This document shows positions 1 through 64,000 of a DNA stretch of 64,000 nt, piece after piece (within the stretch, counting starts at the first letter, position 1; the number at the start of each line of letters is the position of its first letter). Source of the stretch: Streptomyces sp. NRRL F-2580 (GTDB taxonomy: Bacteria; Actinomycetota; Actinomycetes; Streptomycetales; Streptomycetaceae); NCBI RefSeq assembly GCF_000720115.1, contig NZ_JOIR01000022.1:112288-176287 (forward strand), read 5' to 3'. A model generated the notes under the pieces. It was not told where the DNA came from, searched no databases, and saw only the letters and a list, made by a program, of their open reading frames with translations. The translations under genes and the position numbers were made by a program.

Positions 1-2
1 AG

Positions 3-755
3 GCGGCACAGTTCACACTGTGCGGGAACCTGGAGCCTTCCGAAAACCTCAGCGGCGACACCTTCGACTACAGCCTGGACCGCGACGCCCTGCACCTGTC
101 GGTGACCGATCCTATGGGCCACGACATCGACGCCGCCCTGACCGCCACGGTCCTGGTGAGCGCCCTGCGCGGCGCCCGCCGCGCAGGAGCCGGCCTGGCC
201 GATCAGGCCCACCGAGCCGATCAGGCACTCGCCGCCCACGGTCACGGTCACGCCACCGGCCAGCTGCTGCGCATCAACCTCCACAGCGGACAGGCCCAAC
301 TCGTCAACGCCGGACACCCCTGGCCACTACGCATGCGCGAGGGGGCTGCGGAGACGATCCCCTGCAAGGTGGACCATCCCTTCGGGCTGTCCCTGTCCCT
401 CACGTCCCACCCCTACCGCGTTCAGGACATCGATCTGCGCCCCGGTGACCGCCTGCTCATGCTCACCGACGGCATGCTCGAACGTCATGGAGAAAAAGTC
501 GACCTGCCGGACCTGTTGGAGCACACTCGGGACCTGCACCCGCGGGAGGCCGCGCTGACGCTGACGTCCGCAGTCCGGGATGCCGCCGACGGCCGGCTCG
601 AGGACGACGCCACCGTGATGTGCCTGGACTGGCACGGCCCCCAGGAGACCCAGCGGCACGTCAGCTCCGGTGCGGACACTCAGCAGGCATCGCCCGGCGG
701 AGTGAAGCAGAAGCCGTGGCCCAGGGGCTCTCCGGCGGTGCCAGACGGCCTGTGA
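3..755 (+). CDS. SpoIIE-type PP2C serine phosphatase, C-terminal part (5' end outside window)
   Basis: The frame is open from the window edge to a stop at 753-755 and covers about 250 residues. It contains the typical SpoIIE/RsbU phosphatase pattern: a GD-F/Y block (SGDTFDY), the metal-binding DPMGHD block, a NAGHPWPL block and a late LTDGMLE block with a terminal DDATVM motif. Such enzymes dephosphorylate anti-anti-sigma factors or act as sensor phosphatases in partner-switching control of sigma factors. The N-terminal sensor region lies outside the window, so the signal cannot be inferred. The last 40 residues are low-complexity and may be extra. Confidence 0.85.
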
Positions 756-1052
756 GTGGCCCTGGCGCCTTGCTTTGCCCCGGATACGATACGTGGGTAC
801 TGGCGCTTCCCATGCCGTGACGGGCCGTCCGAGGGCTGCCCGGATGAGACATCACGACGTGTCTGGTGAACTGTCGAACTTCTGCTCAAACGCAAGATCA
901 CGCAGCAGACCGGGGCCCGGAACCGACTCCGCAGCCTGCGCCAGCATCGGCTCACCCGGCGGCCGCAACACCACCCCGGGTCCTTCCTTCGCCTCGCACC
1001 GGCCCCAGGGATACCGGCCCGATGGAGACCGCCGTAAGGCGCACGCTCCCGG

Positions 1053-1430
1053 GTGTCCTATGACACCGCGACCTTGATCGATTGCCACCGAAGCGGGACC
1101 GGCGCTGATCAAGGCTCGGGGGGCCTCGACCAGCGCGAGGCCATGCTCACCGACCGCGACATCGTCGTGAAGGTCCTGGGAGCGGGCAAGGACCCCGCCC
1201 GGGTCAAGGCTGGCGCCCTCGCCCAGGGTGAGGCCGTCACCACCGGCGCCGACGACGACGCAGCCGAGATCCTGCGCACGATGGGCGAGCACCAGGTACG
1301 GCGCCTGCCCGTCATCAACGGGCACCGCCTGGTCGGCATCGTCGCCTCGGCGGACGCCGCCCACGCTCTGCCCGACCAGCAGGTCGGCGATCTCCTCCAG
1401 GCCCTATCCGTCGACCGACCGGCCGCATAG
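1053..1430 (+). pseudogene. CBS-domain protein, 5'-truncated
   Basis: Residues from about 31 onward (LTDRDIVVKVLGAGKDP to the end) match the second half of the small paired-CBS proteins common in Streptomyces, including the QVRRLPVINGHRLVGIV block of the second CBS motif. The preceding 30 residues do not resemble a CBS domain. Family members normally carry a complete first CBS motif beginning METAREIM-like, which is missing. I infer that a deletion removed the 5' half, and that the apparent start is fortuitous. An intact homologue would bind adenosyl nucleotides. No ribosome site of note precedes 1053. Confidence 0.65.
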
Positions 1431-1678
1431 GCCAGCGCAGGCGGGAGTGACCTTTTCGGGGAGGACGGCGTTATGGGTTGGCCGGAGCGGCGCACCCGTC
1501 CCGGGCCGTTCGCTCCGGCGCCGCCCCTGCGGACGCCGGTGGCCGGGCGCCGGTGGGCCCGCTGGCGCTTCGCACCCGCGCGAGGAGCCTCCCGTGGCTG
1601 CACGCTGTCGCGGTCTAAGGGGCCAGCCGCCCGAAGGCCGGGGCGCGGCCCCCGTAGCGGCTCTGCCGGCCAAGGCCG

Positions 1679-1990
1679 CACCCTTCCGAGTGCGTTCTCG
1701 GGACTGCGGTAGGGGCAGCGCCCGACGCCCTCGGCGAGCATCCGGCGGGCTTCCTCACGGCCGAGGGGCTTGCCACCGCTCGTCGCCCAGTCCCCGGCGC
1801 GGACGCGAAGCGCCTTCGGCCCGGACCCGGTCCGCATGGATTCGAGCTTCCAGTCCGGCGGTGGGGGCGGGAGCCGGCGGGCCGCCTCGGCGGCCAGGTT
1901 TGCTTCCAGCTCGCTGATCGCCCGATCGGCCAGCTTCTGCTGCCAGCCCAGCCACGCCCGTACAGCCCGCCAGCCGGGCCTCCAGCTCGC
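1679..1990 (-). pseudogene. DUF6233-like protein remnant
   Basis: The minus strand encodes a stretch with the pattern of the Streptomyces DUF6233 family: an amphipathic start (WLGWQQKLADRAISELEAN), a PPPPPDWKLE block, and the ending REEARRMLAEGVGRCPYRSPENALG. The family function is unknown. The reading frame continues on both sides into sequence with no resemblance to the family and has no convincing ribosome site or start. Its upstream side runs into the transposase remnant at 2046, which suggests truncation by an insertion. The assignment rests on remembered family patterns. Confidence 0.5.
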
Positions 1991-2045
1991 TAGGGAGCCG
2001 TCTTCCTCGGGCCTCTCTTGAAGGTGGTCTCGTGTGGGGCGGGAG

Positions 2046-2330
2046 TCATCCCGTGAGGGCAAGGTTGTGCAGTCCGGCGATGCCGAGCATCGCGGCATGA
2101 ACGCCGTCGCCCTTCAGACGGCAGTCGCGAAGGATCTTCCAGGTCTTCATCCGCGCGAAGACGTGCTCGACGCGGGCCGGACCTTGCGGTGGGATGTGTT
2201 GTACTCCTCCTTCCATGCAGGCAGTTCGGTCTGACCGCGTTCGCGACGGTGCGGGATGACCAGGCCGGTGCCCCGGACCCATGACCACGCGTCAGCCGTC
2301 GTCGTCCGCGGTCCGGACCTTGCATCGGCC
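2046..2330 (-). pseudogene. IS5-type transposase C-terminal remnant, frameshifted
   Basis: The minus strand encodes WSWVRGTGLVIPHRRERGQ and WKEEYNTSHRKVR, then in another frame ARVEHVFARMKTWKILRDC followed by GVHAAMLGIAGLHNLAL. Together these make the C-terminal catalytic part of an IS5-group DDE transposase, with the last acidic residue in RVEHVFARM. A one- or two-base change near 2180 separates the two frames. The N-terminal half is missing. This is a dead fragment. Confidence 0.75.
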
Positions 2331-2998
2331 AGACGGCGCAGCAACCCCAGCGCGCGCACCGAGACGTCTGGCTCCTTCCTGGCTCTTCACCAAGTCCACG
2401 GAGACGACGCACGGCTGCTCCGCGACCGCACGCTGTGGAACTGCCGGGGTCGACAACCCGCGCTCTTCATCTCGCAGTCGTCCAGCCTGAACCACTCGAC
2501 AGGCCGCGTAGGTGCTTCCCCGCGCACGTGCGGCAGATGCCCTGCCCCTTCCGCCACGGCGTTCGGGCAGGGAGCACAGTCATTCCCGGCCGGACAGATG
2601 GCACGGTGCGCCTTCCCGCATCCCAGCCAGGCGGTCTCCCCCAGCGTGGCACCCAACTCACCCGATCCGGAACGAAACGCGGCGTACGCCTCTTCGGAAC
2701 GGGGGTGCAGCACCGAACCCTCTCGATCGTGAGCGTGCGGGCATTCCGGTGGCAGGGGCGGGGTACGACAACCCGGGGCGGCCTGCGGGTCGCGGCCCGA
2801 CTGCTGGGCGGGGCGCGCGCACTGACGACTCCTCACGGGTCGTGACGGAGGGAATTCGACAGGTAGTAATTAGGTGAATTCCTGACTGAATTCCCGTCAA
2901 TAAGCCTCCGCATAGTATCTCGATTTGATAACAACCCGTCCCGAATGGCCTGGACCATTGCCGCGCGACGCGCGTAACTCACCTTGTTTTATTGCTAA
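2331..2998. other. Degraded non-coding stretch between IS remnant and metalloprotease gene
   Basis: No convincing gene is present. A minus-strand frame at 2387-2836 contains a cysteine-bearing segment (CPAGNDCAPCPNAVAEGAG) that could be a decayed small protein, but there is no start, ribosome site or recognisable family. From about 2850 the base composition drops sharply in GC. Two GAATTC-containing near-repeats (around 2852 and 2876) lie in this AT-richer leader of the downstream gene. Confidence 0.4.
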
Positions 2999-3013
2999 TT
3001 GACTGTTCGTCAA
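2999..3013. promoter_or_regulatory. Inverted repeat TTGAC-N5-GTCAA upstream of metalloprotease gene
   Basis: A perfect TTGAC-TGTTC-GTCAA inverted repeat lies 122 bp upstream of the metalloprotease start, in an unusually AT-rich leader. The left arm also resembles a -35 hexamer (TTGACT). It could be an operator for a dimeric regulator, a -35 element, or both. No partner -10 is convincing. Confidence 0.3.
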
Positions 3014-3134
3014 ATCAGGTGAACAGGTAACGGAATGATTTCTCGAAGCACGCTCCCGTTTGTCCGAATTCTCCGCGGCATTCGTCTGGCAGGCTTCCGC
3101 GCACCCAGTCTTTCGACAATGATTTGAGGTGCCC

Positions 3135-5195
3135 ATGACAGGACGACGCAGACGTCGCGCCGCCGCCGACCACCGCCGCAAACCGCGGAGGTTGATACTC
3201 ATCACCGCCGCCACGGCAACGGCGGCGGTGATAGCCGCAGGCATCGCCTACTCCGGACTCGGCGACGGCGCCCAGGCGGTGTCGCCCGTTCAGGCCGCGG
3301 AGGCCGCCGCACCGGCCGCCGCGCCCGCCCGGGACCAGGAGCCCGAGCCGATCGCCGCCGCGCCCGCCAACGAGAACGAGCGCGGCATGATCTACGACGG
3401 CCTCCAGGCCGCGCCGAAGGGCGACCGGTGCGTCGGTGTCTACCGCACCGACACCGGCCTGTGTACCCACGGCCCCGACGCCCCGCCCAAGGGCGTCGAC
3501 ATCACGAAGGACATCGCCCCGGCCGTCAAGGAGACCGCTCCGGCGGCGGATCCCTCCCGCCCCGCCGCCGAAGACCCTGCCTCCAAGGAAGGTGGCGGGC
3601 GTCCTCAGGACGCGCCCGCCGCCGACGCCGCGGCGACCAAGGCGAAGGCACCCGAACCGGCCGCCGCCGGCGGTAGCCAGGCCGTCGCCGCGGGCCCCGC
3701 GGGCCAGACCGTCCAGTGCGACGGCGACGGCAGCACCGGCAACCGCGTGCAGGTCGTGTACGTCCACGCCCCCGGCAACGACCGCTACTCCGAGTACGTC
3801 GCCTCGTTCCGCAAGTGGGCGGCCGACGCCGACCTCATCTACTCGGCGAGCGCCCAGGAGACCGGCGGCGTACGCCACATCCGTTACGTCACGGCCGCGG
3901 ACTGCACCCCCACGGTGCTCAACATCGAGCTCCCGGCCTCGGCACTGACCGAGTTCAGCGCGACCAACAACGCGCTCGCCGGCAAGGGCCTCGACCGCCG
4001 CGACCGCAAGTACATGATCTTCGCGGACACCCAGGTCTACTGCGGCATCGGCACCTTCGCGGGCGACGAGCGGCCCGGCCAGGCCAACCAGAGCAACTTC
4101 GGCCCGTCCTACGGCCGTACGGACTCCGGCTGCTGGGGCGGCCACACCGCCGCTCACGAGCTCGGGCACAACCTGGGCGCGGTCAACAACAGCGCCCCGA
4201 ACACCAGCCGTGGCGCCCACTGCACCGACGAGTACGACGTCATGTGCTACTCGGACACCCCTTACTACCCGCAGATGCGCAACGTCTGCACCAACCAGGC
4301 GTCCGAGAACATCCTGGACTGCAACCACGACGACTACTTCCACACCAGCCCCAAGGCCGGAAGCTACCTGGCCACGCACTGGAACATCGCCGACAACCAG
4401 TTCCTGATGCGCACGAAGGGCGGTGACGGCACAGACCCGGGCCCGAACCCGAACCCGACGCCGACCAAGAAGCCGACGCCCACGCCGACGAAGAAGCCCG
4501 GCGGCGGCCCGGCCGCGACGGCGGCCCAGATCCAGTCCGACTCCGTCGTGGTGAGCTGGCCCAAGGTCGAGGGTGCCTCCTGGTACCAGGTCCTCCTGAA
4601 CGGCAAGCACCTGACCTGGGTCCAGTCGCAGGCGCTGCGCATCTACAACCTGCAGCCCGACACGTCGTACTCGGTCACCGTCTCCGTCCGCGACAGCTCC
4701 GGGCGTGACAGCGGACCCGGCAAGGCCGCGTCCTTCAAGACGCCGGGAACGGGCGGCGGGGCGACCACCCCGGGCAGCAAGTACACGCTCGGCAACGGCA
4801 GCACCGGCATGGCGGCCGAGGTATGGGGCGGCCGCACCGCCGACGGCACGGTGCTCGTCGGCGGCCGCGCCAACGGGTACGCCCAGCAGCAGTGGTTCTT
4901 CGACGACGCCGGCAACGGCCAGGTCCGCATGCGGTCCGCGGTCTCCGGCAAGTGCCTGCAGCCGGGCGGCACGCCCGCCGCGGGCATGTGGGTCGCGCAG
5001 CAGCCCTGCGACAAGGGCAACGGCGCGCAGGCCTGGAAGCTGGCCTCCCGCGGTGGCGCGGTCACCGTCACCGACGCGAGCGGCGGCTTCGCCCTCACCG
5101 TCAGCAACCGCCCCTACTACGGGAACTGGCTGCTCGACCTCCAGCGTGCGGACGGCCGCGCGGCTCAGGCCTGGACCGTCCAGAAGGCCGGCTGA
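3135..5195 (+). CDS. Secreted zinc metalloprotease with FN3 and ricin-type lectin modules
   Basis: The 686-residue product starts with a basic stretch (MTGRRRRRAAADHRRKPRR) and a hydrophobic segment, so it should be exported. An Ala/Pro-rich pro-region follows. The catalytic part carries HELGHNLG at residues 341-348, the HExxHxxG zinc signature, and a Met-turn-like DEYDVMCYSD segment. A Pro/Thr/Lys linker near 430-460 leads to a fibronectin type III domain and a C-terminal ricin B lectin with Q-W repeats (QQWFF, AQAWKL, AQAWTV). It probably degrades extracellular protein while bound to a glycan. The usual third ligand position holds Asn (HELGHNLGAVN), so the nearby His in GAHCTDEYD may serve. 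ATG 3135 was chosen over GTG 3129 because GAGG lies five bases before it. Confidence 0.9.
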   Translation: MTGRRRRRAAADHRRKPRRLILITAATATAAVIAAGIAYSGLGDGAQAVSPVQAAEAAAPAAAPARDQEPEPIAAAPANENERGMIYDGLQAAPKGDRCVGVYRTDTGLCTHGPDAPPKGVDITKDIAPAVKETAPAADPSRPAAEDPASKEGGGRPQDAPAADAAATKAKAPEPAAAGGSQAVAAGPAGQTVQCDGDGSTGNRVQVVYVHAPGNDRYSEYVASFRKWAADADLIYSASAQETGGVRHIRYVTAADCTPTVLNIELPASALTEFSATNNALAGKGLDRRDRKYMIFADTQVYCGIGTFAGDERPGQANQSNFGPSYGRTDSGCWGGHTAAHELGHNLGAVNNSAPNTSRGAHCTDEYDVMCYSDTPYYPQMRNVCTNQASENILDCNHDDYFHTSPKAGSYLATHWNIADNQFLMRTKGGDGTDPGPNPNPTPTKKPTPTPTKKPGGGPAATAAQIQSDSVVVSWPKVEGASWYQVLLNGKHLTWVQSQALRIYNLQPDTSYSVTVSVRDSSGRDSGPGKAASFKTPGTGGGATTPGSKYTLGNGSTGMAAEVWGGRTADGTVLVGGRANGYAQQQWFFDDAGNGQVRMRSAVSGKCLQPGGTPAAGMWVAQQPCDKGNGAQAWKLASRGGAVTVTDASGGFALTVSNRPYYGNWLLDLQRADGRAAQAWTVQKAG

Positions 5196-5275
5196 GCCCT
5201 GTCGCGACGCGACGCCACGGCTCCGCGGGCCCTCGCGGCCCCGCCGCCGTGACGCCCTGACGCCGTGAACCCGCC

Positions 5276-5310
5276 CCGGCGGACGGCCGCCCCGCGCGGC
5301 CGTCCGCCGG
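5276..5310. terminator. 15-bp perfect hairpin
   Basis: CCGGCGGACGGCCGC and its exact complement flank a CCCGC loop. It lies after the metalloprotease stop and 30 bp before the next gene, so it probably ends the protease transcript, as in other high-GC hosts without a U tract. Confidence 0.7.
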
Positions 5311-5341
5311 TCCCCCTCATCTCGACCGGAGCACCCCGACG

Positions 5342-5974
5342 ATGCGCATACGAATCGCTTTCTCGGCCGTCCTGACCGCACTCGGCCTCATGTTGCTGAC
5401 CCCTGTTGCGGCCCACGCCCACGGAGACACCGTGAAGGTGGTGGTGACCGGGCAGCGGGCGGGCCACGTCACCGCCGACATCACCTGGGAGAACGACGGG
5501 GACGCCGTCGACGAGGCGGTCGCCGCCACCGTGAACGCGGTCAGCGTCGACGGCGCCCGCACCCTGGGCCCCTGGCGCCTGGTGCGCGATCCCGCCGCGG
5601 CACCCGCCGGCTGGACCACGGCCGAGGCCCTGCCGCCGGGTTCCTGGAAGGTCAGCGTCGACGTGGGGTTCCCGTCCCTCGGGCACGGAGACCTCGAAGT
5701 CGCCGTACCCGTGGTGGACCCGGCGCCGGCCACCGGTGCGCCGACCGCCTCCGCCGCGGCTCCGGGCATCCCGTCCGCCGCGCAGCCGTCGGCCGCTTCC
5801 CCGTCGGCCGCCGCCCCGGCCGCGTCCGCGGCGCAGGTGCCGGCCTCCGACTCCGACGCCGAGGGGGACGCCGTCTGGTGGACGACGGCGGGTGTGGCGG
5901 CGACCGCCCTGGCCGGGGCGGCCGTCGGCCTCTTCCTGCGCCGCCGTCGGCGGATCCGCCTCGGGCTGGGCTAG
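5342..5974 (+). CDS. Exported protein with C-terminal membrane anchor
   Basis: The 210-residue product has a classical signal peptide ending near AHAHG (residues 1-27), a globular region of about 100 residues (DTVKVVVTGQRAGHVTADI onward), an Ala/Pro/Ser-rich spacer (about 128-168), a hydrophobic helix (WWTTAGVAATALAGAAVGLFL) and a short RRRRR tail. This is the layout of a surface protein tethered by its C-terminus. The His-containing mature N-terminus recalls CopC-like copper proteins, but I see no complete copper site. Function is unknown. It has its own ribosome site region and follows a terminator, so it is probably transcribed separately. Confidence 0.8.
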   Translation: MRIRIAFSAVLTALGLMLLTPVAAHAHGDTVKVVVTGQRAGHVTADITWENDGDAVDEAVAATVNAVSVDGARTLGPWRLVRDPAAAPAGWTTAEALPPGSWKVSVDVGFPSLGHGDLEVAVPVVDPAPATGAPTASAAAPGIPSAAQPSAASPSAAAPAASAAQVPASDSDAEGDAVWWTTAGVAATALAGAAVGLFLRRRRRIRLGLG

Positions 5975-5998
5975 CGGAGCCGTCGGCTGGAGTGGCCC

Positions 5999-6886
5999 CT
6001 AAGCCGTGGCGTGCCGGACCTCGGCCGCCACGGCTTCGACGAAACGTTCCAGCCCTTGTGGGTCGAGCCGGAGGAACAGGTTCGGCTCGATGAGTTCCAG
6101 CTCCATGACCACCGGTCGCCCGGTCTCGTCCAGTGCCAGGTCCACTCGGGCGAACAGCAGGTCGCCCGGTGCCGGGACCGCGGCCAGCGCCTGCCGCGCC
6201 GTCCGGAGCTCCGCCTCGGAGGGCCGGTACGGGGTGGCCCCTGGGTGCGGCACCCGGAAGTTGTCCGTCACCCCCGCCTCGGTGAGCACGGACTGCTTGC
6301 GGATGGCGTGGCTGAAGGTGCCGGAGAAGAAGACCAGGGCGCGTTCCCCCTCGTCCACGCGGCGCAGGTAGGGCTGGACCATGGCGGTACGGCCTTGGTC
6401 CAGCAGCAGCCGGGCGTGGGCCATGGCATCCGCCTGGTGGCCGGGTTCGTACCGTGCGGTGTCGCGGGCGCCCGCGGAGACCGTGGGCTTGACCACCACT
6501 CCGTGAGGCCCGTCGAAGTCCTCCTCGGCGCAGGGCCCGCCGGGTTCGACGAAGCGCGTCGGCACCACGGGGACTCCGCGCTCGGCGAGCTCCCGCAGAT
6601 AGCGTTTGTCGCTGTTCCAGCGCACCAGCGGCGCCGGGTTCCACAGCCGGGTGACCTCGGCCGTCGCGTCGGCCCAGGCCAGGAACTCCTCGAGCCGTCC
6701 CACGTAGTCCCAGGTCGAGCGGATGACCGCCAGGTCGAAGCCGTCCCACTCCTTCGGGTCGGCGTCCCAGGCCACGGCCTCCGCTGACAGTCCCGCGGCG
6801 CGCAGGGCCGCCAGGACGAGGGGGAGGTCCGGGTCCTCGTCGACGCCGGTCTCGCCCGTCACGATCGCGATCCTTGCAGCACTCAT
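5999..6886 (-). CDS. ATP-grasp domain protein
   Basis: The 295-residue product resembles small RimK/cycloserine-synthetase-like ATP-grasp proteins: an N-terminal DxxxPL/STWDY pre-grasp half, VVVKPTVSAGARDT in the nucleotide-binding half, and a metal-binding C-terminal ELELIEPNLFLR block. ATP-grasp enzymes join a carboxylate to an amine or thiol through an acyl phosphate. The substrate cannot be told from sequence. GGGGAGAG stands six bases before ATG 6886. Its stop is 24 bp from the convergent gene ending at 5974. Confidence 0.85.
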   Translation of the reverse strand: MSAARIAIVTGETGVDEDPDLPLVLAALRAAGLSAEAVAWDADPKEWDGFDLAVIRSTWDYVGRLEEFLAWADATAEVTRLWNPAPLVRWNSDKRYLRELAERGVPVVPTRFVEPGGPCAEEDFDGPHGVVVKPTVSAGARDTARYEPGHQADAMAHARLLLDQGRTAMVQPYLRRVDEGERALVFFSGTFSHAIRKQSVLTEAGVTDNFRVPHPGATPYRPSEAELRTARQALAAVPAPGDLLFARVDLALDETGRPVVMELELIEPNLFLRLDPQGLERFVEAVAAEVRHATA

Positions 6887-7046
6887 GCGGCTCTCCCCTC
6901 GTCACATGCCGACGATCACTCTTCCATGCGCCGTCCGTCGGTGGGAGGGAACCCGGCCGGTGGCTGGTGCGTCGTACCGGGCAGCGTCGTGCTCATGGCT
7001 GCGGGACGGGAACCGGGTCCGAAGGCGGAGGGGCGGGACGGCGTTG

Positions 7047-8099
7047 GTGGAGCAGGTCGACAGTGGTGTGCGCGGCGGTGGCCGGTGGCGCCGGGCGGGC
7101 GTCCGGTGGCACGGCAGCGGTCGATGGCACGGCAGCGGTCGGTGGCGCGGCAGGGACGCGCGGGGCCGCTCGGCCTGGACGCGGGGTCGCGTGACGGCCT
7201 GGCTCGCCGTCCTGGTCGCCGGGCTCCTCGCCTTCCACCGGACCGTGCCCAACGGCGTCGGCCGCCTCGGCAGTCTGCTGGAGGCCTTCCTGCCGTGGCT
7301 GGGCCTGGCGGTTCCGGTTCTGCTCGTAGCGGCCCTGGTGCGCCGCTCGGCCACCGCCCTGTCGGCCCTGCTGCTGCTCGCCGCCGTGTGGGGGGTCCTC
7401 TTCGGCGGGTTGCTGCTGCCCTCCGGCGGCGGCCCCCACGACCTGACGGCGGTGCAGCACAACGTCAGTGACGAGAACCCCGATCCCGCGGGCACCGCGG
7501 CGGCACTGCTGCGGGCCGCGCCGGACCTCGTCGCTCTGGAGGAGCTGACGCCCGCCGCGCTGCCGGTCTACGAATCGGCCCTGGCGGCGGAGTTCCCCCA
7601 CCACGCGGTCGAGGGCACGGTCGGGCTCTGGTCGAGGCATCCGCTGACGGAGGTCCGGCGCCTGGACATCAAGCCGGCCGGGATCGGGGAGGGCTGGAGC
7701 CGTGGCCTGCGGGCCGGGGTGCGCACGCCGCGGGGTGATATCGCCGTGTACGTGGCCCACCTGCCCTCGGTGCGGATCCGGCCGAGCGGTTTCAGCTCCG
7801 GTCTGCGGGACGAGAGCGCGGATCTGCTGGGTGCGGCCGTCGCCGCGGAGCGGCTGGACACGGTGATCCTGCTGGGCGACCTCAACGGCACGGTGGACGA
7901 CCGCGGTCTCGCCCCGCTCACCTCGCGGCTGCGGGCGCCCCGACGGGGTATCGCCTTCAGCTGGCCCGCGGCCCTCCCGGTGTCCCGGATCGACCAGGTC
8001 CTGACCCGTTCGGCGACGGTGGCCGAGGTCCGGACGCTGCCCGCGACCGGCAGCGACCACCTGCCGGTCGCCGCCCGCGTCACGCTCGGCGGCTCATAG
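7047..8099 (+). CDS. Membrane-anchored endonuclease/exonuclease/phosphatase-fold protein
   Basis: The 350-residue product has about three N-terminal membrane helices (from TAWLAVLVAGLLAFH to ALLLLAAVWGVLFGGLLL), then an exported EEP domain with the family marks QHNVSDEN, EELTP, LLGDLNGT and the terminal GSDHLPV. Such domains hydrolyse phosphodiesters in DNA, RNA or lipids. The substrate is unknown. The start is uncertain: GTG 7047 keeps a basic leader like that of relatives, while GTG 7191 would begin just before the first helix. Bases 7107-7150 hold three imperfect 18-bp repeats centred on GGCACGGCAGCGGTC. The 3' end overlaps the convergent oxidoreductase by six bases. Confidence 0.85.
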   Translation: MEQVDSGVRGGGRWRRAGVRWHGSGRWHGSGRWRGRDARGRSAWTRGRVTAWLAVLVAGLLAFHRTVPNGVGRLGSLLEAFLPWLGLAVPVLLVAALVRRSATALSALLLLAAVWGVLFGGLLLPSGGGPHDLTAVQHNVSDENPDPAGTAAALLRAAPDLVALEELTPAALPVYESALAAEFPHHAVEGTVGLWSRHPLTEVRRLDIKPAGIGEGWSRGLRAGVRTPRGDIAVYVAHLPSVRIRPSGFSSGLRDESADLLGAAVAAERLDTVILLGDLNGTVDDRGLAPLTSRLRAPRRGIAFSWPAALPVSRIDQVLTRSATVAEVRTLPATGSDHLPVAARVTLGGS

Positions 8100-9071
8100 C
8101 CGGATCACGATCTTTCCGCGGACGTGGCCCTCCCTCAGGTAGCGGATGGCATCGGGAACTTCGGCCAGCGGGTAGCTCCGGTCGACCACGGGGGTCACCG
8201 AGCCGGCCTCGATGAGCTCGTTGAGCACCTGGAGGTCGCTGTGGTGGTGCTCCATGGCGGCGACGGTGCGCAGACGGTGGCCGACGAAGGGGGACAGCAG
8301 GAGCGCGCCGAGCTGCCGCTCGTTCCCGCCGAGCCACCGGCCGCCCCCTTCGCCGCCGACGATGACGAGGGTCCCGCGCGGGGTGAGGGCGCGGCGGAGC
8401 CGGGAGACGGGCCGGTTGCCGGCGATGTCGAGGATGAGGTCGTAGCGCCGGCTGCCGTCGGCCGGGTCCCGCTGCGCGTAGTCGACGACCTCGTCGGCGC
8501 CGATGGAACGGACCAGGTCCGCCTTGGCGGCGCTGCAGACTCCGGTGACGTGGGCGGCGCCGAAGGCCTTGGCCAGCTGTACGGCGTACGTGCCGACCCC
8601 GCCCGACGCGCCGAGGACGAGGACGGACTGCCCGGCCTTCATCCGTCCGACGTCGCGCAGGGCCTTGAGCGCGGTACAGGCGGAGACCGGTACGGCGGCG
8701 GCCTGTTCGAAGCCGAGGTTGCGCGGTTTCGGCGCGAGCGCGTCCTCCTTGGCGCAGGCGTACTCGGCGAACGACCCGTCGCAGCTGCCGTACACCTCGT
8801 CGCCCGGCCGGAAGCGGGTGACGTCCGCGCCGACCGCCTCCACCCGCCCCGCGAGGTCCATGCCGCGGATGCGCGCCTTGGGTGCCCGGAGGCCGAAGCC
8901 CATGGCGCGCAGTGCGTACGGCATGCCCGCCATGAGGTGCCAGACGCCCTGGTCCACGCCCGCGGCGTGGACCCGTATGAGCACTTCGCCGCGGCCCGGC
9001 GCCGGCCGGTCCGTCTCCTCCAGCCGCAGCGCCGAGGGCGGTCCGTAGGTGTCCTGGACGATGGCCTTCAT
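8094..9071 (-). CDS. Zinc-independent NAD(P)H:quinone-oxidoreductase-like MDR enzyme
   Basis: The 325-residue product has the medium-chain dehydrogenase/reductase layout: GroES-like N-terminus ([26 protein letters not shown]), a nucleotide-binding [15 protein letters not shown] motif near residue 150, and a C-terminal [18 protein letters not shown] block. The zinc-ligand cysteines and histidines of true alcohol dehydrogenases are absent, so a quinone or enone reductase is more likely. Its ATG overlaps the stop of the upstream regulator gene by ATGA, implying translational coupling. It is the last gene of a three-gene operon. Confidence 0.9.
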
Positions 9072-9304
9072 GAGTCGTCTTCCTCTGCCTCGGTCACGGA
9101 GTACTGGAACACTGCGTCGAGCGGTACGGCGAACACGCGGGCGATCTGGAAGGCGTTCTCCAGGGAGGGCGAGTAGCGGCCCTGCTCGATGGCGATGACG
9201 GTCTGCCGGGTCACGCCGATGCGGCGGGCGAGCTCGGCCTGCGTCATCTCGCCGTTGGCGAAGCGGAGGGTGCGGATGGTGTTGGTGACCTTCGTGGGCC
9301 TCAC
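9068..9304 (-). CDS. Xre-type helix-turn-helix regulator (78 aa)
   Basis: The whole protein is one Cro/CI-type HTH ([21 protein letters not shown], then [20 protein letters not shown]). Small regulators of this type often sit beside a small membrane protein. GTG 9304 overlaps the stop of the upstream membrane-protein gene by GTGA, and its own stop overlaps the next gene by ATGA, so the three genes form one tightly coupled unit. It is the natural candidate to bind the paired TGTCAAG repeats in the operon promoter and repress it. The inducing signal may pass through the membrane protein, which is inference. Confidence 0.9.
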
Positions 9305-9729
9305 CACGGCTGGAAGCCGAACCGGTACGCGGCGATCTTCGCCGTGGATCCGAGGAGCGCCGACAGGACGAACGCCAAGTAGATGGCGTTGGCGATCCAG
9401 AAGGGGTCCGCCTCGGCCATGGCCAGCACGAGTCCGGCCACACCGCCGATCACGACGAAGGACTGTCCGATGTACTCGCCGAAGTGGTGGATCTCCCGGT
9501 CGCGCTGGTCCTTGGTGTTCTCCCCCTCGGGCGCGAGCAGCGCCACGGTGGTGTGCAGGGCGATCGACGCGACGATCGCCGCGCCGACGCTCCAGAGCAG
9601 TGCGGCGACGTACGGCACCTGGGCGAGCGGGCCGTCCCCGGACCGCCCCAGGACCGCGGCCAGGTACGCCCCGTAGGACACGACCGTCACCACGATCATG
9701 ATCCACGCGCGTTTCTCCTCGACTGCCAC
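9301..9729 (-). CDS. Four-helix membrane protein paired with Xre regulator
   Basis: The 142-residue product has four hydrophobic helices (near residues 10-28, 38-62, 88-108 and 113-132) with a charged loop ([20 protein letters not shown]). It resembles the DUF2178-like membrane proteins found next to small Xre regulators, but I cannot assign the family firmly. GTG 9729 follows a GGGGAG ribosome site. It is the first gene of the operon and is read from the promoter at 9765-9793. Confidence 0.85.
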
Positions 9730-9764
9730 GACCGCTCCCCATGTAAAGAAAACCCGACACCTGG

Positions 9765-9794
9765 AGTGTCAAGCAAGCGCAACATGATGTCAAG
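9765..9794 (-). promoter_or_regulatory. Promoter overlapped by two TGTCAAG operator-like repeats
   Basis: On the minus strand TTGACA (9788-9793) and GACACT (9765-9770) are 17 bp apart and point at the operon starting at 9729. The plus-strand heptamer TGTCAAG occurs at 9767-9773 and again at 9788-9794, exactly 21 bp or two helical turns apart. One copy covers the -10 side and the other the -35. A protein bound to both would block the promoter. Confidence 0.65.
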
Positions 9795-9897
9795 TATTCT
9801 GTACACACCCGGGACGGCCGGAGACCCGCGGTCCCTTCTCGGTGCGGTGGAGCGGCCCTCGCTATGGCCCGTACGACGGCCCGTACGACGGCCCGTA

Positions 9898-10626
9898 CTA
9901 CGGCGCTTCGAGGAGTTCGGGGCCGTTGTTGCGGACGTTGTTGACCGCGGTCGACACCGCGCGGACGTCCAGCCGGCCGCCCGCCGGAGCGGTGAGGAGG
10001 GCGCGCAGCTCGTCCGCGTCCTGGTGGGACGGGTCGAGCCAGGCCTCGTAGTCGGCCGGGGCGAGGGCCAGCGGCATGCGGGGGTGCACGCGGCCGGCCG
10101 CGTCGGTGGCCTCGGTGGTGAGGATGGTGCAGGTCGCCCACCACGCGCCCGCATCGTCGTCGTCGGCGACGGCGGGGTCGCGCCAGAACTCGTACAGCCC
10201 GGCCATCGCCATCACCTCGCCGTCCTCGGGGCGGATGAAGTACGGCTGCTTGTACGCCTTGGCGGTGCCGGAGGCGGGCACGGGCTCCCACTCGTAGAAC
10301 CCGTCCGCCGGGAGCAGGCACCGGCGCTTGGCGAAGGCGCGCCGGTAGGCCGGCTTCTCGTGCACCGTCTCCACGCGCGCGTTGATCATCTTCGCGCCGC
10401 CCGTCGCGCTCTTGGACCACGACGGCACCAGCCCCCACCGCAGGGGGCGCAGCCGGCGTTCCAGCAGCCCGCTCTCGCGGTCGGCACGCTCCAGCACAGC
10501 CCACACCGCGTCGGTGGGGGCGACGTTCCAGCTCGGCTCCAGCAGGTGCCCGGGATCCGGCGGCGCGGTTCCGAAGAGGCCGGACAGGTCCTGGGGGCTG
10601 CGGGTGGAGGCGTAACGGCCGCACAT
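9898..10626 (-). CDS. SRAP/YedK-type abasic-site processing protein
   Basis: The 242-residue product starts MCGRY, which places the catalytic Cys at residue 2 after Met removal. It has the further SRAP marks WNVAPTD, the GFYEWE block with the catalytic Glu, and HPRMPLAL with the catalytic His. Proteins of this family (YedK, HMCES) form a stable thiazolidine link with abasic sites in single-stranded DNA and protect stalled forks. ATG 10626 is fixed by the need for Cys2. No SOS-box is evident upstream. Its length is ordinary for the family. Confidence 0.93.
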
Positions 10627-10840
10627 ACCGTCCACCCTGCCACCTGGGCCGGCTTCCCGTCGGGTACACGCCGCGGTACGCAGGGCGGGCGACCGCGGAA
10701 CACCGGCTTCCGCGAGGGGCCGGAATCGGGAGCGGCACCGGCTCACCCCAAGTGACGTCCGGTTTGCGGAACGGCCGTGGCGGGCAGACGGACGCACACA
10801 TCGCTCGCACGCATCGGACGACGGCAGGGTACGCACACAG

Positions 10841-11935
10841 ATGATCACTGTCGGGGTCGAGGAAGAGTATCTGCTGGTCCATCCGGAGACGGGTCTGCCG
10901 GTCCCCCACGGTGCCGCGGTACGGCTCGCCGCCGGTCTCGATCCGGTGTCCGCGGGGGACCAGGTGCAGGCCGAGCTCCTCCAAGCCCAGGTCGAGGTCG
11001 CCACGCCCGTCTGCACCGACCTGGGGGAGATCGGCGGACACCTGCTGCGCCTGCGGCACGCCGTCGGCTCCGCCGCCGAGGCCAGCGGCTGCAAGGCGGC
11101 GCTGACCGGAACCGCGCCGGTCAAGGGCATCACGCCGGTTCCCGTCACCCCCGTCAGCCGCTACCTGGCCATGCGCAACCACGCCGCCCGCCTCGTCGAC
11201 GAGCAGCTGATCACGGGCATGCACGTGCATGTCGGAGTCCCGGACCGGGCGCAGGGCGTCGACGTGCTGAACCGGATCCGCGTATGGCTCCCGACGGTGC
11301 TGGCGATGTCGGCGAACTCCCCGCTGTGGGAAGGACACGACACCGGCTTCGCGAGCTGGCGCACCGTCGTCTTCGGACGCTGGCCGGTGAGCGGGCCCAC
11401 CCCCGTCTTCCGTGACGACGCCGACTACGACCTGCGTGCGGCCGAACTGGTGGAATCCGGCGTCATCGCGGACATCGGACAGCTGTACTGGCAGGCCAGG
11501 CTGTCGGAGAAGTATCCGACCGTCGAGATCAGGTGCGCCGACGTGCAGCTGCGGGCCGACGACGCGGTGTTGTTCGCGGGCATCGTGCGGGCGCTGGTCG
11601 CCACCGCCCTCCGGGACGCCGCGCGCGGAGTGCCCGCGCCGCTCTGCGCGCAGGAGATGCTGCAGGCCGCGACCTGGCAGGCCGCCCGGCACGGCGTGGC
11701 GGGACCTCTGGTCGGACCGGACGGCGCCCGCCTGGAGGCCCGCGCGGCCGTGGCCCTGCTCGTACGGCACATCCTGCCCGCGCTGGAGGAGGCCGGGGAC
11801 GTCCGCGAGGTGACCTCCCTCGTGCACCGGCTGCTGAGCGAGGGCGCCGCGGCCGAACGGCAGCGCCAGGCACTGCGCGACGGCGGCCTGCCGGCACTGA
11901 TCGACCTGATCACCACCCAGAGCACCGCTCCCTGA
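10841..11935 (+). CDS. YbdK-type carboxylate-amine ligase (glutamate-cysteine ligase family 2)
   Basis: The 364-residue product opens with the family signature [10 protein letters not shown], and has the glutamine-synthetase-like TGMHVHVGV block and the EIRCADVQ block. YbdK proteins have weak gamma-glutamylcysteine ligase activity in vitro. In actinomycetes, which make mycothiol, the true role is unclear. GGGTAC at 10827-10832 lies nine bases before the ATG and could be a -10 of the SigB type, but I found no matching -35. The gene is monocistronic by appearance. Confidence 0.9.
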
Positions 11936-12046
11936 GGGGCGCCCCCCGTGGGCCCGGGAGCTGCCGGGTCCGCTCTCGTCGTGCGCCATCGGGTGCGGGC
12001 CCTGAGGATGGAACCAGTCCGCCACCCCGCTGAAGGGAGTCTTCCT

Positions 12047-12232
12047 GTGCTGGAACGCGAGCGTCCTGACGAAGAGGCCGAGGTCCCCCGCCCCCTGGGC
12101 CGCGGCGCCGAGCCCCGGGACCGGGCGGTGTCCCCCTGGCCGCTGGCCGCGGGCGACTACTGGTTCGGTGGCGAGAGCGGGGACGACCCCGGCGGCTCGG
12201 GCGCCGCAAGAGGCGCGTCGACACCCCGTTGA
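12047..12232 (+). CDS. Small acidic hypothetical protein (61 aa)
   Basis: GTG 12047 is preceded by AAGGGAG at seven bases, a strong ribosome site. The product is charged ([21 protein letters not shown]) with a central aromatic patch ([15 protein letters not shown]). I recognise no family. It stops 29 bp before the exporter gene and could be its leader gene. It may instead be a chance frame, so confidence is moderate. Confidence 0.45.
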
Positions 12233-12261
12233 TCTTCCCGTCGGCGGGGAAGGGGCGGAAT

Positions 12262-13467
12262 ATGCCACAAGCCATCGCCCCCCTGCGCGCCCTCGTCCGC
12301 CGCCACCGGGAGCCCGCGGTCGTGCAGACCGTGCGCTCGACCGCGGCCGCCGTCATCTCGTACGCCGTCGCGCTCCGGCTCAGCGACGAACCCGCGCCCC
12401 TGACGGCGCCGCTCACCGCGCTGCTCGTCGTCCAGGTCACGCTCTACTCCACGCTCACCACCGGTATCCGGCGGGTCAACTCCGTCGTGGCCGGGGTGCT
12501 GCTCGCGATCGGCTTCAGCGCGCTCGTGGGCCTGACCTGGTGGAGCCTCGGGCTGATCATCCTGGTCTCGCTCGCCATCGGGCCGCTGGTGAAGGCCGGG
12601 GAGTTCGTACCCGAGGTCGCGATCAGCGCGATGCTGGTGCTGGGCGTGACCAGCGTGACGGACACCGCCTGGGACCGGGTGCTGGAGACACTGATCGGCG
12701 CGGCGGTCGGCCTGCTGTTCAACTTCCTGTTCGTACCGCCCGTGTGGATCGGGCCGGCGAGCGAGGCCATCACGGACCTCGCCCGGCGCATGCGCGCCCT
12801 GCTCGGTCACATCGGCGACCAGCTCGCCGAACACACGCCGGTCGAGAAGGCCGTCGCCCACCTCCACGAGGCCCGTCAGCTCGACAACGACATCGCGCTG
12901 GTCGACGCGTCCCTGCGGCAGGCGGAGGACAGCCTGCGGCTGAACCCGCGGGTCCGTGAGGGACTCCTGTTCCGCCTGGTGTTGCGCACCGGACTGGACA
13001 CCTTGGAGATCTGCGCGGTGGTGCTGCGGGTCTCCTGCCGGACCCTGACGGACCTCGCGAAGGCGCACCAGACGGGTCCGCTCTTCCCGCCGCCCATCGC
13101 CGATGCCCTGCGCGACCTGTACGGGCACCTGGCCGTCGCCGTGGAGAGCTTCGCCGAGCTGATCACCGCGCAGGTCAGCGCCAACGCCGAACAGGCCGAG
13201 GAGAAGCTCACGCGGGAGCTGTCGACGGCCCGCGTCAGCCGGCACCGCCTCGCCGTGCTGCTCCAGCACGAGGCGGGTGCCCATCCGGGCGCGTGGCAGC
13301 TGTACGGGGCGCTGCTCGCCGAGGCGGACCGGGTGCTCGACGAACTGGGCGTGGACAAGCGCTCAGAGCGGCTCATCGAGGAACTGGACCGGCACTCCCG
13401 CATGCGGCGCGAGCGCTACCCCCGGCTGCACCGCCTGACCCGGCGGGTCTTCTCCCGCCCGGCCTGA
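12262..13467 (+). CDS. FUSC/aromatic-acid-exporter-like membrane protein
   Basis: The 401-residue product has roughly six N-terminal membrane helices in about 150 residues (from [18 protein letters not shown] to [14 protein letters not shown]), followed by a 250-residue cytoplasmic helical region. This half-FUSC arrangement is common in Streptomyces and is related to proteins thought to export aromatic acids or to act in envelope stress. No substrate can be named. ATG 12262 was chosen over an in-frame TTG at 12229 because GAAGGGG precedes it at a suitable distance. Confidence 0.85.
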
Positions 13468-13479
13468 ACCGGGCCGGGC
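13457..13479. terminator. Short hairpin between convergent genes
   Basis: GCCCGGCC and its complement GGCCGGGC flank a seven-base loop that contains the exporter stop. The hairpin separates the exporter gene from the convergent VOC gene and could serve both strands. Confidence 0.45.
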
Positions 13480-14258
13480 TACGTGGTCTCCTCGCTGACC
13501 GAGAAGAGCGCACCCTCGGGGTCCCGCAGCGTCACCCGCCTGCCGAAAGGTGAGGTCTCCACGAGGGACACGACGGCGGCCCCGAGGTGGACAGCGGTGC
13601 CGGTGGCCGCGTCCAGGTCGGCGACGGCGAAGTGGACGTCCCAGCGCGGGCGAGCCAGAGCGTCGACTGCGTCCTTCGTGGCACCGGCGTCGATCCGGGC
13701 CACGGTGGCGCCTCCCCTGCGGACCACCACGTGGTCGTGCTCGTAGGCCACGTCGCAGCAGCCCGGGCGCTCGCAGGCCCAGTCCAGGACCTCCCCGTAG
13801 AAGACGGCGGCGGCGAACGCGTCCTGCGTGCGCAGCCGCAGCCAGGCCGGTGAGCCGTCCGGGTCGCCGATCCAGTCGGACATGACCTCGCCTTCCCAGA
13901 CCCCGAACACCGCTCCAGCGGGGTCGGCGGCGATCACCGCCCGTCCCGTGCCGAGGGCCAGCGGCCCGACCGCGACCGTTGCGCCGCGCTCGCGGATGCG
14001 GGCGGCGGTGACGTCGGCGTCGGGGACGGCGAAATAGGGCGTCCAGGCCACCGGCCCGACCGCCTGCCCGTTCGCCGTGCCCAGGCCTGCGACCGGGAGC
14101 CCGTCCAGGGAGGCCACGCGGAAGCCTTCCCCGAGCCTGGTCCTGCGGAAGGACCAGCCGAAGACGGCTCCGTAGAAATCCTGTGCCGCACCGAGGTCGT
14201 GCGTGGCCAGGCTGACCCAGCAGGGGGCTCCGAACACCTCGTCACTGGTCATCGACAC
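13479..14258 (-). CDS. VOC-family protein with two glyoxalase-like modules
   Basis: The 259-residue product has two successive beta-alpha-beta-beta-beta halves. The first runs from CWVSLATHDLGAAQDFYGAVFGW to PAGAVFGVWEG, the second from SPAWLRLRTQDAFAAAVFYGEVL to DPEGALFSVSEE. Both have the F/W-Y-G-V-F/L helix pattern of VOC proteins. These fold as metalloenzymes or as drug-binding (bleomycin-type) proteins, and the sequence does not decide which. GGGGAGA stands eight bases before GTG 14258. Family members are common as stand-alone genes. Confidence 0.88.
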   Translation of the reverse strand: MSMTSDEVFGAPCWVSLATHDLGAAQDFYGAVFGWSFRRTRLGEGFRVASLDGLPVAGLGTANGQAVGPVAWTPYFAVPDADVTAARIRERGATVAVGPLALGTGRAVIAADPAGAVFGVWEGEVMSDWIGDPDGSPAWLRLRTQDAFAAAVFYGEVLDWACERPGCCDVAYEHDHVVVRRGGATVARIDAGATKDAVDALARPRWDVHFAVADLDAATGTAVHLGAAVVSLVETSPFGRRVTLRDPEGALFSVSEETT

Positions 14259-14296
14259 GAGAACCGTCTCCCCTCACCCTCCCGCCGGCCCGACCG

Positions 14297-15334
14297 TCAT
14301 GCTCTCGCACGCGCCCGGGGGCCCGGGCCGGCGAGGGGCGGCGTGTCCAGTCCGTCCCCCCGACGGAGTCCCGTCAGGAACGCGCCCACGGCCTCGGTGG
14401 CGGTCCGCGAGGGGATCCAGCCGAGCTCCTCCCGGGCGCGGCCCGCGTCGAGGAGCGGCAGCCGCAGGACGGCGTCGAAAAGGCCGGGCGCGGCGGGCAC
14501 CAGATACATCCGCCAGGCGGCGGCGAGCGCGGCCCGGGCGGCCGCGGCGGGCAGAGGCACCGTACGGGCGTGCAGGAGGCGCGCTATGGAAGCCATGTCG
14601 ACCACCGGATCGGCCACCAGGTTGAACGGCCCGCGGACCGGGCGGACGACGGCCGCCCGGTAGGCCTCGGCGGCGTCCTCCGTGTGCAGGGCCTGGAAGC
14701 GCAGGCCGCTGACGGCGGGCACGGCCGGGACGAGGCCGGGGCGGATCAGGCGCCAGGGCAGGAGCGGGCCCGCGAAGATGCGCCGCTGTTCGCTCGCCGC
14801 CACTTCCTTGAACAGGAAGGCGGGCCGCATCCGTACGACGCGCAGCGCCGGGTGGGCCACCTGGTAGCCGTCGAGGTAGCGCTCCAGGTAGGCCTTCTCC
14901 CGCGTGTACGCGGCGCCCGGCCAGCCGTGGGTCGGCCAGGACTCGTCGACGGGCCGCCCGTCGTCGGGGCCGGGCGAGTAGGCGCCGACCGAGGAGGCGT
15001 GGACGAGGGTGTGGACGCCCGCGCGGGCACATGCCTCGAAGACCCTGATGCTGCCCAGGACGTTGGTGCGCCACGTCGTCACGGGATCGTGGGTGGGCTG
15101 GAACCTCCAGGCGAGGTGGACGACGGCGTCGGCGCCCGCGAAGAGCTCGGTGAGGTCGCTTCTGCCGGGGTCGATGTCGGCAGCCGCCCACCGCACCCCG
15201 CGGATCCGGAGGCCTGGCAGGCGACGGGCGACACCGAGGACGTCCGTGACCGCCGGGTCCTCCGCCAGGGCTCGGACGACGCTGGTGCCCGCGTTGCCGG
15301 TCGCGCCGGTCACCACGACCCTCATGGCATCCAC
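14297..15334 (-). CDS. NAD(P)-dependent epimerase/dehydratase (extended SDR)
   Basis: The 345-residue product begins with the Rossmann motif VTGATGNAG and has HLAWRFQP, the catalytic-type SSVGAY serine region and YTREK for the YxxxK pair. These are hallmarks of extended short-chain dehydrogenases acting on nucleotide sugars or related substrates. The substrate is not evident. GTG 15334 follows GGAAGG closely. ATG 15325 is an equally sensible start, giving MRVVVTGATG. The neighbours on this strand (VOC and F420-type oxidoreductase) are separate by spacing. Confidence 0.88.
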   Translation of the reverse strand: MDAMRVVVTGATGNAGTSVVRALAEDPAVTDVLGVARRLPGLRIRGVRWAAADIDPGRSDLTELFAGADAVVHLAWRFQPTHDPVTTWRTNVLGSIRVFEACARAGVHTLVHASSVGAYSPGPDDGRPVDESWPTHGWPGAAYTREKAYLERYLDGYQVAHPALRVVRMRPAFLFKEVAASEQRRIFAGPLLPWRLIRPGLVPAVPAVSGLRFQALHTEDAAEAYRAAVVRPVRGPFNLVADPVVDMASIARLLHARTVPLPAAAARAALAAAWRMYLVPAAPGLFDAVLRLPLLDAGRAREELGWIPSRTATEAVGAFLTGLRRGDGLDTPPLAGPGPRARARA

Positions 15335-15435
15335 CGTGCCTTCCGGCCGGGCCGGCCCTCGCGCCTACGGGTGTTGTGGGCGGTGTTCATGGCTGCTCCT
15401 GCGGGTCCTGTCGTGCTCCTGGGCTGCTCCTGGGG

Positions 15436-16404
15436 TCACCGCAGCCGGCGCAGGGCGGGCAGCAGCTCCGTCCCGGCCCAGTCGAGGAAGGGCTGCTGGT
15501 GCCCGCCGCCGATCTGGACGAGGGCGACCTCGGTGAAGCCGGCTTCGGCGTAGGGGCGGACGGCCTCGACGAACTCCTCGACGTCGGCTCCGCAGGGGAT
15601 GGTCTTGGCGACGTCCTCCGGGCCGATGGTCTCGGTGGCCTGGGCGAAGGCGGCGGGCCCGCGCAGCTGGGCGTTGACCTCCCAGCCGCCGAGCGACCAG
15701 CGGAACTGCTCGTGGGCGCGGGCCACCGCGGCCTCCCGGTCCGGGTCGTAGCAGACCGCGACCTGGCCGACGCGGGGTTTGCCCGCTCCCCCGTGCCGGT
15801 CGAAGTCGTCCAGCAGGGACTGCTTCGGCTCGGTGGCGACGAGGAGGTCGGCCTGCCGGCCGGCGACCGCGCAGGACCGCGGGCCGGACACGGCGATGCC
15901 GATCTCCGGGGGCCGCTCGGGCAGGTCCCACAGGGTGGCGTGGTCGATGCGGAAGTGGGGCCCGTCGTGGTCGACGGTCTCGCCCGCGAGCAGCCTGCGG
16001 ATGATGACGACGGCTTCCTCCAGCCGCTCCAGGCGCTCGCGCGGGGAGGGCCAGCCCGCGCCGACGACGTGCTCGTTGAGGTTCTCGCCGGAGCCGAGGC
16101 CCAGCCTGAACCGTCCCTGCGAGAGGATGTGCATCGTCGCGGCCTTCTGGGCGACGACGGCCGGGTGGTACCGGTACGTCGGGCACGTCACGAAGGTCAT
16201 CAGGGGGATCCGCTCGGTCGCCTGCGCGGCGGCCCCGAGCACGCTCCATGCGTAGGGGGAATGGCCCTGCTCGTCCAGCCAGGGGAAGTAGTGGTCTGAG
16301 ATGACGGAGAAGTCGAATCCGGCGGCCTCGGCGCCCACCACGTGCTCCACGAGCTCCCGGGGGCCGGACTGCTCCGTCATCATGGTGTATCCGATGGCAA
16401 CCAT
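15436..16404 (-). CDS. LLM-class F420-dependent oxidoreductase
   Basis: The 322-residue product has the luciferase-like TIM-barrel marks SDHYFPWLDEQGHSPYAW, the MTFVTCPTYRYHPAVVAQ block, and RFRLGLGSGENLNEH. This matches the subgroup related to F420-dependent glucose-6-phosphate dehydrogenase. It likely uses coenzyme F420 to oxidise or reduce a small substrate, but the specific reaction cannot be assigned. ATG 16404 gives the typical MVAIGYTMMTEQ start. Upstream in-frame codons lack a ribosome site. Confidence 0.9.
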   Translation of the reverse strand: MVAIGYTMMTEQSGPRELVEHVVGAEAAGFDFSVISDHYFPWLDEQGHSPYAWSVLGAAAQATERIPLMTFVTCPTYRYHPAVVAQKAATMHILSQGRFRLGLGSGENLNEHVVGAGWPSPRERLERLEEAVVIIRRLLAGETVDHDGPHFRIDHATLWDLPERPPEIGIAVSGPRSCAVAGRQADLLVATEPKQSLLDDFDRHGGAGKPRVGQVAVCYDPDREAAVARAHEQFRWSLGGWEVNAQLRGPAAFAQATETIGPEDVAKTIPCGADVEEFVEAVRPYAEAGFTEVALVQIGGGHQQPFLDWAGTELLPALRRLR

Positions 16405-16504
16405 GTCCGGCGTCTGACCCGCGCAGGGGCCCTTCAAACCCCTGCGGGGCAGATGCGCCGGCCGTCACGCACAGCGTCCGGCTGCCCTTCATGCCCGGCC
16501 CGGC

Positions 16505-17224
16505 TCAGCTCAGGTGGTAGACGGCGAAGGCTCGGTCGATGACCGGCATCGCGACGTTGCGGACCCGTACGCCGCCCGCCGTCATGCCGTGTTCCGTGCC
16601 CAGGTGGGCATGGCCGTGCACGGCGAGGTCGGCGCCGGCCTCGTCCATCGCCTCGGCGAGCAGGTAGCTCCCGAGGAACGGGTAGATCTCCGGCGGCTCC
16701 CCGGCGAGGGTGTCCGGCACCGGGGAGAAGTGGGTGAGGGCGATCCGTACGTCGCAGCCCGCGTCCGTCACCTCGTGCAGCGCGCGCGACAGCCCTTGGG
16801 CGCACGTGCGGGTGTAGCCGATGAAGGACTTCATCTCGGGTTCCCCGAACTCGCTTCCGCTGCGCCCCGCGAAGCCGCCGCAGAACCCCTTCGTCCCCGC
16901 CACCCCCACCTTGGCGCCGTCCAGGTCGAGGACCACGCCCTCCCCCTCCAGCACGCTCACCCCGGCCTCCACCAGGACCCGGGTCACCGTGTCCTGTTCG
17001 TCGCTCTGGTAGTCGTGGTTGCCGAGCACGGCCACGACCGGCACGGGCAGTTCGGCGACCTCGGCCGCGACCACACGGGCCTCGGCAGCCGTGCCGTGGC
17101 GGGTGAGGTCCCCGGCGAGCAGCAGGACGTCGGCGTGGCGGGGCAGCGTCTCGAAGGCCGGCCGCAGGAGTCCCTGGCTGTCCGGCCCGAGGTGGATGTC
17201 CCCGACGGCGGCCACGCGGATCAC
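16505..17224 (-). CDS. Calcineurin-like metallophosphoesterase
   Basis: The 239-residue product holds all five family motifs in order: GDIHLG, AGDLTRHG, GNHD, THFSP and HGHAH. They bind two metals and hydrolyse phosphoesters. The gene overlaps the upstream BON-domain gene by GTGA, so both are made from one mRNA by coupled translation. The pair lies just downstream of the sigma-factor gene on the same strand. The substrate is unknown. Confidence 0.9.
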   Translation of the reverse strand: MIRVAAVGDIHLGPDSQGLLRPAFETLPRHADVLLLAGDLTRHGTAAEARVVAAEVAELPVPVVAVLGNHDYQSDEQDTVTRVLVEAGVSVLEGEGVVLDLDGAKVGVAGTKGFCGGFAGRSGSEFGEPEMKSFIGYTRTCAQGLSRALHEVTDAGCDVRIALTHFSPVPDTLAGEPPEIYPFLGSYLLAEAMDEAGADLAVHGHAHLGTEHGMTAGGVRVRNVAMPVIDRAFAVYHLS

Positions 17225-17469
17225 CTCAGCACCTCCGAGTGTTCCGGGGGGTCCGTGTGCCCCACCACGAGGTCGGTCAGCAGGGGTACGCCCGCCAGTT
17301 CGGCCTCCGCGATCTCCCGTACCGTCGCCAGGCATTCGGGCGACCCTACGGTGCCGGACAGGACGACGGTGTTGCCGCGCAGCTCCAGGCGGACGCCGAG
17401 TTCGGCGATGTCCGCCGCGGCGAGCCGTCGCCTCAGGCGCTCGATGCGGTACTCCACCGGCTCTTCCAC
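17221..17469 (-). CDS. BON-domain protein (82 aa)
   Basis: The product is a single BON domain (EYRIERLRRRLAAADIAELG, then LRGNTVVLSGTVGSPE). BON domains bind membranes or phospholipids, as in OsmY, but this copy has no signal peptide, so it should be cytoplasmic. In Streptomyces such genes often lie among general-stress genes, in line with the adjacent sigma factor. GGAGG stands four bases before GTG 17469. Its stop overlaps the metallophosphoesterase start. Confidence 0.85.
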   Translation of the reverse strand: MEEPVEYRIERLRRRLAAADIAELGVRLELRGNTVVLSGTVGSPECLATVREIAEAELAGVPLLTDLVVGHTDPPEHSEVLR

Positions 17470-17574
17470 GGATCCTCCGCCCTGGCCCGGGACGGCTTGC
17501 CGCCGTCTCCTGCCTTCTCGCGCCTCTCGTGCCTTCAGGCGCCGTCCCGCGCCCTCGCGCCCCGTCTCGCGACT

Positions 17575-18534
17575 TCAGCCTGACGCCGCGGTTGCCCGGT
17601 GTACGGCCCGCGCTCCGCCCTCGCTGGGATCCGGCGACGGCTCCGCCTCCGGCTCGTCGGCCGGCAGGGCGTCGGTCAGGAGTCCGCTGCGCAGGCTCCG
17701 CAGGGTGCGGTTGAGCAGGCGCGACACGTGCATCTGGGAGATGCCGAGGAGCTCTCCGATCTCGGACTGCGTCAACTCCTGCCCGAAGCGCAGCGAGAGG
17801 ATCTCCCGGTCCCGCTCGGGCAGCCGCTCGATCAGCGGTTTGAGGGCCGCGAGGTCCTCGATCCGCTCGTAGGCGGGTTCCTCCCGGCCCAGTGCGCGCT
17901 GGGCCGTGCCGGGGTCGGCGTCCTCCTGCAGCGTCATGTCGAGGGAGCGGGAGGAGTAGGCCTGTGCGGCCCGCCGGCCCTCCGCCAGCTCGTCGTCGCT
18001 GATCCCCAGGTACGCCGCCAGTTCGACGTCCGTGGGGGGCCGGCCCAAGGACTGCTCCAGCTCGTCCGAGGCCCTGGCCAGACCCTGACGGAGCTCCTGG
18101 AGGCGGCGGGGCACCTTCACGGCCCAGCTGGTGTCGCGGAAGAAGCGCTTGATCTCCCCGGTAATGGTGGGGAGGGCGAACGAGGTGAACTCCACCCCGC
18201 GCGACACGTCGTACCGGTTGATGGCCTTGATCAGGCCCACGGTGCCGACCTGGACGATGTCCTCCATGGGTTCGCTGCGGCCGCGGAAGCGGCGGGCCGC
18301 GAACTTGACCAGGCTGAGATTGAGCTCGATGAGGGTGTTGCGGACGTACGAGTACTCCGCGCTTCCCTCCGTCAGGGTGCTCAGCCTCCGGAAGAGGACC
18401 ACGGAGAGGGCCCGGGCGTCGGCCGTGCTGGCCTTCCGGGGCTCGGCCAGCGGATCGGCCGGGTCGCGGCACGCCGTGTACGACGGGTGCGAGTAGGACG
18501 GGTACGGGGTGCTGCTGGACGTGTTCGGAGTCAT
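17575..18534 (-). CDS. SigB/SigF-family RNA polymerase sigma factor
   Basis: The 319-residue product has sigma region 2 (EDIVQVGTVGLIKAINRYD, then FTSFALPTITGEIKR), region 3 (VKVPRRLQELRQ) and region 4 with its HTH (LTQSEIGELLGISQMHVSRLL). It belongs to the group controlled by partner switching with HATPase anti-sigma proteins. The N-terminal 35 residues are low-complexity. GGAGG lies nine bases before ATG 18534. A SigB-type promoter-like sequence about 60 bp upstream suggests autoregulation, and an anti-sigma-like gene is divergently placed at 18768. Confidence 0.93.
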   Translation of the reverse strand: MTPNTSSSTPYPSYSHPSYTACRDPADPLAEPRKASTADARALSVVLFRRLSTLTEGSAEYSYVRNTLIELNLSLVKFAARRFRGRSEPMEDIVQVGTVGLIKAINRYDVSRGVEFTSFALPTITGEIKRFFRDTSWAVKVPRRLQELRQGLARASDELEQSLGRPPTDVELAAYLGISDDELAEGRRAAQAYSSRSLDMTLQEDADPGTAQRALGREEPAYERIEDLAALKPLIERLPERDREILSLRFGQELTQSEIGELLGISQMHVSRLLNRTLRSLRSGLLTDALPADEPEAEPSPDPSEGGARAVHRATAASG

Positions 18535-18595
18535 GAGAGGGGGCCTCCGCCTCCGACGGAAAACCGGAACCGTTCAGTCGGCTTCACATCGATTT

Positions 18596-18620
18596 ATACC
18601 CTTTGTGCGGCTGTCGACTC
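18596..18620 (-). promoter_or_regulatory. SigB-type promoter-like sequence upstream of sigma-factor gene
   Basis: The minus strand reads GAGT, 15 bases, GGGTAT. This fits the Streptomyces SigB consensus GNNT-N14-16-GGGTA(C/T). Transcription would start near 18589, giving a leader of about 55 bases. The likely reader is this sigma factor itself or a paralogue. Confidence 0.6.
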
Positions 18621-18767
18621 GCCACTGGCCCGGTTTTCGCCCGCCACATACCCCACTGCCGTACCCGACCGTCGCGATGGAGAGCCGGGCACCGGCCCGC
18701 ACAGGCATGACGACCGGCGCAGCGGGCAGCAGCCGTGCAGGAGCAGGGCCTCGGGTTGGAGGTTCCC

Positions 18768-19287
18768 ATGCGGGCGACGGCGAATGTCCGGCAGACGCGT
18801 CGGCTGCTGCTGGGCGGGACCGGGGCGGTCACGCGCTGCCGGGACTTCACGCGCAAGGCGCTCACGGACTGGCAGTGGATCCCGGCCTCGGAGCTCCAGC
18901 AGGAGCCGGAGACACGAGCGGGAGCAGGACGCGGACGAGCGGGAGCGACTCCGGGAACGGGTGGAGGACGTCCTGCTCCTGGTCTCCGAGGCGGTCGCCA
19001 ACGCCTGTCTGCACGCGGGCGGCCCCAGCGAGCTGGTACTGAGTCACGGCGCCGAGGGGCTGCTCATCGAGGTCAGCGACCGCAGCCCCGACCGGCCGGT
19101 GCTCCGCCCTCGCGGTGACCCCGCCCTCCCGGGCGGCCACGGCCTGATGGTGCTGGAGCGCCTGTCCCGCAGCTGGGGCTGGCGGCCGGGCGCCACCGGG
19201 AAGACCGTATGGCTGGAGGTTCCCCCGCCCTGGCCGCCACCGCCGCACGGGGACGGCGGCCACGACGAGGCCGACGAGGGCGGGTGA
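18768..19287 (+). pseudogene. HATPase anti-sigma-like (RsbW-type) gene interrupted by a frameshift
   Basis: ATG 18768 is preceded by GGAGG at five bases. The first frame gives about 45 residues (RATANVRQTRRLLLGGTGAV, ALTDWQWIPASELQQEPE). From about 18910 the meaningful frame shifts by one and runs EDVLLLVSEAVANACLHAGG, LIEVSDRSP, GGHGLMVLERLSRSWG, which are the N, G1 and G2 boxes of an HATPase_c_2 domain. Either the gene is broken or one base is wrong in the assembly. It is divergent from the sigma gene it would plausibly control. Its stop overlaps the GTG of the next gene. Confidence 0.75.
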
Positions 19288-20024
19288 ACGGCGTCATGCC
19301 GGTGTTCGTGGGCACCTCGGGGTGGCAGTACAAGGACTGGGCGGGGGTCCTGTACCCGGCGGGCGTGCCGCAACGGCTGTGGCTGGAGGAGTACGCCCGG
19401 CACTTCGGCACGGTCGAGAGCAACAACGCGTTCTACCGGCTGCCGGACCCCGCGACCTTCGCCGCTTGGCGGGAGCGCACGCCGCCGGGCTTCCTCATGG
19501 CCGTGAAGGCGAGCCGCTTCCTGACGCACATCAAGAGGCTGCGGGAACCGGAGGAGCCCGTCCGGCGCCTGATGGAGCACAGCGGTGCGCTCGGCGACCG
19601 GCTGGGGCCCGTGCTGCTGCAACTGCCGCCGACCCTGCGCGTGGACGCGGAGGCCCTGGACGCCTGTCTCGCCTGCTTCCCGCGCGGCACGCGCGTGGCC
19701 GTCGAGCCGCGGCACGACTCGTGGTGGACCGCCGAGGTGCGCTCCGTCCTCGTCGCGCACCGGGCCGCCCTGTGCTGGGCGGACCGCGGTTCACGGCCCG
19801 TCGCGCCGCTGTGGCGGACGGCAGCATGGGGTTACGTACGTTTGCACGAGGGCCGGGCCCGTCCCTTCCCCCGGTACGGCCGCACCGCGCTGACGTCCTG
19901 GGCGGGGCGGATCGCGGATGCCTGGCCTCCGGACGCCGATGTCTTCGCCTACTTCAACAACGACGCGGGCGGTGCGGCCGTCGTGGACGCCCTGGCCTTC
20001 GGCCGGCTGGTGGCGGCGCGGTGA
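19284..20024 (+). CDS. DUF72 (YecE-like) protein
   Basis: The 246-residue product has the DUF72 TIM-barrel marks VGTSGWQYKDW near the N-terminus, TVESNNAFYRLP, FLMAVKASRFLTH, LLQLPPTL and the terminal DVFAYFNNDAGG. The biochemical role of the family is not established. GTG 19284 overlaps the preceding stop by GTGA. An alternative is ATG 19296. The coupling suggests it is co-expressed with the damaged anti-sigma-like gene. Confidence 0.9.
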   Translation: MNGVMPVFVGTSGWQYKDWAGVLYPAGVPQRLWLEEYARHFGTVESNNAFYRLPDPATFAAWRERTPPGFLMAVKASRFLTHIKRLREPEEPVRRLMEHSGALGDRLGPVLLQLPPTLRVDAEALDACLACFPRGTRVAVEPRHDSWWTAEVRSVLVAHRAALCWADRGSRPVAPLWRTAAWGYVRLHEGRARPFPRYGRTALTSWAGRIADAWPPDADVFAYFNNDAGGAAVVDALAFGRLVAAR

Positions 20025-20161
20025 TCCCGGGGATCCGCGCCCGGGTGGTTTGAAGACGTACGGGCCGGGCAGATGTCGGCTGCCGCCCCGTGGTCACGAA
20101 CCCGGGGCGGACCAGTTTCGCCGCCGGTACGGCGGCGGCTCCGCACCCGCGCCGCCGTCGG

Positions 20162-20575
20162 TCATGCCAGGGCGAGCGTGACCGCGATGGTCTTGCCGCC
20201 ACCGGGGAGGCGGTCCACCGAGACCCGCCGGGCCAGGAGATGGATCAGCTCCCATCCGAAGCCGCCCTCCGACAGGGAGCCGTGGTCCGGGGCGGTGCGG
20301 GGGGCCTCGCTGCTGGCGTCGCTGACGCTGATCGTGAGGGTGCGGCCGTCCGTCTCGGCGGCGAAGCCGGTGAGGCCGCCCCCGTGCCGGAAGGCGTTGG
20401 TGACCAGTTCCGACGTGACGAGCAGGGCGTCGGCGATGACGGCGTCGCCCGGGCCGGATCCGCCGGGCGCGGGGGCGAGCAGTCCGGCCACGAGCACACG
20501 CGCCTCGCCCGCGTCGACCGTGTGTGCGGGCCGGGTCTGTCGGAGCGGATGGCCGCCGGTGGTCACACCGCCCAC
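20162..20575 (-). CDS. HATPase_c_2 anti-sigma/serine-kinase-like protein
   Basis: The product (about 137 residues) has the N box VTSELVTNAFRHGGG, the G1-like TISVSDASSEAP and the G2 region GGFGWELIHLLA, typical of the many stand-alone RsbW-like regulators of Streptomyces. Such proteins bind or phosphorylate anti-anti-sigma partners. GTG 20575 has GAGAGG just upstream and GTG 20566 is also possible. The open frame extends further 5' without family resemblance. It may partner the sigma factor at 17.6-18.5 kb. Confidence 0.8.
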   Translation of the reverse strand: MGGVTTGGHPLRQTRPAHTVDAGEARVLVAGLLAPAPGGSGPGDAVIADALLVTSELVTNAFRHGGGLTGFAAETDGRTLTISVSDASSEAPRTAPDHGSLSEGGFGWELIHLLARRVSVDRLPGGGKTIAVTLALA

Positions 20576-20738
20576 CTGCCTCTCCCGGATCGGTTTCGAT
20601 CGCTGCGTCTCGGCCGCCTGACGGGCGTCTGCCCCGTGTCCCGCCCGGCACACGCGGCCCGCATCCGGTGGAGGGGGTGTGGAGGGGTGCGGGCGGCACG
20701 GCGGGTTTGGCCGGCGCCCGAACGGTAAGGCGCGCCGC

Positions 20739-21362
20739 ATGAAGGCACCTCCCTCCGAAGAGCCGGACCTTCAGGCCGAGGACCGGGCCCGGCTGCCGCA
20801 GGACCACACGCAGGCCATTCTGGAGACCACCAAGCGGGTGGCGACGCTCCTCAAGGCCTCGGACCAGCCCTTCGCGCTCGCCGGCAGCGTCGCCGCGTTC
20901 GCGCACGGCGTCCCGGCTCACTTCCAGCACGACACGGACTTCTGCGTGCGTCCCGAGGACTCCGAGGCCGTGAGCAAGGCCCTGGAGGACGGCGGCATCG
21001 CGATGCGCCGCGCCCCCGAGGACTGGCTGGTGAAGGGCCGGTCCGGAGGGGAGGAGATCGACCTGATCTTCGAGCTCGCCAGGCGTCCGGTGAGCAGGGC
21101 GCTGCTGGACCGGGCGGTGCTGCTGCCGGTGGACTCGGTCTGGATGCCGGTGCTCTCGCCCACGGACCTCATGGACAGCAAGCTCGCCGCCCTGTGCGAG
21201 CACTACTGCGACTTCGGGGACCTGCTGCCGATGGCGCGGATGCTGCGGGAGCAGATCGACTGGCGGCGGCTGGACGACGACCACCGGGCGGCGCCCCTGG
21301 CCGACGCGTTCCTCTACCTCTTGGAGCGGCTCCGCGTCATCGGCCCCCGCGGCCGGCCCTGA
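20739..21362 (+). CDS. Nucleotidyltransferase-fold protein
   Basis: The 207-residue product has a helical N-terminus and the minimal nucleotidyltransferase pattern FALAGSVAAFAHG...HDTDFCV, with a third acidic site in GEEIDLIFE. Relatives include AbiEii-like and antibiotic-nucleotidyltransferase-like proteins. This one has no visible antitoxin partner, so a housekeeping or stress role is as likely. A TAAGG ribosome site is eight bases before ATG 20739. It converges with the hemerythrin gene. Confidence 0.8.
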   Translation: MKAPPSEEPDLQAEDRARLPQDHTQAILETTKRVATLLKASDQPFALAGSVAAFAHGVPAHFQHDTDFCVRPEDSEAVSKALEDGGIAMRRAPEDWLVKGRSGGEEIDLIFELARRPVSRALLDRAVLLPVDSVWMPVLSPTDLMDSKLAALCEHYCDFGDLLPMARMLREQIDWRRLDDDHRAAPLADAFLYLLERLRVIGPRGRP

Positions 21363-21410
21363 GCGACGGTCGGGCACTCAGGGACGGTCCGGCAGGGACG
21401 GTCCGACTGG

Positions 21411-21971
21411 TCAGGCTCCCTTGCCCCGTCCGGTGACGAGGTCCCGGGCGCGGTCGACCAGGCCGATGCCCGGGGCGAGCAGCTTGTTGGCCGGCGGTGT
21501 CGACGGGCTGCCGGGGTGCGGGCGGGTCGGGGCCAGCTTCTTCGCGCGGCGGATGCTGTCGCCCAGCTGGTCCAGTTCGCTCTGCCGGCAGTTGTGCCGC
21601 AGGGCCGGGAAGAGGTTCTCCTCCTCGTCCTTGATGTGGGCGAGCACCTCGGTGCGCAGCTCTTCCACCCGTCCGGCGAACTCGGGTCCCTCCGGATCGA
21701 GTTGCTCCAGCTCCTTGAGCAGCACCTCCGTCCGGGCATGGTCCGCGATCTCCTTGTCGGCGATCCGGTCGCCGCCGTCGAGGTGCTTGCGGATGGCCGG
21801 ATAGAGGTACTCCTCCTCCGCGACCGAGTGGCGGACCAGCTCGATGGTCAGCAGGTCGGCCAGCTCGCGCCGGCGCTTCCCGTCGGTGGCGGCGCGCAGT
21901 TGCCCGAAGTACTCCTTCACCTCGTCGTGGTCGACGGTCAGTTCCCGCACCACGTCTCCACCGTGTCCCAT
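21411..21971 (-). CDS. Hemerythrin-like (HHE) domain protein
   Basis: The 186-residue product has the HHE helical pattern with iron-ligand residues: DHDEVKEYF, HSVAEEEYLYPAI, ARTEVLLKEL and HIKDEEENLFPAL. Such proteins bind a di-iron centre and sense or scavenge oxygen, nitric oxide or peroxide. The C-terminal 50 residues are a Pro/Ala-rich tail. GGAGG stands five bases before ATG 21971. It begins 87 bp after ku on the same strand and may be co-transcribed with it. Confidence 0.9.
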   Translation of the reverse strand: MGHGGDVVRELTVDHDEVKEYFGQLRAATDGKRRRELADLLTIELVRHSVAEEEYLYPAIRKHLDGGDRIADKEIADHARTEVLLKELEQLDPEGPEFAGRVEELRTEVLAHIKDEEENLFPALRHNCRQSELDQLGDSIRRAKKLAPTRPHPGSPSTPPANKLLAPGIGLVDRARDLVTGRGKGA

Positions 21972-22058
21972 GATTGCCTCCGATTCGGGTTCGTCCGGGC
22001 GGTCGCCCGGAGCCACTCGTCGGCGCCTGCCCCGAAGGGCGCGGCCCATGCGGCACCT

Positions 22059-23057
22059 CTACGCCGCCTTGCCCGTGCCGGCCAGGGCCGCCAGCAGTTC
22101 GTCGCGGGTCATGCCGGACCGGCCGGGGATCCCGGCGGACGCCGCCTTCTCGTACAGCTCCGCCTTGGTCAGGGATTCCAGGGCCGACTTCCGCGTACGG
22201 GCCCGTTCCCCGCCGCCCGACCCGGACCCGGACCCGGACCCCGACCTCGACTTCCGGCCGGCGCCCCCGCCGCCGCCGCGGGCCCGTTCGACGCTGGCGC
22301 GCAGGGCCTCCGTCAGGTCGACCACGTTCGTGGCCTCCGCCGCGGGTTCGGCCTTCTCCACCGTCTCGCCCGCCCGCTTCGCCTCGACCAGGGCGGCGAT
22401 CTTCTCCTGGTAGGTGTCGTGGAACTCCTCGGGGTCCCAGTGCATACCCAGGGCGGTGATGAGCTGCTCCGCCATCTTCATCTCGCTCGCACTGGTCCTC
22501 GCACCGGAGGCGGCGGGCAGGTCGGGGACCTCCTCCCGGGGGTCGCGGATCTCGTCGGCCCAGTGGAGGGTGTGCAGGGTCAGGATGCCGTTCTCGGACT
22601 TGAGGGCGACGAGGTACTCGCGGGCGCGCATGACGAAGGTCGCGACACCGGCCCGGTTGCTCTTGGCGAGGGCCTGCTCCAGCAACGCGTAGACCTTGGT
22701 GTACTCCTTGCCCTTGGGACCGAGGTAGTAGGTGCGGTCGAAGAAGATCGGGTCGATCTCGTCCAGGTCCACGAACCCGCTGATCTCCAGGGTCTTGGAG
22801 CGGCCCGGCGCGATGTCGTCCAGTTCCGCGGGCTCGACGAGGACGTACTCCTCGCCCGTGTCGTAGCCCTTCACGATGTCGTCGAGCTCCACTTCCTTGC
22901 CGGTGCGCTCGTTCACCCGCCGGTTGCGGATCCGGTCCGAGGTGCCGCGTTGCAGCTGGTGGAAGTGGAGGGTGTGGCTGTCCGTCGCGGTGTACACGCC
23001 GATGGGGACGCTCACCAGCCCGAAGCTCAGGACTCCCGTCCAGACCGGTCTGGCCAT
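22059..23057 (-). CDS. ku: Ku protein of bacterial non-homologous end joining
   Basis: The 332-residue product begins MARPVWTGVLSFGLVSVPIG, the Ku signature, and carries the beta-barrel core (HFHQLQRGTSDRIRNRRVN, YYLGPKGKEYTKVYALL). It ends with a long basic/Gly-Ser tail and a SAP-like segment (ESLTKAELYEKAASAG, MTRDELLAAL). Ku homodimers ring DNA ends and recruit LigD. No ligD is present in this window. The tail includes a GSGSGSGSGSG run from a GGACCC-type repeat. ATG 23057 fits the family start. A SigB-like promoter sequence lies about 40 bp upstream. Confidence 0.96.
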   Translation of the reverse strand: MARPVWTGVLSFGLVSVPIGVYTATDSHTLHFHQLQRGTSDRIRNRRVNERTGKEVELDDIVKGYDTGEEYVLVEPAELDDIAPGRSKTLEISGFVDLDEIDPIFFDRTYYLGPKGKEYTKVYALLEQALAKSNRAGVATFVMRAREYLVALKSENGILTLHTLHWADEIRDPREEVPDLPAASGARTSASEMKMAEQLITALGMHWDPEEFHDTYQEKIAALVEAKRAGETVEKAEPAAEATNVVDLTEALRASVERARGGGGGAGRKSRSGSGSGSGSGGGERARTRKSALESLTKAELYEKAASAGIPGRSGMTRDELLAALAGTGKAA

Positions 23058-23096
23058 GCCGATCACCGCCTTGCCGGGTCTCCCCGGTGACGGCGT

Positions 23097-23121
23097 CTAC
23101 CCGCACGGCCCTGCCGGAAAC
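23097..23121 (-). promoter_or_regulatory. SigB-type promoter-like sequence upstream of ku
   Basis: The minus strand reads GTTT, 15 bases, GGGTAG. It differs from the SigB consensus only in the last base of the -10. Transcription would begin near 23090, about 33 bases before the Ku start codon. Confidence 0.5.
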
Positions 23122-23139
23122 GGCCGCCCCCCGTCGGCG

Positions 23140-23676
23140 CTACGCGGACAGGTCGAGGCGCTCCTGGGCGGCCATGACGGCGTCGTACGCGCGGAGTCGG
23201 CCCATCAGCACGCACAGGGTGTACGTCACGTCGTCCATCTCGCGGCGCGCCTCCTCGCTGCCGGGCTCCGCGGCCAGGCTCGCCTGACAGGCCCGGAACC
23301 GGGCCAGGAGCTTCTCGGTGAGGGCGCGGTTGGCGAGCATGGCCACCGGCGGAGCCGGTGCGGGCGCGGGACGCACCGGGCTGCGGGCGGATTCCACCGC
23401 GTGGCGCAGGGCCCGCTCGACATGGGCCGGAAGCGCCGTGCCGTGCGGCGCGGCGACGATGACACGGGCCAGCTCGGCTGCCGTGACGTGGGCGGCCTGG
23501 GCCGCCGACGCGAGGACGACGCGCGCGTCCCGGGCGGAGCACGGCGTCAACGCCATGATCATCCCCACGGCCCGCGCCACCTCCGGATCGCCCGCCAGAG
23601 GGCCACCGCCGGACGCTCTCCCCGTAGCGACATCGGAGGGATTTCCGACCGAGGAACGACGAATACGAGGAACCAT
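23140..23676 (-). CDS. ANTAR-like/DUF5133-like regulatory protein
   Basis: The 178-residue product has an ANTAR-like helical region (DPEVARAVGMIMALTPCSAR, VVLASAAQAAHVTAAELAR) and a C-terminal segment (EARREMDDVTYTLCVLMG) typical of the Streptomyces DUF5133 proteins. ANTAR domains bind paired RNA hairpins and cause antitermination, so an RNA target is possible. AAGGGA stands nine bases before ATG 23676. The gene is divergent from the PRC-barrel gene. Confidence 0.75.
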   Translation of the reverse strand: MVPRIRRSSVGNPSDVATGRASGGGPLAGDPEVARAVGMIMALTPCSARDARVVLASAAQAAHVTAAELARVIVAAPHGTALPAHVERALRHAVESARSPVRPAPAPAPPVAMLANRALTEKLLARFRACQASLAAEPGSEEARREMDDVTYTLCVLMGRLRAYDAVMAAQERLDLSA

Positions 23677-23821
23677 GCGGAATCATCCCTTCAACCGAAG
23701 GCAAACGGGGGCCGTAACGGGGTCATGAAGGGTTTACCCTCGCTTACCCGGCGTGCACCTGCCGCAGGCAAAGCTTCAGCCGAGGCGCATCCTGAGACTG
23801 AGACTGAGAGAGGGATGAACC

Positions 23822-24175
23822 ATGACCGAGAAAAAGATCTGGGGCTACGACCCGGCCTCGGGACACGAGCCGGGCCTCGACCTCGTCGGGTTCAAGGTCG
23901 AGGCCACCGACGGCAGCATCGGGAAGGTCGACAAGCACTCTGATGCCGTCGACGCCGCCCATCTCGTCGTCGACACGGGCGTCTGGATCTTCGGCAAGCA
24001 CGTACTCCTCCCGGCCGGCACCATCCAGCGCATCGACACGGCCGAGAGGAAGGTCTACGTCGACCGGACCAAGGACCAGATCAAGGCCGCCCCGGATTTC
24101 GACGAGATCAAGTACCGCGGTGAGGCGGGCTACTTGGAGGAGTTCGCCCGGCACTACAGCCAGTCCCACAGTTGA
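23822..24175 (+). CDS. PRC-barrel domain protein
   Basis: The 117-residue product is a PRC-barrel (GFKVEATDGSIGKVDKHS, HLVVDTGVWIFGKHVLLPAG) with a short C-terminal helical extension. These small beta-barrels occur in stress-related Streptomyces clusters and bind proteins or RNA, with no fixed function. A purine-rich GAGAGAGGGATG ribosome site precedes ATG 23822. Its position beside ku, hemerythrin and ANTAR genes supports a place in the stress block. Confidence 0.9.
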   Translation: MTEKKIWGYDPASGHEPGLDLVGFKVEATDGSIGKVDKHSDAVDAAHLVVDTGVWIFGKHVLLPAGTIQRIDTAERKVYVDRTKDQIKAAPDFDEIKYRGEAGYLEEFARHYSQSHS

Positions 24176-24228
24176 GGACCCCCGAGGCTCGTTCCTTCCC
24201 GCCACAGGCTTCCCGCCACAGGCGAGTA

Positions 24229-24656
24229 CTAGGAGGAGTACGCGGGCGGCGACTCGGCGCGCAGTGAGTACAGGACGGGGAGGTGGGAGTCCCCGAACGG
24301 GAGCCGGTAGAGGCCGTCCTGGCCCTGGGGCAGGAAACCGCGCGGGTCCGGTCGGCCAGCAGCCGGGCCCGCTCGATAGCCGTCGGTGCGAAGTCGACCC
24401 CGGTGACCCGGGCTCCGAGGCGGGCCCAGCTCAGCGTGTCCATCCCGAAGTGGCACTGCAGGTGCAGCAGGTCCTTGCCGGCCACGTCGCCGGCCAGCTG
24501 CCGTTCGAGGGCGTAGAGGGTCTCGCGCCCCGCGACGAACGACTCGACGTCGTAGAACCGGTCGGTGGGCGTCGAGCCGTGGACCCGGGCACGCTCGTCC
24601 CACAGCGCTCGGTTCAGGGCGAGTCCGCCACCGGTGTCGGGGCTGGTTTCGGGCAT
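24229..24656 (-). pseudogene. SAM-dependent methyltransferase with a large internal deletion
   Basis: The first 105 residues are a class I methyltransferase N-terminus (LNRALWDERARVHG, DLLHLQCHFGMDTLSWARLG with the SAM-binding motif, VTGVDFAPTAIERARLLAD). Near 24345 the sequence jumps to the family C-terminus in another frame (QGQDGLYRLPFGDSHLPVLY, SLRAESPPAYSS). About 120 residues of the core are missing. The junction is an internal deletion with frameshift, so no active enzyme can be made. Confidence 0.8.
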
Positions 24657-24713
24657 GGCCCCGAGGGTGGCACACGCGGCGGGCCTTCCGCCTGCCGGTT
24701 TAGGGTGACGGAC

Positions 24714-25238
24714 ATGGAGGATCGGGGACGAGGCTACCGGTACGTCGGGCCGGCCGAACTGCGGGCGCTGGTACGGCCGGGGAACGAGGGGCGGAGGATC
24801 CGCTCGGCGGCTGACTTCCACGACTGGGCGTCGGCGCCGACGCCGACGGAACTGGCCGAGCCCTTCACCTTCGTCGTCGACACCGCCGGTGTCCTGCGGC
24901 TGGCGCCGCGCCGCAGTGAGCACGTGGCGTGCGCCGACGGCCTGCCGGTCCTGAGCGCCGGTGAGATCGGTTTCCGCCGGGAGTCCGGTCGCTGGGCGGT
25001 CCGCGAGGTCAGCAACCAGTCGACGGGCTACTGCCCGGACCCCGGCTCGTGGCCGGCCGTCGCGGACGCGCTGGACGCGGTCGGGCTCGCGCACCCGCCC
25101 GGGTTCACCCACGAGGTGGTGTTCCGCAGGTGCCCCGCCTGCCGGGAGCTGAACATCGTGCGCGAGGAGGACTTCGTCTGCGTGTTCTGCGACGGGGCTC
25201 TGCCGCGGCAGTGGAACGTGGACGACGACGCGGCCTGA
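24714..25238 (+). CDS. Conserved hypothetical protein with C-terminal zinc ribbon
   Basis: The 174-residue product starts MEDRGRGYRYVGPAELRALV and ends with a zinc-ribbon pattern (RRCPACRELNIVREEDF, CVFCDGALP) with two CxxC pairs. The middle (FTFVVDTAGVLRLAPRRSEH, GEIGFRRESGRWAVREVSNQ) looks like a compact beta domain. I know similar stand-alone proteins in Streptomyces but no function. TAGGGT lies seven bases before the ATG and no ribosome site is present, so the message may be leaderless. Confidence 0.8.
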   Translation: MEDRGRGYRYVGPAELRALVRPGNEGRRIRSAADFHDWASAPTPTELAEPFTFVVDTAGVLRLAPRRSEHVACADGLPVLSAGEIGFRRESGRWAVREVSNQSTGYCPDPGSWPAVADALDAVGLAHPPGFTHEVVFRRCPACRELNIVREEDFVCVFCDGALPRQWNVDDDAA

Positions 25239-25261
25239 GGCAGGCCCCTCGGCCCCGTCGG

Positions 25262-25960
25262 CTACGGCGATTCGAGGAGGCCGAGGACCGGCTCCAGTCC
25301 GGCGGGGCGCTGGTCGACCGGCAGGTGGTCCACGAAGTGCACCGGGCAGCCGAGGGCCCGCGCGCCGCCGTCCGCGTGCCGGTCGTCGCCGACCATGAGT
25401 ACGTCGGCGGGCGCCAGCCCGAGCCGGCCGCAGGCGACCCGGAAGATCTCCGGGTCGGGCTTCTGCGTGCCGAGCTCGAAGGAGAGCACGTAGGTGTCGA
25501 CCAGCTCGTCCAGCCCGTGCGCGCGGAAGACCGGCCGGAGGTCCCAGCCGATGTTGCTGACCACGGCCACCGGCAGCCCCCGCCGCCGCAGTTCACGCAG
25601 CGTCGGTCCGGTGTCCGGGTAGGGCCGCCAGGCGGCGGGGCTCATGTGGCGGTCGTAGAGGGCCGTCAGCAGTTCCGGTGCCGGCAGGCCGGCCTCCCGG
25701 GCCAGTCCGCCGTAAGCGGACCGGTGCTGATCGGCGCTCATGTCCCGCTCGCGCCAGAGGGTTTCGAGGTGTGCGGGCACCTGCCGGGGCGCCGGCCCGC
25801 CCGGCAGGGCGCCGTACTCCGTCAGCCGCCGCACCGTCTCGTCGAACTCCCCCTCGGCCAGGGACACGCCCGTGGCCGTGAGGGCGGCGGCGAGCCACTC
25901 CCCTGTCGACTCGATGCGCAGCAGCGTGCCGGAGAAGTCGAACATCACTCCTTTGATCAT
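25262..25960 (-). CDS. HAD-superfamily hydrolase
   Basis: The 232-residue product has the four HAD motifs: MFDFSGTLL, VVSNIGWD, the lysine in GTQKPDPEIF, and VGDDRHADGGGA-like VGDDRHADGGARALG. The usual second aspartate of motif I (DxD) is replaced by Ser (DFSGT), which may weaken phosphatase activity or change the reaction. It resembles haloacid-dehalogenase/phosphatase subfamily IA. The stop is 24 bp from the convergent gene. Confidence 0.9.
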   Translation of the reverse strand: MIKGVMFDFSGTLLRIESTGEWLAAALTATGVSLAEGEFDETVRRLTEYGALPGGPAPRQVPAHLETLWRERDMSADQHRSAYGGLAREAGLPAPELLTALYDRHMSPAAWRPYPDTGPTLRELRRRGLPVAVVSNIGWDLRPVFRAHGLDELVDTYVLSFELGTQKPDPEIFRVACGRLGLAPADVLMVGDDRHADGGARALGCPVHFVDHLPVDQRPAGLEPVLGLLESP

Positions 25961-26013
25961 GTGGTGATCGTAGGCCAGGGCCGACCGGGTCGGCCCGGGC
26001 CGGTGGCGGGGCG

Positions 26014-27468
26014 TCAGGTGGTCGGGTGCAGCCGGGACGGGGAGAGCGGGGAACCGTGCGGGTCTCCCGCCACGTCCGCGAGGGCGCTGCCCGCGAGCCA
26101 GGTCCGCCAGTCCATGTTCCAGTCGCCGAAGCCGTTGTCGAAGGGGGCCATCTTCGCCCCGCCGCTGTTGACCACTTCCACGATGTCGCCTTCGCGGACG
26201 GTGTCGAAGAACCAGGCGGCGTCCTCGGTGCTCATGCCCGTGCAGCCGTGGCTGACGTTCTCCTCGCCCTGCGCCTCGACCGACCAGGGCGCGGCGTGGA
26301 TGTATTCGCCGCTCCAGGTCACGCGCGTCGCGTAGAGGACGGGCAGGTCGTAGAACTCCTTGGTGCCGGGCTGGATGCCGACGGTGTCCCCGCGCATCCG
26401 GACCTTGGGCTCCTTGCGCAGGACGACCTTGATTCCGCTGCGGGTCCGGAAGCCGGCCTTTCCGGTGGTCACGGGGATCGTCCTGATGATCCGGCCGTTG
26501 CGGCGTACGGTCATCCGGTGGGTGGCGGAGTCGGTGACGGCCTCGATCCGGTCCGCGATGGTGAACTGCACGTCGTCGGAGGGGCCTCCGTAGTGGTCCC
26601 CGAGCTCGACCCCGTCGAGACCGCTGCGCACGCGGACCACGGTGTGCGCGGGCCAGTACGTACGGGGCCGGTAGTGCAGGGTGGAGTCGTCGACCCAGTG
26701 CCAGGCTCCCTCGACGTGCGGCTCCGAGGTCACCTGCAGGGCCTGCTCCAGCCGGGCGCGGGCCGGGAGGTCGTCGGCGGGCACCGGCCGGCTGAGGGAG
26801 GCCGTCACGATCTCCCCGGCCCCGTACGTGCCGGGGCCGGGCCCGAACTCGGCCGTCAGCCTGCCGCCGTCCGCGGGCGGCGCGGTCCGGAAGGCCATGG
26901 TCACGCCGACCGGGGTTCCGCCCGCGTCCTGGGCGCCGACCTGCACGGTGTACGTCTCCCCCGCCCGCAGCGGCTCGGTGTTCAGCCAGCGCTCGCTGCG
27001 CGGGCCGAGCTCCCCGGCCAGATGGCGGCCGTGTCCGTCCTGCACGGTCACGTCCGTGAGGCGGCCGGAATCGGCGAGGGCGATCTCGAGCGGCCCGCCG
27101 GCGTCCGTGGGAAGCACCTGCTCCCGGGCGGCGCGCGCCGCGTCGCCCTCGTACAGGGCGGGCTCCTTCAGTACGGACCCCACCCCGCGGGCGGTGGCGA
27201 GCACCCGCTGCTCCTGCCAGCCGCTGCACAGTCCGGGCCGGAACATCCGTACCGCGCACCGCCCTCCGCCGGCCTCGTGGCCCTCCTTCAGCACCCTCCC
27301 GACCAGCAGCGTGACGGCTGCTTCCCGCTGCGGACCGGCGAGGGTCCGCTCCGTCGTGTCCGCATCGGGCGCCCGGCCCGGCGCTGCGGCGACGACCAGC
27401 ATGGCCCCCGTCACCGCAGCAACGGCGCCCCACGCCCTGGTCGGTCGTGTCCGTCGCATTCGTGGCAT
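26014..27468 (-). CDS. L,D-transpeptidase, exported
   Basis: The 484-residue product begins with a basic signal-type sequence (MRRTRPTRAWGAVAAVTGAM). Two Ig-like bacterial domains lie in the middle (about 190-340) and a YkuD catalytic domain follows (about 340-465). The catalytic block is SHGCTGMSTEDAAW, with Cys as nucleophile and the preceding His. The enzyme makes 3-3 peptidoglycan cross-links or anchors proteins. A Cys-containing pro-region (GRCAVRMFRPGLCSGW) is notable. ATG 27468 is the preferred start and ATG 27459 is possible. Confidence 0.93.
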   Translation of the reverse strand: MPRMRRTRPTRAWGAVAAVTGAMLVVAAAPGRAPDADTTERTLAGPQREAAVTLLVGRVLKEGHEAGGGRCAVRMFRPGLCSGWQEQRVLATARGVGSVLKEPALYEGDAARAAREQVLPTDAGGPLEIALADSGRLTDVTVQDGHGRHLAGELGPRSERWLNTEPLRAGETYTVQVGAQDAGGTPVGVTMAFRTAPPADGGRLTAEFGPGPGTYGAGEIVTASLSRPVPADDLPARARLEQALQVTSEPHVEGAWHWVDDSTLHYRPRTYWPAHTVVRVRSGLDGVELGDHYGGPSDDVQFTIADRIEAVTDSATHRMTVRRNGRIIRTIPVTTGKAGFRTRSGIKVVLRKEPKVRMRGDTVGIQPGTKEFYDLPVLYATRVTWSGEYIHAAPWSVEAQGEENVSHGCTGMSTEDAAWFFDTVREGDIVEVVNSGGAKMAPFDNGFGDWNMDWRTWLAGSALADVAGDPHGSPLSPSRLHPTT

Positions 27469-27612
27469 AGCCGTATCAAAGCGATGGAGGGCCAAAATTA
27501 TGATCATGGACTCGGCTCTGGGGCCGAACGGGCACCCCAAGAGAACTCGGACGGAGCACAACCCCTCGGCCGGCCCGACCGGTTACGGCCGTGTCGGGGC
27601 GCCGATACCCGG

Positions 27613-27641
27613 GTGACCCCGGACGGCCGGCCCCCGACAAT
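27613..27641 (+). promoter_or_regulatory. Leaderless-type promoter for GNAT gene
   Basis: GTGACC and GACAAT are 17 bp apart, and the -10 ends six bases before ATG 27648. No ribosome site is present. This is the layout of a leaderless transcript, common in Streptomyces. Confidence 0.4.
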
Positions 27642-27647
27642 GCGCCC

Positions 27648-28191
27648 ATGCCCATTCGCGCAGCACACTTGGACGAACTGACCGCCCTCCGGGACATCGA
27701 GAGGGCCGCCGGGATCGGCTTCCGGGACATCGGCATGGCGGAGATCGCCGACGACGAGCCGTTGACGCTCGGGGAGCTCGGCCGCTACCAGCGGGCCGCA
27801 ATGGCCTGGGTCTCGGTCGACGGTCCCGGTGCCGGCGCTGGCGCTGGCGCTGGCGCTGGCGCCGGGGTCCCGGTCGCGTACCTGATCGCCGATCGCGTCG
27901 ACGGCAACCTCCACGTCGAGCAGGTGTCCGTACATCCGGACCGTGCGCGCCGCGGAATCGGCCGGTCCCTGCTGGAGCACCTGGCCGGCCTCGCGGCGCG
28001 CGAGGGGGTACCCGCCCTGACGCTCACCACCTTCACCGAAGTGCCGTGGAACGCCCCGTACTACGCGCGCTGCGGCTTCCGGCTGCTGGACGACGGCGGA
28101 GCTCACTCCCGGCCTGCGGGAGATCCGCGCCCGCGAGTCGGAACACGGCCTGGACCGGTGGCCCCGCGCCTGCATGCGGCGCGACCTGTGA
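27648..28191 (+). pseudogene. GNAT acetyltransferase with C-terminal frameshift
   Basis: The first 150 residues are a GNAT domain: [40 protein letters not shown] (acetyl-CoA pyrophosphate loop RRGIG), and [15 protein letters not shown]. Near 28100 the sequence GACGACGGCGGAGCTC has one G too many. The normal ending ([27 protein letters not shown]) continues in the next frame to a stop at 28189-28191. As written, the frame adds an unrelated tail ending at 28214. Bases 27829-27862 are a GGCGCT hexamer repeat that encodes a Gly-Ala run. The enzyme may be inactive or the base may be an assembly error. Confidence 0.8.
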
Positions 28192-28305
28192 CGGCCCCGC
28201 CCTCGCGCCCGTGACCTCGCCCCCCTGCCGAGGCCGCGCGCCCTCCTTCTTCGCCGAGCGCGAACCCGCGGTCCTCCGGTGCTCCCGCTGTGCTGAAGTG
28301 GGCGG

Positions 28306-29316
28306 ATGGAACTCTTGATACTGGGTGGGACGGCGTGGCTGGGCCGTGAGATCGCAGGGCAGGCGCTGGGGCGCGGGCACGACGTGACGTGCCTGGCGCG
28401 CGGCGAGAGCGGGAGCGTCGTGCCCGGAGCACGGCTGGTGGCGGCGGACCGGAAGCAGGACTCCGCCTACGCCGGCCTGCTCGACCGCGACTGGGACGCC
28501 GTGATCGAGGTGTCGTGGCAGCCGGCCTTCGTCCGCGGCGCGCTCCGCGCCCTGGCGGGGCGGGCCCGGCACTGGACCTACGTCTCCTCCGTCAGCGCCT
28601 ACGCCGACCACGGCACGGTCGGCGCCGACGAGTCGGCCGCGCTGCTGGCCCCGGCCGACGGCCAGTACGTCGAACGGGACGAGTACGGGGAGGCGAAGGT
28701 CGCCTGCGAAGCGGCTTCGCGCGCGGCGGTCGGGGACCGGCTCGTCGTCGCCCGGGCCGGCCTGATCGGCGGACCCGGCGACCACAGCGGGCGTACGGGG
28801 TACTGGGTGGCCCGCTCCGCCCGCGAGGTGGACCAGCCCATGCTCGTACCGCACTCCCCCGGGCTGCCGACCCAGACGGTCGACGTGCGCGACCTCGCGG
28901 GCTGGCTGCTGGACCTCGCGGAGCGGGGATCCACCGGGACCTTCGACGCCGTCGGGCCGGTCGTCCCCTTCGACGAGTGGGTCGAGCTGTCGCGGCGCGT
29001 GGCCGGCCACGGCGGCCCGGTGGCGACGGCGGACCCGCAGTGGCTCCTCGATCAGGGGGTGGGGCAGTTCATGGGTCCCGAGTCGCTGGCCATGTGGATG
29101 ACGGATCCGCAGTGGGCGGGCTTCTCCGCACGCAGCGGGGCCGCCGCGCGGGCGGCCGGGCTGCGCCACCGCCCGCGCGTGGAGATGCTGGAGGCCCTCC
29201 TGCGGTGGGAGCGCGCCGAGGGGCTGGACCGCTCCCGGCGGGCCGGCCTGAGCACGGCCCGCGAGCGCGAGCTGCTCACCGCGCTCGCCGACCGGCTGTC
29301 GACCACAGGTCAGTGA
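28306..29316 (+). CDS. NAD-dependent epimerase/reductase (SDR)
   Basis: The 336-residue product starts [17 protein letters not shown], an atypical Rossmann motif of the isoflavone-reductase/epimerase type. It has [14 protein letters not shown] and a YGEAK motif for the catalytic Tyr-Lys. Relatives are annotated as reductases or epimerases of unknown substrate. The last 100 residues form a helical cap. The start is the only sensible one before the Rossmann strand. Confidence 0.88.
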
Positions 29317-29913
29317 TCTTGCAGGCACACAGTCGATCTCACCGCTCGACGGCTCGGCCCACCCACGGGCCGGGAGGCCGGACCCCGTCAGGGCGCCGGG
29401 GTGCGGGGATTGCGCAGCCAGAGCAACCATCCCGCCTCGCCGGCTGCCGCTGCGAACAGGAGGGTGATGGAGGGGGAGGTGGGTACGTTCCGCACGATGC
29501 CGGTGAGGCACACAGCGAGGACCAGAACTCCGAAAGTCCGGCACCAGCGAGTTGGCCCGGAACGGATCACCACGCGCCCAGGTACGGGGCCAGAACCGGC
29601 GGAAGGCCACAACCCCAGCCCACAGCGCCCTCCAGACCGCCACGGTGACCGGCCCCCTGGTGAAGCCGGTACCGCCGAGCAGCGAGCCGGTCACGGCGGC
29701 TTGGCGAGCACGGCCACTGCGGTGACCTCCAGAGCAACGACGCCAAGCACGGCACGGTCCGGGTCGAACGCACAGGCTGTACGCGCGTCCTGGACGGCTT
29801 CGGAGCGATAGCCGGATGCGAATCAGCGCGCGGACCCCTTCGGTTTGCGCACCACCGTCTGTGCCGGACAGCGCACGGACGGCTTGGTCCAGGCGGTGAA
29901 GCAGTCGGCACCG
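29317..29913. other. Stretch without a firm gene
   Basis: The only candidate is a minus-strand frame at 29388-29573 with one or two hydrophobic helices (VLVLAVCLTGIVRNVP, ITLLFAAAAGEAGWLLWL), which could be a small membrane protein started by GTG. It has no good ribosome site. The rest seems to be decayed sequence. Confidence 0.3.
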
Positions 29914-30354
29914 CCAGCCCGAGACCGACGCCGTCCGCGCCGGGTATCTGGAGGGCCGGTCCATCGCCGCCCTGGCCCGCGGACACGACGTCAGTCGCGG
30001 CGCCATCCGCACGGCCGTCGCCGACCTCATGCCCGAACACGTCGTAACAGACGCAGGCCCCCGGCCCCGGAGCTGCCGGTCGCCCTCGACATGCCGGGCA
30101 AGGTCGCCGACTTCCTCCGCGCGACCGGGCTGGACGACGCTGAGCGGGCCGCGATCGACCACGGCGTGACCGTACGACGCCGCCAGGGCTACACATCGCG
30201 CGTCAGCGCCAGACCCACCGTCCACCGCGAACTCCTCGCCCACTGCCAGCCCTTCAACGGCGCCCCGGGCACTTCGGCGATCCCGGCACAGCGCAAAGCC
30301 CGCGGCGAGTACGAGAACCACGTCAACGCCCTCCCGGCTGCCAGCCCGGGTTGA
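29914..30354 (+). pseudogene. HTH protein remnant, frameshifted
   Basis: The first frame encodes a helix-turn-helix (AGYLEGRSIAALARGHDVSR, GAIRTAVADLMPEHV). After a frameshift near 30045 a second frame continues with PELPVALDMPGKVADFLRAT, DHGVTVRRRQGYTSRVSA and PTVHRELLAHCQPF, ending RKARGEYENHVNAL. The whole resembles an accessory-element DNA-binding protein of Streptomyces, whose HTH part looks like a recombinase or Hin-type domain. No function can be named. No start codon or ribosome site is evident. Confidence 0.55.
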
Positions 30355-30676
30355 GCGGACCGAGCACCGCATCCGCCAAGATCAAGTACTGGCGGCTTTT
30401 GGGCTCACCTCGGCGCTACCCCGCACACGGTCCGGGAAACTGCCGACCGGAGTGGCCGGCAGTCGGTCGCGCCGTCAGCCTGCGGACCCTGACCGGTTGC
30501 GCCATCCCGCCTCCGCCCGCTGGCTGGAAGCGTCGTCACTTCCAACCAACACGACAAGCAACCCGGCAAAGGTTCGCGGTCACAGCACTAGCGGGCGCCC
30601 CCGCGCCACCCCCTGGGTGCCCAGGCGCCTCTGTGGCGAGGGCGTGATCGGCACTCGGCGGGACGCTGGCACCAGG

Positions 30677-31357
30677 TCAGCGGGGGCGTTGCGGGACCAG
30701 GCCGGCCTCGTACGCGGAGATGGCCGCCTCCACCCGGTTGCGCGCGCCCAGCTTCGCGAGCACCGCGCTGACGTGCGCCTTCACCGTGCCCTCGACCAGG
30801 TGCAGCCGGCTCGCGATCTCCGCGTTGGACAGTCCCGTCCCGAGTCCGGCCAGCACCTCGCGCTCCCGTTCCGTGAGCCGCTCCAGCGAGCGGTGAGGAT
30901 GCGCTGCCCGGTGCGCGCGCAGCGCGGCGATGACTCGGCCGGCGACCCGGGGGGACAGGTAGGCACCGCCGGCTCCCACCGCCCGTACCCCGTTGAGCAG
31001 TTCCCTCGGGTCGTCCGCCTTCAGCAGGAAGCCGTCGGCGCCTTCCTCCAGGGCCCGGGTGACGTACTCGTCCTGACCGAAGGTCGTCAGCATGATCACA
31101 CCGACCGCCGTCGGTTCTCGGTGGAGCCGCGCCGCTGCCGTCAGCCCGTCCAAGCCTGGCATCTGGATGTCCAACAGGACCACGTCCGGCCGGTACCGCG
31201 CGGCGAGCGCGATGGCCTCGTGCCCATCACCTGCCTCGGCGACCACCTCGACGTGCGGGTCCCTGGCGAGGATGGCCCGGATACCCGCCCGGACCATCGC
31301 CTCGTCGTCAGCCACCAGGACCCGGACCGGTCGGCTGCTCGGTGTCGTCTCTTCCAC
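30677..31357 (-). CDS. NarL/LuxR-family response regulator
   Basis: The 226-residue product has a receiver domain with the phosphorylated Asp63 (VLLDIQMPG) and a LuxR HTH at about 158-220 (LTEREREVLAGLGTGLSNAE, LVEGTVKAHVSAVLAKLG). It is divergent from an ABC transporter followed by a HisKA_3 kinase gene. It is the natural partner of that kinase, although the two are split by the transporter genes and lie on opposite strands. GTG 31357 is an uncertain start. Confidence 0.92.
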   Translation of the reverse strand: MEETTPSSRPVRVLVADDEAMVRAGIRAILARDPHVEVVAEAGDGHEAIALAARYRPDVVLLDIQMPGLDGLTAAARLHREPTAVGVIMLTTFGQDEYVTRALEEGADGFLLKADDPRELLNGVRAVGAGGAYLSPRVAGRVIAALRAHRAAHPHRSLERLTEREREVLAGLGTGLSNAEIASRLHLVEGTVKAHVSAVLAKLGARNRVEAAISAYEAGLVPQRPR

Positions 31358-31621
31358 GCGGCGAGCCTACGGCCGACGCACCACCGTGCGAACGGCAAGC
31401 CCCACAGATCCGCCCCGGGTCGGGGCACACCCCCGACGAAAGGCAGGACGCCGCTGCCGTTCGGCCAATGGGCGCCGGCGCCACGGACTCCTAGCGTCGA
31501 TTCCATGCGGGAAACGAGGCGGCCACACCCGGGCCAGGCCCACCACGCGTCGGTCGGTGCGCGCCACCGCCGACTCCCGCGGGCTGTATTCCGCGATCCA
31601 CGACCGACATGAAGGAACTCC

Positions 31622-32623
31622 GTGATCACCCTCCAAGGACTTACCAAACGCTATGGCGGCACCCTCGCCGTGGACGACCTGACACTCGACGTCCAGGCCG
31701 GCCGCGTGACCGGCTTCCTCGGCCCCAACGGGGCCGGGAAGTCCACCACGATGCGCATGATCCTGGGCCTGGACCACCCCACCCGCGGGCGGGCCCTGAT
31801 CGCCGGCCGGCCTTACGCGGACCTGCGACGGCCGCTGTGCGCCGTCGGCGCGATGCTCGACGCCCGGGCCGTCCACCCGGCTCGTTCCGGCCGCACGCAC
31901 CTCGTCGCCCAGGCCAGGGCCAACGGCATCCCGCTGCGCCGCGTGGACGAGGTGCTGGAGACGGTGGGCCTGACCAAGGCGGCCCGCCGGCCGGCGGGCA
32001 CGTACTCACTCGGCATGAGCGGGCGACTCGGGGTGGCGGGCGCCCTGCTCGGCGATCCTCCGGTACTCGTCCTGGACGAGCCGGTCAACGGCCTCGACCC
32101 GGACGGGGTGCGCTGGATCCGCCGGCTCGTCCGTGACCAGGCGGCGGAAGGACGCACCGTGTTCCTCTCCAGCCACCTGATGAGCGAGATGCAGCTGACG
32201 GCCGACCACCTCGTCGTCATCGGACGGGGCCGGCTGCTGAGCGACACCTCCATGACCGAGTTCCTCGCTGCCGCCTCTCCCGCGTCGGCGCGCGCCGTGG
32301 TGCCCGACCCCGGGGAGCGGGCGACGCTGGTCCGTCGCCTGATGACGGCTGACGGGGTGAGTGTCGAGACGTCCGCGTCCGGCGAACTCACCGTCGAGGG
32401 CCGCACCGCCGCCGAGATCGGCGACCTGGCCCACCACTGCCAGGTCCGGTTGCACCAGCTGACCGACGTCCGGGTCTCGCTGGAGCAGGCGTACATGGAC
32501 CTGACCGCGCGCAGCATCGAGTACACGACGGGCGGCAGAGGCGCGGACACGACCGACGCGGGCGCGATTGACGCGGGCACGACCGACGCCGCCGCGGCGC
32601 CGAACGAAGGGGGACGACAGTGA
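31622..32623 (+). CDS. ABC transporter ATP-binding protein
   Basis: The 333-residue product has Walker A GPNGAGKSTT, a degenerate signature YSLGMSGRLG in place of LSGGQ, Walker B VLVLDEPVNGLDPDG and the switch His in SSHLMSE. It belongs to the bacitracin/lantibiotic-type or ABC-2 exporters (DrrA/CcmA-like). AAGGA lies six bases before GTG 31622. A low-complexity Thr/Ala/Asp tail (about 300-333) precedes a GTGA overlap with the permease gene. Confidence 0.93.
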   Translation: MITLQGLTKRYGGTLAVDDLTLDVQAGRVTGFLGPNGAGKSTTMRMILGLDHPTRGRALIAGRPYADLRRPLCAVGAMLDARAVHPARSGRTHLVAQARANGIPLRRVDEVLETVGLTKAARRPAGTYSLGMSGRLGVAGALLGDPPVLVLDEPVNGLDPDGVRWIRRLVRDQAAEGRTVFLSSHLMSEMQLTADHLVVIGRGRLLSDTSMTEFLAAASPASARAVVPDPGERATLVRRLMTADGVSVETSASGELTVEGRTAAEIGDLAHHCQVRLHQLTDVRVSLEQAYMDLTARSIEYTTGGRGADTTDAGAIDAGTTDAAAAPNEGGRQ

Positions 32624-33438
32624 CCACGACGACGACACCCGACAGGCGGACGGCCCCGCCCCGGGCCGTGCCCGACACCCCCGGCCGGGGCACACCCGGT
32701 GGCTTCGCCGGGGCGATCGCCTCCGAATGGACCAAACTGTGGTCCGTCCGGGCCCCTTATCTCTGCCTTCTGGCGGGCCTCGCGATCACCGGCGTCTTCA
32801 CCTACTACTACGCCTCGATCGCCCGCATCAACGGGCATCCGATCCAGCCCGTAGGGAACGCGGCGGCCTCCTCCGCCGTCCTTGCCCAGTTCGCCGTCGT
32901 CGTCCTGGCCACGGTCGCGGTGACCTCCGAATACTCGACGGGGAGTGTGCGGGCTTCGCTGCTGTGGGTGCCCCGGCGGCATCGGGTCCAGGCGGCGAAG
33001 GCACTGGTGGCGGCCGTGGTCGCGTTCGTCGCCGGCACCACGTTCGCCGTCGTGGGCACGGCGGTGGCCTGGGTGGCGTTCGACGGGCGTGCTTCCTTCG
33101 AGGCAGGCCCGAGCCTCCGGCAGGTCCTCGCGGTCGGTCTCTATCAGGCGTTGGTCGCCGTCCTGACCGTCGGGGTGGCGTTCGCCACGCGCCATCCGGC
33201 CGGCGCGCTCTCGATCCTCGTCACACTCCTGTGGGCACTGCCGAGCGTGCTCCTGGGGCTCGGAGGGCCGACGCTCGCGGACGTCAACGACCATCTGCCG
33301 CACGGATCCGGAGACCGCTTCATGCGCATCGGCGCCGAGGCCCCGTACGCGCCGGCGACGTCGGTCCTGATCGTGGCTGCGTGGGCCGCGACCGCGCACC
33401 TGATCGGCCTGTACGTCCTGCGCCGCCGGGACGCCTGA
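32620..33438 (+). CDS. ABC-2-type transporter permease
   Basis: The 272-residue product has a low-complexity N-terminus (MTTTTTPDRR) and about six membrane helices, beginning APYLCLLAGLAITGVFTYYY. The gene overlaps the ATPase gene by GTGA. The two make a heteromeric ABC-2 exporter. The substrate is unknown, but pairing with a two-component system suggests export or resistance to an envelope-active compound. Confidence 0.9.
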   Translation: MTTTTTPDRRTAPPRAVPDTPGRGTPGGFAGAIASEWTKLWSVRAPYLCLLAGLAITGVFTYYYASIARINGHPIQPVGNAAASSAVLAQFAVVVLATVAVTSEYSTGSVRASLLWVPRRHRVQAAKALVAAVVAFVAGTTFAVVGTAVAWVAFDGRASFEAGPSLRQVLAVGLYQALVAVLTVGVAFATRHPAGALSILVTLLWALPSVLLGLGGPTLADVNDHLPHGSGDRFMRIGAEAPYAPATSVLIVAAWAATAHLIGLYVLRRRDA

Positions 33439-33559
33439 CCCCGCGTCGGAACCCGCTCGGACGCCCTCACCGTGCCCACCCCCTCGTCGGGCGTCCGGCC
33501 CGTCCCACAGAATCGACCGGGCAAGTGAGGACATCCATCGAAAGGACAGTCGACGCGCC

Positions 33560-35254
33560 ATGCTGCACACGCGCATACCCCCAGCCAGGTCCATGGGCGG
33601 CGACGTGGCCCTGTGGGGCGTGCTCGCAGCCGCCACCGGCTACGGGTTCAGGGAAGCGGGCGCAGCCTCGCTGGTCTGGGACCTGCTCCTCCCGTTGGCC
33701 GTCCTGGCGGCAGCCGTGCCGCTGTCCCGCCGCCGATCGGGGGCCGCGGTCGTCCTGGTCAACGGGCTGTGCGCGCTGGGCATGGCCGACTCCGCGACCC
33801 CCGCCAACGCCCACGTCCTGTCGCTGGCCGTCCTGAGTTGTCTGCTGGGCGCCCGGGTCGCCGCGGCACGGCGCCCCCTCCTGGTGCTCGCCGGGTGCCT
33901 CGCGGCCGATCTTGCGATGTGCGCGGTGCTGCGGGCGCAGTCCGTGTGGTGGTTCTACGCGTTGACCGTGCTGCCCGCCGCCCTTCTGCTGCCTTGGCTG
34001 GCCGGCCGGCACTGGCGTGGCCGACGCGAACTCGTGCGGGAGGGCTGGCGGCTGGCCCGGAGCCTGGAAGAGCGGCAACACCTGGTTGCGGAGCGGGCGC
34101 GGCTGACCGAACGCGCGGACATCGCGGCCGACATGCACGACTCCCTCGGCCACGCCTTGAGCCTGGTCGCCCTGCGCGCCGGGGCTCTGGAACTCTCCCC
34201 GGACCTCACCGACCGTGACCGCACCGACCTCGCCGATCTGCGCGGGACGATCGCGGACGCCGTGGAGCAACTGCGGGAGACCGTCGCCGTCCTGCACGAC
34301 CGGCCCGGAACGGAAACGGGTGCGGGCCTGCCTGTCAACGACACCGTCGAGGACCTCCTTGGACGGGCGGTCGCCTCCGGGGTGCCGGTCCGCTGTGAGG
34401 TGCGCGGGGCGGCGCCCTCGCTGTCCCCGCTGGTCGAACGCGGGATGTACCGGGTGGTGCAGGAGGCCCTCACCAACGCCGTGAAGCACGCGCCGGACGG
34501 TGCGATCCGGGTGCGGATCACACACGAGGCGGACCTTACCCGCGTGAGCGTCGTGAACGCCGCCCCGCCGACTGACGGACCGGTGCACGCGGCCGAAGGC
34601 CCGACGGTCGGCGTCGGCCGCCGGGGCCTGACGGGGCTTCGGGAGCGGGTGGCGGTCCTCGGGGGCTCCTTGCGGACCGGCCCGTATCAGGGCGGGTTCC
34701 GCGTCACCGCCGTCCTCCCGCACCAGGCCACGTCCCGCCCGGGGACACCAGCGCCAAGACCCGGTACGACGCCCGGAATGCAGTCCTGGACCCGAGGGCG
34801 GCACACCGGGTCCGCGTTGCCGTCCGGGACCGCTCCCCACCGGGCCCCGGGCACGGACGCCGTCACACCGGAGTCCGCCAGGCGGCTCGCCTACGTACGG
34901 AGCGCCGTCCGCCGCCGCTCCGTCGCCGCCTTCGCGGCGCCCGTCGCCGCAGCCGCCTTCTTCGTGCCCGCCGCCGTCTACCTGGCCTGGCAACTGACGA
35001 CGAGCGTGCTGCCGCCATCCCGGTTCGACGAGCTGACCACCGGCCGGCCGCGTGCCGAACTCGCCCCTCTGCTGCCGGCCCGCGCGTACCCCTACCCGCC
35101 CGACCACGCCCGTTCCGCACCCCGGCCGCCCGGCGCCACGTGCCAGTTCTACCGTTCCGGCCGCGACCTGTTGGACCAGGTCGACCTCTACCGGCTCTGC
35201 TGGTCCGACAACATGCTGGTGGTGAAGGACACTGTGCCCTCAAGCCGGCCCTGA
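33560..35254 (+). CDS. HisKA_3 sensor histidine kinase with C-terminal membrane anchor and exported domain
   Basis: The 564-residue product has four or five N-terminal membrane helices (about 15-150), a HisKA_3 H box (MHDSLGHALSLVALRAG, His193) and an HATPase domain with N box VVQEALTNAVKHA. After the catalytic domain come a low-complexity linker and a further hydrophobic helix (VAAFAAPVAAAAFFVPAAVY, about 455-480). About 85 exported residues follow, with FDELTTGRPRAELAPLLPAR, two cysteines (GATCQFYRS, YRLCWSD) and a VKD ending. Kinases of this family normally end after the HATPase. It follows the ABC genes by 121 bp and probably signals to the divergent regulator at 30677. Confidence 0.9.
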   Translation: MLHTRIPPARSMGGDVALWGVLAAATGYGFREAGAASLVWDLLLPLAVLAAAVPLSRRRSGAAVVLVNGLCALGMADSATPANAHVLSLAVLSCLLGARVAAARRPLLVLAGCLAADLAMCAVLRAQSVWWFYALTVLPAALLLPWLAGRHWRGRRELVREGWRLARSLEERQHLVAERARLTERADIAADMHDSLGHALSLVALRAGALELSPDLTDRDRTDLADLRGTIADAVEQLRETVAVLHDRPGTETGAGLPVNDTVEDLLGRAVASGVPVRCEVRGAAPSLSPLVERGMYRVVQEALTNAVKHAPDGAIRVRITHEADLTRVSVVNAAPPTDGPVHAAEGPTVGVGRRGLTGLRERVAVLGGSLRTGPYQGGFRVTAVLPHQATSRPGTPAPRPGTTPGMQSWTRGRHTGSALPSGTAPHRAPGTDAVTPESARRLAYVRSAVRRRSVAAFAAPVAAAAFFVPAAVYLAWQLTTSVLPPSRFDELTTGRPRAELAPLLPARAYPYPPDHARSAPRPPGATCQFYRSGRDLLDQVDLYRLCWSDNMLVVKDTVPSSRP

Positions 35255-35800
35255 CCACCCGTCGGTGCGCCACAGGCGGGCGTCGCCGATGTCGGCGATC
35301 CGCGGGGAGAACCGGTAGCCGCAGATCGCGAACAGCCCGAACACGATGTCGGAGTACGAGGCGGTGTCGGTCTCCGGCTTCGGTCCGCCGTCCCGGTTGT
35401 GGAGCGCGTCCAGGATGAACAGACAGTCGCGCAGGGTACCGGGGACCACGACGCCGCCCAGGCCCATGACCTGGTCGTTGACGACGTTCAGCCAGGTCGC
35501 GCCCTTGTGTCGCAGCCCGAAGCACTTCGGGCTGTACATGGCGTGCAGCGACTGCACCGGCACTGTGAAGCGGACCCCGTCGGCGGACGCGACCAGCCCG
35601 CCGCCCCACGCGCGCACCACGTCAATGCCACGCTGGGCGTCGATCAGCATCCCGTTCGCCGCGCTGATGGTCTCCGCGCGCAGGTAGCCCCGGCCGACCG
35701 GGACCCGTCGGCCCCGGGTCAGCGCGGGCACGTTCGACTTCACCACAGGGGTCAGCCCCACGTTGCACGCCTCCGACAACAGCAGGGGCGCACATGCTCG
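35240..35800 (-). pseudogene. Tn3-family transposase C-terminal remnant
   Basis: The minus strand encodes the C-terminal catalytic region of a Tn3-type transposase: PLLLSEACNVGLTPVVKSN, VGRGYLRAETISAANGMLID, WGGGLVASADGVRFTVPVQS, KGATWLNVVNDQVMGLGGVV and FGLFAICGYRFSPRIADIGD. About 185 of some 1,000 residues remain. It ends in the last codons of the kinase gene on the opposite strand and starts abruptly near 35800. No terminal inverted repeat is present. Confidence 0.88.
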
Positions 35801-35828
35801 GCTCGAATTCCCCCGCGGCGGGCGGTCG

Positions 35829-35978
35829 TCAGTTCTGGAGCAGGGTGTAGAGGAGCGTGATGACGGTGGTCGCGGTGACCATGGCGGTGCCGAGTGCGGG
35901 CTTGCGGTAGACGGTGTAGGTGATGCCCGCGCCGGCCAGGACGAGCAGGGCCAGGACGAGGACGGTGGTCGAGGACAT
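35829..35978 (-). CDS. Small membrane protein (49 aa)
   Basis: ATG 35978 has GGAGG six bases upstream, and the 49-residue product (MSSTTVLVLALLVLAGAG, then YTVYRKPALG, then VITLLYTLLQN) has two hydrophobic helices split by a basic turn. Proteins of this size and pattern are found in many Streptomyces, often unannotated. A TATAGT sequence just upstream could be a -10. Function is unknown. It borders the Tn3 remnant. Confidence 0.65.
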   Translation of the reverse strand: MSSTTVLVLALLVLAGAGITYTVYRKPALGTAMVTATTVITLLYTLLQN

Positions 35979-36177
35979 GGTGAACCTCCGGACACTATAG
36001 GGAGATTTCGCTCAAAGGTGGGCAAGCGGGGCTCCTGGTGACGTGCTGTCAGGCGTTCCCCTGAACCGAGCGAGGTGATGCTCATACAGTGATGCGACCC
36101 GCGGCTGGTGGGCGACTGCGCCAGCGGTGCGGGTTTCCGTCCGGTGAGGCACCAGGGTCTGGTGCGGGGGAGGACCA

Positions 36178-37521
36178 GTGACACAGCAGGGGGAAAACGG
36201 GCTGCCCGACCGTGCGCAGGGGCCGGTACCGCGTGAGGAACGCGACCGCTTACGTGCCGGGTTCGGGCAGCGGGTACGTACGCTCCTGACCTTGACGGGG
36301 CTGAGCTCGCGGGAGTTCGCGCAGCTGTATCCCGTCTACAAGGACTCCACGATCCGCAAGTACGTCCTGGGCGCGAACCTGCCCCCGTGGGACTTCCTGC
36401 GCGACCTGCTCACCGAAGCTGCCCGGCGCACCGGCGACCGGCACGGGGAGCAACGGGCCCGGGAGCTGTTCGACGCCTATCGGGAACTGCTGGTCCAGCT
36501 CGGCGCGGATGTCCGCGGCAGCGACCAGAACTCCCTGCTGCTGCGCCTGCTCGATGGGGAGCGGGCCCTGAACCAGCTCGGCGTGGAGCTGTCGGGAATC
36601 CGTGACCGTGAGGACCGGCTTCGGGAGAACCTCGCCCGCCTTCAGAACGCGGCCGCCGACGGCACGGGCAGCGGTGAGGCGGCCGGGCAGCTGCGGGAGC
36701 AGGGCGAAGCGCTGGCCCGGCAGGGCGAAGTATTGGACCGGCGGCGTGTGGACCTGGTCGCGGACCTGGACCGGACCCGGTCTCATCTGATGCTGCTGGA
36801 GGCGGCCGAGGAGAGTGGTGGGGACCAGCACCACCCGGTGGTTCCGTCCCCGCCCACGATGCCGCCGCAGATCGGGCCGGCTCGCGGCGGTGGCCGCGGA
36901 CGATACCGGATCGCCGGAGCGGTACTTGTCCTCGTACTCGTCCTGGGAGGGGGCCTGGCAGCAGGTATCCACTTCGGCGGGGGCAACAGCCCGGACGGTG
37001 GAGATCGGGCCGTGGCGGACAGGACGGTCTCCGCTTCCGCGCACCCCGACCCGTCGAAGGATTCCGCGCGGCCCTCGGACCCCCCCGCGGGGACACCGTC
37101 CGCCGCGCCCACGCCTGAGCAGAACACCAGGTCACTGATCGAGGACCTGGTGCCGATGGACACGTACCCGGAAGGCACCAAGCGCTCTTTCACAGCGGGT
37201 GAACTGAGCGTCAACAGCCGCGTCTACCCCAGGACCCTGTACGCGTTCGAGGCCCAGCGCACCTGGCAGCTCGACCGCAAGTACAAGACGTTCACCGCCG
37301 GCGCCGGCGTCTCCGACAGCACACCCTCCGGCGACACCATCACCTTCAGCGTCCAGATCGACGGCGCCAACGTCAAAGAGTTCACGATGCGACCCGGAGA
37401 TCCGGTCAAGGAGATCACGCTCGACATCCAGGGAGCATTCCGCATCACGATCACCACACTCGAGACCTTCAGCACCCAGGAAGGCCGTGGAGCCTGGATC
37501 GACCCCGTCGTCAGCAAGTAA
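36178..37521 (+). CDS. Transmembrane HTH protein with exported NPCBM-like domain
   Basis: The 447-residue product has an N-terminal HTH-like region (FGQRVRTLLTLTGLSSREFA, DSTIRKYVLGANLPPWDFL), a coiled coil (about 110-205), one membrane helix (GAVLVLVLVLGGGLAAGIHF) and a Pro/Ser spacer. The exported C-terminal beta domain is of NPCBM type (LYAFEAQRTWQLDRKYKTF, DTITFSVQIDGANVKEF, AWIDPVV). NPCBM modules bind carbohydrate. A DNA-binding domain joined through the membrane to a glycan-binding domain suggests a one-component sensor-regulator of the ToxR/CadC kind. GGGGGAGG is four bases before GTG 36178. Confidence 0.85.
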   Translation: MTQQGENGLPDRAQGPVPREERDRLRAGFGQRVRTLLTLTGLSSREFAQLYPVYKDSTIRKYVLGANLPPWDFLRDLLTEAARRTGDRHGEQRARELFDAYRELLVQLGADVRGSDQNSLLLRLLDGERALNQLGVELSGIRDREDRLRENLARLQNAAADGTGSGEAAGQLREQGEALARQGEVLDRRRVDLVADLDRTRSHLMLLEAAEESGGDQHHPVVPSPPTMPPQIGPARGGGRGRYRIAGAVLVLVLVLGGGLAAGIHFGGGNSPDGGDRAVADRTVSASAHPDPSKDSARPSDPPAGTPSAAPTPEQNTRSLIEDLVPMDTYPEGTKRSFTAGELSVNSRVYPRTLYAFEAQRTWQLDRKYKTFTAGAGVSDSTPSGDTITFSVQIDGANVKEFTMRPGDPVKEITLDIQGAFRITITTLETFSTQEGRGAWIDPVVSK

Positions 37522-38059
37522 CAACCCCCAGCGGGGCCAGGCCGGCAGGCCTCGGCTCCGCGAGAGGGTCTCCCTTCCCCGAACAGGCCAACGGCCGGGT
37601 ACGAGCGGACTCCTGATCATCCGGCGCACCGCCGGCGGCCCGGTCGTCGCCTGCCACGCCGAGCGCCGCGCCCTGCGTCCAGCCCGCCCAGCGGGCGAGG
37701 ATGGCCCAGCAACGCGCCACCCGCCGTTCTGCCGCCAAGGAGGTTTCCCCGTAGGCCCCGGCCCTGAGCAGCTCGGGCGGCTCCGCGCTTTCGGGGCCGG
37801 CGGTGCGGGCCAGAGGGCCCACGATCATCTGCACGCTGCTGACCTGGCACGATGCCTGTATGGAATCTGGTTTCGCGTGGGAGTCCCTACCGACTGTCGA
37901 TCTCCGCCTGTGGCGTGCCGACGCCATCATGCTGTTTGACTGACTGATGAGCACCGACCTGAACGCTGTACCGATCATGCACCCGGCTCAGAAGAAGGCC
38001 CTCACAGACCTCTTGGCGCGCTTGCGACCAGGACCTGGAGTCCGTGCCGGTGCGCGTCC
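37522..38059. other. Stretch without a recognisable gene
   Basis: Both strands have only interrupted or biased frames. No ribosome-site-supported start or known family was found. It lies between the intact HTH-NPCBM gene and a decayed IS, and its right end may include the old IS boundary. Confidence 0.35.
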
Positions 38060-38760
38060 GGCGGCAGTCGCGGCCAGGCGGCGGCTTCGCATCAGGTGTG
38101 CGAAGAGACGCTCGACGATCCACCGCTTGGGCAGCACCACGAATCCTTCATGCTGTCGCCACGCTTGACGATCGCCAGGACCAGGGCGAACGCGGCCAGG
38201 CAGTGCTCGACCAGACTGCCGGTGTAGCCGCCGTCGGCCCAGACCGGGGCCAGGCGATGGTGAGCGGCAGCCACCTGTTCCAGCAGGATGGAGCAGCGGC
38301 GCGATCGCCCACATCCGCAGCGGTGACCATCACGCCCAGCAGCAGGCCGAGGGTGTCGACCACGACGTGCCGCTTGCCTCCGTTGACCAGCTTGCCGCCG
38401 TCGAAGTCACGGGTGCCGGCCCCGACCACGGCATCCGCCTTGACCGACTGCGAATCAATCATCCCAGCCGTCGGCAGGGCATCGTGCCCTGCCCTCTCCC
38501 GGACCTGCCCGCGCACCCGGTCATGGAACTCCCGGATCAGGCCGCGATCGCGCCAGCGGCGGAAGAACGCATAGACCCGGTCACACGGCGGGAAGTCGGC
38601 TGGCATCGCCCGCCACTTGATGCCGTTGTCCACGAGATAGCCGATCGCGTCCAGCATCGCCCGGTGGCAGTACGCTTCCGGCTGCCCGCCCTGGCCCTGC
38701 ATCCAACCCGGCGCCGGGAGCAGCGGCCGCACCACCACCCACTCCGCGTCCGTCATGTCG
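38060..38760 (-). pseudogene. IS5-family transposase with two frameshifts
   Basis: The first frame (MTDAEWVVVRPLLPAPGWMQ, GIKWRAMPADFPPCDRVYAF, MIDSQSVKADAVVGAGTRDF, RHVVVDTLGLLLGVMVTAAD) covers most of a Streptomyces IS5 transposase with the first catalytic Asp in IDSQSVK. A second frame holds VWADGGYTGSLVEHCLAAF with the second Asp. A third holds GFVVLPKRWIVERLFAHLM with the Glu. Frameshifts near 38300 and 38155 separate them. The DDE triad is intact but split across frames, so the element cannot move by itself. No clear terminal inverted repeats were seen. Confidence 0.88.
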
Positions 38761-38959
38761 CTCGGATACCGACACTCTCGCAGGCGATTGTCGGCAGCGT
38801 TTCCGAACCGGTGAGCCAGACAGTCACACTCCCGAGTACCCGCGGTGGAGTGCACGGGCATCGGCACGCAAGACTGCGACACCAGGGTCTCCTTATGCTC
38901 GGTGATTCGACACCAGCGAGCTGTTCAGGAGGCCCTCCTCGCATGCGCCGAGCACCCGA

Positions 38960-38987
38960 CGACCACCCGATCGAGACGGCCGTTCGA
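38960..38987 (+). repeat. 28-bp direct repeat, copy 1
   Basis: CGACCACCCGATCGAGACGG followed by CCGTTCGA. It matches copy 2 at 39617-39644 in 25 of 28 bases. The two copies bracket the GNAT gene at 39023-39526. Confidence 0.6.
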
Positions 38988-39022
38988 GCACCAAGCCCCC
39001 AGAGCATTATGACAAAAGCTAC

Positions 39023-39526
39023 TTACGCGTCGGGGTGCTCCGGCAGGGCGAGCCAGTCCGACCAGGAGATCTCTCGGCCGAGGAAGCGCGGCTGCTCGAA
39101 CGGCCAGTCGGCGGCGATCCACCGCGGCACCAGCTCGTCGAGGGCCTGCTCGACCTTGCTGCCCACCAGCTCGTCCACCACCCACCAGGAGATCTCGCCG
39201 TCCGCGCCGGCCCTCTCCGGTGGGTCGATGTAGACGCAGCCGAGCAGAGCTGTCTCCGCCGCGTCGAACAGCGCGTAGTTGAAAGACTGGTGTGCGGCGA
39301 TTTCCTTCTCGTGCCGCAACAGGTCGGCCTGGTCGGCCTCGTAGGTCATGGTGGCTGCGGGCCAGCCCCAGGCTGGGCCGAAGATGGTCCACAGCCGCTC
39401 GCGCGAACCCATCACAGCCGGATAGTCGAGCGGGGTGTCCGCCCCCCGGATTGGCCGCAGGTGATGATCACTGCCCGGCAGCGGTACCAGGATGGGATGG
39501 ACGAAGTTATCGGGGAGCCAGCTCAT
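39023..39526 (-). CDS. GNAT-like N-acetyltransferase
   Basis: The 167-residue product follows the pattern of a Streptomyces GNAT subgroup: HHLRPIRGADTPLDYPAVMG, FNYALFDAAETALLGCVYID, GEISWWVVDELVGSKVEQAL. The acetyl-CoA loop is atypical (ELVGSKVEQ rather than QxxGxG/A), so activity is not assured. ATG 39526 is the best start. The gene lies between two 28-bp direct repeats. Confidence 0.72.
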   Translation of the reverse strand: MSWLPDNFVHPILVPLPGSDHHLRPIRGADTPLDYPAVMGSRERLWTIFGPAWGWPAATMTYEADQADLLRHEKEIAAHQSFNYALFDAAETALLGCVYIDPPERAGADGEISWWVVDELVGSKVEQALDELVPRWIAADWPFEQPRFLGREISWSDWLALPEHPDA

Positions 39527-39616
39527 AGCGCCCGACCGTAACAGCGCGCGGCCGTCCGCTCCCCTGGATTTTCCCCGTATACCGCCAGGTCCTGCTCTCA
39601 TGCCGGGCAGTGCCCG

Positions 39617-39644
39617 CGATCACCCGATCGAGACTCCCGTTCGA
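39617..39644 (+). repeat. 28-bp direct repeat, copy 2
   Basis: CGATCACCCGATCGAGACTC followed by CCGTTCGA, about 80 bp upstream of the gene at 39723. See copy 1 at 38960. Confidence 0.6.
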
Positions 39645-39722
39645 TCGACAAACTCCATGATCGGTATGGCAACGGGTTCTAAGCGCCTGCGGGTCGATCC
39701 TTCAGCACGTCAGACTTGGTCC

Positions 39723-40247
39723 ATGTCTGCTCTGTGGAGTTTGTTGGCGGCCCCTGCCGGAGCGGTCGTGACCACGCTGATCGGGGTGTTCGCGGGGAGC
39801 CTGGTCAGCAGGAGGGCGCAGGACAGACACTGGGTCCGGGATCAAGTGTCTGCGACGTGCGCGCGTGTGCTGCGCGAATCATCAGGTCTACTCGTGGACC
39901 TCAGCGAGATGGAAGCCAGTCGCCCCGACGCCGTCCCTCAAGGCGTGGTACTCCCAACCACCATCGACTGGCGACCGTGGAATGAGGCCTTGAGCATGGT
40001 GAACCTTGTCGCTGACAAAGACATTGCGGAAGCTGCTCACGCCCTTGATGAGCAGATATGGCGTCTCCACACGATGGTCAAGCGTGGCCTGACCCCCGAG
40101 GAGAACTGGCTCGTTCTGCGCTCCGGTATCGAATCAGCGCAGAACAACTTCATCACCGTCGCGCGTCGCCGGCTCTCACTTGCCGGAGATCCACTCCAAC
40201 GCTTCTCTGGGCGGCCTGCTCCGGACGACCCGATCTGGACCTCGTGA
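39723..40247 (+). CDS. Single-helix membrane protein of unknown function
   Basis: The 174-residue product begins with a membrane helix (ALWSLLAAPAGAVVTTLIGV), then RRAQDRHWVRDQVSATCARV and a helical cytoplasmic part with a conserved WRPWNEALSMVNLVADKDI segment. It ends RFSGRPAPDDPIW. I recognise it as a recurrent Streptomyces protein without known role. There is no strong ribosome site, so the start depends on the helix position. Confidence 0.75.
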   Translation: MSALWSLLAAPAGAVVTTLIGVFAGSLVSRRAQDRHWVRDQVSATCARVLRESSGLLVDLSEMEASRPDAVPQGVVLPTTIDWRPWNEALSMVNLVADKDIAEAAHALDEQIWRLHTMVKRGLTPEENWLVLRSGIESAQNNFITVARRRLSLAGDPLQRFSGRPAPDDPIWTS

Positions 40248-40304
40248 ACTGGCAGAGGGCCCGACGCCCTGCCCGGATGCCGTGGTGGGAAGAGGCCAGC
40301 ACTT

Positions 40305-40326
40305 GTGACAACTATCGCGCTTCGGC
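40305..40326 (+). repeat. Dispersed GTGACAAC repeat, copy 1
   Basis: This 22-base sequence (GTGACAACTATCGCGCTTCG, then GC) matches 50463-50484 in 20 of 22 bases, and 50409-50430 more loosely. It may be a transposase-binding end sequence left behind by an insertion. Confidence 0.5.
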
Positions 40327-40390
40327 TCAGTGCGCCGCTGTCGGAGCGTGCACCAGCGGCGGGGTTCAGAAGGAGACATCGAAGTAGTCG

Positions 40391-40963
40391 ATGTCGGTGA
40401 ACTCGACCCGGAGCTGGTCGGCTCGGGTTCCGCCGTCCGCGAATCCTGTCTCTCTTGCCTCTGGATTCAACCTCGGGTGGTTCTTCGGTCCGCGCTTGCG
40501 GGCACCGGGGGGGAGCGGCGGGTACCGGTGGGGCCGGGTGTACGGGGACCTCAACGCGTGCCTGTGGACCTTCTCGGGAGCGGTCGCCGGCAGCGCGACC
40601 GCCGCCGACGGTTGTGGCACCGCGGCCACGCTGCCGACCTCCGTGTTCACCAACGGCCAGATCGGGGGCTCGGCCGATGACGGAGCTACCGTGGCCACGG
40701 TCGCCCGGGCCGGGTGTAGCACCTGGGACGGATCGCACATCAGGGGTTACGGCAACGTGCAGCCCTGGAAGGTTCCCGCGGTGGCCAGTTCGCCGCTTAA
40801 CGGCCGGATAGCCGTCGGCCAGACCGTCCTATGGCGCTACGTCTCGCGCGACGGCAAGTGGGTGATGATCCGCGACCCTCGGGCCGACAGCACCGATGGC
40901 GTCGGCCAGCAGGGGTGGTACTTCATTCCCCGCAACTGCCTTCCCGCCACCCTTCCCGGATAG
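40391..40963 (+). CDS. Hypothetical protein, probably 5'-truncated secreted type
   Basis: The 190-residue frame has a persuasive coding character from residue 40 onward (GGYRWGRVYGDLNACLWTFS, TLPTSVFTNGQIGGSADDGA, VLWRYVSRDGKWVMIRDPRA, WYFIPRNCLPATLPG). Cysteines and aromatic density suggest an extracytoplasmic beta protein, yet there is no signal peptide. The first 40 residues look unrelated. AAGGAGA lies 14 bases before the ATG. I infer that the original N-terminus, with its signal, was lost. No family recognised. Confidence 0.5.
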   Translation: MSVNSTRSWSARVPPSANPVSLASGFNLGWFFGPRLRAPGGSGGYRWGRVYGDLNACLWTFSGAVAGSATAADGCGTAATLPTSVFTNGQIGGSADDGATVATVARAGCSTWDGSHIRGYGNVQPWKVPAVASSPLNGRIAVGQTVLWRYVSRDGKWVMIRDPRADSTDGVGQQGWYFIPRNCLPATLPG

Positions 40964-41215
40964 GCCGGCAGGCGGCTAACATCGCCGTCCAAATGACGCG
41001 GAACCACCGTGCGTAGTACCTGCATGGCCGGGGCCTTTCGGGATCGGTGTGGACCGCCACGTCTGCCCCAAGCCCGGAAGGCCCTTGCGCCTCTCCCGCC
41101 AGGCCAACGATTTCATCCCATCGACGGCGAATTTGGTATCCATGCGCTGAAAAAGACCCGCCAAAAGCTCGTACCGCGCCATCCCAACACAATCTGGGCA
41201 TTCCTCCGGTTGCCT

Positions 41216-42450
41216 ATGGAGGTGTGTCACATTAATGACTCAAAGCTCGTCAGGCAGCTGAAGGCCCGACGCGACATCACTGTTTCAAAGATTCTCGACA
41301 TGACGACGAGCGAAATCCCCAAAGTGGCGCAGCTGCATGCGAAACGCCCCAAGGAGATCCCTGGTGAACTGCATTTCGTGACGGTCCGTATGCTTGACAT
41401 GTTCGACAACGGCCAGGCTCCCTTCCTCGACTCCGATCTCGAGGTCTTCCGGAACATGGGATCGCACCGGTGCCTGTTCGACTCGTTCTCCGCGTCCGAC
41501 GTTCGAGACGGATTCGAGGTGGGGCATCTGGCCGGCCTGCGAGACATCCTTTCGGTGGCGAACTCCGAGAACTACGCAGAATTCGCCAAGCTGATCACCT
41601 ACGGGGCTCAGGAGAACGCCCGGATGATCACGGCCGCCATGGCGGGCTACCACGACACTGCGCGCGTCGAACGGGGAGAGACTCTCCAGGCTCGCCGGCA
41701 GCTGCTTGCGGAGTTGCTACGCGCGTCGACCGAGTCCGCGTCCATGGCCGCGGCCGCGGGCATCCTCCTCCCCGAGGGCTATCTCATCCTCGTCTGCAGG
41801 TTCCTGCAGGAGGAAGGCGCACTCGAGCGTGCGCTGGACGAGAGCCGGAGCCTGCTCCGGTCGACGCCCGGGATCCTCTGGTCCACCCAGGCGCGGCGCG
41901 ATGAAATGATGGTGCTGCTACCGGTGAACGGTGACGAGGACGTGGCGGAAGCCCTGTCCGCAGAGCTGGTGGCCGCAGCATCTCGCAAGGTTCGATCCGT
42001 ACGTGCCGCCCACGCCCTGGCAGCCACTGTGGGATCGGTGCCCGACACGCTCCGAGAGCTGCAGCAGACCATGTCCGTGGTGGTGGCGATGCCCGATGCC
42101 CAGGCGCGCCCCTACAAGGCGACCGAACTGGTGATAGAGCTTGCGATCTCCCGGCAGCCGGCACTGCAGAACCAGCTCGTCGACCTCCTAGGACCCCTCG
42201 AACAGGGAACCGATCTACGCCTCACCCTCGACGAACTGTTCTTCCACGAGCTCGACAGGGAAAAGGCTGCCAAAGCGCTCAACATCCACCGAAGGACACT
42301 GAGTTACCGCCTTCAGAGAATCGGGAGTTCAGCGGCCTCGACCCCAACAGCCCCCACGGCATCCAACTCCTCCGCGCGGCGATGACGGCGGCCAACCTTT
42401 CCTCTTCCAGAATTGACGACTTCCCCGCTCATCTCCCGCCCGTGGGCTAG
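41216..42450 (+). pseudogene. PucR/CdaR-type transcriptional regulator with a C-terminal frameshift
   Basis: The product has a helical N-terminal sensor region (LKARRDITVSKILDMTTSEI, HRCLFDSFSASDVRDGFEVG), a middle GGDEF-like region and the C-terminal PucR HTH (LTLDELFFHELDREKAAKAL, NIHRRTLSYRLQRI). At about 42323 AGAATCGGGAG lacks one C compared with the expected AGA-ATC-CGG-GAG. The normal ending (REFSGLDPNSPHGIQLLRAA, MTAANLSSSRIDDFP) is in the next frame and stops at 42448-42450. As written the frame runs to 42385 with an unrelated tail. The start (ATG 41216) is uncertain. Confidence 0.75.
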
Positions 42451-42451
42451 T

Positions 42452-42685
42452 GCCGTGCCGGGCGGCGCGACCCTGTGGACCTTTCCCGTACGGGCCGGGG
42501 TGCGGCAGGCAGCGACCGTACGAGCAGTGCGCTGAGCGCGAACGAGACCGCGTAGGCGAGCAGCGGAATGGCCCGTCCGAGCGCGAGCAGGGCACTGCCC
42601 GCAGGCGGCCCCGCGAAGCCGGACGCGGCGGTCTGGGCGCCGCGCAGGCGGGAGTTGGCGCGCTCCAGGAGCGCGGGGTTACGGC
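42452..42685 (-). pseudogene. MFS transporter internal remnant
   Basis: The minus strand encodes ERANSRLRGAQTAASGFAGP, then PAGSALLALGRAIPLLAYAV and SFALSALLVRSLPAAPRP. This is the mid-part (helices 5 and 6) of a drug-efflux-type MFS transporter. Nothing else of it survives. The adjacent plus strand (42690-43005) has an open frame ending AEHRAKRDAERAAYRRERL that I cannot identify. Confidence 0.7.
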
Positions 42686-43038
42686 CGAGCTATGACTCCG
42701 CGGAGTACCTGCCTGTACGGGCCCTGGAGACTGCGGTGTTCAACCTGCTCTACAACATGCGGGGTGTGCTCGAGGTGGGCGACGGATCCCAGCAGCTGCT
42801 GCGCGCCCGGCGGCGGCAGTGGAATCAAGCTCCGCCAGGTCATGGCGCCGCAGCGGGAGACCGAGGGGTACAACACAGCCGCTGGCGGGAGGTCAGCTAC
42901 ATCGACCCGCACGAGGCGGCCGAGACGGCCGAGACGGCCGAGCACCGCGCCAAGCGGGACGCCGAACGGGCGGCGTACCGGCGGGAACGGCTGGTGATGC
43001 TGTGATGCCGACTGCGCCTCCTGCCAAGGAGCGCCGTG

Positions 43039-44247
43039 TCAGGTGCGGATGGTCGCTCCTTCGAGATCAGCGCGTGCAGCTGTGGACGGGGTGGGCTTGA
43101 GGATGGGTGCGGCCACGCCCGCGGCGATCACGCAGAGCGCCGTGGGCAGGAGCAGTGTGAGATTGAGCGGGATGAGATGGGTCAGCGGGCCGATGACGGC
43201 CGGGCCCGCGAGCATGCCGAGGTAGCCGAGGCCCGCGACTCGGGAGACGTTGGCGCCCGCCGTAGCTGCGTCGTAGTGCCCGGCAGCGCTGAACAGTTGG
43301 GGGATGCAGCCGGACAGACCCGCGCCCGCGAGGGTCCAGCCGATCAGTGCCAGTGGGACGATGGGTGCGAAGGCTGCCAGGGCCAGTCCGGCCGCACCGA
43401 GCGCGGAACCGTAGCGCAGGATCGCGGTGGCGCCGAAGCGGTTGGCCAGACGGTCGGTGAGTAGTCGGCCGACCGTCATGGCGGTGGCGAACGTGCCATA
43501 GGCGAAGGCGGCGGTCGCGGCCGGAGCGCCGAGCACGCTCTTGAGGTGGAGCACGCTCCAGTCGTTGGCGACGCCCTCGCAGAGCATGAGCATGAAGGCC
43601 AGTAGGGCGAGGAACCAGATCCGGCGCGGGGTTCTCCGGCTCCCAGGCGCCCGGGCTGCCTCGGGGGCTTCGTTCGCTTGGGATACGGACTGATGGGGCA
43701 GCAGGCCCGGTAGTGCCAGGGCCGCGACCGCAAGGCCCGCCACGGCGGTCAACGCGAGGGTCGTGACCGCGCTCCAGCCGGCGCTGAGCGTGAGCGCGCC
43801 CACCAGCGCGGCAAGCACACCACCCACGGAGAACACCGCGTGGAAGGCCGACATCACCGGCCGTCGGTAGCCGCGCTCGACCTGTACGGCATGGGTGTTC
43901 ATGCTTACGTCCAAGACCCCGTTGCCCAACCCTAGGACCAGGAGGGCCCCGCCCAGTGTCCAGGCGTCCGTGGCGAGTGCCGGCAGGACCAGGGCGCCGC
44001 TGCACAGGGACGCGCCCAATGGGACGGCTCTGCGCGGGCCGATCCGGTCGGCGAGCGGACCGGCGAACCGCATCCCCATGAAGGCGCCGCCGCCCAGGAG
44101 CAGTAGCAGCCAGCCGAGCAGGGCGTGGCCGATGCCGGTGCGCTGCTCGACGACGGGGATGTGGACGATCCACATGCCCATGAGGAAGCCGTTGAGGGCG
44201 AAATAGGCGAAGGTCGCGCCCCGCCCGAGCCGCAGTAAACGTTGCAT
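43039..44247 (-). CDS. MFS transporter
   Basis: The 402-residue product has about 12 helices, starting FAYFALNGFLMGMWIVHIPV, with the MFS loop motif GPLADRIGPRRAVPLG between helices 2 and 3. It resembles the sugar/fucose-permease-like or YbjJ-type MFS proteins. The gene is divergent from a DeoR-type regulator gene, and the intergenic region holds two similar operators, so the regulator probably controls it. ATG 44247 is the likely start and lacks a clear ribosome site. Confidence 0.9.
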   Translation of the reverse strand: MQRLLRLGRGATFAYFALNGFLMGMWIVHIPVVEQRTGIGHALLGWLLLLLGGGAFMGMRFAGPLADRIGPRRAVPLGASLCSGALVLPALATDAWTLGGALLVLGLGNGVLDVSMNTHAVQVERGYRRPVMSAFHAVFSVGGVLAALVGALTLSAGWSAVTTLALTAVAGLAVAALALPGLLPHQSVSQANEAPEAARAPGSRRTPRRIWFLALLAFMLMLCEGVANDWSVLHLKSVLGAPAATAAFAYGTFATAMTVGRLLTDRLANRFGATAILRYGSALGAAGLALAAFAPIVPLALIGWTLAGAGLSGCIPQLFSAAGHYDAATAGANVSRVAGLGYLGMLAGPAVIGPLTHLIPLNLTLLLPTALCVIAAGVAAPILKPTPSTAARADLEGATIRT

Positions 44248-44262
44248 ACCAGCGAACGTAAT

Positions 44263-44279
44263 GAACAGACATGATGTTT
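44263..44279. promoter_or_regulatory. Operator-like repeat GAACA-N7-TGTTT
   Basis: An inverted repeat similar to the one at 44294-44310, located 16 bp upstream of the MFS start. The two centres are 31 bp apart, about three helical turns. Confidence 0.5.
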
Positions 44280-44293
44280 GCAAGTTGCCTTTC

Positions 44294-44310
44294 GAACATC
44301 AATTGTGTTC
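44294..44310. promoter_or_regulatory. Operator-like inverted repeat GAACA-N7-TGTTC
   Basis: A perfect 5-bp-arm inverted repeat ending 10 bp before the start of the DeoR-type regulator gene. With the site at 44263 it forms a pair covering the divergent promoters. The divergent DeoR-type protein is the obvious candidate binder. Confidence 0.6.
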
Positions 44311-44319
44311 ACTTGAGCC

Positions 44320-45075
44320 ATGAGTACAGAGCGACTGAGGCAGATCACCGACGCCGTACGCGAGCACGGCCGCAGCAGCGTGACCGAGCTTGCGCAGCTC
44401 ACCGGCGCCTCCGAGATGACCATCCGGCGCGATCTTGAGATCCTTGCGGCGCAGGGCGTCCTGGAGCGCTATCGCGGCGGCGCGAGGAGTCTGCTGCTAC
44501 GAGGCGAAGAGCCGCCCTTCGCGCTGCGCGCTCAGGAGGGACTCGAGACCAAGCAGCGGATCGCCGCCGAGGCGGCCGCGCTGATCGCCGACGGCGAGTC
44601 GGTGGTACTCGACAGCGGCACGACCTGCCTCGAGGTAGCGCGACTACTCGTGAACCGTCGGCTGACCGTGATGCCGCTGTCTCTACAGGCGGCCAACGCC
44701 CTTGTCGACGCACCCCAGTTGACACTGCTGCTGCCCGGTGGACAGCCGCGCCCGGGGGAACTGTCGCTGACCGGCCCGCTGACCGAGGCGTCGCTCGCCG
44801 CCTTGCGTTTTGACACGGCGATTGTCGGCTGCTGCGGCCTGACTGCCGAGGACGGCCTGACCGCGTACGACCTGGCCGACGCCACCGTCAAGCGCGCCGC
44901 CATCGCCTCGTCCCGCCGCATCATCGCGGTTGCCGAGGGCGCCAAACTCAGCCGCACCGCCCTCGCCCACGTCACCCCCGCCTCCGGCCTGCACGCCGTC
45001 ATCACCGACGACAACGCCCCCATCGATGCAACTGAGGCCCTGAGCGCCGCGGGCGTCACCGTACGAAAGACATGA
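44320..45075 (+). CDS. DeoR/GlpR-family transcriptional regulator
   Basis: The 251-residue product has the DeoR HTH (SSVTELAQLTGASEMTIRRD) and the sugar-phosphate sensor domain with DSGTTCLEVARLLV and an AIVGCCGLTAEDGL block. Members repress carbohydrate uptake or catabolism and respond to a phosphorylated sugar. It is divergent from an MFS transporter and is followed at 7 bp by a HAD hydrolase gene, which suggests a small sugar or sugar-phosphate module. Confidence 0.93.
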   Translation: MSTERLRQITDAVREHGRSSVTELAQLTGASEMTIRRDLEILAAQGVLERYRGGARSLLLRGEEPPFALRAQEGLETKQRIAAEAAALIADGESVVLDSGTTCLEVARLLVNRRLTVMPLSLQAANALVDAPQLTLLLPGGQPRPGELSLTGPLTEASLAALRFDTAIVGCCGLTAEDGLTAYDLADATVKRAAIASSRRIIAVAEGAKLSRTALAHVTPASGLHAVITDDNAPIDATEALSAAGVTVRKT

Positions 45076-45082
45076 CCGCACC

Positions 45083-45700
45083 ATGACACACGACAGCACC
45101 ACCGAACACGTCCTGCTCTTCGACATGTTCGGAGTGATCGCCCACCACCAGTCCGAGGAGGGAAAGGCCCGCCTCGCAGCAATCGCCGGGGGCCCGGCCG
45201 AGGCCTTCTGGTCCGCGTACTGGTCCCAACGCCAGCCGTACGACCGTGGCGACATCGACGGCAGCACGTATTGGAAACGCGTGGCCGAGATCCTGGGCAC
45301 GGCCTTCGGCCCGAAACGGACCGCCGAGCTGATCGACGCCGACCTGGCGAGCTGGAGCGCGGTGGACGGTGAAATGGTGGCGCTCATCGAGGAGCTGGCC
45401 GCGGCCGGCCGCCGCATCGCCCTGCTCTCCAACATCCCCGAGGAACTGGCCACCCACTACGAACGACGCCACACCTGGCTCAAGCACTTCGAGGTGTATG
45501 CCTTCTCCTGCCGCATCGGCCACGCCAAACCGGAGCCAGGCGCCTACCGCTGGGCCTGCGACGCACTCGGCACCGCACCCGAGCGGATCCTGTTCATCGA
45601 CGACCGCGAAGAGAACATCGAGGCGGCACGTACGGCCGGCCTTGAGGGCCGGCTCTTTACCACGGCAGCTGACCTCAAGAGGGCCCTAAAAGTGAGCTGA
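45083..45700 (+). CDS. HAD-superfamily hydrolase (subfamily IA)
   Basis: The 205-residue product has motif I LLFDMFGVIA, motif II ALLSNIPEELA, the lysine in GHAKPEPGAY and motif IV FIDDREENIEAA. As in some relatives, the second Asp of motif I is replaced (DMF). It probably hydrolyses a phosphate ester or a related substrate. It lies 7 bp after the DeoR-type gene and is likely co-transcribed, so a sugar phosphate is a reasonable guess. Confidence 0.9.
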   Translation: MTHDSTTEHVLLFDMFGVIAHHQSEEGKARLAAIAGGPAEAFWSAYWSQRQPYDRGDIDGSTYWKRVAEILGTAFGPKRTAELIDADLASWSAVDGEMVALIEELAAAGRRIALLSNIPEELATHYERRHTWLKHFEVYAFSCRIGHAKPEPGAYRWACDALGTAPERILFIDDREENIEAARTAGLEGRLFTTAADLKRALKVS

Positions 45701-45719
45701 GCACCTGTTGGCCGCCGCT

Positions 45720-45880
45720 GGCATCGGTGGCCGTCATGACCCGGCCACCAGCAATCTGGGGTGCCCGTCCATCGTGATGTGGATGCTGCGGTCGTCCGCC
45801 CAGAGTGTGACGGTCTTGCCGGCGAAGGCTGGTCCGATCCCTGGTTTCGTGTCCGTGGTGCCGTTCGCTGGGGGTGCAAC
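45720..45880 (-). pseudogene. Integrase/transposase C-terminal remnant
   Basis: The minus strand encodes NGTTDTKPGIGPAFAGKTVT followed by LWADDRSIHITMDGHPRLLV. The pattern resembles the C-terminal beta-barrel of Mu- or IS481-type transposases (a GxxxAGxxVTxxxxDxxxxI repeat). No catalytic core remains. It ends about 110 bp from the inverted repeat at 45991. Confidence 0.45.
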
Positions 45881-45990
45881 GCGTGGGTGCAATGCGAGCT
45901 AACCGCCCTGGACTGTGGGTCACATCGCAGGTCAGACCCGCAACGAAGGCTGTTGCACCCCGGTGTTTGCAGGGGCGCGTTGCATCCTGA

Positions 45991-46034
45991 CCTCTGACAG
46001 GAGATCTTGACCGTTTGTCAAACGATCTTGACTG
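45991..46034 (+). repeat. Terminal inverted repeat, left copy (44 bp)
   Basis: CCTCTGACAGGAGATCTTGA is the outer part and CGTTTGTCAAACGATCTTGA lies inside. The sequence is repeated in inverted form at 47856-47899 with 40 of 44 bases identical. Within it GATCTTGAC occurs at 46003 and 46024, 21 bp apart, which looks like a double protein-binding site. Confidence 0.8.
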
Positions 46035-46505
46035 CCGGAAGTTCTGTTACGTGATCTTGGCCGGGGCGGGGGAAGCGGTGGCTGCTGCCGCGCCGGCAAT
46101 CTCGACGCAGCGCTGTCGGCATGGGAGCCGGGCCTCGTCGAGGCAGGTGACCGCCATTGGTTCCCGCGCGGGCAGGGCTGGAATCAGTGGCCCTCGACTG
46201 CTGATTTGGTAAGCGAGTTGCGCTGGGTCAAGGGAGGCCCCCCTCGCGGGCCCTACTGCGCAGCGACGGTGAGCGACCACGGGGGCTACGAGTCGCGGCT
46301 GGAGCAGCACCGGTTGATCCTGCTGGACCGCGAGCCTGAGGTGATCGGGGCGGTCTCGCAACCGGACGACACCGCCGACCGCATCAGCCCCAGGGTGTAG
46401 ACCCGTGGGCCGATGCTGCGCGGGAGGGACACGTGACAGCGTTCCCCTGTGCCCACGGACTGTCCGTCGCGGCACGGTTGCCGATTCGTCACTAGGGGAG
46501 GGCCC

Positions 46506-47723
46506 ATGACCACCACGCCGTTCATCAGCCGGAAGGGCATGACGCGCCGCAGCATGCTGGGAGCCGCGCTGGCCGCCGGGGCCGCCGTGCCGCTTGCCGC
46601 CGCCGGCCCCGCGTGGGCCGGCCCGGCCGCGATCGCTCCCGCCGCGCCGCGGCTCATGCTGCCCGTGCCGACCGGACCGTATCCGGTGGGCACGGTCCAG
46701 CTGCACCTTGTCGACCGGTCGCGTCCGGACGACATCGCGGGCCCCGGGCACTTCCGCGAGCTGATGGCCACCGTCTGGTACCCCGCCCGGAACGTCGAGC
46801 GGTACCCAGTGGCGCCCTGGATGCCAGCCGGCGCCCTTCAGGCGTTCCTCACCGACGTGGGATTCCGCGACCTGGTCCCCCTGGCGCCGCTCACTGCCGG
46901 ACACGTGGGCGCTCCGGTGCGGCGGTCGGGCCAACGGCTGCCCGTCGTCGTGTTCTCGCACGGCGCCCGCAGCCACCAAGGCGACCACACCATCATGGTC
47001 CAGGAGCTCGCCAGCCACGGATACGCGGCTGTGACGGTGGCTCACCAGTACGACACGTACACCGAGTTCCCTGACGGTCGGATCGCCGTCCCGCTCCGCG
47101 ACCGGCAGGCGCCGACGCTGCCCGGGGACTTCGCCGCCGACCTGCGCTTCGTCCTCGACTGCGTCGAGCAGCTCGCCGCCGGGTGCAATCCGGACGCCGA
47201 CCAGCGGGAGCTGCCGGCCGGGCTGCTCGGCTCCCTGGATCCGCGGCGCATGGGCGCGTTCGGCTGGTCGAAGGGCGGGACGGCCACCGCCTGCGCCATG
47301 CTCGCGGACGAGCGCATCCGGGCCGGGCTGAGCCTCGACGGCCCGATGCAGATGAACCCGCCCCTGGCCGGCGACCTGGACCGGCCGTTCATGATGATGT
47401 CCGCCGCGTTCACCCGGGCCACGGACCCCGAGGCCGCCGCATTCTGGTCGCACCTACGGGGCTGGCGCCTGAACATCCAGGCCCAGGGCGCGCTCCACGT
47501 CTCGTACGGCGACCATGAGGCGCTGTTCCCACAGGTGGCGAAGCTGTCCGGATGGAGCGGGCAGCAGCTCGAGGACGCGATCGGCACCCTTGATCCCGAC
47601 CAGGGGGTGAAGATCCAGCAGGCGTACCCGCTTGCGTTCTTCGACGAGCACCTGCGCCACCGTCGTGGGAACGTCCTCGACGGGCCGTCCCCAGGCTTCC
47701 CGGCAGTGACGTTCCTCCCGTGA
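46506..47723 (+). CDS. Tat-exported alpha/beta hydrolase (PAF-acetylhydrolase-like)
   Basis: The 405-residue product has a twin-arginine signal (TRRSMLGAALAAGAAVPLAA). The mature enzyme has the strand LPVVVFSHGARSHQGDH, the nucleophile elbow GAFGWSKGGTATA with Ser in GWSKG, and a late HVSYGDHEAL with the likely catalytic His. The layout matches platelet-activating-factor-acetylhydrolase-like esterases. The substrate may be a lipid or polymer ester. GGGGAGGG stands three bases before ATG 46506. It is the only gene between the 44-bp inverted repeats. Confidence 0.88.
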   Translation: MTTTPFISRKGMTRRSMLGAALAAGAAVPLAAAGPAWAGPAAIAPAAPRLMLPVPTGPYPVGTVQLHLVDRSRPDDIAGPGHFRELMATVWYPARNVERYPVAPWMPAGALQAFLTDVGFRDLVPLAPLTAGHVGAPVRRSGQRLPVVVFSHGARSHQGDHTIMVQELASHGYAAVTVAHQYDTYTEFPDGRIAVPLRDRQAPTLPGDFAADLRFVLDCVEQLAAGCNPDADQRELPAGLLGSLDPRRMGAFGWSKGGTATACAMLADERIRAGLSLDGPMQMNPPLAGDLDRPFMMMSAAFTRATDPEAAAFWSHLRGWRLNIQAQGALHVSYGDHEALFPQVAKLSGWSGQQLEDAIGTLDPDQGVKIQQAYPLAFFDEHLRHRRGNVLDGPSPGFPAVTFLP

Positions 47724-48325
47724 GTACCCGGGACCGCAGCACCGCGGGCCCTCGCAGACTCTTGAGGGAGCAGGACGGCACTGGGCCGCGTTCTCCCCGA
47801 ACCGCCTCGGTTTCAGCGCGCCGTGGGACGGCTCGTACGACACGTAAGGGATCTACAGTCAAGATCGTTTGCTAAACGGTCAAGATCACCTGTCACAGGA
47901 CACATCCACGGCGCGGGCATATTGCAGACGTTTCCCACCACCAGGAGTGCCCGGCTCTCCGCGGTGCCGTCCCCGGACTCACAGGCTCACAGCCAGGCAG
48001 CCGGGAAGCTGTTCACCAGGGACAACAGGCTCCCAGCTCACAGACCAACAGGTCGTGGTCCGGAGTCAGGGGGCGGGCCGCCGCCAGAGCGTTGTTCGGC
48101 GGGCCGCCGAATTGAGCCGTAGCTCAGGAGTTGTCACCGGCAGAGCCGAGGGAGCTGGCGAATCGGAACGGTCGAAGCAGCCTGGTCGTCACAAACAAGG
48201 CTTTCGACTTGCCACATGCGCTCATTCAGCAGCCAGAAAAGAATGATCGGGAGCCGCTGGCTCTCCGCAGCGCTTCCATGAAGTCATGGCCGCTGCACGC
48301 GCTGGCTCGGGGCGGATACCCGGCC
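47724..48325. other. Stretch without a gene
   Basis: It contains the right inverted repeat (47856-47899). The remainder has no frame with coding character that I can support on either strand. Confidence 0.4.
47856..47899 (-). repeat. Terminal inverted repeat, right copy (44 bp)
   Basis: Read on the minus strand it begins CCTGTGACAGGTGATCTTGA and contains two GATCTTGAC units 21 bp apart, like the left copy at 45991. Confidence 0.8.
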
Positions 48326-49014
48326 TCAACGCGGCTCAAGGCTCAGCCAGTATTCGAGGTTGGCGCGGCAAACGCCGATGTCTATGTCGTCGAAGTCCAT
48401 GGCGTGCAGGTCATGCACCAGCAGGCCGGCGTAGGCGGCAGCGGTCCCGGATGCGTCCCCGGCTTTTGCCCGAAGTGAAGCGAGGAACCACCGGGTGGTG
48501 AGAGTGTCGGGGTGCCCAGGGCCGAGGCTGCGCTCCAGGTAGGCGAGCCTGCCTCGTAGGCGGGAAGCGTGCCGGGGTGGTCGGGGCACAACACGGGGGC
48601 GTGGGCAAGCAGCGGCCCGCCGGGGACGGCCGTGGCCTCTTGCGGCGGGTTCGCGGTCTCCCGCCGCCACTGGGCGAGGCTGCGGCGGGTCAGTTCGGTC
48701 TGGACGTGGTCATGGCCTAGCAGACGCTCCCGGTCTGCCAGCAGTGACGTAAAGGCGGTGACGGCTCCCGCCACGTCGCCGTCCTCCCCCCGTAGGTGGG
48801 CAAGCTCGTAGCGGGTGTCCAGGACCTCTGGGTGGGCCGGGCCCAGCGCACGTAATTCTTCGACGAACAGTCTGACGAAGGTGGTAATGGCTCCCGCCCG
48901 GTCCCCCGACTTCCGCCGCACCTGCGCCAGGTTGTAGCGGGCGGCGAAGGTGGAAGGGTCGCTGGGCCCCAGGGACCGCGTCATGTCGGTGATCACGAGG
49001 CGCAGTTCGGCCAT
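48326..49014 (-). pseudogene. TPR protein remnant, frameshifted and 5'-truncated
   Basis: The minus strand encodes several 40-residue TPR-like units of the effector/NB-ARC type: SLGPSDPSTFAARYNLAQVR, ALGPAHPEVLDTRYELAHLR, LLGHDHVQTELTRRSLAQWR. After a frameshift near 48555 it continues with SLGPGHPDTLTTRWFLASLR and ends ANLEYWLSLEPR. These belong to the C-terminal TPR arrays of Streptomyces regulators or conflict proteins. The upstream domain is missing, and the 5' end abuts the RHS remnant at 49018. Confidence 0.75.
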
Positions 49015-49017
49015 GGT

Positions 49018-49932
49018 TGACGCCTCCGGTCGCGAGCTCATCCGCAGGATCGGTGGGACGGTCACGCTCGCCCATCGCTTCGACGCGGGCGGACGCCTGG
49101 CCCGACCAGCGGATAGCAGGCGGGGCCGCGATCTGCAGCGCCGCTCGTACACATACCGTGCCGACGGTCACCTCATCGGCATCGAGGGCGCGCTGTCCGG
49201 AACCCGCCGCTTCGTCCGCGCGGACGACCTCGACGCGACGGGCCGGGTCACCGCCGTGCACGCGGCCGGTTGGACGGAGACGTACGCCTACGACGCGGCC
49301 GGCAACCAGACGGCCGCGGCCTGGCCCGCGAGCCACCCCGGCCAGGAAGCCACGGGGCCGCGGCCTTCACCGGCACCCGCATCACCCGGGCGGGCGACGC
49401 CCGCTACGAGCACGACGCGCAGGGCCGTACCGTCCTGCGGCACAAGACCCGGCTCTCTCGCAAGCCGGACACCTGGCAGTACACCTGGGACGCCGAGGAC
49501 CGGCTGAGGTCCACCGTCACGCCGGACGGCACGGTGTGGCGCTACCTCTACGATCCCCTCGGCCGCCGCATCGCCAAGCAGCGCCTCGCCCAGGACGGCA
49601 CCACCGTGCTGGAGGAGACCACCTTCACCTGGGACGGCGCCACGCTGTGCGAGCAGGTCAGCCAGGGGGCGGCGCTGCCGCTGCCCATCGCGCTCACCTG
49701 GGAGCACATGGGCCTGCGCCCCGTCGCGCAGACCGAGCGCATGCTCGGCAAGGACGCGTCGCAGCAGCTCGTGGACGAACGGTTCTGCGCCATCGTGACC
49801 GATCCAGGCAAAGAGGACGAAGAGCAGATGCGGCGCACACTGCTGGAAATCCTGGGCCGCCTCTTCGACCTCTCCCTGCCCCAAGGTCGGATCCTTCAGG
49901 GGACCCTCGCTACGGCCACGCTGACGGCCTGA
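49018..49932 (+). pseudogene. RHS-repeat protein remnant, frameshifted
   Basis: Two frames joined near 49350 encode RHS/YD repeats: VDASGRELIRRIGGTVTLAH, GRVTAVHAAGWTETYAYDAA, then RYEHDAQGRTVLRHKTRLSR, TWQYTWDAEDRLRSTVTPDG and YLYDPLGRRIAKQRL. It ends with the conserved pre-core block (TWEHMGLRPVAQTER, FCAIVTD), after which the frame leaves the family (PGKEDEEQMRRTLLEILGRL). Intact RHS proteins deliver C-terminal toxins. The cage end and toxin are missing here. Confidence 0.82.
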
Positions 49933-50049
49933 TGTCGTAGTCCAGGGAGCCCTGGCCTCGGCCGGGCGAGGGCGAGCCCGGCACCGTGCACGGCGTGCCA
50001 ACGTCGCCGGAAGCCGGCGGACCGACGCCGCAGATCCGGGCGGAGGACT

Positions 50050-50325
50050 GGCGTCGCCGCTGCTCGCGCCAGGCGTGGTGTTCGCCGGGTGGCGCGTCGC
50101 CTTTCGGCTTCTTCGGCGGGGCGCTGACCTGGGCGGGGAAGTCGAGGGCCACGCGGTAGCCCTCGTCGATCTTGGCCTTCACCTTCGGGTGCCGCCGGGA
50201 CTCCTCGGCGATGTCCTCGGTGCGTGCAGCGGTCTGGTCGTGCATCCGGCCCGGCCTGACCACCCCGCTGAACAGGGTCCGCCCCCTGGGCGTCTCGCCG
50301 TGCTGGCCGCCGGGCCGCTGCGCAG
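50050..50325 (-). pseudogene. IS5-type transposase remnant
   Basis: The minus strand encodes GRTLFSGVVRPGRMHDQTAA, RTEDIAEESRRHPKVKAKID, EGYRVALDFPAQVSAPPKKP and EQRRRQSSARIC, the middle of an IS5-group DDE transposase of Streptomyces. N- and C-terminal parts are gone. Bases 50386-50484 beside it carry GTGACA repeats that may be old end sequences. Confidence 0.75.
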
Positions 50326-50408
50326 CTCAGACAACTGATGGGGCAAAAGGAGTCGGTGAGATCAACCGAACTTTGCGCACTGCTGGTGACAGGCAGCGCG
50401 CCGATCTG

Positions 50409-50430
50409 GTGACAACCGGCGTGCTTCGCC
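50409..50430 (+). repeat. Dispersed GTGACAAC repeat, copy 2
   Basis: GTGACAACCGGCGTGCTTCG, then CC. It matches copy 3 at 50463 in 18 of 22 bases. A shorter GTGACA unit precedes it at 50386. Confidence 0.5.
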
Positions 50431-50462
50431 GAATCGAATCCGCAGGTCAGTGGAAGCCGACG

Positions 50463-50484
50463 GTGACAACTCTCGTGCTTCGGC
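50463..50484 (+). repeat. Dispersed GTGACAAC repeat, copy 3
   Basis: GTGACAACTCTCGTGCTTCG, then GC. It is almost the same as copy 1 at 40305, ten kilobases away. A 10-bp-arm inverted repeat (GTCGACCCTG) follows at 50491-50524. Confidence 0.5.
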
Positions 50485-50621
50485 CTAGTTCGTCGACCCT
50501 GCGGATGTCGTGCACCAGGGTCGACCGCATGAGCATCCCGCAGTTCACCCCCGTGCGGTGCCGGGCGCGTCGGCCGCCCTCGCGGGCGCGTGACGTTGCG
50601 GAACCCGGGCAGGTGCGGTTC

Positions 50622-51029
50622 ATGGGCACACTGAAGGGCTGGGAGCGGGCAATCGAGCGGGCCGAGCAGGCACTGGCGGAGAAGCTGTTCGGCAGTGATG
50701 CGATGGAGGCGGACGTGGTCGAGGCGCTGATCCGAACTTGCGACGAGCAGGCCGTCGTGTGCAGCTCCCACCGCATCGTGGTGCCGAACGTGTATACCCT
50801 CGAGCTGCCTCCGCCTGTGTACGCCTTGATCGGCCCGCACCTCACCATCGTGGGGCAGGAGCTGATCGACCTGTTGGAGCGCCATGGTGAGGGCAAGGGC
50901 TACGAATGGGCCGGCCCGCTCACCGTGCGGCTCGCCGCGGCCGAACACGTCCCCAACGGCCGCTACCAGGTCCGATGTGCCCCCATGGCACACATCACGT
51001 CCGCGCCACTGAGCGCTCCGGACGCGTAA
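50622..51029 (+). CDS. Stand-alone FhaA-type N-terminal (DUF3662-like) domain
   Basis: The 135-residue product follows the pattern of the N-terminal domain of FhaA: GTLKGWERAIERAEQALAEK, VVEALIRTCDEQAVVCSSHR, IVVPNVYTLELPPPVYALIG and NGRYQVRC near the end. In FhaA this domain precedes a phosphothreonine-binding FHA domain in the cell-wall/division regulator. Here no FHA domain follows, and the frame stops cleanly. It may be a scaffold fragment or a decoy of FhaA. The start at ATG 50622 gives the typical MG-L-ER beginning. Confidence 0.75.
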   Translation: MGTLKGWERAIERAEQALAEKLFGSDAMEADVVEALIRTCDEQAVVCSSHRIVVPNVYTLELPPPVYALIGPHLTIVGQELIDLLERHGEGKGYEWAGPLTVRLAAAEHVPNGRYQVRCAPMAHITSAPLSAPDA

Positions 51030-51502
51030 CCCAGCGGCCCCGCCGCGAACCTCCCCGGACAACACACCTACACCCAGGGCCATCCCTAGCCGGTCCGGCC
51101 GCTTCAACAGCGCGCCGGTACCCCGACGTGCGTTTGCCGCGGCCGTGCACTGAAGGCGAACTCTGCCCTCCGCGCTGGGCACGGTCCGTACGGGACGATT
51201 CGGCCGCGGCCTCCAGCGGGTACGCCCGAGGGCCCGGCGCTGCACCTGGTGCAGCGCCGGGCCTTCGGGGCAGTCAGTACAGCAGGACGTGGGTCATGAG
51301 GATGTGGGGGCGGGTCGGCGTCCAGCACGATGACGTACTCGGCGAGGCCGAGCGCGCCCTCCTCGCCGAGGGCAAGGCGTCGCTGCTGAGGCGGCGCGCG
51401 GACGCTCTACTTCCAGGAAACGACATTTCGTTCAGCACCTCGTGGACGTGGCTGAGGGCCTGTGGACGCTGAACGCCCCCGGGCTGCGGGTGCAGGCCTT
51501 GA
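51030..51502. other. Stretch without a firm gene
   Basis: A plus-strand frame at 51298-51472 encodes GEAERALLAEGKASLLRRRA, which has coding character but no recognisable family or ribosome site. The rest is noncoding by appearance. Confidence 0.3.
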
Positions 51503-51934
51503 AGGTGCCCGGTCGAGCTGGCCGAGTTCACGCCAGACGAAGACGCCGGCCTTACCGGCGTAGCCGACCAGTGGGCCCTGCGCGCCGCGGCTGGATACTA
51601 CACACAGCCGTTGTGGGACCTGATCAGGAAGCGGGACGCGATCGGCAGTCTCGAGGTGGCAGCGAAGCGCAGCGCGGAAGCGGCACTGCCCCTTCTGTGG
51701 CGCGCCCACGAAGCGGGCGTACCCTGGGCTCCCGGCATGCTCGCCGCGCATCTCGAAGCCGCCGGAGAACACGCACAGGCCGAATCCCTCGCCCGGATCG
51801 CAGCCGACACACGCGACCGGGAACCGCTCGAGAACCTGGCCGGAAGCCGTGCAGGCGACGATCCCCGAGGCGATGGGCGAGCACTGCTGGCCAACGGCCT
51901 GTCAGCACAGGGAACAACCGTACTCCCCTGGTGA
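51503..51934 (+). pseudogene. Remnant of a repeat-type hypothetical protein
   Basis: From 51512 the frame reads VELAEFTPDEDAGLTGVADQ, YYTQPLWDLIRKRDAIGSLE, then LLWRAHEAGVPWAPGMLAAH and AESLARIAADTRDREPLENL, an alpha-helical repeat pattern seen in Streptomyces proteins of unknown function. A stop at 51500-51502 lies directly upstream and no start codon fits, so the 5' part is missing. It ends with a normal-looking GRALLANGLSAQGTTVLPW. Confidence 0.5.
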
Positions 51935-52171
51935 CATGGCAACGGCGGGTGGCGCGCACGGCTTCCCCGTGTCCCCCAGTGCAAGGCGGTCTCGTCATAC
52001 CTGCTTCCACGGGTCGCATCTCCTGCCCGCTGTTGTGCAGAGCGGGGGTGACGATCGTCTCGGGGAGCGACCCAGCGGTGATTTCCCATGCGCCGAGGAG
52101 CGCCGTCTGTGCCTCTTGCAGGCTCAGCCAAGTGTCCCGGCTTGGCTGGAGAGGCCCTGCCCAGGCGAGTC

Positions 52172-52866
52172 TCAGCACCGGGCGGCACGAACGGGCTCTG
52201 ACTCAGTCCAACTCGAGACCTCGCTGCGAGCAAAGGCAAGTCGCTCGGCCGGCAGCGGGGTGGCCCGGTCGAGGAAGTCACGGGGCTGGAAGACCAGACG
52301 CCACTGCCCCAACATCGGCTCGGGACGGGGATGAGCTTGGGCATTCTCCCTCACCCATCGCAGCTCGGCCGTGACGCGTTCTCCGCCCGAGTGTTCCAGG
52401 ACAGCCAGCACGGTGCCCGCGGCCGCCATGTCGTGACGAACCGCGTGGATCGCGAAGTCGGCCGGCGGGAACGGCTCGAAGGCCCGTCGGATCTCGCTGC
52501 GCACGGACTTTCCGTGCTTGAGGTGCAGGCTGTGGGTCATTAGGTCGCTGAGGGATCCGTAGTTGCGGCGCTTCCAACAGGTCAGGAGCTGATGTGTCTG
52601 CTGGTAGAGGATGGCCAGTGAAGCCCTCGTCGCCGGGCAGGTACTCGGTCGGCTTCCACTCCCTGTTGGCACGGTCCGCTTCGGCCTGTTCCCTGATCGC
52701 GCCGAACGTCTCCTTGAGCTGTCGGCCCACGCTGCACCACGTGGCAGGCTCCTCGGCCTGGTGCCGCTGCTCCTCCTCGCGCGCGACGGCCCAGTCGGCG
52801 ACGGTGAGGAGCCGGTTGAAGGCCTTACTGATCGTTTCAGAATGCCGTCCTGCAGAGACGCTTGCG
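52172..52866 (-). pseudogene. Conserved hypothetical protein, frameshifted
   Basis: One frame gives RHSETISKAFNRLLTVADWA, QLKETFGAIREQAEADRANR and EWKPTEYLPGDEG. After a frameshift near 52625 another gives LAILYQQTHQLLTCWKRRNY, GSLSDLMTHSLHLKHGKSVR, FAIHAVRHDMAAAGTVLAVL and WRLVFQPRDFLD. The second part looks like a SnoaL/NTF2-type fold. I recognise the arrangement loosely from Streptomyces proteins but no function. Neither a start codon nor a ribosome site could be fixed. Confidence 0.55.
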
Positions 52867-53078
52867 GCCCATGGAACTATCCCCTTCAGCCACGGGCTCA
52901 GGGGGGATGACGCCGTATGGAACGGGTTGGGGATGCACGGGGCCCGTGCTTGGTTACGTCGATGCTCTGACGCGGTTGACGAGGCCATGAGGGTGGCGAT
53001 CCCCTCGCTTGAGCGACTGGCAGATGTCCTCGGCCTGGCCCGTTCGCGCCGGATCAGCCGCAGTGGGCACGTCGGCAC

Positions 53079-53440
53079 CTACGCTCCTACACGGTTCATG
53101 GCGCAGGGTGCCGCTTCGTCAGCGACAACGGCACCGAGGTCGATGTCGACTTCGCAGCCGACGGGAGGGAAATCTTCGACCTCTGGCGGTGCCGGCCGCC
53201 CGACCGCCAGCACCCGGCCCGACCGCAGATCCCGCTGCACCGCCCGGTGCAACGTCCCCAACGACGGCACACCCGCAGCCGAGGACGAACCCTCGGCCGT
53301 CATCCGCCGGTGCAACCCGGCGACGTTCCCGCCCACCTCCGCCAGGACCGCCCACAACCCGTCATCCAGCGTGAACCTGTCCTGCCTCGGCACCGGCTCC
53401 AACCGATCCTCACGCGCCTCGGACAACGACCGCCACCCGT
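53079..53440 (-). pseudogene. Transposase N-terminal HTH remnant
   Basis: The minus strand encodes FTLDDGLWAVLAEVGGNVAG followed by LHRRMTAEGSSSAAGVPSLG and TLHRAVQRDLRSGRVLAVG. The pattern (a GGNxxGLHR helix and SxxTLHRAVxRDL) resembles the N-terminal DNA-binding part of Mu- or IS481-like transposases. The catalytic core is absent. Confidence is limited since it rests on a short motif. Confidence 0.4.
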
Positions 53441-53871
53441 CCGGCCGGTCACATCCGCAGCCTCCGCCATCACCCGCACATGCAGCGACGACACCGACCC
53501 CGAACCCCGATCCACCGCCAACAGACGACGCACCACCACACCCGCGCCAGCCGCAACTCCTCACCCATACCCCCCAGCACACCCGCCGACAGGGAGTCGC
53601 ACACACAGGAATGGGCAACCCCATGACAGCCAGCCGTCCTGCCGCTAAGCAGCCCGCGGCAGCAGCCTGGTCACCAGGTGGCAGCCAAGAGCACCAGCCC
53701 CCGCAGGACTGCCACCCAACAATCCCCGGCCTACAAACACGGACCAGCACCGTCCTCAACCCCCACCCACTGCCACCACCCCACCCACTCACACCCGGGC
53801 GGGCGGTGAAGCCACGCTGGGGCACTATGGGGTTTGGCCGGGCCGCTGCTCATGCTCGCCCGCGGCAGGGC
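53441..53871. other. Stretch without a gene
   Basis: Strongly C-rich on the plus strand, with long Pro/Thr/His-coding low complexity (for example CCACCCCACCCACTCACACC near 53775). No supported start on either strand. Confidence 0.35.
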
Positions 53872-54096
53872 TCACTCCGGCAGGGGCTTCACGATCGTGT
53901 GGGTGATGACCTGCCCCTTGATGTACTTCTTCTCGAGACTCTGCTGGCCGGCGGTGTCCTCGACGACGAGCTCGCCGTCGAGGACCAGGCCGCCGGGGCG
54001 CTGCCCGGCGGCCGCCACCAGGTCCGACCACCGCGGTCCTGGACCAGCGCCCCTCGCGGACTTCCTGTCGTTGACCATTCCCACCGACCACACCAC
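53872..54096 (-). pseudogene. ATP-dependent DNA ligase-like fragment joined to another tail
   Basis: The minus-strand frame contains WSDLVAAAGQRPGGLVLDGE followed by LVVEDTAGQ, the motif III region of an ATP-dependent DNA ligase (LDGELVV). It then runs into an unrelated ending (LEKKYIKGQVITHTIVKPL). Other ligase motifs, including the AMP-bound lysine, are missing. It is a chimeric remnant. Confidence 0.45.
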
Positions 54097-54149
54097 GTCC
54101 TAGACTGCGACCGCTCCAAATCCTGGCGATCATTAGGAGGGCGCGCAAG

Positions 54150-54875
54150 ATGAACCGAGCACTGATCAGCGCATTTGCGGCCGTGACGTTAGTTGTGTCC
54201 GGGGGAAGTGCCGCCACCGCTTCCGACGGCGCTCCGCCGCGCACCACGCACGGCCCTTGCCAATACACGCAGACCCCGGACGAGCCGCCCGCGCGTCATG
54301 TTCCGCTGCCGCCCGACCCGCGGCGCACCCCTAGCCGTGGCACGGTTGACATGGCTGTTCCGACCAGCCAGGGCCCGCTCCCGCTGCACTTGGACCAGGC
54401 CAAGGCGCCGTGCACGGTCCAGAGTTTCCTGCACCTGGCACGGCACGGGTTCTACGACCGGACGGTGTGCCACCGTCTGACGGCGTACCCGACGCTGAAG
54501 GTCCTGCAGTGCGGCGACCCGACCGGGACCGGTGAGGGAGGGCCCGGGTACAGGTACAAGGACGAGTTGCCGGTGGATTTGCCACCCGCACCGACCGATC
54601 CGACCGGCGCGCGCCGCCTGTACGGGCGCGGCCTGCTGGCGATGGCCAACGCCGGTCCGGACACGAACGGCTCACAGTTCTTCGTCGTCTACGGCGACTC
54701 CGCACTACGCCCGAACTACACGGTGTTCGGCACGGTCGGCTCCGACGGCCTGGCAACACTCGACAAAACCGCCGCCGGAGGAATCGAGCCGACCGCGGAG
54801 GACCCGGCACCGGTCGACGGCACACCCGTGCTGCGGACCGAGCTGCTCCGCGTCCGGCCGGCCTGCTGGCATTGA
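54150..54875 (+). CDS. Secreted cyclophilin-type peptidyl-prolyl isomerase
   Basis: The 241-residue product has a signal peptide (MNRALISAFAAVTLVVSGGS). The cyclophilin domain follows from about residue 65 with FYDRTVCHRLTAYPTLKVLQ, CGDPTGTGEGGPGYRYKDEL, GRGLLAMANAGPDTNGSQFF and NYTVFGTVGSDG. The catalytic-type Arg is present in CHRL. It probably helps the folding of exported proteins. TAGGAGGG precedes ATG 54150 at a suitable distance. Confidence 0.92.
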   Translation: MNRALISAFAAVTLVVSGGSAATASDGAPPRTTHGPCQYTQTPDEPPARHVPLPPDPRRTPSRGTVDMAVPTSQGPLPLHLDQAKAPCTVQSFLHLARHGFYDRTVCHRLTAYPTLKVLQCGDPTGTGEGGPGYRYKDELPVDLPPAPTDPTGARRLYGRGLLAMANAGPDTNGSQFFVVYGDSALRPNYTVFGTVGSDGLATLDKTAAGGIEPTAEDPAPVDGTPVLRTELLRVRPACWH

Positions 54876-54959
54876 CTCCCCGCGGCCGCGCCGAAGCCAC
54901 GGCCGCTGCGGTGGGGTCTGTCCGGGGCCAGGTGGTGGTGGAGCGGGAGCGGGGCGCCA

Positions 54960-55290
54960 TCGGGGAGCCCCACGGCCGGGACGCGGGCGCGGGCCGTGCG
55001 GTCAGCGGCGTGGTCAGGGCGTTCAGGGTCGCGTCCACGAGGCGGCCCACCAGGGCCGTGCCCGTGGCCTGCTTCCAGGAACTCTCGGCCGTCAGGCGGT
55101 TCAGGTGCTGGGCAACGGTGTGTGACTGTTGTTCTCGCGGATGTTCTGCATGCGGGCGGCCAGCAGGGGCAACTGACGTGAGCCGACCAGGAGACCCGCT
55201 TCCCGCTCCGGCAGGACGTCCATCACCAACGACACCATCTGCGAGTGCGCGGCCGGATGCACCCTCAGCTGCTCAAGGCACGAGCCCGGT
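54960..55290 (-). pseudogene. Unrecognised protein remnant, frameshifted
   Basis: The minus strand gives EQLRVHPAAHSQMVSLVMDV, LPEREAGLLVGSRQLPLLAA and RMQNIRENNSHT. After a frameshift near 55125 it gives VAQHLNRLTAESSWKQATGT and ALVGRLVDATLNALTTPLTA. The helical, conserved-looking sequence indicates a real ancestor, but I cannot name the family. No start was found. Confidence 0.45.
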
Positions 55291-55525
55291 TGCCGAGGTC
55301 GAGGTCGAGGTCGCGGGGGACGTCCAGGCCCACTGTCAGGGGCCCCAGGCGCGCTTCGCGTCCGTGGTCGCGGGCGCGGCCCACAGATCGGCGGCCTCCC
55401 GCACCCGCGGCGCAGCAGCGGCACCCGCGGCAGCGGGGACGCGCATCGCCCTTACCTATTACTGGCCTTGAAGGCGGGTTGTCGTAGGGGCTGACGATCG
55501 GTGATCGTCGCGGTATGCCGGGTGT

Positions 55526-55640
55526 ATGAGGTATCCGCAGGGTGGGGGTCTGACCGCGGAGAGGCAAGCCTTTCGCGAGCGGATCCGGATGGAAGCAGCG
55601 GTGATGTTCGCCGCCGGGCGGGGCAGTACGGACATCGAGG
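55526..55640 (+). pseudogene. IS630-type transposase N-terminal remnant
   Basis: The frame begins MRYPQGGGLTAERQAFRERI followed by RMEAAVMFAAGRGSTDIEVD, the N-terminus of Streptomyces IS630-group transposases (RYxQGGGLT...RxRxEAAxxFxxG). The HTH and DDE core that should follow are missing. Confidence 0.7.
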
Positions 55641-55789
55641 TCGATGTACGCCACACGGTCCCGTGCCTCGGGCTCGCGGAGCACGAGCCGCTCGGTCCGC
55701 GACGGGACGGGCGGTGTCGGGTCGCGCCAGGAGATGGTGTTCTCACCAGACCAAACAGCCGATCACGGGATAAAACAGCGGGATAAAAC

Positions 55790-55901
55790 GACCTCTGAGT
55801 TGAAGCTCGGCACGTGGGTCGACAACCAGCGCCGGCGGGCCGCAGCGCTGACACCTGAGCGGGTCGAGCAACTCTCCAAGGTCGGGATGCGGTGGGCGTA
55901 G
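55790..55901 (+). pseudogene. Helicase-associated-domain C-terminal remnant
   Basis: The frame ends LKLGTWVDNQRRRAAALTPE, then RVEQLSKVGMRWA and a stop. The pattern (LGxWxxNQRRR...LTPERxxxLxxxGMxW) is the helicase-associated (HA) repeat found at the ends of Streptomyces helicase-like proteins. The helicase itself is gone. Confidence 0.65.
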
Positions 55902-55912
55902 CCGCGCTCACG

Positions 55913-55955
55913 AGCAGCCGGGCTGGACAGGGTGTTCCTGTCCAGCCCGGCTGCT
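55913..55955. terminator. 19-bp perfect hairpin
   Basis: AGCAGCCGGGCTGGACAGG and its exact complement flank GTGTT. It lies 6 bp after the stop of the minus-strand gene at 55962 and 11 bp after the HA remnant, so it can end transcription from both sides. Confidence 0.85.
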
Positions 55956-55961
55956 ACGTGG

Positions 55962-56193
55962 TCAGCCGAAGTCGAGCATGTCCTGGTGCAGAGCTGGCGT
56001 ACGCGGGGAGGGACCCAACGGGGGCGTGGGCGCGTGGCCCTGCTGGCCAGCTTCCCAGCGTGCGATCAGCTCCGCCTTCCAACCCTTCTCCGCAGGCCAT
56101 GGAACGCCCCATTCGGCGAGCTGGGCACGCGTCCTATCCGCCCTTGGGCGTGCGGGCGGCGTCGATCTCTTCAGATGACGGCAGTACAGACAT
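55962..56193 (-). pseudogene. Small conserved protein with one-base insertion
   Basis: From ATG 56193 the frame reads MSVLPSSEEIDAARTPKGG and meets a stop. With one base removed at about 56135 (GGCGGATAGGACG versus GGCGGATGGACG) it continues WTRAQLAEWGVPWPAEKGWK, AELIARWEAGQQGHAP and ends HQDMLDFG. The second part matches a short Streptomyces/phage-type protein family with a GGWT...WGVPWPPPKGW core, function unknown. A strong hairpin follows the stop, so this was probably an expressed gene. Confidence 0.65.
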
Positions 56194-56389
56194 GTGGAAT
56201 CAACGAACGACAGGACGCAGGTGTCACCCGCCGACCGGCCAGGGTGTGTCGCCGAACCAGTCCCCGCGGCGCCGCTCGCCGGGGCGCAGGTCGTACAGTG
56301 CTCGGCCGCCGGGTGCCGAACTTCCCGATCTCGGTCATCGCGCGGCGCCGGTCTGGATCTCGTCCCGGCACACGCACCGGAGGTCGATG

Positions 56390-56779
56390 TCAGCTCGGGC
56401 AGGAGCCGGCGCAGAGGGAGCCAATGGTGTAGGTCCCCGCGAGATTTCCCCTGGTGCCGGCGGTGGTGCTGCCGATCCGATTCGTGTAGTTGACGCTGTG
56501 GTAGTAGTGGAACCTGCTATTGGTGCGATTGTAGACGGACCGGGTGTTCGTGCCGGCTCGCATCCATGAACACTGGGAACGGGTGTCGGTGGAGCTCTGG
56601 GACCACTGGCATTTCTGTCCGCCCCCGTCCCTCTCCGAGTAGAAGCAGATCCAGCCGGACGCGCAGTTGTCGTAGCCGCTGATCGAGACGGCGTCGGCCT
56701 GGGCCGCGGGCGCGAGTGCAAGCGCTGCACCGACGAGCCCGGTCGTTACGGCCAGGCTGAACTTTGTCCGACGGTTCAT
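56390..56779 (-). CDS. Secreted peptidase inhibitor family I36-like protein
   Basis: The 129-residue product has a Sec signal (NRRTKFSLAVTTGLVGAALA) and a compact Cys-rich domain (NCASGWICFYSERDGGGQKC, SQCSWMRAGTNTRSVYNRTN). This is the pattern of family I36 (Streptomyces metalloproteinase inhibitor-like, beta-gamma-crystallin fold). It may inhibit secreted metalloproteases, including the organism's own. AAGGAGGGG directly precedes ATG 56779. Confidence 0.88.
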   Translation of the reverse strand: MNRRTKFSLAVTTGLVGAALALAPAAQADAVSISGYDNCASGWICFYSERDGGGQKCQWSQSSTDTRSQCSWMRAGTNTRSVYNRTNSRFHYYHSVNYTNRIGSTTAGTRGNLAGTYTIGSLCAGSCPS

Positions 56780-57256
56780 TACCCCTCCTTCGACTGAGGC
56801 GAGATTGCCGTGGCGGCCTGCACCGTCGAGGCTCGGGCTGCCACCGAGAAGTCTGGTGGGTACACCGATGAGCGGCTACGGATGAATCAGCCAGTTCGTT
56901 GAACTTCGTTCGCCATAAGGCATGTTCGAGGCTCTTCGTGCCATCAGAGCCGGAACTCCCCATGTGAGCGGTTTGTCGTCCACCGATTCCTGAGGGGCCG
57001 TTCGTACGAGCCGGATCGGTAATGCTCCACTTCGCACCGGGGTCAATCGGTGGTGCCACAAACGCGGGGGAGAGCTGTCAGATGCTCGTGACCTCGGACG
57101 ATGGCCCGTCGAGGAGGCTGAGCCGGCTGGTTGTCGGACGAGAGCACGATCATGGCTGAACCTGAAGGAGGTCTTGCCCGTCGTCGACTGCGGACCGGGA
57201 ATCCCAGGGGCCAGCCCCTGGACCCCGCCAGCGCCTAGGCACTGTCTAACAAATGA
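56780..57256. other. Stretch without a gene
   Basis: It is the leader region of the I36 gene plus unassigned sequence. No supported frame on either strand. Confidence 0.35.
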
Positions 57257-57430
57257 TCAACTGGCTGGTTCGCGGAGCCAGAGGATCAGCGGTTTGAGCC
57301 TCTTGAGCGCGTCCACCTCTTTTTCCAGCTCGGCGAAGGACGCGCCGCCGTCCTCCATCGACTCTCGGAACACATAGAGGAACGTGCCTACGCCGAGACC
57401 GATCTTCACGGACTTGATGGCGAATTCCTT
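57257..57430 (-). pseudogene. Small membrane/coiled-coil protein remnant
   Basis: The minus strand encodes AKEFAIKSVKIGLGVGTFLY, VFRESMEDGGASFAELEKEV and DALKRLKPLILWLREPAS, then a stop. A hydrophobic helix followed by a coiled coil gives it coding character. An in-frame TAG lies three codons upstream of the first shown residue. The only starts are GTG inside the helix, so the 5' part is missing. Family unknown. Confidence 0.45.
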
Positions 57431-57805
57431 GGCGCACTACGGCCGTTCCAGGAGCGGTAGCTCCCTGCACTTCGAGTACTGCGCCACCCGGGCGGCTATC
57501 TCCGGGAGGGTGGGCTCACTTTCGGGTGGCGGTTCGGCTGCCGCAGCCGTGCCGCCCGCGCCAACGGTCAGTCACAAGATGGTGAGGAGTGTGACGATTT
57601 TCTGTTTGACGTGCAGATACATGTGGTCCTTACAGCGCGGCCCGCAGGGGCCGCGCTTCCCCTTGGTAGCAGAGCCACCGTTATTACTCGCGCAGAGCGC
57701 GTGGTCCCGGCCACCGCAAGCCGTTACCCAGGTCATGATCATCTAGCGCGTCGAAGACGCGCACGGCAGGGCCGGCATCCTGAGGGACATCGACCCCGTG
57801 TGGAA
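57431..57805. other. Stretch without a gene
   Basis: No supported frame. The base composition is slightly lower in GC than around it, which fits old foreign DNA. Confidence 0.3.
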
Positions 57806-58140
57806 GAGTGCGGCTCTCTGCATCTGACCTGCGGGCTGACCCCAGCGACCGGCTACCACCTCCTGGTGTGGCTGGCCGGTCAGCCCCTCCGCTCCCCCAC
57901 CCTGCGCGCGAACGTGCCCACGGTGGCCGGCCCCGCCGAGCGCACCGCGTACGCCGAGCAGCTGTGCAAGGAGGCGTTCGAGGCGCTCCATCCCCACATC
58001 GTCTCCGGAGTTCGCCGCCTCCCTGGATGCCCGCGACCTCGGCCGCCCGGCCCCCTCCCTCCAGCACATCGGCGACGTCCCCGCCGACCCCGGCCTGGTC
58101 CTGGCTTTCACCACCGCCCGGGCCCGTGTCGTCACGGGCG
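57806..58140 (+). pseudogene. Unrecognised protein remnant, frameshifted
   Basis: The plus strand gives LTPATGYHLLVWLAGQPLRS, TVAGPAERTAYAEQLCKEAF and EALHPHIVSG. In another frame from about 58010 it gives EFAASLDARDLGRPAPSLQH and IGDVPADPGLVLAFTTARAR. This looks like a real but broken gene. I recognise no family. Confidence 0.4.
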
Positions 58141-58493
58141 GTCGCGCGGCGGGGGAGGTATTCGTCGATCGCGCGTACGGCGTCGTGGTGGACGGACTGG
58201 AGGCGGGTGGCGTCGGAGGCGGCGTTTTTGGGGGATGACGGCGGTCCGTTCGGAGGCCTCCAGGTCCAGGGGCGCCCCCGTGCGCAGCCGGCGGGCGTAC
58301 GAGGAGGACCGGGCGCCCGGATCCGCAATCGGCTCCGGGCGGCCGCGGTGCTTGCGCTACGCACGTCCAATGGGCCCCTCGGCAGCAAAGTCGCTTCAGT
58401 CGCTTGTGAGAAGCTGCAGCTCACAGCCCTACCAGCACAGAATTAGCGACTGAAGGTCACACGTACGTTCTGATTTTTCGTTGTCGGGAAGGA

Positions 58494-58964
58494 TTAGGCG
58501 TCAGCCGCTTGCGCCGGCCTCTCCGACCGTTCGGTTTTGCGGCCCTTGCTCCCAGCCGTCAGCGTGGTTGGGTCGACTGCTTCAGCCGGGGCTCGTGGGG
58601 CAGGAGGCTCTTCAGCCCAGCATGCCGGGGCCGGGGCCGGGGCCGGGATCGGTCGACGAGACGCGCTCTCATGCGCGGGCGGCCTCAGCACGGCGCGGCG
58701 GCGACGCAGACCGAGGACCGCCTTGGCGCCGAGGACGACTCCCTGCACTGCCAGTACGCACGCGCCGAGTCCGTACCGCTCGAAGGCGAAGGCGGCGAAG
58801 AGCGCGGCCCCGAGGAGCGCATCGGCTCCGTCCAAGGCGGCTTCCGGGCGGCGGGCGTCGTGCGCCGTGGCCGCACGGTACCGGCGCAGGGCGGCGTAGG
58901 CACCGAGAAGGCTGAACGCGCCGACGGCCAGGGCGACCCAGCGGAACCAAGAAGGCATCTCCAC
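58494..58964 (-). CDS. Membrane protein with Pro/Ala-rich tail
   Basis: The 156-residue product begins MEMPSWFRWVALAVGAFSLL and has about three helices in the first 90 residues (including LLGAALFAAFAFERYGLGAC). A Pro-rich cytoplasmic tail with PAPAPAPA follows. I know no function. The start is GTG 58964 or ATG 58958. It is divergent from the pectinolytic fusion gene. Confidence 0.7.
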   Translation of the reverse strand: MEMPSWFRWVALAVGAFSLLGAYAALRRYRAATAHDARRPEAALDGADALLGAALFAAFAFERYGLGACVLAVQGVVLGAKAVLGLRRRRAVLRPPAHESASRRPIPAPAPAPACWAEEPPAPRAPAEAVDPTTLTAGSKGRKTERSERPAQAADA

Positions 58965-59164
58965 ATGGCGGAATGTAGATCAACGGCGCAGCCGGGTGGA
59001 TGACCGGCGGGTGAACTCCGGCACAACTCCGGGTTCCGGGCGCGCGGCGGTGCTCGGGCGGCCCGGCCCCGCGCGTGTACGAATCGGCGGGAGTTCGGCA
59101 ACCTTTTCGCCTGCGGCGGCAACTGGCTCGTGTACACCCCCAGCCATCCCCGAGGACAGTGAAA

Positions 59165-61222
59165 ATGGACACCACTCAGCACAAGGCACGTCACCGCAGG
59201 CGCAGACTCGGCCTGAGCGTCGGCATCCCGTTGGCAACGGCCACCGCCGTGGGCTTGTCGTATGGCGGGGTCTTCGGAGTGTTCGGCGAGAACGCCCGGC
59301 CGGAGGCCGGAGCCGCCACCGCGGACACGACGTGGGCCCGTGAGGTCGCGGACGGCTTCGCCTCCGTCAACGCCCTGGGACAGAACGGCACCTACGGCGG
59401 GCGGGACGGCGCGATCGTCACCGTGAAGAACCTCGCCGACCTGGAGAAGTACGCGACCGACTCCAAGCCGTACGTGATCGTCGTGGCGGGCACGATCACC
59501 ATGTCCCCCAAGGGCAACGAGATCAAGGTCGCCTCGAACAAGACCATCGTGGGCGCGGGCACCTCGGGGCAGATCGTCGGCGGAGGGTTCTTCCTGGGCC
59601 AGGGCGTCCACAACGTGATCATCAGGAACCTGACGATCCGCGACTCCTACGCCGGCACGTGGAACGACAAGGACCACGACTGGGACGCCATCCAGATGGA
59701 CGGCGCCCACCACGTGTGGATCGATCACAACAACCTGCGCAACATGGCCGACGGGCTGATCGACAGCCGCAAGGACACCACCTACCTGACGGTGTCCTGG
59801 AACCAGCTGAAGAACGACAACAAGGCCTTCGGCATCGGCTGGACCGACCACGTCACCGCCGACATCACGATTCACCACAACTGGTTCCACGAGACCGAGC
59901 AGCGCAACCCGTCGACGGACAACGTGGCGCACGCGCACCTCTACAACAACTTCCTTCAGGACGACCCGGACTCGTCCATCACCTCCTCCTACGGCAACTA
60001 CGCGCGTGGCGGGACGAAGATGGTGCTGGAGAACAGCTACTTCGAGGGGATGAACAACCCGGTCATCAAGGACGGGACGGCCGCTCTCGTGCAGCGCGGC
60101 AATGTCTTCGTGGACACCACCGGGCGCAACGAGAGCGGTGGCACGGCCTTCGACCCCACGATGTACTACCGCTACACCCCCGACGCGGCCGCCGACGTCC
60201 CCTCGAAGGTGAAGTCCGGCGCCGGCCCGCGCGCCGCCATCGGCAGGGCGACGGCGCCCGCTTCTGCGGCGGCGACCACCCTCACCGTGGCCAAGGACGG
60301 ATCCGGCACGTACAAGACGGTCCAGGCCGCGGTGGACGCCGTACCCGTCGGCAATCCCTCCCGCGTGGTCATCTCGGTCAAGCCGGGCACGTACCGCGAA
60401 TTGGTGAACGTTCCGGCGAACAAGCCGCACGTCACCATCCAGGGCTCGGGCGCGAGCCGCAAGGACACGGTGATCGTGTACGGCAACGCGGCCGGCACGC
60501 GCAAGCCGGACGGTTCGGGCACGTACGGCACACCGGGCAGCGCCACGGTCGCCGTTCGGTCGGACGACTCCCAGCTCCGCAACCTCAGCGTCTCCAACGA
60601 CTTCGACGAGGCCGCGAACCAGTCCCTGGAGGGCCACCAGGCGGTCGCCCTGCTCACGGCCGCGGACAAGATCGTGCTGGACGGCGTCATCGTCACCGGC
60701 GACCAGGACACCCTGGAGATGGAAACCGCGGCGTCGGACAAGCCCGGCCGCGTCTACGTCACCAACTCCTACGTCGTCGGCAACGTCGACTTCATCTTCG
60801 GCCGTGCCACCGCGGTGATCGACCAGTCGGTCATCACCCTCAAGAAGCGCTGGAACGGTACGTCGGCCGGTTACATCACCGCCCCGAGCACCCCGGCGGG
60901 GCGCAAAGGCATCCTCATCAACCGCTCCACGGTCAACGGCGACGTGGCCGCAGCCTCCTTCCAGCTCGGCCGGAACTGGCATCCCGGTGGCGACAAGACG
61001 GTCGACCCCCAGGCCACCGTCCGCAACTCCACCCTCAGTGCCGCGATCAAGAGCACGCCCTGGTCCGACATGGGCGGGTTCTCCTGGAAGGACGACCGCT
61101 TCGCCGAGTACATGAACACCGGTCCGGGCGCCGGCCCGAAGAGCACCGACCGGCCCCATCTGACCGACTCCCAGGCCGCGTCCCAGGAGGTCTCGGACTG
61201 GCTGGGCGACTGGACCCCGTAG
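59165..61222 (+). CDS. Pectate lyase (PL1) - pectinesterase (CE8) fusion, exported
   Basis: The 685-residue product has a basic N-region and hydrophobic signal (RRRRLGLSVGIPLATATAVG). A PL1 domain covers about 50-330, with KTIVGAGTSGQIVGGGFFLG, HVWIDHNNLRNMADGLID (Asp187 in WIDH) and TEQRNPSTDNVAHAHLYNNF. After a short Ala-rich linker the CE8 domain (about 365-680) has TVAKDGSGTYKTVQAAVDAV, GDQDTLE (Asp515), GNVDFIFG (Asp542), YITAPSTPAGRKG and QLGRNWHPGG. Pectinesterases remove methyl esters and so create the substrate for pectate lyases. Joining both in one chain should demethylate and cut plant pectin in sequence. GAGG is nine bases before ATG 59165. Confidence 0.93.
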   Translation: MDTTQHKARHRRRRLGLSVGIPLATATAVGLSYGGVFGVFGENARPEAGAATADTTWAREVADGFASVNALGQNGTYGGRDGAIVTVKNLADLEKYATDSKPYVIVVAGTITMSPKGNEIKVASNKTIVGAGTSGQIVGGGFFLGQGVHNVIIRNLTIRDSYAGTWNDKDHDWDAIQMDGAHHVWIDHNNLRNMADGLIDSRKDTTYLTVSWNQLKNDNKAFGIGWTDHVTADITIHHNWFHETEQRNPSTDNVAHAHLYNNFLQDDPDSSITSSYGNYARGGTKMVLENSYFEGMNNPVIKDGTAALVQRGNVFVDTTGRNESGGTAFDPTMYYRYTPDAAADVPSKVKSGAGPRAAIGRATAPASAAATTLTVAKDGSGTYKTVQAAVDAVPVGNPSRVVISVKPGTYRELVNVPANKPHVTIQGSGASRKDTVIVYGNAAGTRKPDGSGTYGTPGSATVAVRSDDSQLRNLSVSNDFDEAANQSLEGHQAVALLTAADKIVLDGVIVTGDQDTLEMETAASDKPGRVYVTNSYVVGNVDFIFGRATAVIDQSVITLKKRWNGTSAGYITAPSTPAGRKGILINRSTVNGDVAAASFQLGRNWHPGGDKTVDPQATVRNSTLSAAIKSTPWSDMGGFSWKDDRFAEYMNTGPGAGPKSTDRPHLTDSQAASQEVSDWLGDWTP

Positions 61223-61240
61223 ACCGACGGGAGTAGGAGC

Positions 61241-61285
61241 TCACTCCGGTGCCCGGGCGGGCGCGCCCGCCCGGGCACCGGAGTG
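61241..61285. terminator. 20-bp perfect hairpin between convergent genes
   Basis: CACTCCGGTGCCCGGGCGGG and its exact complement flank GCGCG. It sits between the fusion-gene stop and the convergent pectate lyase stop, and so serves both directions. Confidence 0.88.
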
Positions 61286-61290
61286 GTGGA

Positions 61291-62118
61291 TCACTTCAGG
61301 ACGCCCTCGCCCGCACTGCGGGCGAGGGACGCGGGCAGGCCCGCCGCGGAGGACTCCAGTCCCCTGCTGAGGGTGGGCCTCCAGTTCGTCTCGGGCTTGA
61401 TCTTCTTCTTGTTCGCCGCGTTGTACGCGGCGACGAGGTCGGTGACCGAGCCGTTGACCATGTTCCCGCTGCCGGCCACGGCGCCCGTGCCGTCACCCGA
61501 CAGGAGTTGGGACGCCTTCCGGTCGGAGGAGAGCGTCCAGCAGTTGTTCTGTGCCACGACCTGGACGCCGGCACGTGCGTTCACGCTGTAGCTGTGGGTG
61601 TAGCCGTTGCGCGCGGCGGTGTCGAAGTGGTTGTTGTAGAGGTGGACCTGTCCGACCCGGGCCAGCGGCGCGCGCTGCACGATGCTTTGGAAGACATTGT
61701 GGTGCAGCGTGACACGGAGCTTGGTGTCCTTGTCGCTGCTGCCGATGAGCATGGTCCTGTCGTGGTCGTTGAAGCGGTTGTACCAGGCGGTGACCAGGTC
61801 CGATGTATTGGTGATGCCGAGGGCGCCGTCGTGCACCTGGTACTCGCGGCCGAAGCAGCGCGGGTTCGAGGCGTCGAAGTGCGGGCCGTCGGTGAACGTG
61901 TTGTGGAATGCCCACACGTGCGTCGCCCCCCGCAGGGTGACGGCATCGTACGCGGGTGGAACCGTCTCCCAGTAGAGGTGGTCGACGACCGCGGTCGACA
62001 GCTTTAGGAGCTCTGCCCGCATCCGGTCGACCGTCTCCTTCTGCTCGTCGCTCCAACCGGGGCTGTCGGGGACATCGCCGCGGTGGGAGAACCGCTCACC
62101 GCGCGCCCAGCCGGCCAT
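61291..62118 (-). CDS. PL1 pectate lyase, N-truncated and probably decayed
   Basis: The 275-residue product holds the second half of a PL1 beta-helix: YDAVTLRGATHVWAFHNTFT, GREYQVHDGALGITNTSDLV, TMLIGSSDKDTKLRVTLHHN, QRAPLARVGQVHLYNNHF. Family members are near 400-450 residues with a signal peptide, and both are missing. The usual WIDH calcium-binding Asp is replaced (HVWAFHNTF). The catalytic-type Arg in QRAP is kept. It would be neither exported nor likely active. It converges on the pectinolytic fusion gene and may be a decaying paralogue. Confidence 0.75.
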   Translation of the reverse strand: MAGWARGERFSHRGDVPDSPGWSDEQKETVDRMRAELLKLSTAVVDHLYWETVPPAYDAVTLRGATHVWAFHNTFTDGPHFDASNPRCFGREYQVHDGALGITNTSDLVTAWYNRFNDHDRTMLIGSSDKDTKLRVTLHHNVFQSIVQRAPLARVGQVHLYNNHFDTAARNGYTHSYSVNARAGVQVVAQNNCWTLSSDRKASQLLSGDGTGAVAGSGNMVNGSVTDLVAAYNAANKKKIKPETNWRPTLSRGLESSAAGLPASLARSAGEGVLK

Positions 62119-62649
62119 GGGCTCTACGCTCCAGGGCAGTTCGGCCAGGTAGGGCGCGGTGCTCGGCGTGGGCGCGGTGGAGGCGCTCCTACAGTCGAAG
62201 GAGCTCGTCGGGGAACGAGGGCGCAGTGGTGGTCACACCTGGATCGTAAATCTGTTCGGTTTCTGTAGGGAAGTCGACGCTCGGGGGTGTCACCTGTTCG
62301 CGCTCCGGCTCCCCGAGGCCGGTCTCCCCCGGGGCAGGGGCACGCTGCTCCGGGATCTAACAGTCGCATCGGGCCCGACGACCGCTACCGGGACGGCCCC
62401 GTCCAGGATCGCTGGGGGGCGACATGTGGGCAGGTTGGGGCCCGTCTTCGAGCTGGAGTCGTCGGGCCGGGTTGGAGGCAGGATAATGACGCCCGCTTGA
62501 AGGTCGGCCAGGCGGTCACGGTCCGCGTCGGTCACCCAGAACCGGTCGACCTTGGTCCCCCTGAGGTACTCGACGGGAACGATCGTTCCGGCCGCCGTCC
62601 GGCGTACGAGGTCGTCGAACAGCACGTCACGCCCGGCCCCCCCTGGCCG
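62119..62649. other. Stretch without a firm gene
   Basis: A minus-strand frame at 62470-62625 reads VRRTAAGTIVPVEYLRGTKV followed by DRFWVTDADRDRLADLQAG, which has coding character, but no family or ribosome site was found. The rest is unassigned. Confidence 0.3.
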
Positions 62650-63105
62650 AACGACTGGCGCTCATCGAGCGGTGGGCCGAACGCCACGGCGTCGATGCTG
62701 CCCGGCGCCTGGCCGAGGCCGAGGACCTGGCCGACGCGGTCGCCGCCGAGATCACCTCCTACAACACCGTCGACACCTACGCCAAGAGCTGGCGGGTGTG
62801 GACCCGGTTCTGCAGCAGCACCGGCCTGCCGGAGCGAGAAGGTTCCGGGGGCGCGCTGGTGGCGTTCGTGACATGGATGCTGCGCGAGAGCCAACAGAAT
62901 GGCAAGGGCTATGCCCTTCGGCATCCACCCACCTGGCGGCAGCCGTCGTCGGGCTGCGCAAGCGCGGCGTGAAGGTCTCCGGGGACGATCAGGCCGAGGC
63001 CCGCGCCGCGCTGGAGGGTCTGGCGGTCAGCTCCTCAAGGCCGGCGAGCGGCGCGGCCGCGGCCAGGCCGTCGGCGCCGACATCGACGGACTGGCTACGT
63101 AGGCG
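62650..63105 (+). pseudogene. Tyrosine recombinase N-terminal remnant, frameshifted
   Basis: The plus strand encodes the SAM-like core-binding domain of a tyrosine recombinase: ITSYNTVDTYAKSWRVWTRF, LVAFVTWMLRESQQNGKGYA. After a frameshift near 62910 it continues ASTHLAAAVVGLRKRGVKVS, DDQAEARAALEGLAV and, in a further frame, QLLKAGERRGRGQAVGADID. The catalytic domain with its R-HxxR-Y residues is absent. Such integrases are common on Streptomyces plasmids and integrative elements. Confidence 0.75.
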
Positions 63106-63174
63106 AGAACGGGGTTCTGGAACACATTCCGTGAGAGCGGTGGACGAGTCTCTTCTGATCGGCAGACTGGAGCG

Positions 63175-63438
63175 ATGCGGATAGAGAGCGTCGTCGGGAT
63201 CCAGGCAGTCCGGCTCGCCGTGACGGTTGGTGCAATCGTCGTTGCTCCGGTTCTGTTGGTCGCTGGGACTCCATTGCGGCGCCGCATGTTGCGCCGCTAC
63301 TACCGCGAGGACGGTCCGGGGCTCGTGAGTAAGGAAGACGGCTGGGCGAGCCCGGGGTACTTCGTTGTTACCAATGCGGTTGTTCGAGCCCTCTGCTGGC
63401 CGTCGGAATACGTACTCCGACGGCTTGGTCCTGCCTGA
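63175..63438 (+). CDS. Small membrane protein (87 aa)
   Basis: The 87-residue product has one N-terminal helix (AVRLAVTVGAIVVAPVLLVA) followed by TPLRRRMLRRYYREDGPG and a moderately hydrophobic end. The frame stops 10 bp before the convergent transposase stop. I know no family. GGAGCG lies close to ATG 63175. Confidence 0.55.
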   Translation: MRIESVVGIQAVRLAVTVGAIVVAPVLLVAGTPLRRRMLRRYYREDGPGLVSKEDGWASPGYFVVTNAVVRALCWPSEYVLRRLGPA

Positions 63439-63447
63439 GCAGGAGGG

Positions 63448-64000
63448 TCATGGGGCGGCGGTGAGAAGTACCCGCTTGCGGAGGAGCGGGAGCTTGGCGC
63501 GGCCGAACATCTGGCGCTTGACCATCTTGATGTGGTTGACGCGGCCTTCGACGGGACCGGAGTTCCAGTGAGTCGTCAGGCCCTGGACGACGGCGTCCCA
63601 ATCCTTCTCCAGGCCGGTGGCGAAAGAGTGAAGGTTGGGAAGTTCCTCGGCTCGCGCGCTGACGACCCAGTCCTTGAGATGCTGGCCAGTGCGGGTGGAG
63701 AGGATCTCGGCGAAGCCGCGAACGAGACGGTGGGTTGCAGCGAGTTCCGGGCAATGAGTGAGGACTTCGGTCAGCTGCCGGCCCTTACTCTCCGAGAGCC
63801 GGTCGGGGTGACGCATGATCCACCCGGTGACTCGCCGAACCGTTGGCGGCGCGGGCCCAACGACGCGGATGCGACGTCGGCGTCGTGGCCGCAGGTAGTC
63901 ACTGATGATCTGGTAGCTGCCGCGGTAGCCGAGAGCCTGGAGCTCGGAGTGGAGCTGGATCGCGTTGGTGAATCCTTCTGCCCAGCGTTTGTCCAGGTGG
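63448..64000 (-). CDS. ISL3-family transposase, C-terminal part (5' end outside window)
   Basis: The frame is open from 64000 down to a stop at 63448. It contains the DDE_Tnp_ISL3 end: KRWAEGFTNAIQLHSELQAL, ISDYLRPRRRRR, GWIMRHPDRLSE, WDAVVQGLTTHWNSGPVEGR, VNHIKMVKRQMFGRAKLPLL and RKRVLL. The last catalytic Glu is in GPVEGRVN. It may be an intact IS whose start is beyond the window. Its right part cannot be judged. Confidence 0.9.
   Translation of the reverse strand, partial: HLDKRWAEGFTNAIQLHSELQALGYRGSYQIISDYLRPRRRRRIRVVGPAPPTVRRVTGWIMRHPDRLSESKGRQLTEVLTHCPELAATHRLVRGFAEILSTRTGQHLKDWVVSARAEELPNLHSFATGLEKDWDAVVQGLTTHWNSGPVEGRVNHIKMVKRQMFGRAKLPLLRKRVLLTAAP

Follow-up and report, generated by a model that had tools for sequence, protein, structure and literature searches.

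An esterase gene in a probable non-autonomous Tn7-like transposon of Streptomyces, with similar ends around other single genes

The interval 45988-47902 of the window (the whole 64,000-nucleotide stretch of Streptomyces sp. NRRL F-2580 DNA analyzed here) is best explained as a non-autonomous, internally deleted Tn7-like transposon that carries one esterase gene and is moved in trans by the TnsABC proteins of a related element, a reading to which we give a probability of nearly nine in ten. Its boundaries, the target-site duplications, two insertions of one and the same internal junction, the relic of a transposition gene, sister elements with other cargo, and one unoccupied site are all observed directly. 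The Tn7-like traits are repeat arrays near both ends and a 5-bp target duplication. The only core gene inside the element is a truncated tnsA relic, with no tnsB, tnsC, or tniQ, and the element is therefore non-autonomous. In its ancestor, tnsA-tnsB-tnsC-tniQ-like genes would have stood between a left and a right end. Everything from just after tnsA codon ~97 to the right end would then have been lost in a rearrangement that, in the order of events that we reconstruct, would also have brought in the esterase gene with its own upstream region. Because TnsB-type repeat arrays are kept at both ends, the unit could still be cut and inserted with a 5-bp duplication by the TnsABC of a related autonomous element.

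Boundaries and surroundings of the element

The ends were placed by comparison with a copy of the unit in Streptomyces sp. NBC_01483, in which similarity begins at TGACCTCTGACA and stops after TGTCACAGGACA; these limits put the ends at 45988 and 47902 and the length at 1915 bp. The initial annotation had outlined a unit at 45991..47899 with flanking inverted repeats identical at 40 of 44 bases, each holding two repeat units 21 bp apart. The inverted repeats are real and slightly longer, with 42 of 47 nucleotides matching between 45988-46034 and 47856-47902. This is far above chance: when the surrounding 3 kb was shuffled 60 times with dinucleotides preserved, 47-nt inverted matches reached 32 at most (mean 29.4). 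The paired units were also correctly described: GATCTTGAC occurs twice per arm at the 21-bp spacing (46003 and 46024; 47887 and 47866, minus strand). The outline itself stopped short of the true ends and missed the perfect 5-bp duplication CATCC just outside both of them (Table 1). As for the content, described as a single intact esterase gene, the reading frame is indeed intact and has a Tat-type leader and a ribosome site, but the tnsA relic lies inside the interval as well.

Within the source genome, the two arms of the element are the only full-length copies of the repeat (pattern with up to 3 mismatches); a shorter end pattern finds one extra degenerate end, on contig C69. No empty site for the window's insertion was found in 392 same-genus genomes, where the left flank recurs as short fragments only. 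Searches with 3.8 kb around the element against 61 genomes (four candidates scored per genome) or with 7 kb around it against plasmids returned, among the matches listed, the hydrolase or single neighbors and in no case both flanks together. With only short left-flank fragments elsewhere and no empty site found, the recent arrival that had been suggested for the gene is not established. The accompanying description of the neighboring genes as mostly decayed suits the right side, where overlapping TPR and YD-repeat-like frames (48326-49940; YD label by eye) are split and look decayed, but not the left, where MFS, DeoR, and HAD genes look intact by domain content.

Table 1. Positions of the parts of the element in the window, and of closely spaced junctions between element ends at other loci.
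Feature	Position	Strand	Basis or remark
Target-site duplication CATCC, left copy	45983..45987	.	same as 47903-47907
Left end, tnsA-side type, three 21-bp TnsB-type repeats	45988..46077	+	position-weight scan
Left-end 21-bp repeats	45992-46012, 46013-46033, 46042-46062		position-weight scan
tnsA relic	46078..46364	+	tblastn, NF033179, DNA match to annotated TnsA-like genes
Probable start of captured cargo block and hydrolase upstream region	46361..46505	+	L141 comparison
Cargo alpha/beta hydrolase gene, 405 aa	46506..47723	+	PF03403, PDB 5yae
Right end, two 21-bp TnsB-type repeats	47856..47902	-	47878-47898, 47857-47877, minus strand
Target-site duplication CATCC, right copy	47903..47907	.	same as 45983-45987
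Close junctions	L052:2477-2480, L031:2037-2041, L015:1495-1501, L066:7514-7520		
Close junctions	L073:5798-5805, L071:3842-3851, L155:9791-9807, L154:476-494		

The tnsA relic and the probable capture junction

The DNA between the left repeats and the hydrolase gene matches genes annotated 'TnsA-like heteromeric transposase endonuclease subunit'. By tblastn, 46104-46364 encodes TnsA residues 10-97 (of 249) with 55.7% identity to the TnsA of an autonomous relative in Streptomyces sp. AM 4-1-1 (L005), and the relic matches the NF033179 model (TnsA_like_Actin) with E 5.8e-10 and 39 bits, against a whole-protein cut-off of 110. The gene is dead, since it is truncated, has a 2-nt deletion near its start in the window relative to the NBC_01483 copy, and has an in-frame stop in NBC_01483. 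Because the nearest TnsA found is only ~56% identical to the relic, the exact partner lies outside our sample. Matches to the relic were found in 98 of the 392 same-genus genomes, which makes partners of one kind or another common across the genus.

The probable point of capture was located with a homologue at 85% identity in another same-genus genome (L141), which has the gene and its upstream region in common with the window down to ACCGGACGACACCG (window 46361), where the window's TnsA similarity ends. Upstream of ACCGGACGACACCG L141 had no TnsA tblastn match, and the matches elsewhere were chance ones (E 0.12 or more). Just upstream of the junction the identity is slightly raised (11 of 20 bp, ungapped), though not significantly so in most shuffle tests; local alignments of the last 30, 60, and 120 bp to L003, the window, and L004 were equaled by 21 to 345 of 500 shuffles. 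Since L141 has no detectable tnsA there and the window's TnsA similarity stops at this position too, the captured block, made up of the gene and the DNA upstream of it, was probably fused to tnsA at codon ~97.

Incomplete relatives of the unit were found as well. L058 is a truncated copy that has its right flank in common with NBC_01483 and has lost its left end. L004 (NBC_01445) has lost both ends and keeps ~20 bp of tnsA, as its alignment to L003 was reached by 0 of 500 shuffles. Three other plasmids carry hydrolase homologues at 74-78%, for which the alignment covers the gene only.

Insertion at two sites and alternatives to the proposed movement in trans

The whole unit is present on a plasmid of Streptomyces sp. 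NBC_01483 at 89.5% identity, with the duplication AGGGC/AGGGC directly outside its ends. The 600-bp flanks of the window and NBC_01483 copies have no blastn match to each other. The different flanks and the different 5-bp duplications mean that the esterase unit was inserted at two sites. The second site, its unrelated flanks and other duplication, and the exact duplication in the window bear out the proposal of the initial annotation, which did not name the Tn7-like family, that this is a non-autonomous cargo transposon.

The source genome has no high-identity partner transposase, and the relic points to a complete ancestor, so one might suppose that a full Tn7-like transposon arrived here, lost tnsB and tnsC in place, and never moved with its cargo alone. 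NBC_01483, however, has the same tnsA-cargo junction with other flanks and another duplication, so the deletion is older than one or both of these insertions. Likewise, three further cargo elements each occupy two sites with near-identical interiors and dissimilar flanks (L043/L044, 97.8%; L039/L049, 97.1%; L041/L042, 97.9% interior identity), with an exact duplication in one copy per pair only. We therefore regard such a remnant, dead since its arrival, as improbable.

Still less credence goes to homologous or site-specific recombination on the repeats, with no transposase, as the means by which the unit moved. Repeats of this length could recombine, and the copies in L058 and L004 are truncated, but the flanks at the two sites are unrelated, and the family bears the signature of transposition, namely exact 5-bp duplications and a clean unoccupied site. 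This unoccupied site belongs to a sister element with an ATP-grasp gene (L008), for which plasmids of NBC_00998 and NBC_00161 hold a single ACGAT; a plasmid of NBC_01296 holds the unoccupied site with a 2-bp gap at the ACGAT spot. The search for empty sites thus succeeded for a sister element but not for the window's own insertion.

Ends in common with autonomous Tn7-like elements

The same kind of ends as in the window element bounds three operons, in L005, S. anulatus NBC_01421 (L006), and Streptomyces sp. McG3 (L065), each with tnsA, a Mu-type tnsB, a TniB-type tnsC, and a gene for a ~188-aa cysteine-rich protein. In these relatives TnsA matches NF033179, TnsB matches Mu-transpos_C above and rve below the cut-off, and TnsC matches TniB. 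The L005 TnsB and TnsC also match chains of CRISPR-associated Tn7-like TnsB and TnsC in the PDB (E 3.4e-5 and 3.2e-4), and the ~188-aa protein of L005 has a weak TniQ match (E 0.0066) below the cut-off. L065, whose TnsB and TnsC are 95.6% and 96.1% identical to those of L005, has the target-site duplication GGCCC; the autonomous L005 and L006 have no exact duplication. The L005 TnsA (L005:12111-12857) reads VDVRAG at the position where we presume the catalytic lysine of a restriction-like TnsA site to lie, an observation that bears on cut-and-paste versus replicative movement.

The 21-bp repeats have the consensus CTTTGACAGGTGATCTTGACC and are presumably bound by TnsB. Counted from the respective end, they stand at positions 5, 26, and ~57 on the left and at 5 and 26 on the right in L005, L006, L065, and L008, and the window element has the same layout (three left, two right) except that its third left site is at 55. 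L003 has three left repeats and, owing to a 4-bp deletion, one right repeat. Across 23 elements scanned, the third repeat is present on the side listed as left in nine, and the remainder have two there. Since the first and second sites of these ends served to train the repeat matrix, the third site alone counts as independent evidence. Tn7-like termini are TGT...ACA; the window element has TGTCC at its right end and TGACC at its left, L008 has TGT at both ends, and L005, L006, and L065 have TGA at both.

Although the L005 and L065 TnsB match the NCBIfam IS481 model weakly, far below the cut-off, an origin of the ends in another DDE family (e.g., IS481-like) with the tnsA relic a chance neighbor is the least likely explanation of all, given the three operons bounded by such ends and a spacing of 90 bp between the left end and the start of the relic, where L005 has 105 bp before its tnsA.

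Candidate partners in the source genome and the genus

The best and only TnsB match in the source genome is 39% identical to the L005 TnsB over 67-661. With a simple script no end pair was found within 18 kb around it, and we therefore do not claim it as the mover of the element. On contig C42 of this genome (L153:8138-12034) lies a more distant tnsA-tnsB-tnsC operon, at 32-36% by tblastn, whose ends the simple script did not locate. Contig C69 holds a second, decayed Tn7-like element (L154:494-7536) with the duplication CCGGT and no TnsB match; its tnsA similarity comes in two separate tblastn pieces, 68% to the L005 TnsA over 7-150, and its interior holds a 734-aa TPR-like protein and an ISL3-like transposase (labels by eye).

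More widely, TnsB matches were found in 19 of the 21 genomes tested out of the 48 with the end motif; the top match of each genome has between 26% and 100% identity, and some are fragments. The two tested genomes with no TnsB match, G163 and G059, have small elements all the same. In another locus (L055:8717-9992) an internal deletion is visible, where TnsA and TniQ-like fragments adjoin and nothing that matches TnsB or TnsC separates them.

Similar ends around other genes

With up to 3 mismatches allowed, the end motif was found in 48 of the 392 same-genus genomes and a reversed control pattern in 0. When the named genome collection was searched for exact matches to the motif, 19 stretches came up, all from Streptomyces or Kitasatospora. 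The initial annotation had said that repeats confined to this locus would speak against mobility; they are not so confined in these collections, though the source genome has just the two full-length arms; as it had suggested looking for, the same ends lie around other genes and around tnsABC operons.

Exact target-site duplications flank 18 of 34 adjacent convergent end pairs, or 17 of 33 distinct insertions. L016 and L061, near both ends of one contig, have the same element, duplication, and 100-bp right flank (left flank 38/100); they look like one insertion and were counted once. In controls, cross-pairing gave 6 of 1122 and five shifted positions gave 1, 1, 0, 1, and 0 of 34. The 16 of 34 pairs without an exact duplication are those of L005, L006, L020, L023, L026, L027, L052, L066, L077, and L081, the first of L031, the second of L039, two of L071, and the two inner pairs of L073; in the failing pairs of L023, L026, and L031 the flanks agree at 4 of 5 positions. 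The outer pair of L073 (CCTAC on both sides), which is nested around two inner ends, was left out of the 18/34.

A TnsB tblastn match (L005 query) was present in one of the 17 exact-duplication insertions, L065, and the other 16 have no detectable tnsB. The resulting ratio of cargo-only to autonomous elements, 16 to 1, comes from a sample biased by the use of the window element's end motif and by a 9-kb limit. The insertions other than L065 carry genes for an R2K ATP-grasp protein, a NUDIX protein, a HEAT-repeat protein, a methyltransferase, DUF4232 proteins, a Vps62/Toxin_10 protein, and the esterase, and some hold only short or unidentified frames. Relatives of MITE size (291, 348, and 387 bp) also belong to the family. 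Four types of cargo (esterase, methyltransferase, HEAT, and DUF4232) recur at two or more sites, with interiors that resemble each other and flanks that do not; the multi-site copies without an exact duplication are L044, L042, L052, L027, and the second L039 element. The Vps62/Toxin_10 cargo (L048:1635-3819) is a 462-aa protein with matches to both Pfam families. PADLOC gave partial results for 2 of 10 cargo proteins, the NUDIX protein (PDC-S07) and the methyltransferase (mad2); we read these as domain matches only and did not retain the idea that the cargo consists of defense genes.

We lean, by a small margin of confidence, towards the broader view that Streptomyces and Kitasatospora host undescribed single-gene cassettes (0.3-2.2 kb, with Tn7-like ends), mostly without transposition genes and with one unrelated gene each, that are spread in trans by resident TnsABC. 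If so, the cassettes could act as a gene-capture or gene-shuttling system with an effect comparable to that of integron cassettes. Part of the single-gene gain in Streptomyces would then have a named vehicle that a short end motif suffices to recognize, and natural mini-transposons would become available for assays of the actinobacterial Tn7-like clade.

Several loci have ends lying back to back, as if new copies were landing right beside old ones. Among 127 distinct ends, found with a pattern allowing up to 7 substitutions, 8 of the 11 back-to-back junctions of up to 2 kb have 2-17 bp between the ends (Table 1). In L031 and L154 the second element is flanked by a matching duplication of its own. 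Tn7 shows target immunity near its own ends, and landing 2-17 bp from existing ends would be odd for a system with immunity of this type. Either the family is without target immunity, or its immunity ignores relatives, or it is drawn to existing ends. In Kitasatospora sp. Root107 (L073:5354-7210), a back-to-back pair has a single outer duplication, CCTAC, as if the two had moved as a composite.

Comparison with known systems

Mobile insertion cassettes and transporter IS consist of transposon ends around passenger genes, with no transposase. Their ends are of IS or Tn3 type, whereas the window element derives from a multi-protein Tn7-like system. Class 1 integrons are defective derivatives of Tn402; Tn5053/Tn402 elements are relatives of Tn7 and, with tni genes deleted, are movable in trans. 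The window element differs from class 1 integrons in having no integron platform or cassette array, only one gene. Actinobacterial Tn7-like transposons have in common with it arrays of ~20-bp TnsB-type sites and a 5-bp duplication, but the autonomous relatives have TnsA/TnsB/TnsC/TniQ-type genes, whereas the window element has no tnsB, tnsC, or tniQ and is only 1.9 kb long.

Prokaryotic MITEs, given as 50-500 bp in the available part of a review (PMC10969869), are like the window element in being non-autonomous, keeping their ends, and being mobilized in trans. The window element differs in its 1915 bp and its intact 405-codon gene with dN/dS below 1. It is thus neither a MITE in the strict sense nor an autonomous Tn7-like transposon. 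In the available text of the same review, the passage on Tn7 outside the references concerns target specificity (PMC10969869). The available part of a survey of Tn7-like elements describes a TnsB clade (clade 2) that is dominated by Actinobacteria and has no experimentally characterized member (Benler et al., 2021; PMC8649781); our elements would probably be related to this clade. The survey located ends from tnsB outward, in the intergenic DNA within 125 kb of the gene on each side, and since it starts from tnsB, elements without a nearby tnsB fall outside its design (Benler et al., 2021; PMC8649781). Among the matches listed in our search of the open-access literature, no account of such Tn7-like cargo elements was found. 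The logic of MITEs and mobile cassettes is known; the actinobacterial Tn7-like version of it is new as far as our limited searches show.

The cargo hydrolase

The hydrolase reading frame runs intact from the ATG at 46506 to the stop at 47723, with AGGGGAGGG directly upstream of the ATG as a good ribosome site (by eye). The product is by sequence a member of the PAF-AH II-like esterase family: its 424-aa GTG-start form passes the curated PF03403 cut-off (E 9.9e-13, 47.8 bits against a cut-off of 20), and the GxSxG serine is present. The nucleophile would be Ser255 in GWSKGG, with Asp278 and a candidate His331 (by eye from the alignment). A twin-arginine leader, also read by eye, together with the homology suggests that the esterase is probably exported by Tat and cleaves ester bonds extracellularly.

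The esterase structure PDB 5yae matches residues 54-404 with E 5.1e-36 and is labeled R18 of S. cinnamoneus in a figure legend (PMC8228269). The cargo enzyme resembles the feruloyl esterase R18 of Streptomyces cinnamoneus and PAF acetylhydrolases over these residues and has the GxSxG serine and the aspartate in common with them. Its dN/dS is 0.32-0.35 against L003, L058, and L004 and 0.24 against L141, values consistent with purifying selection on the hydrolase.
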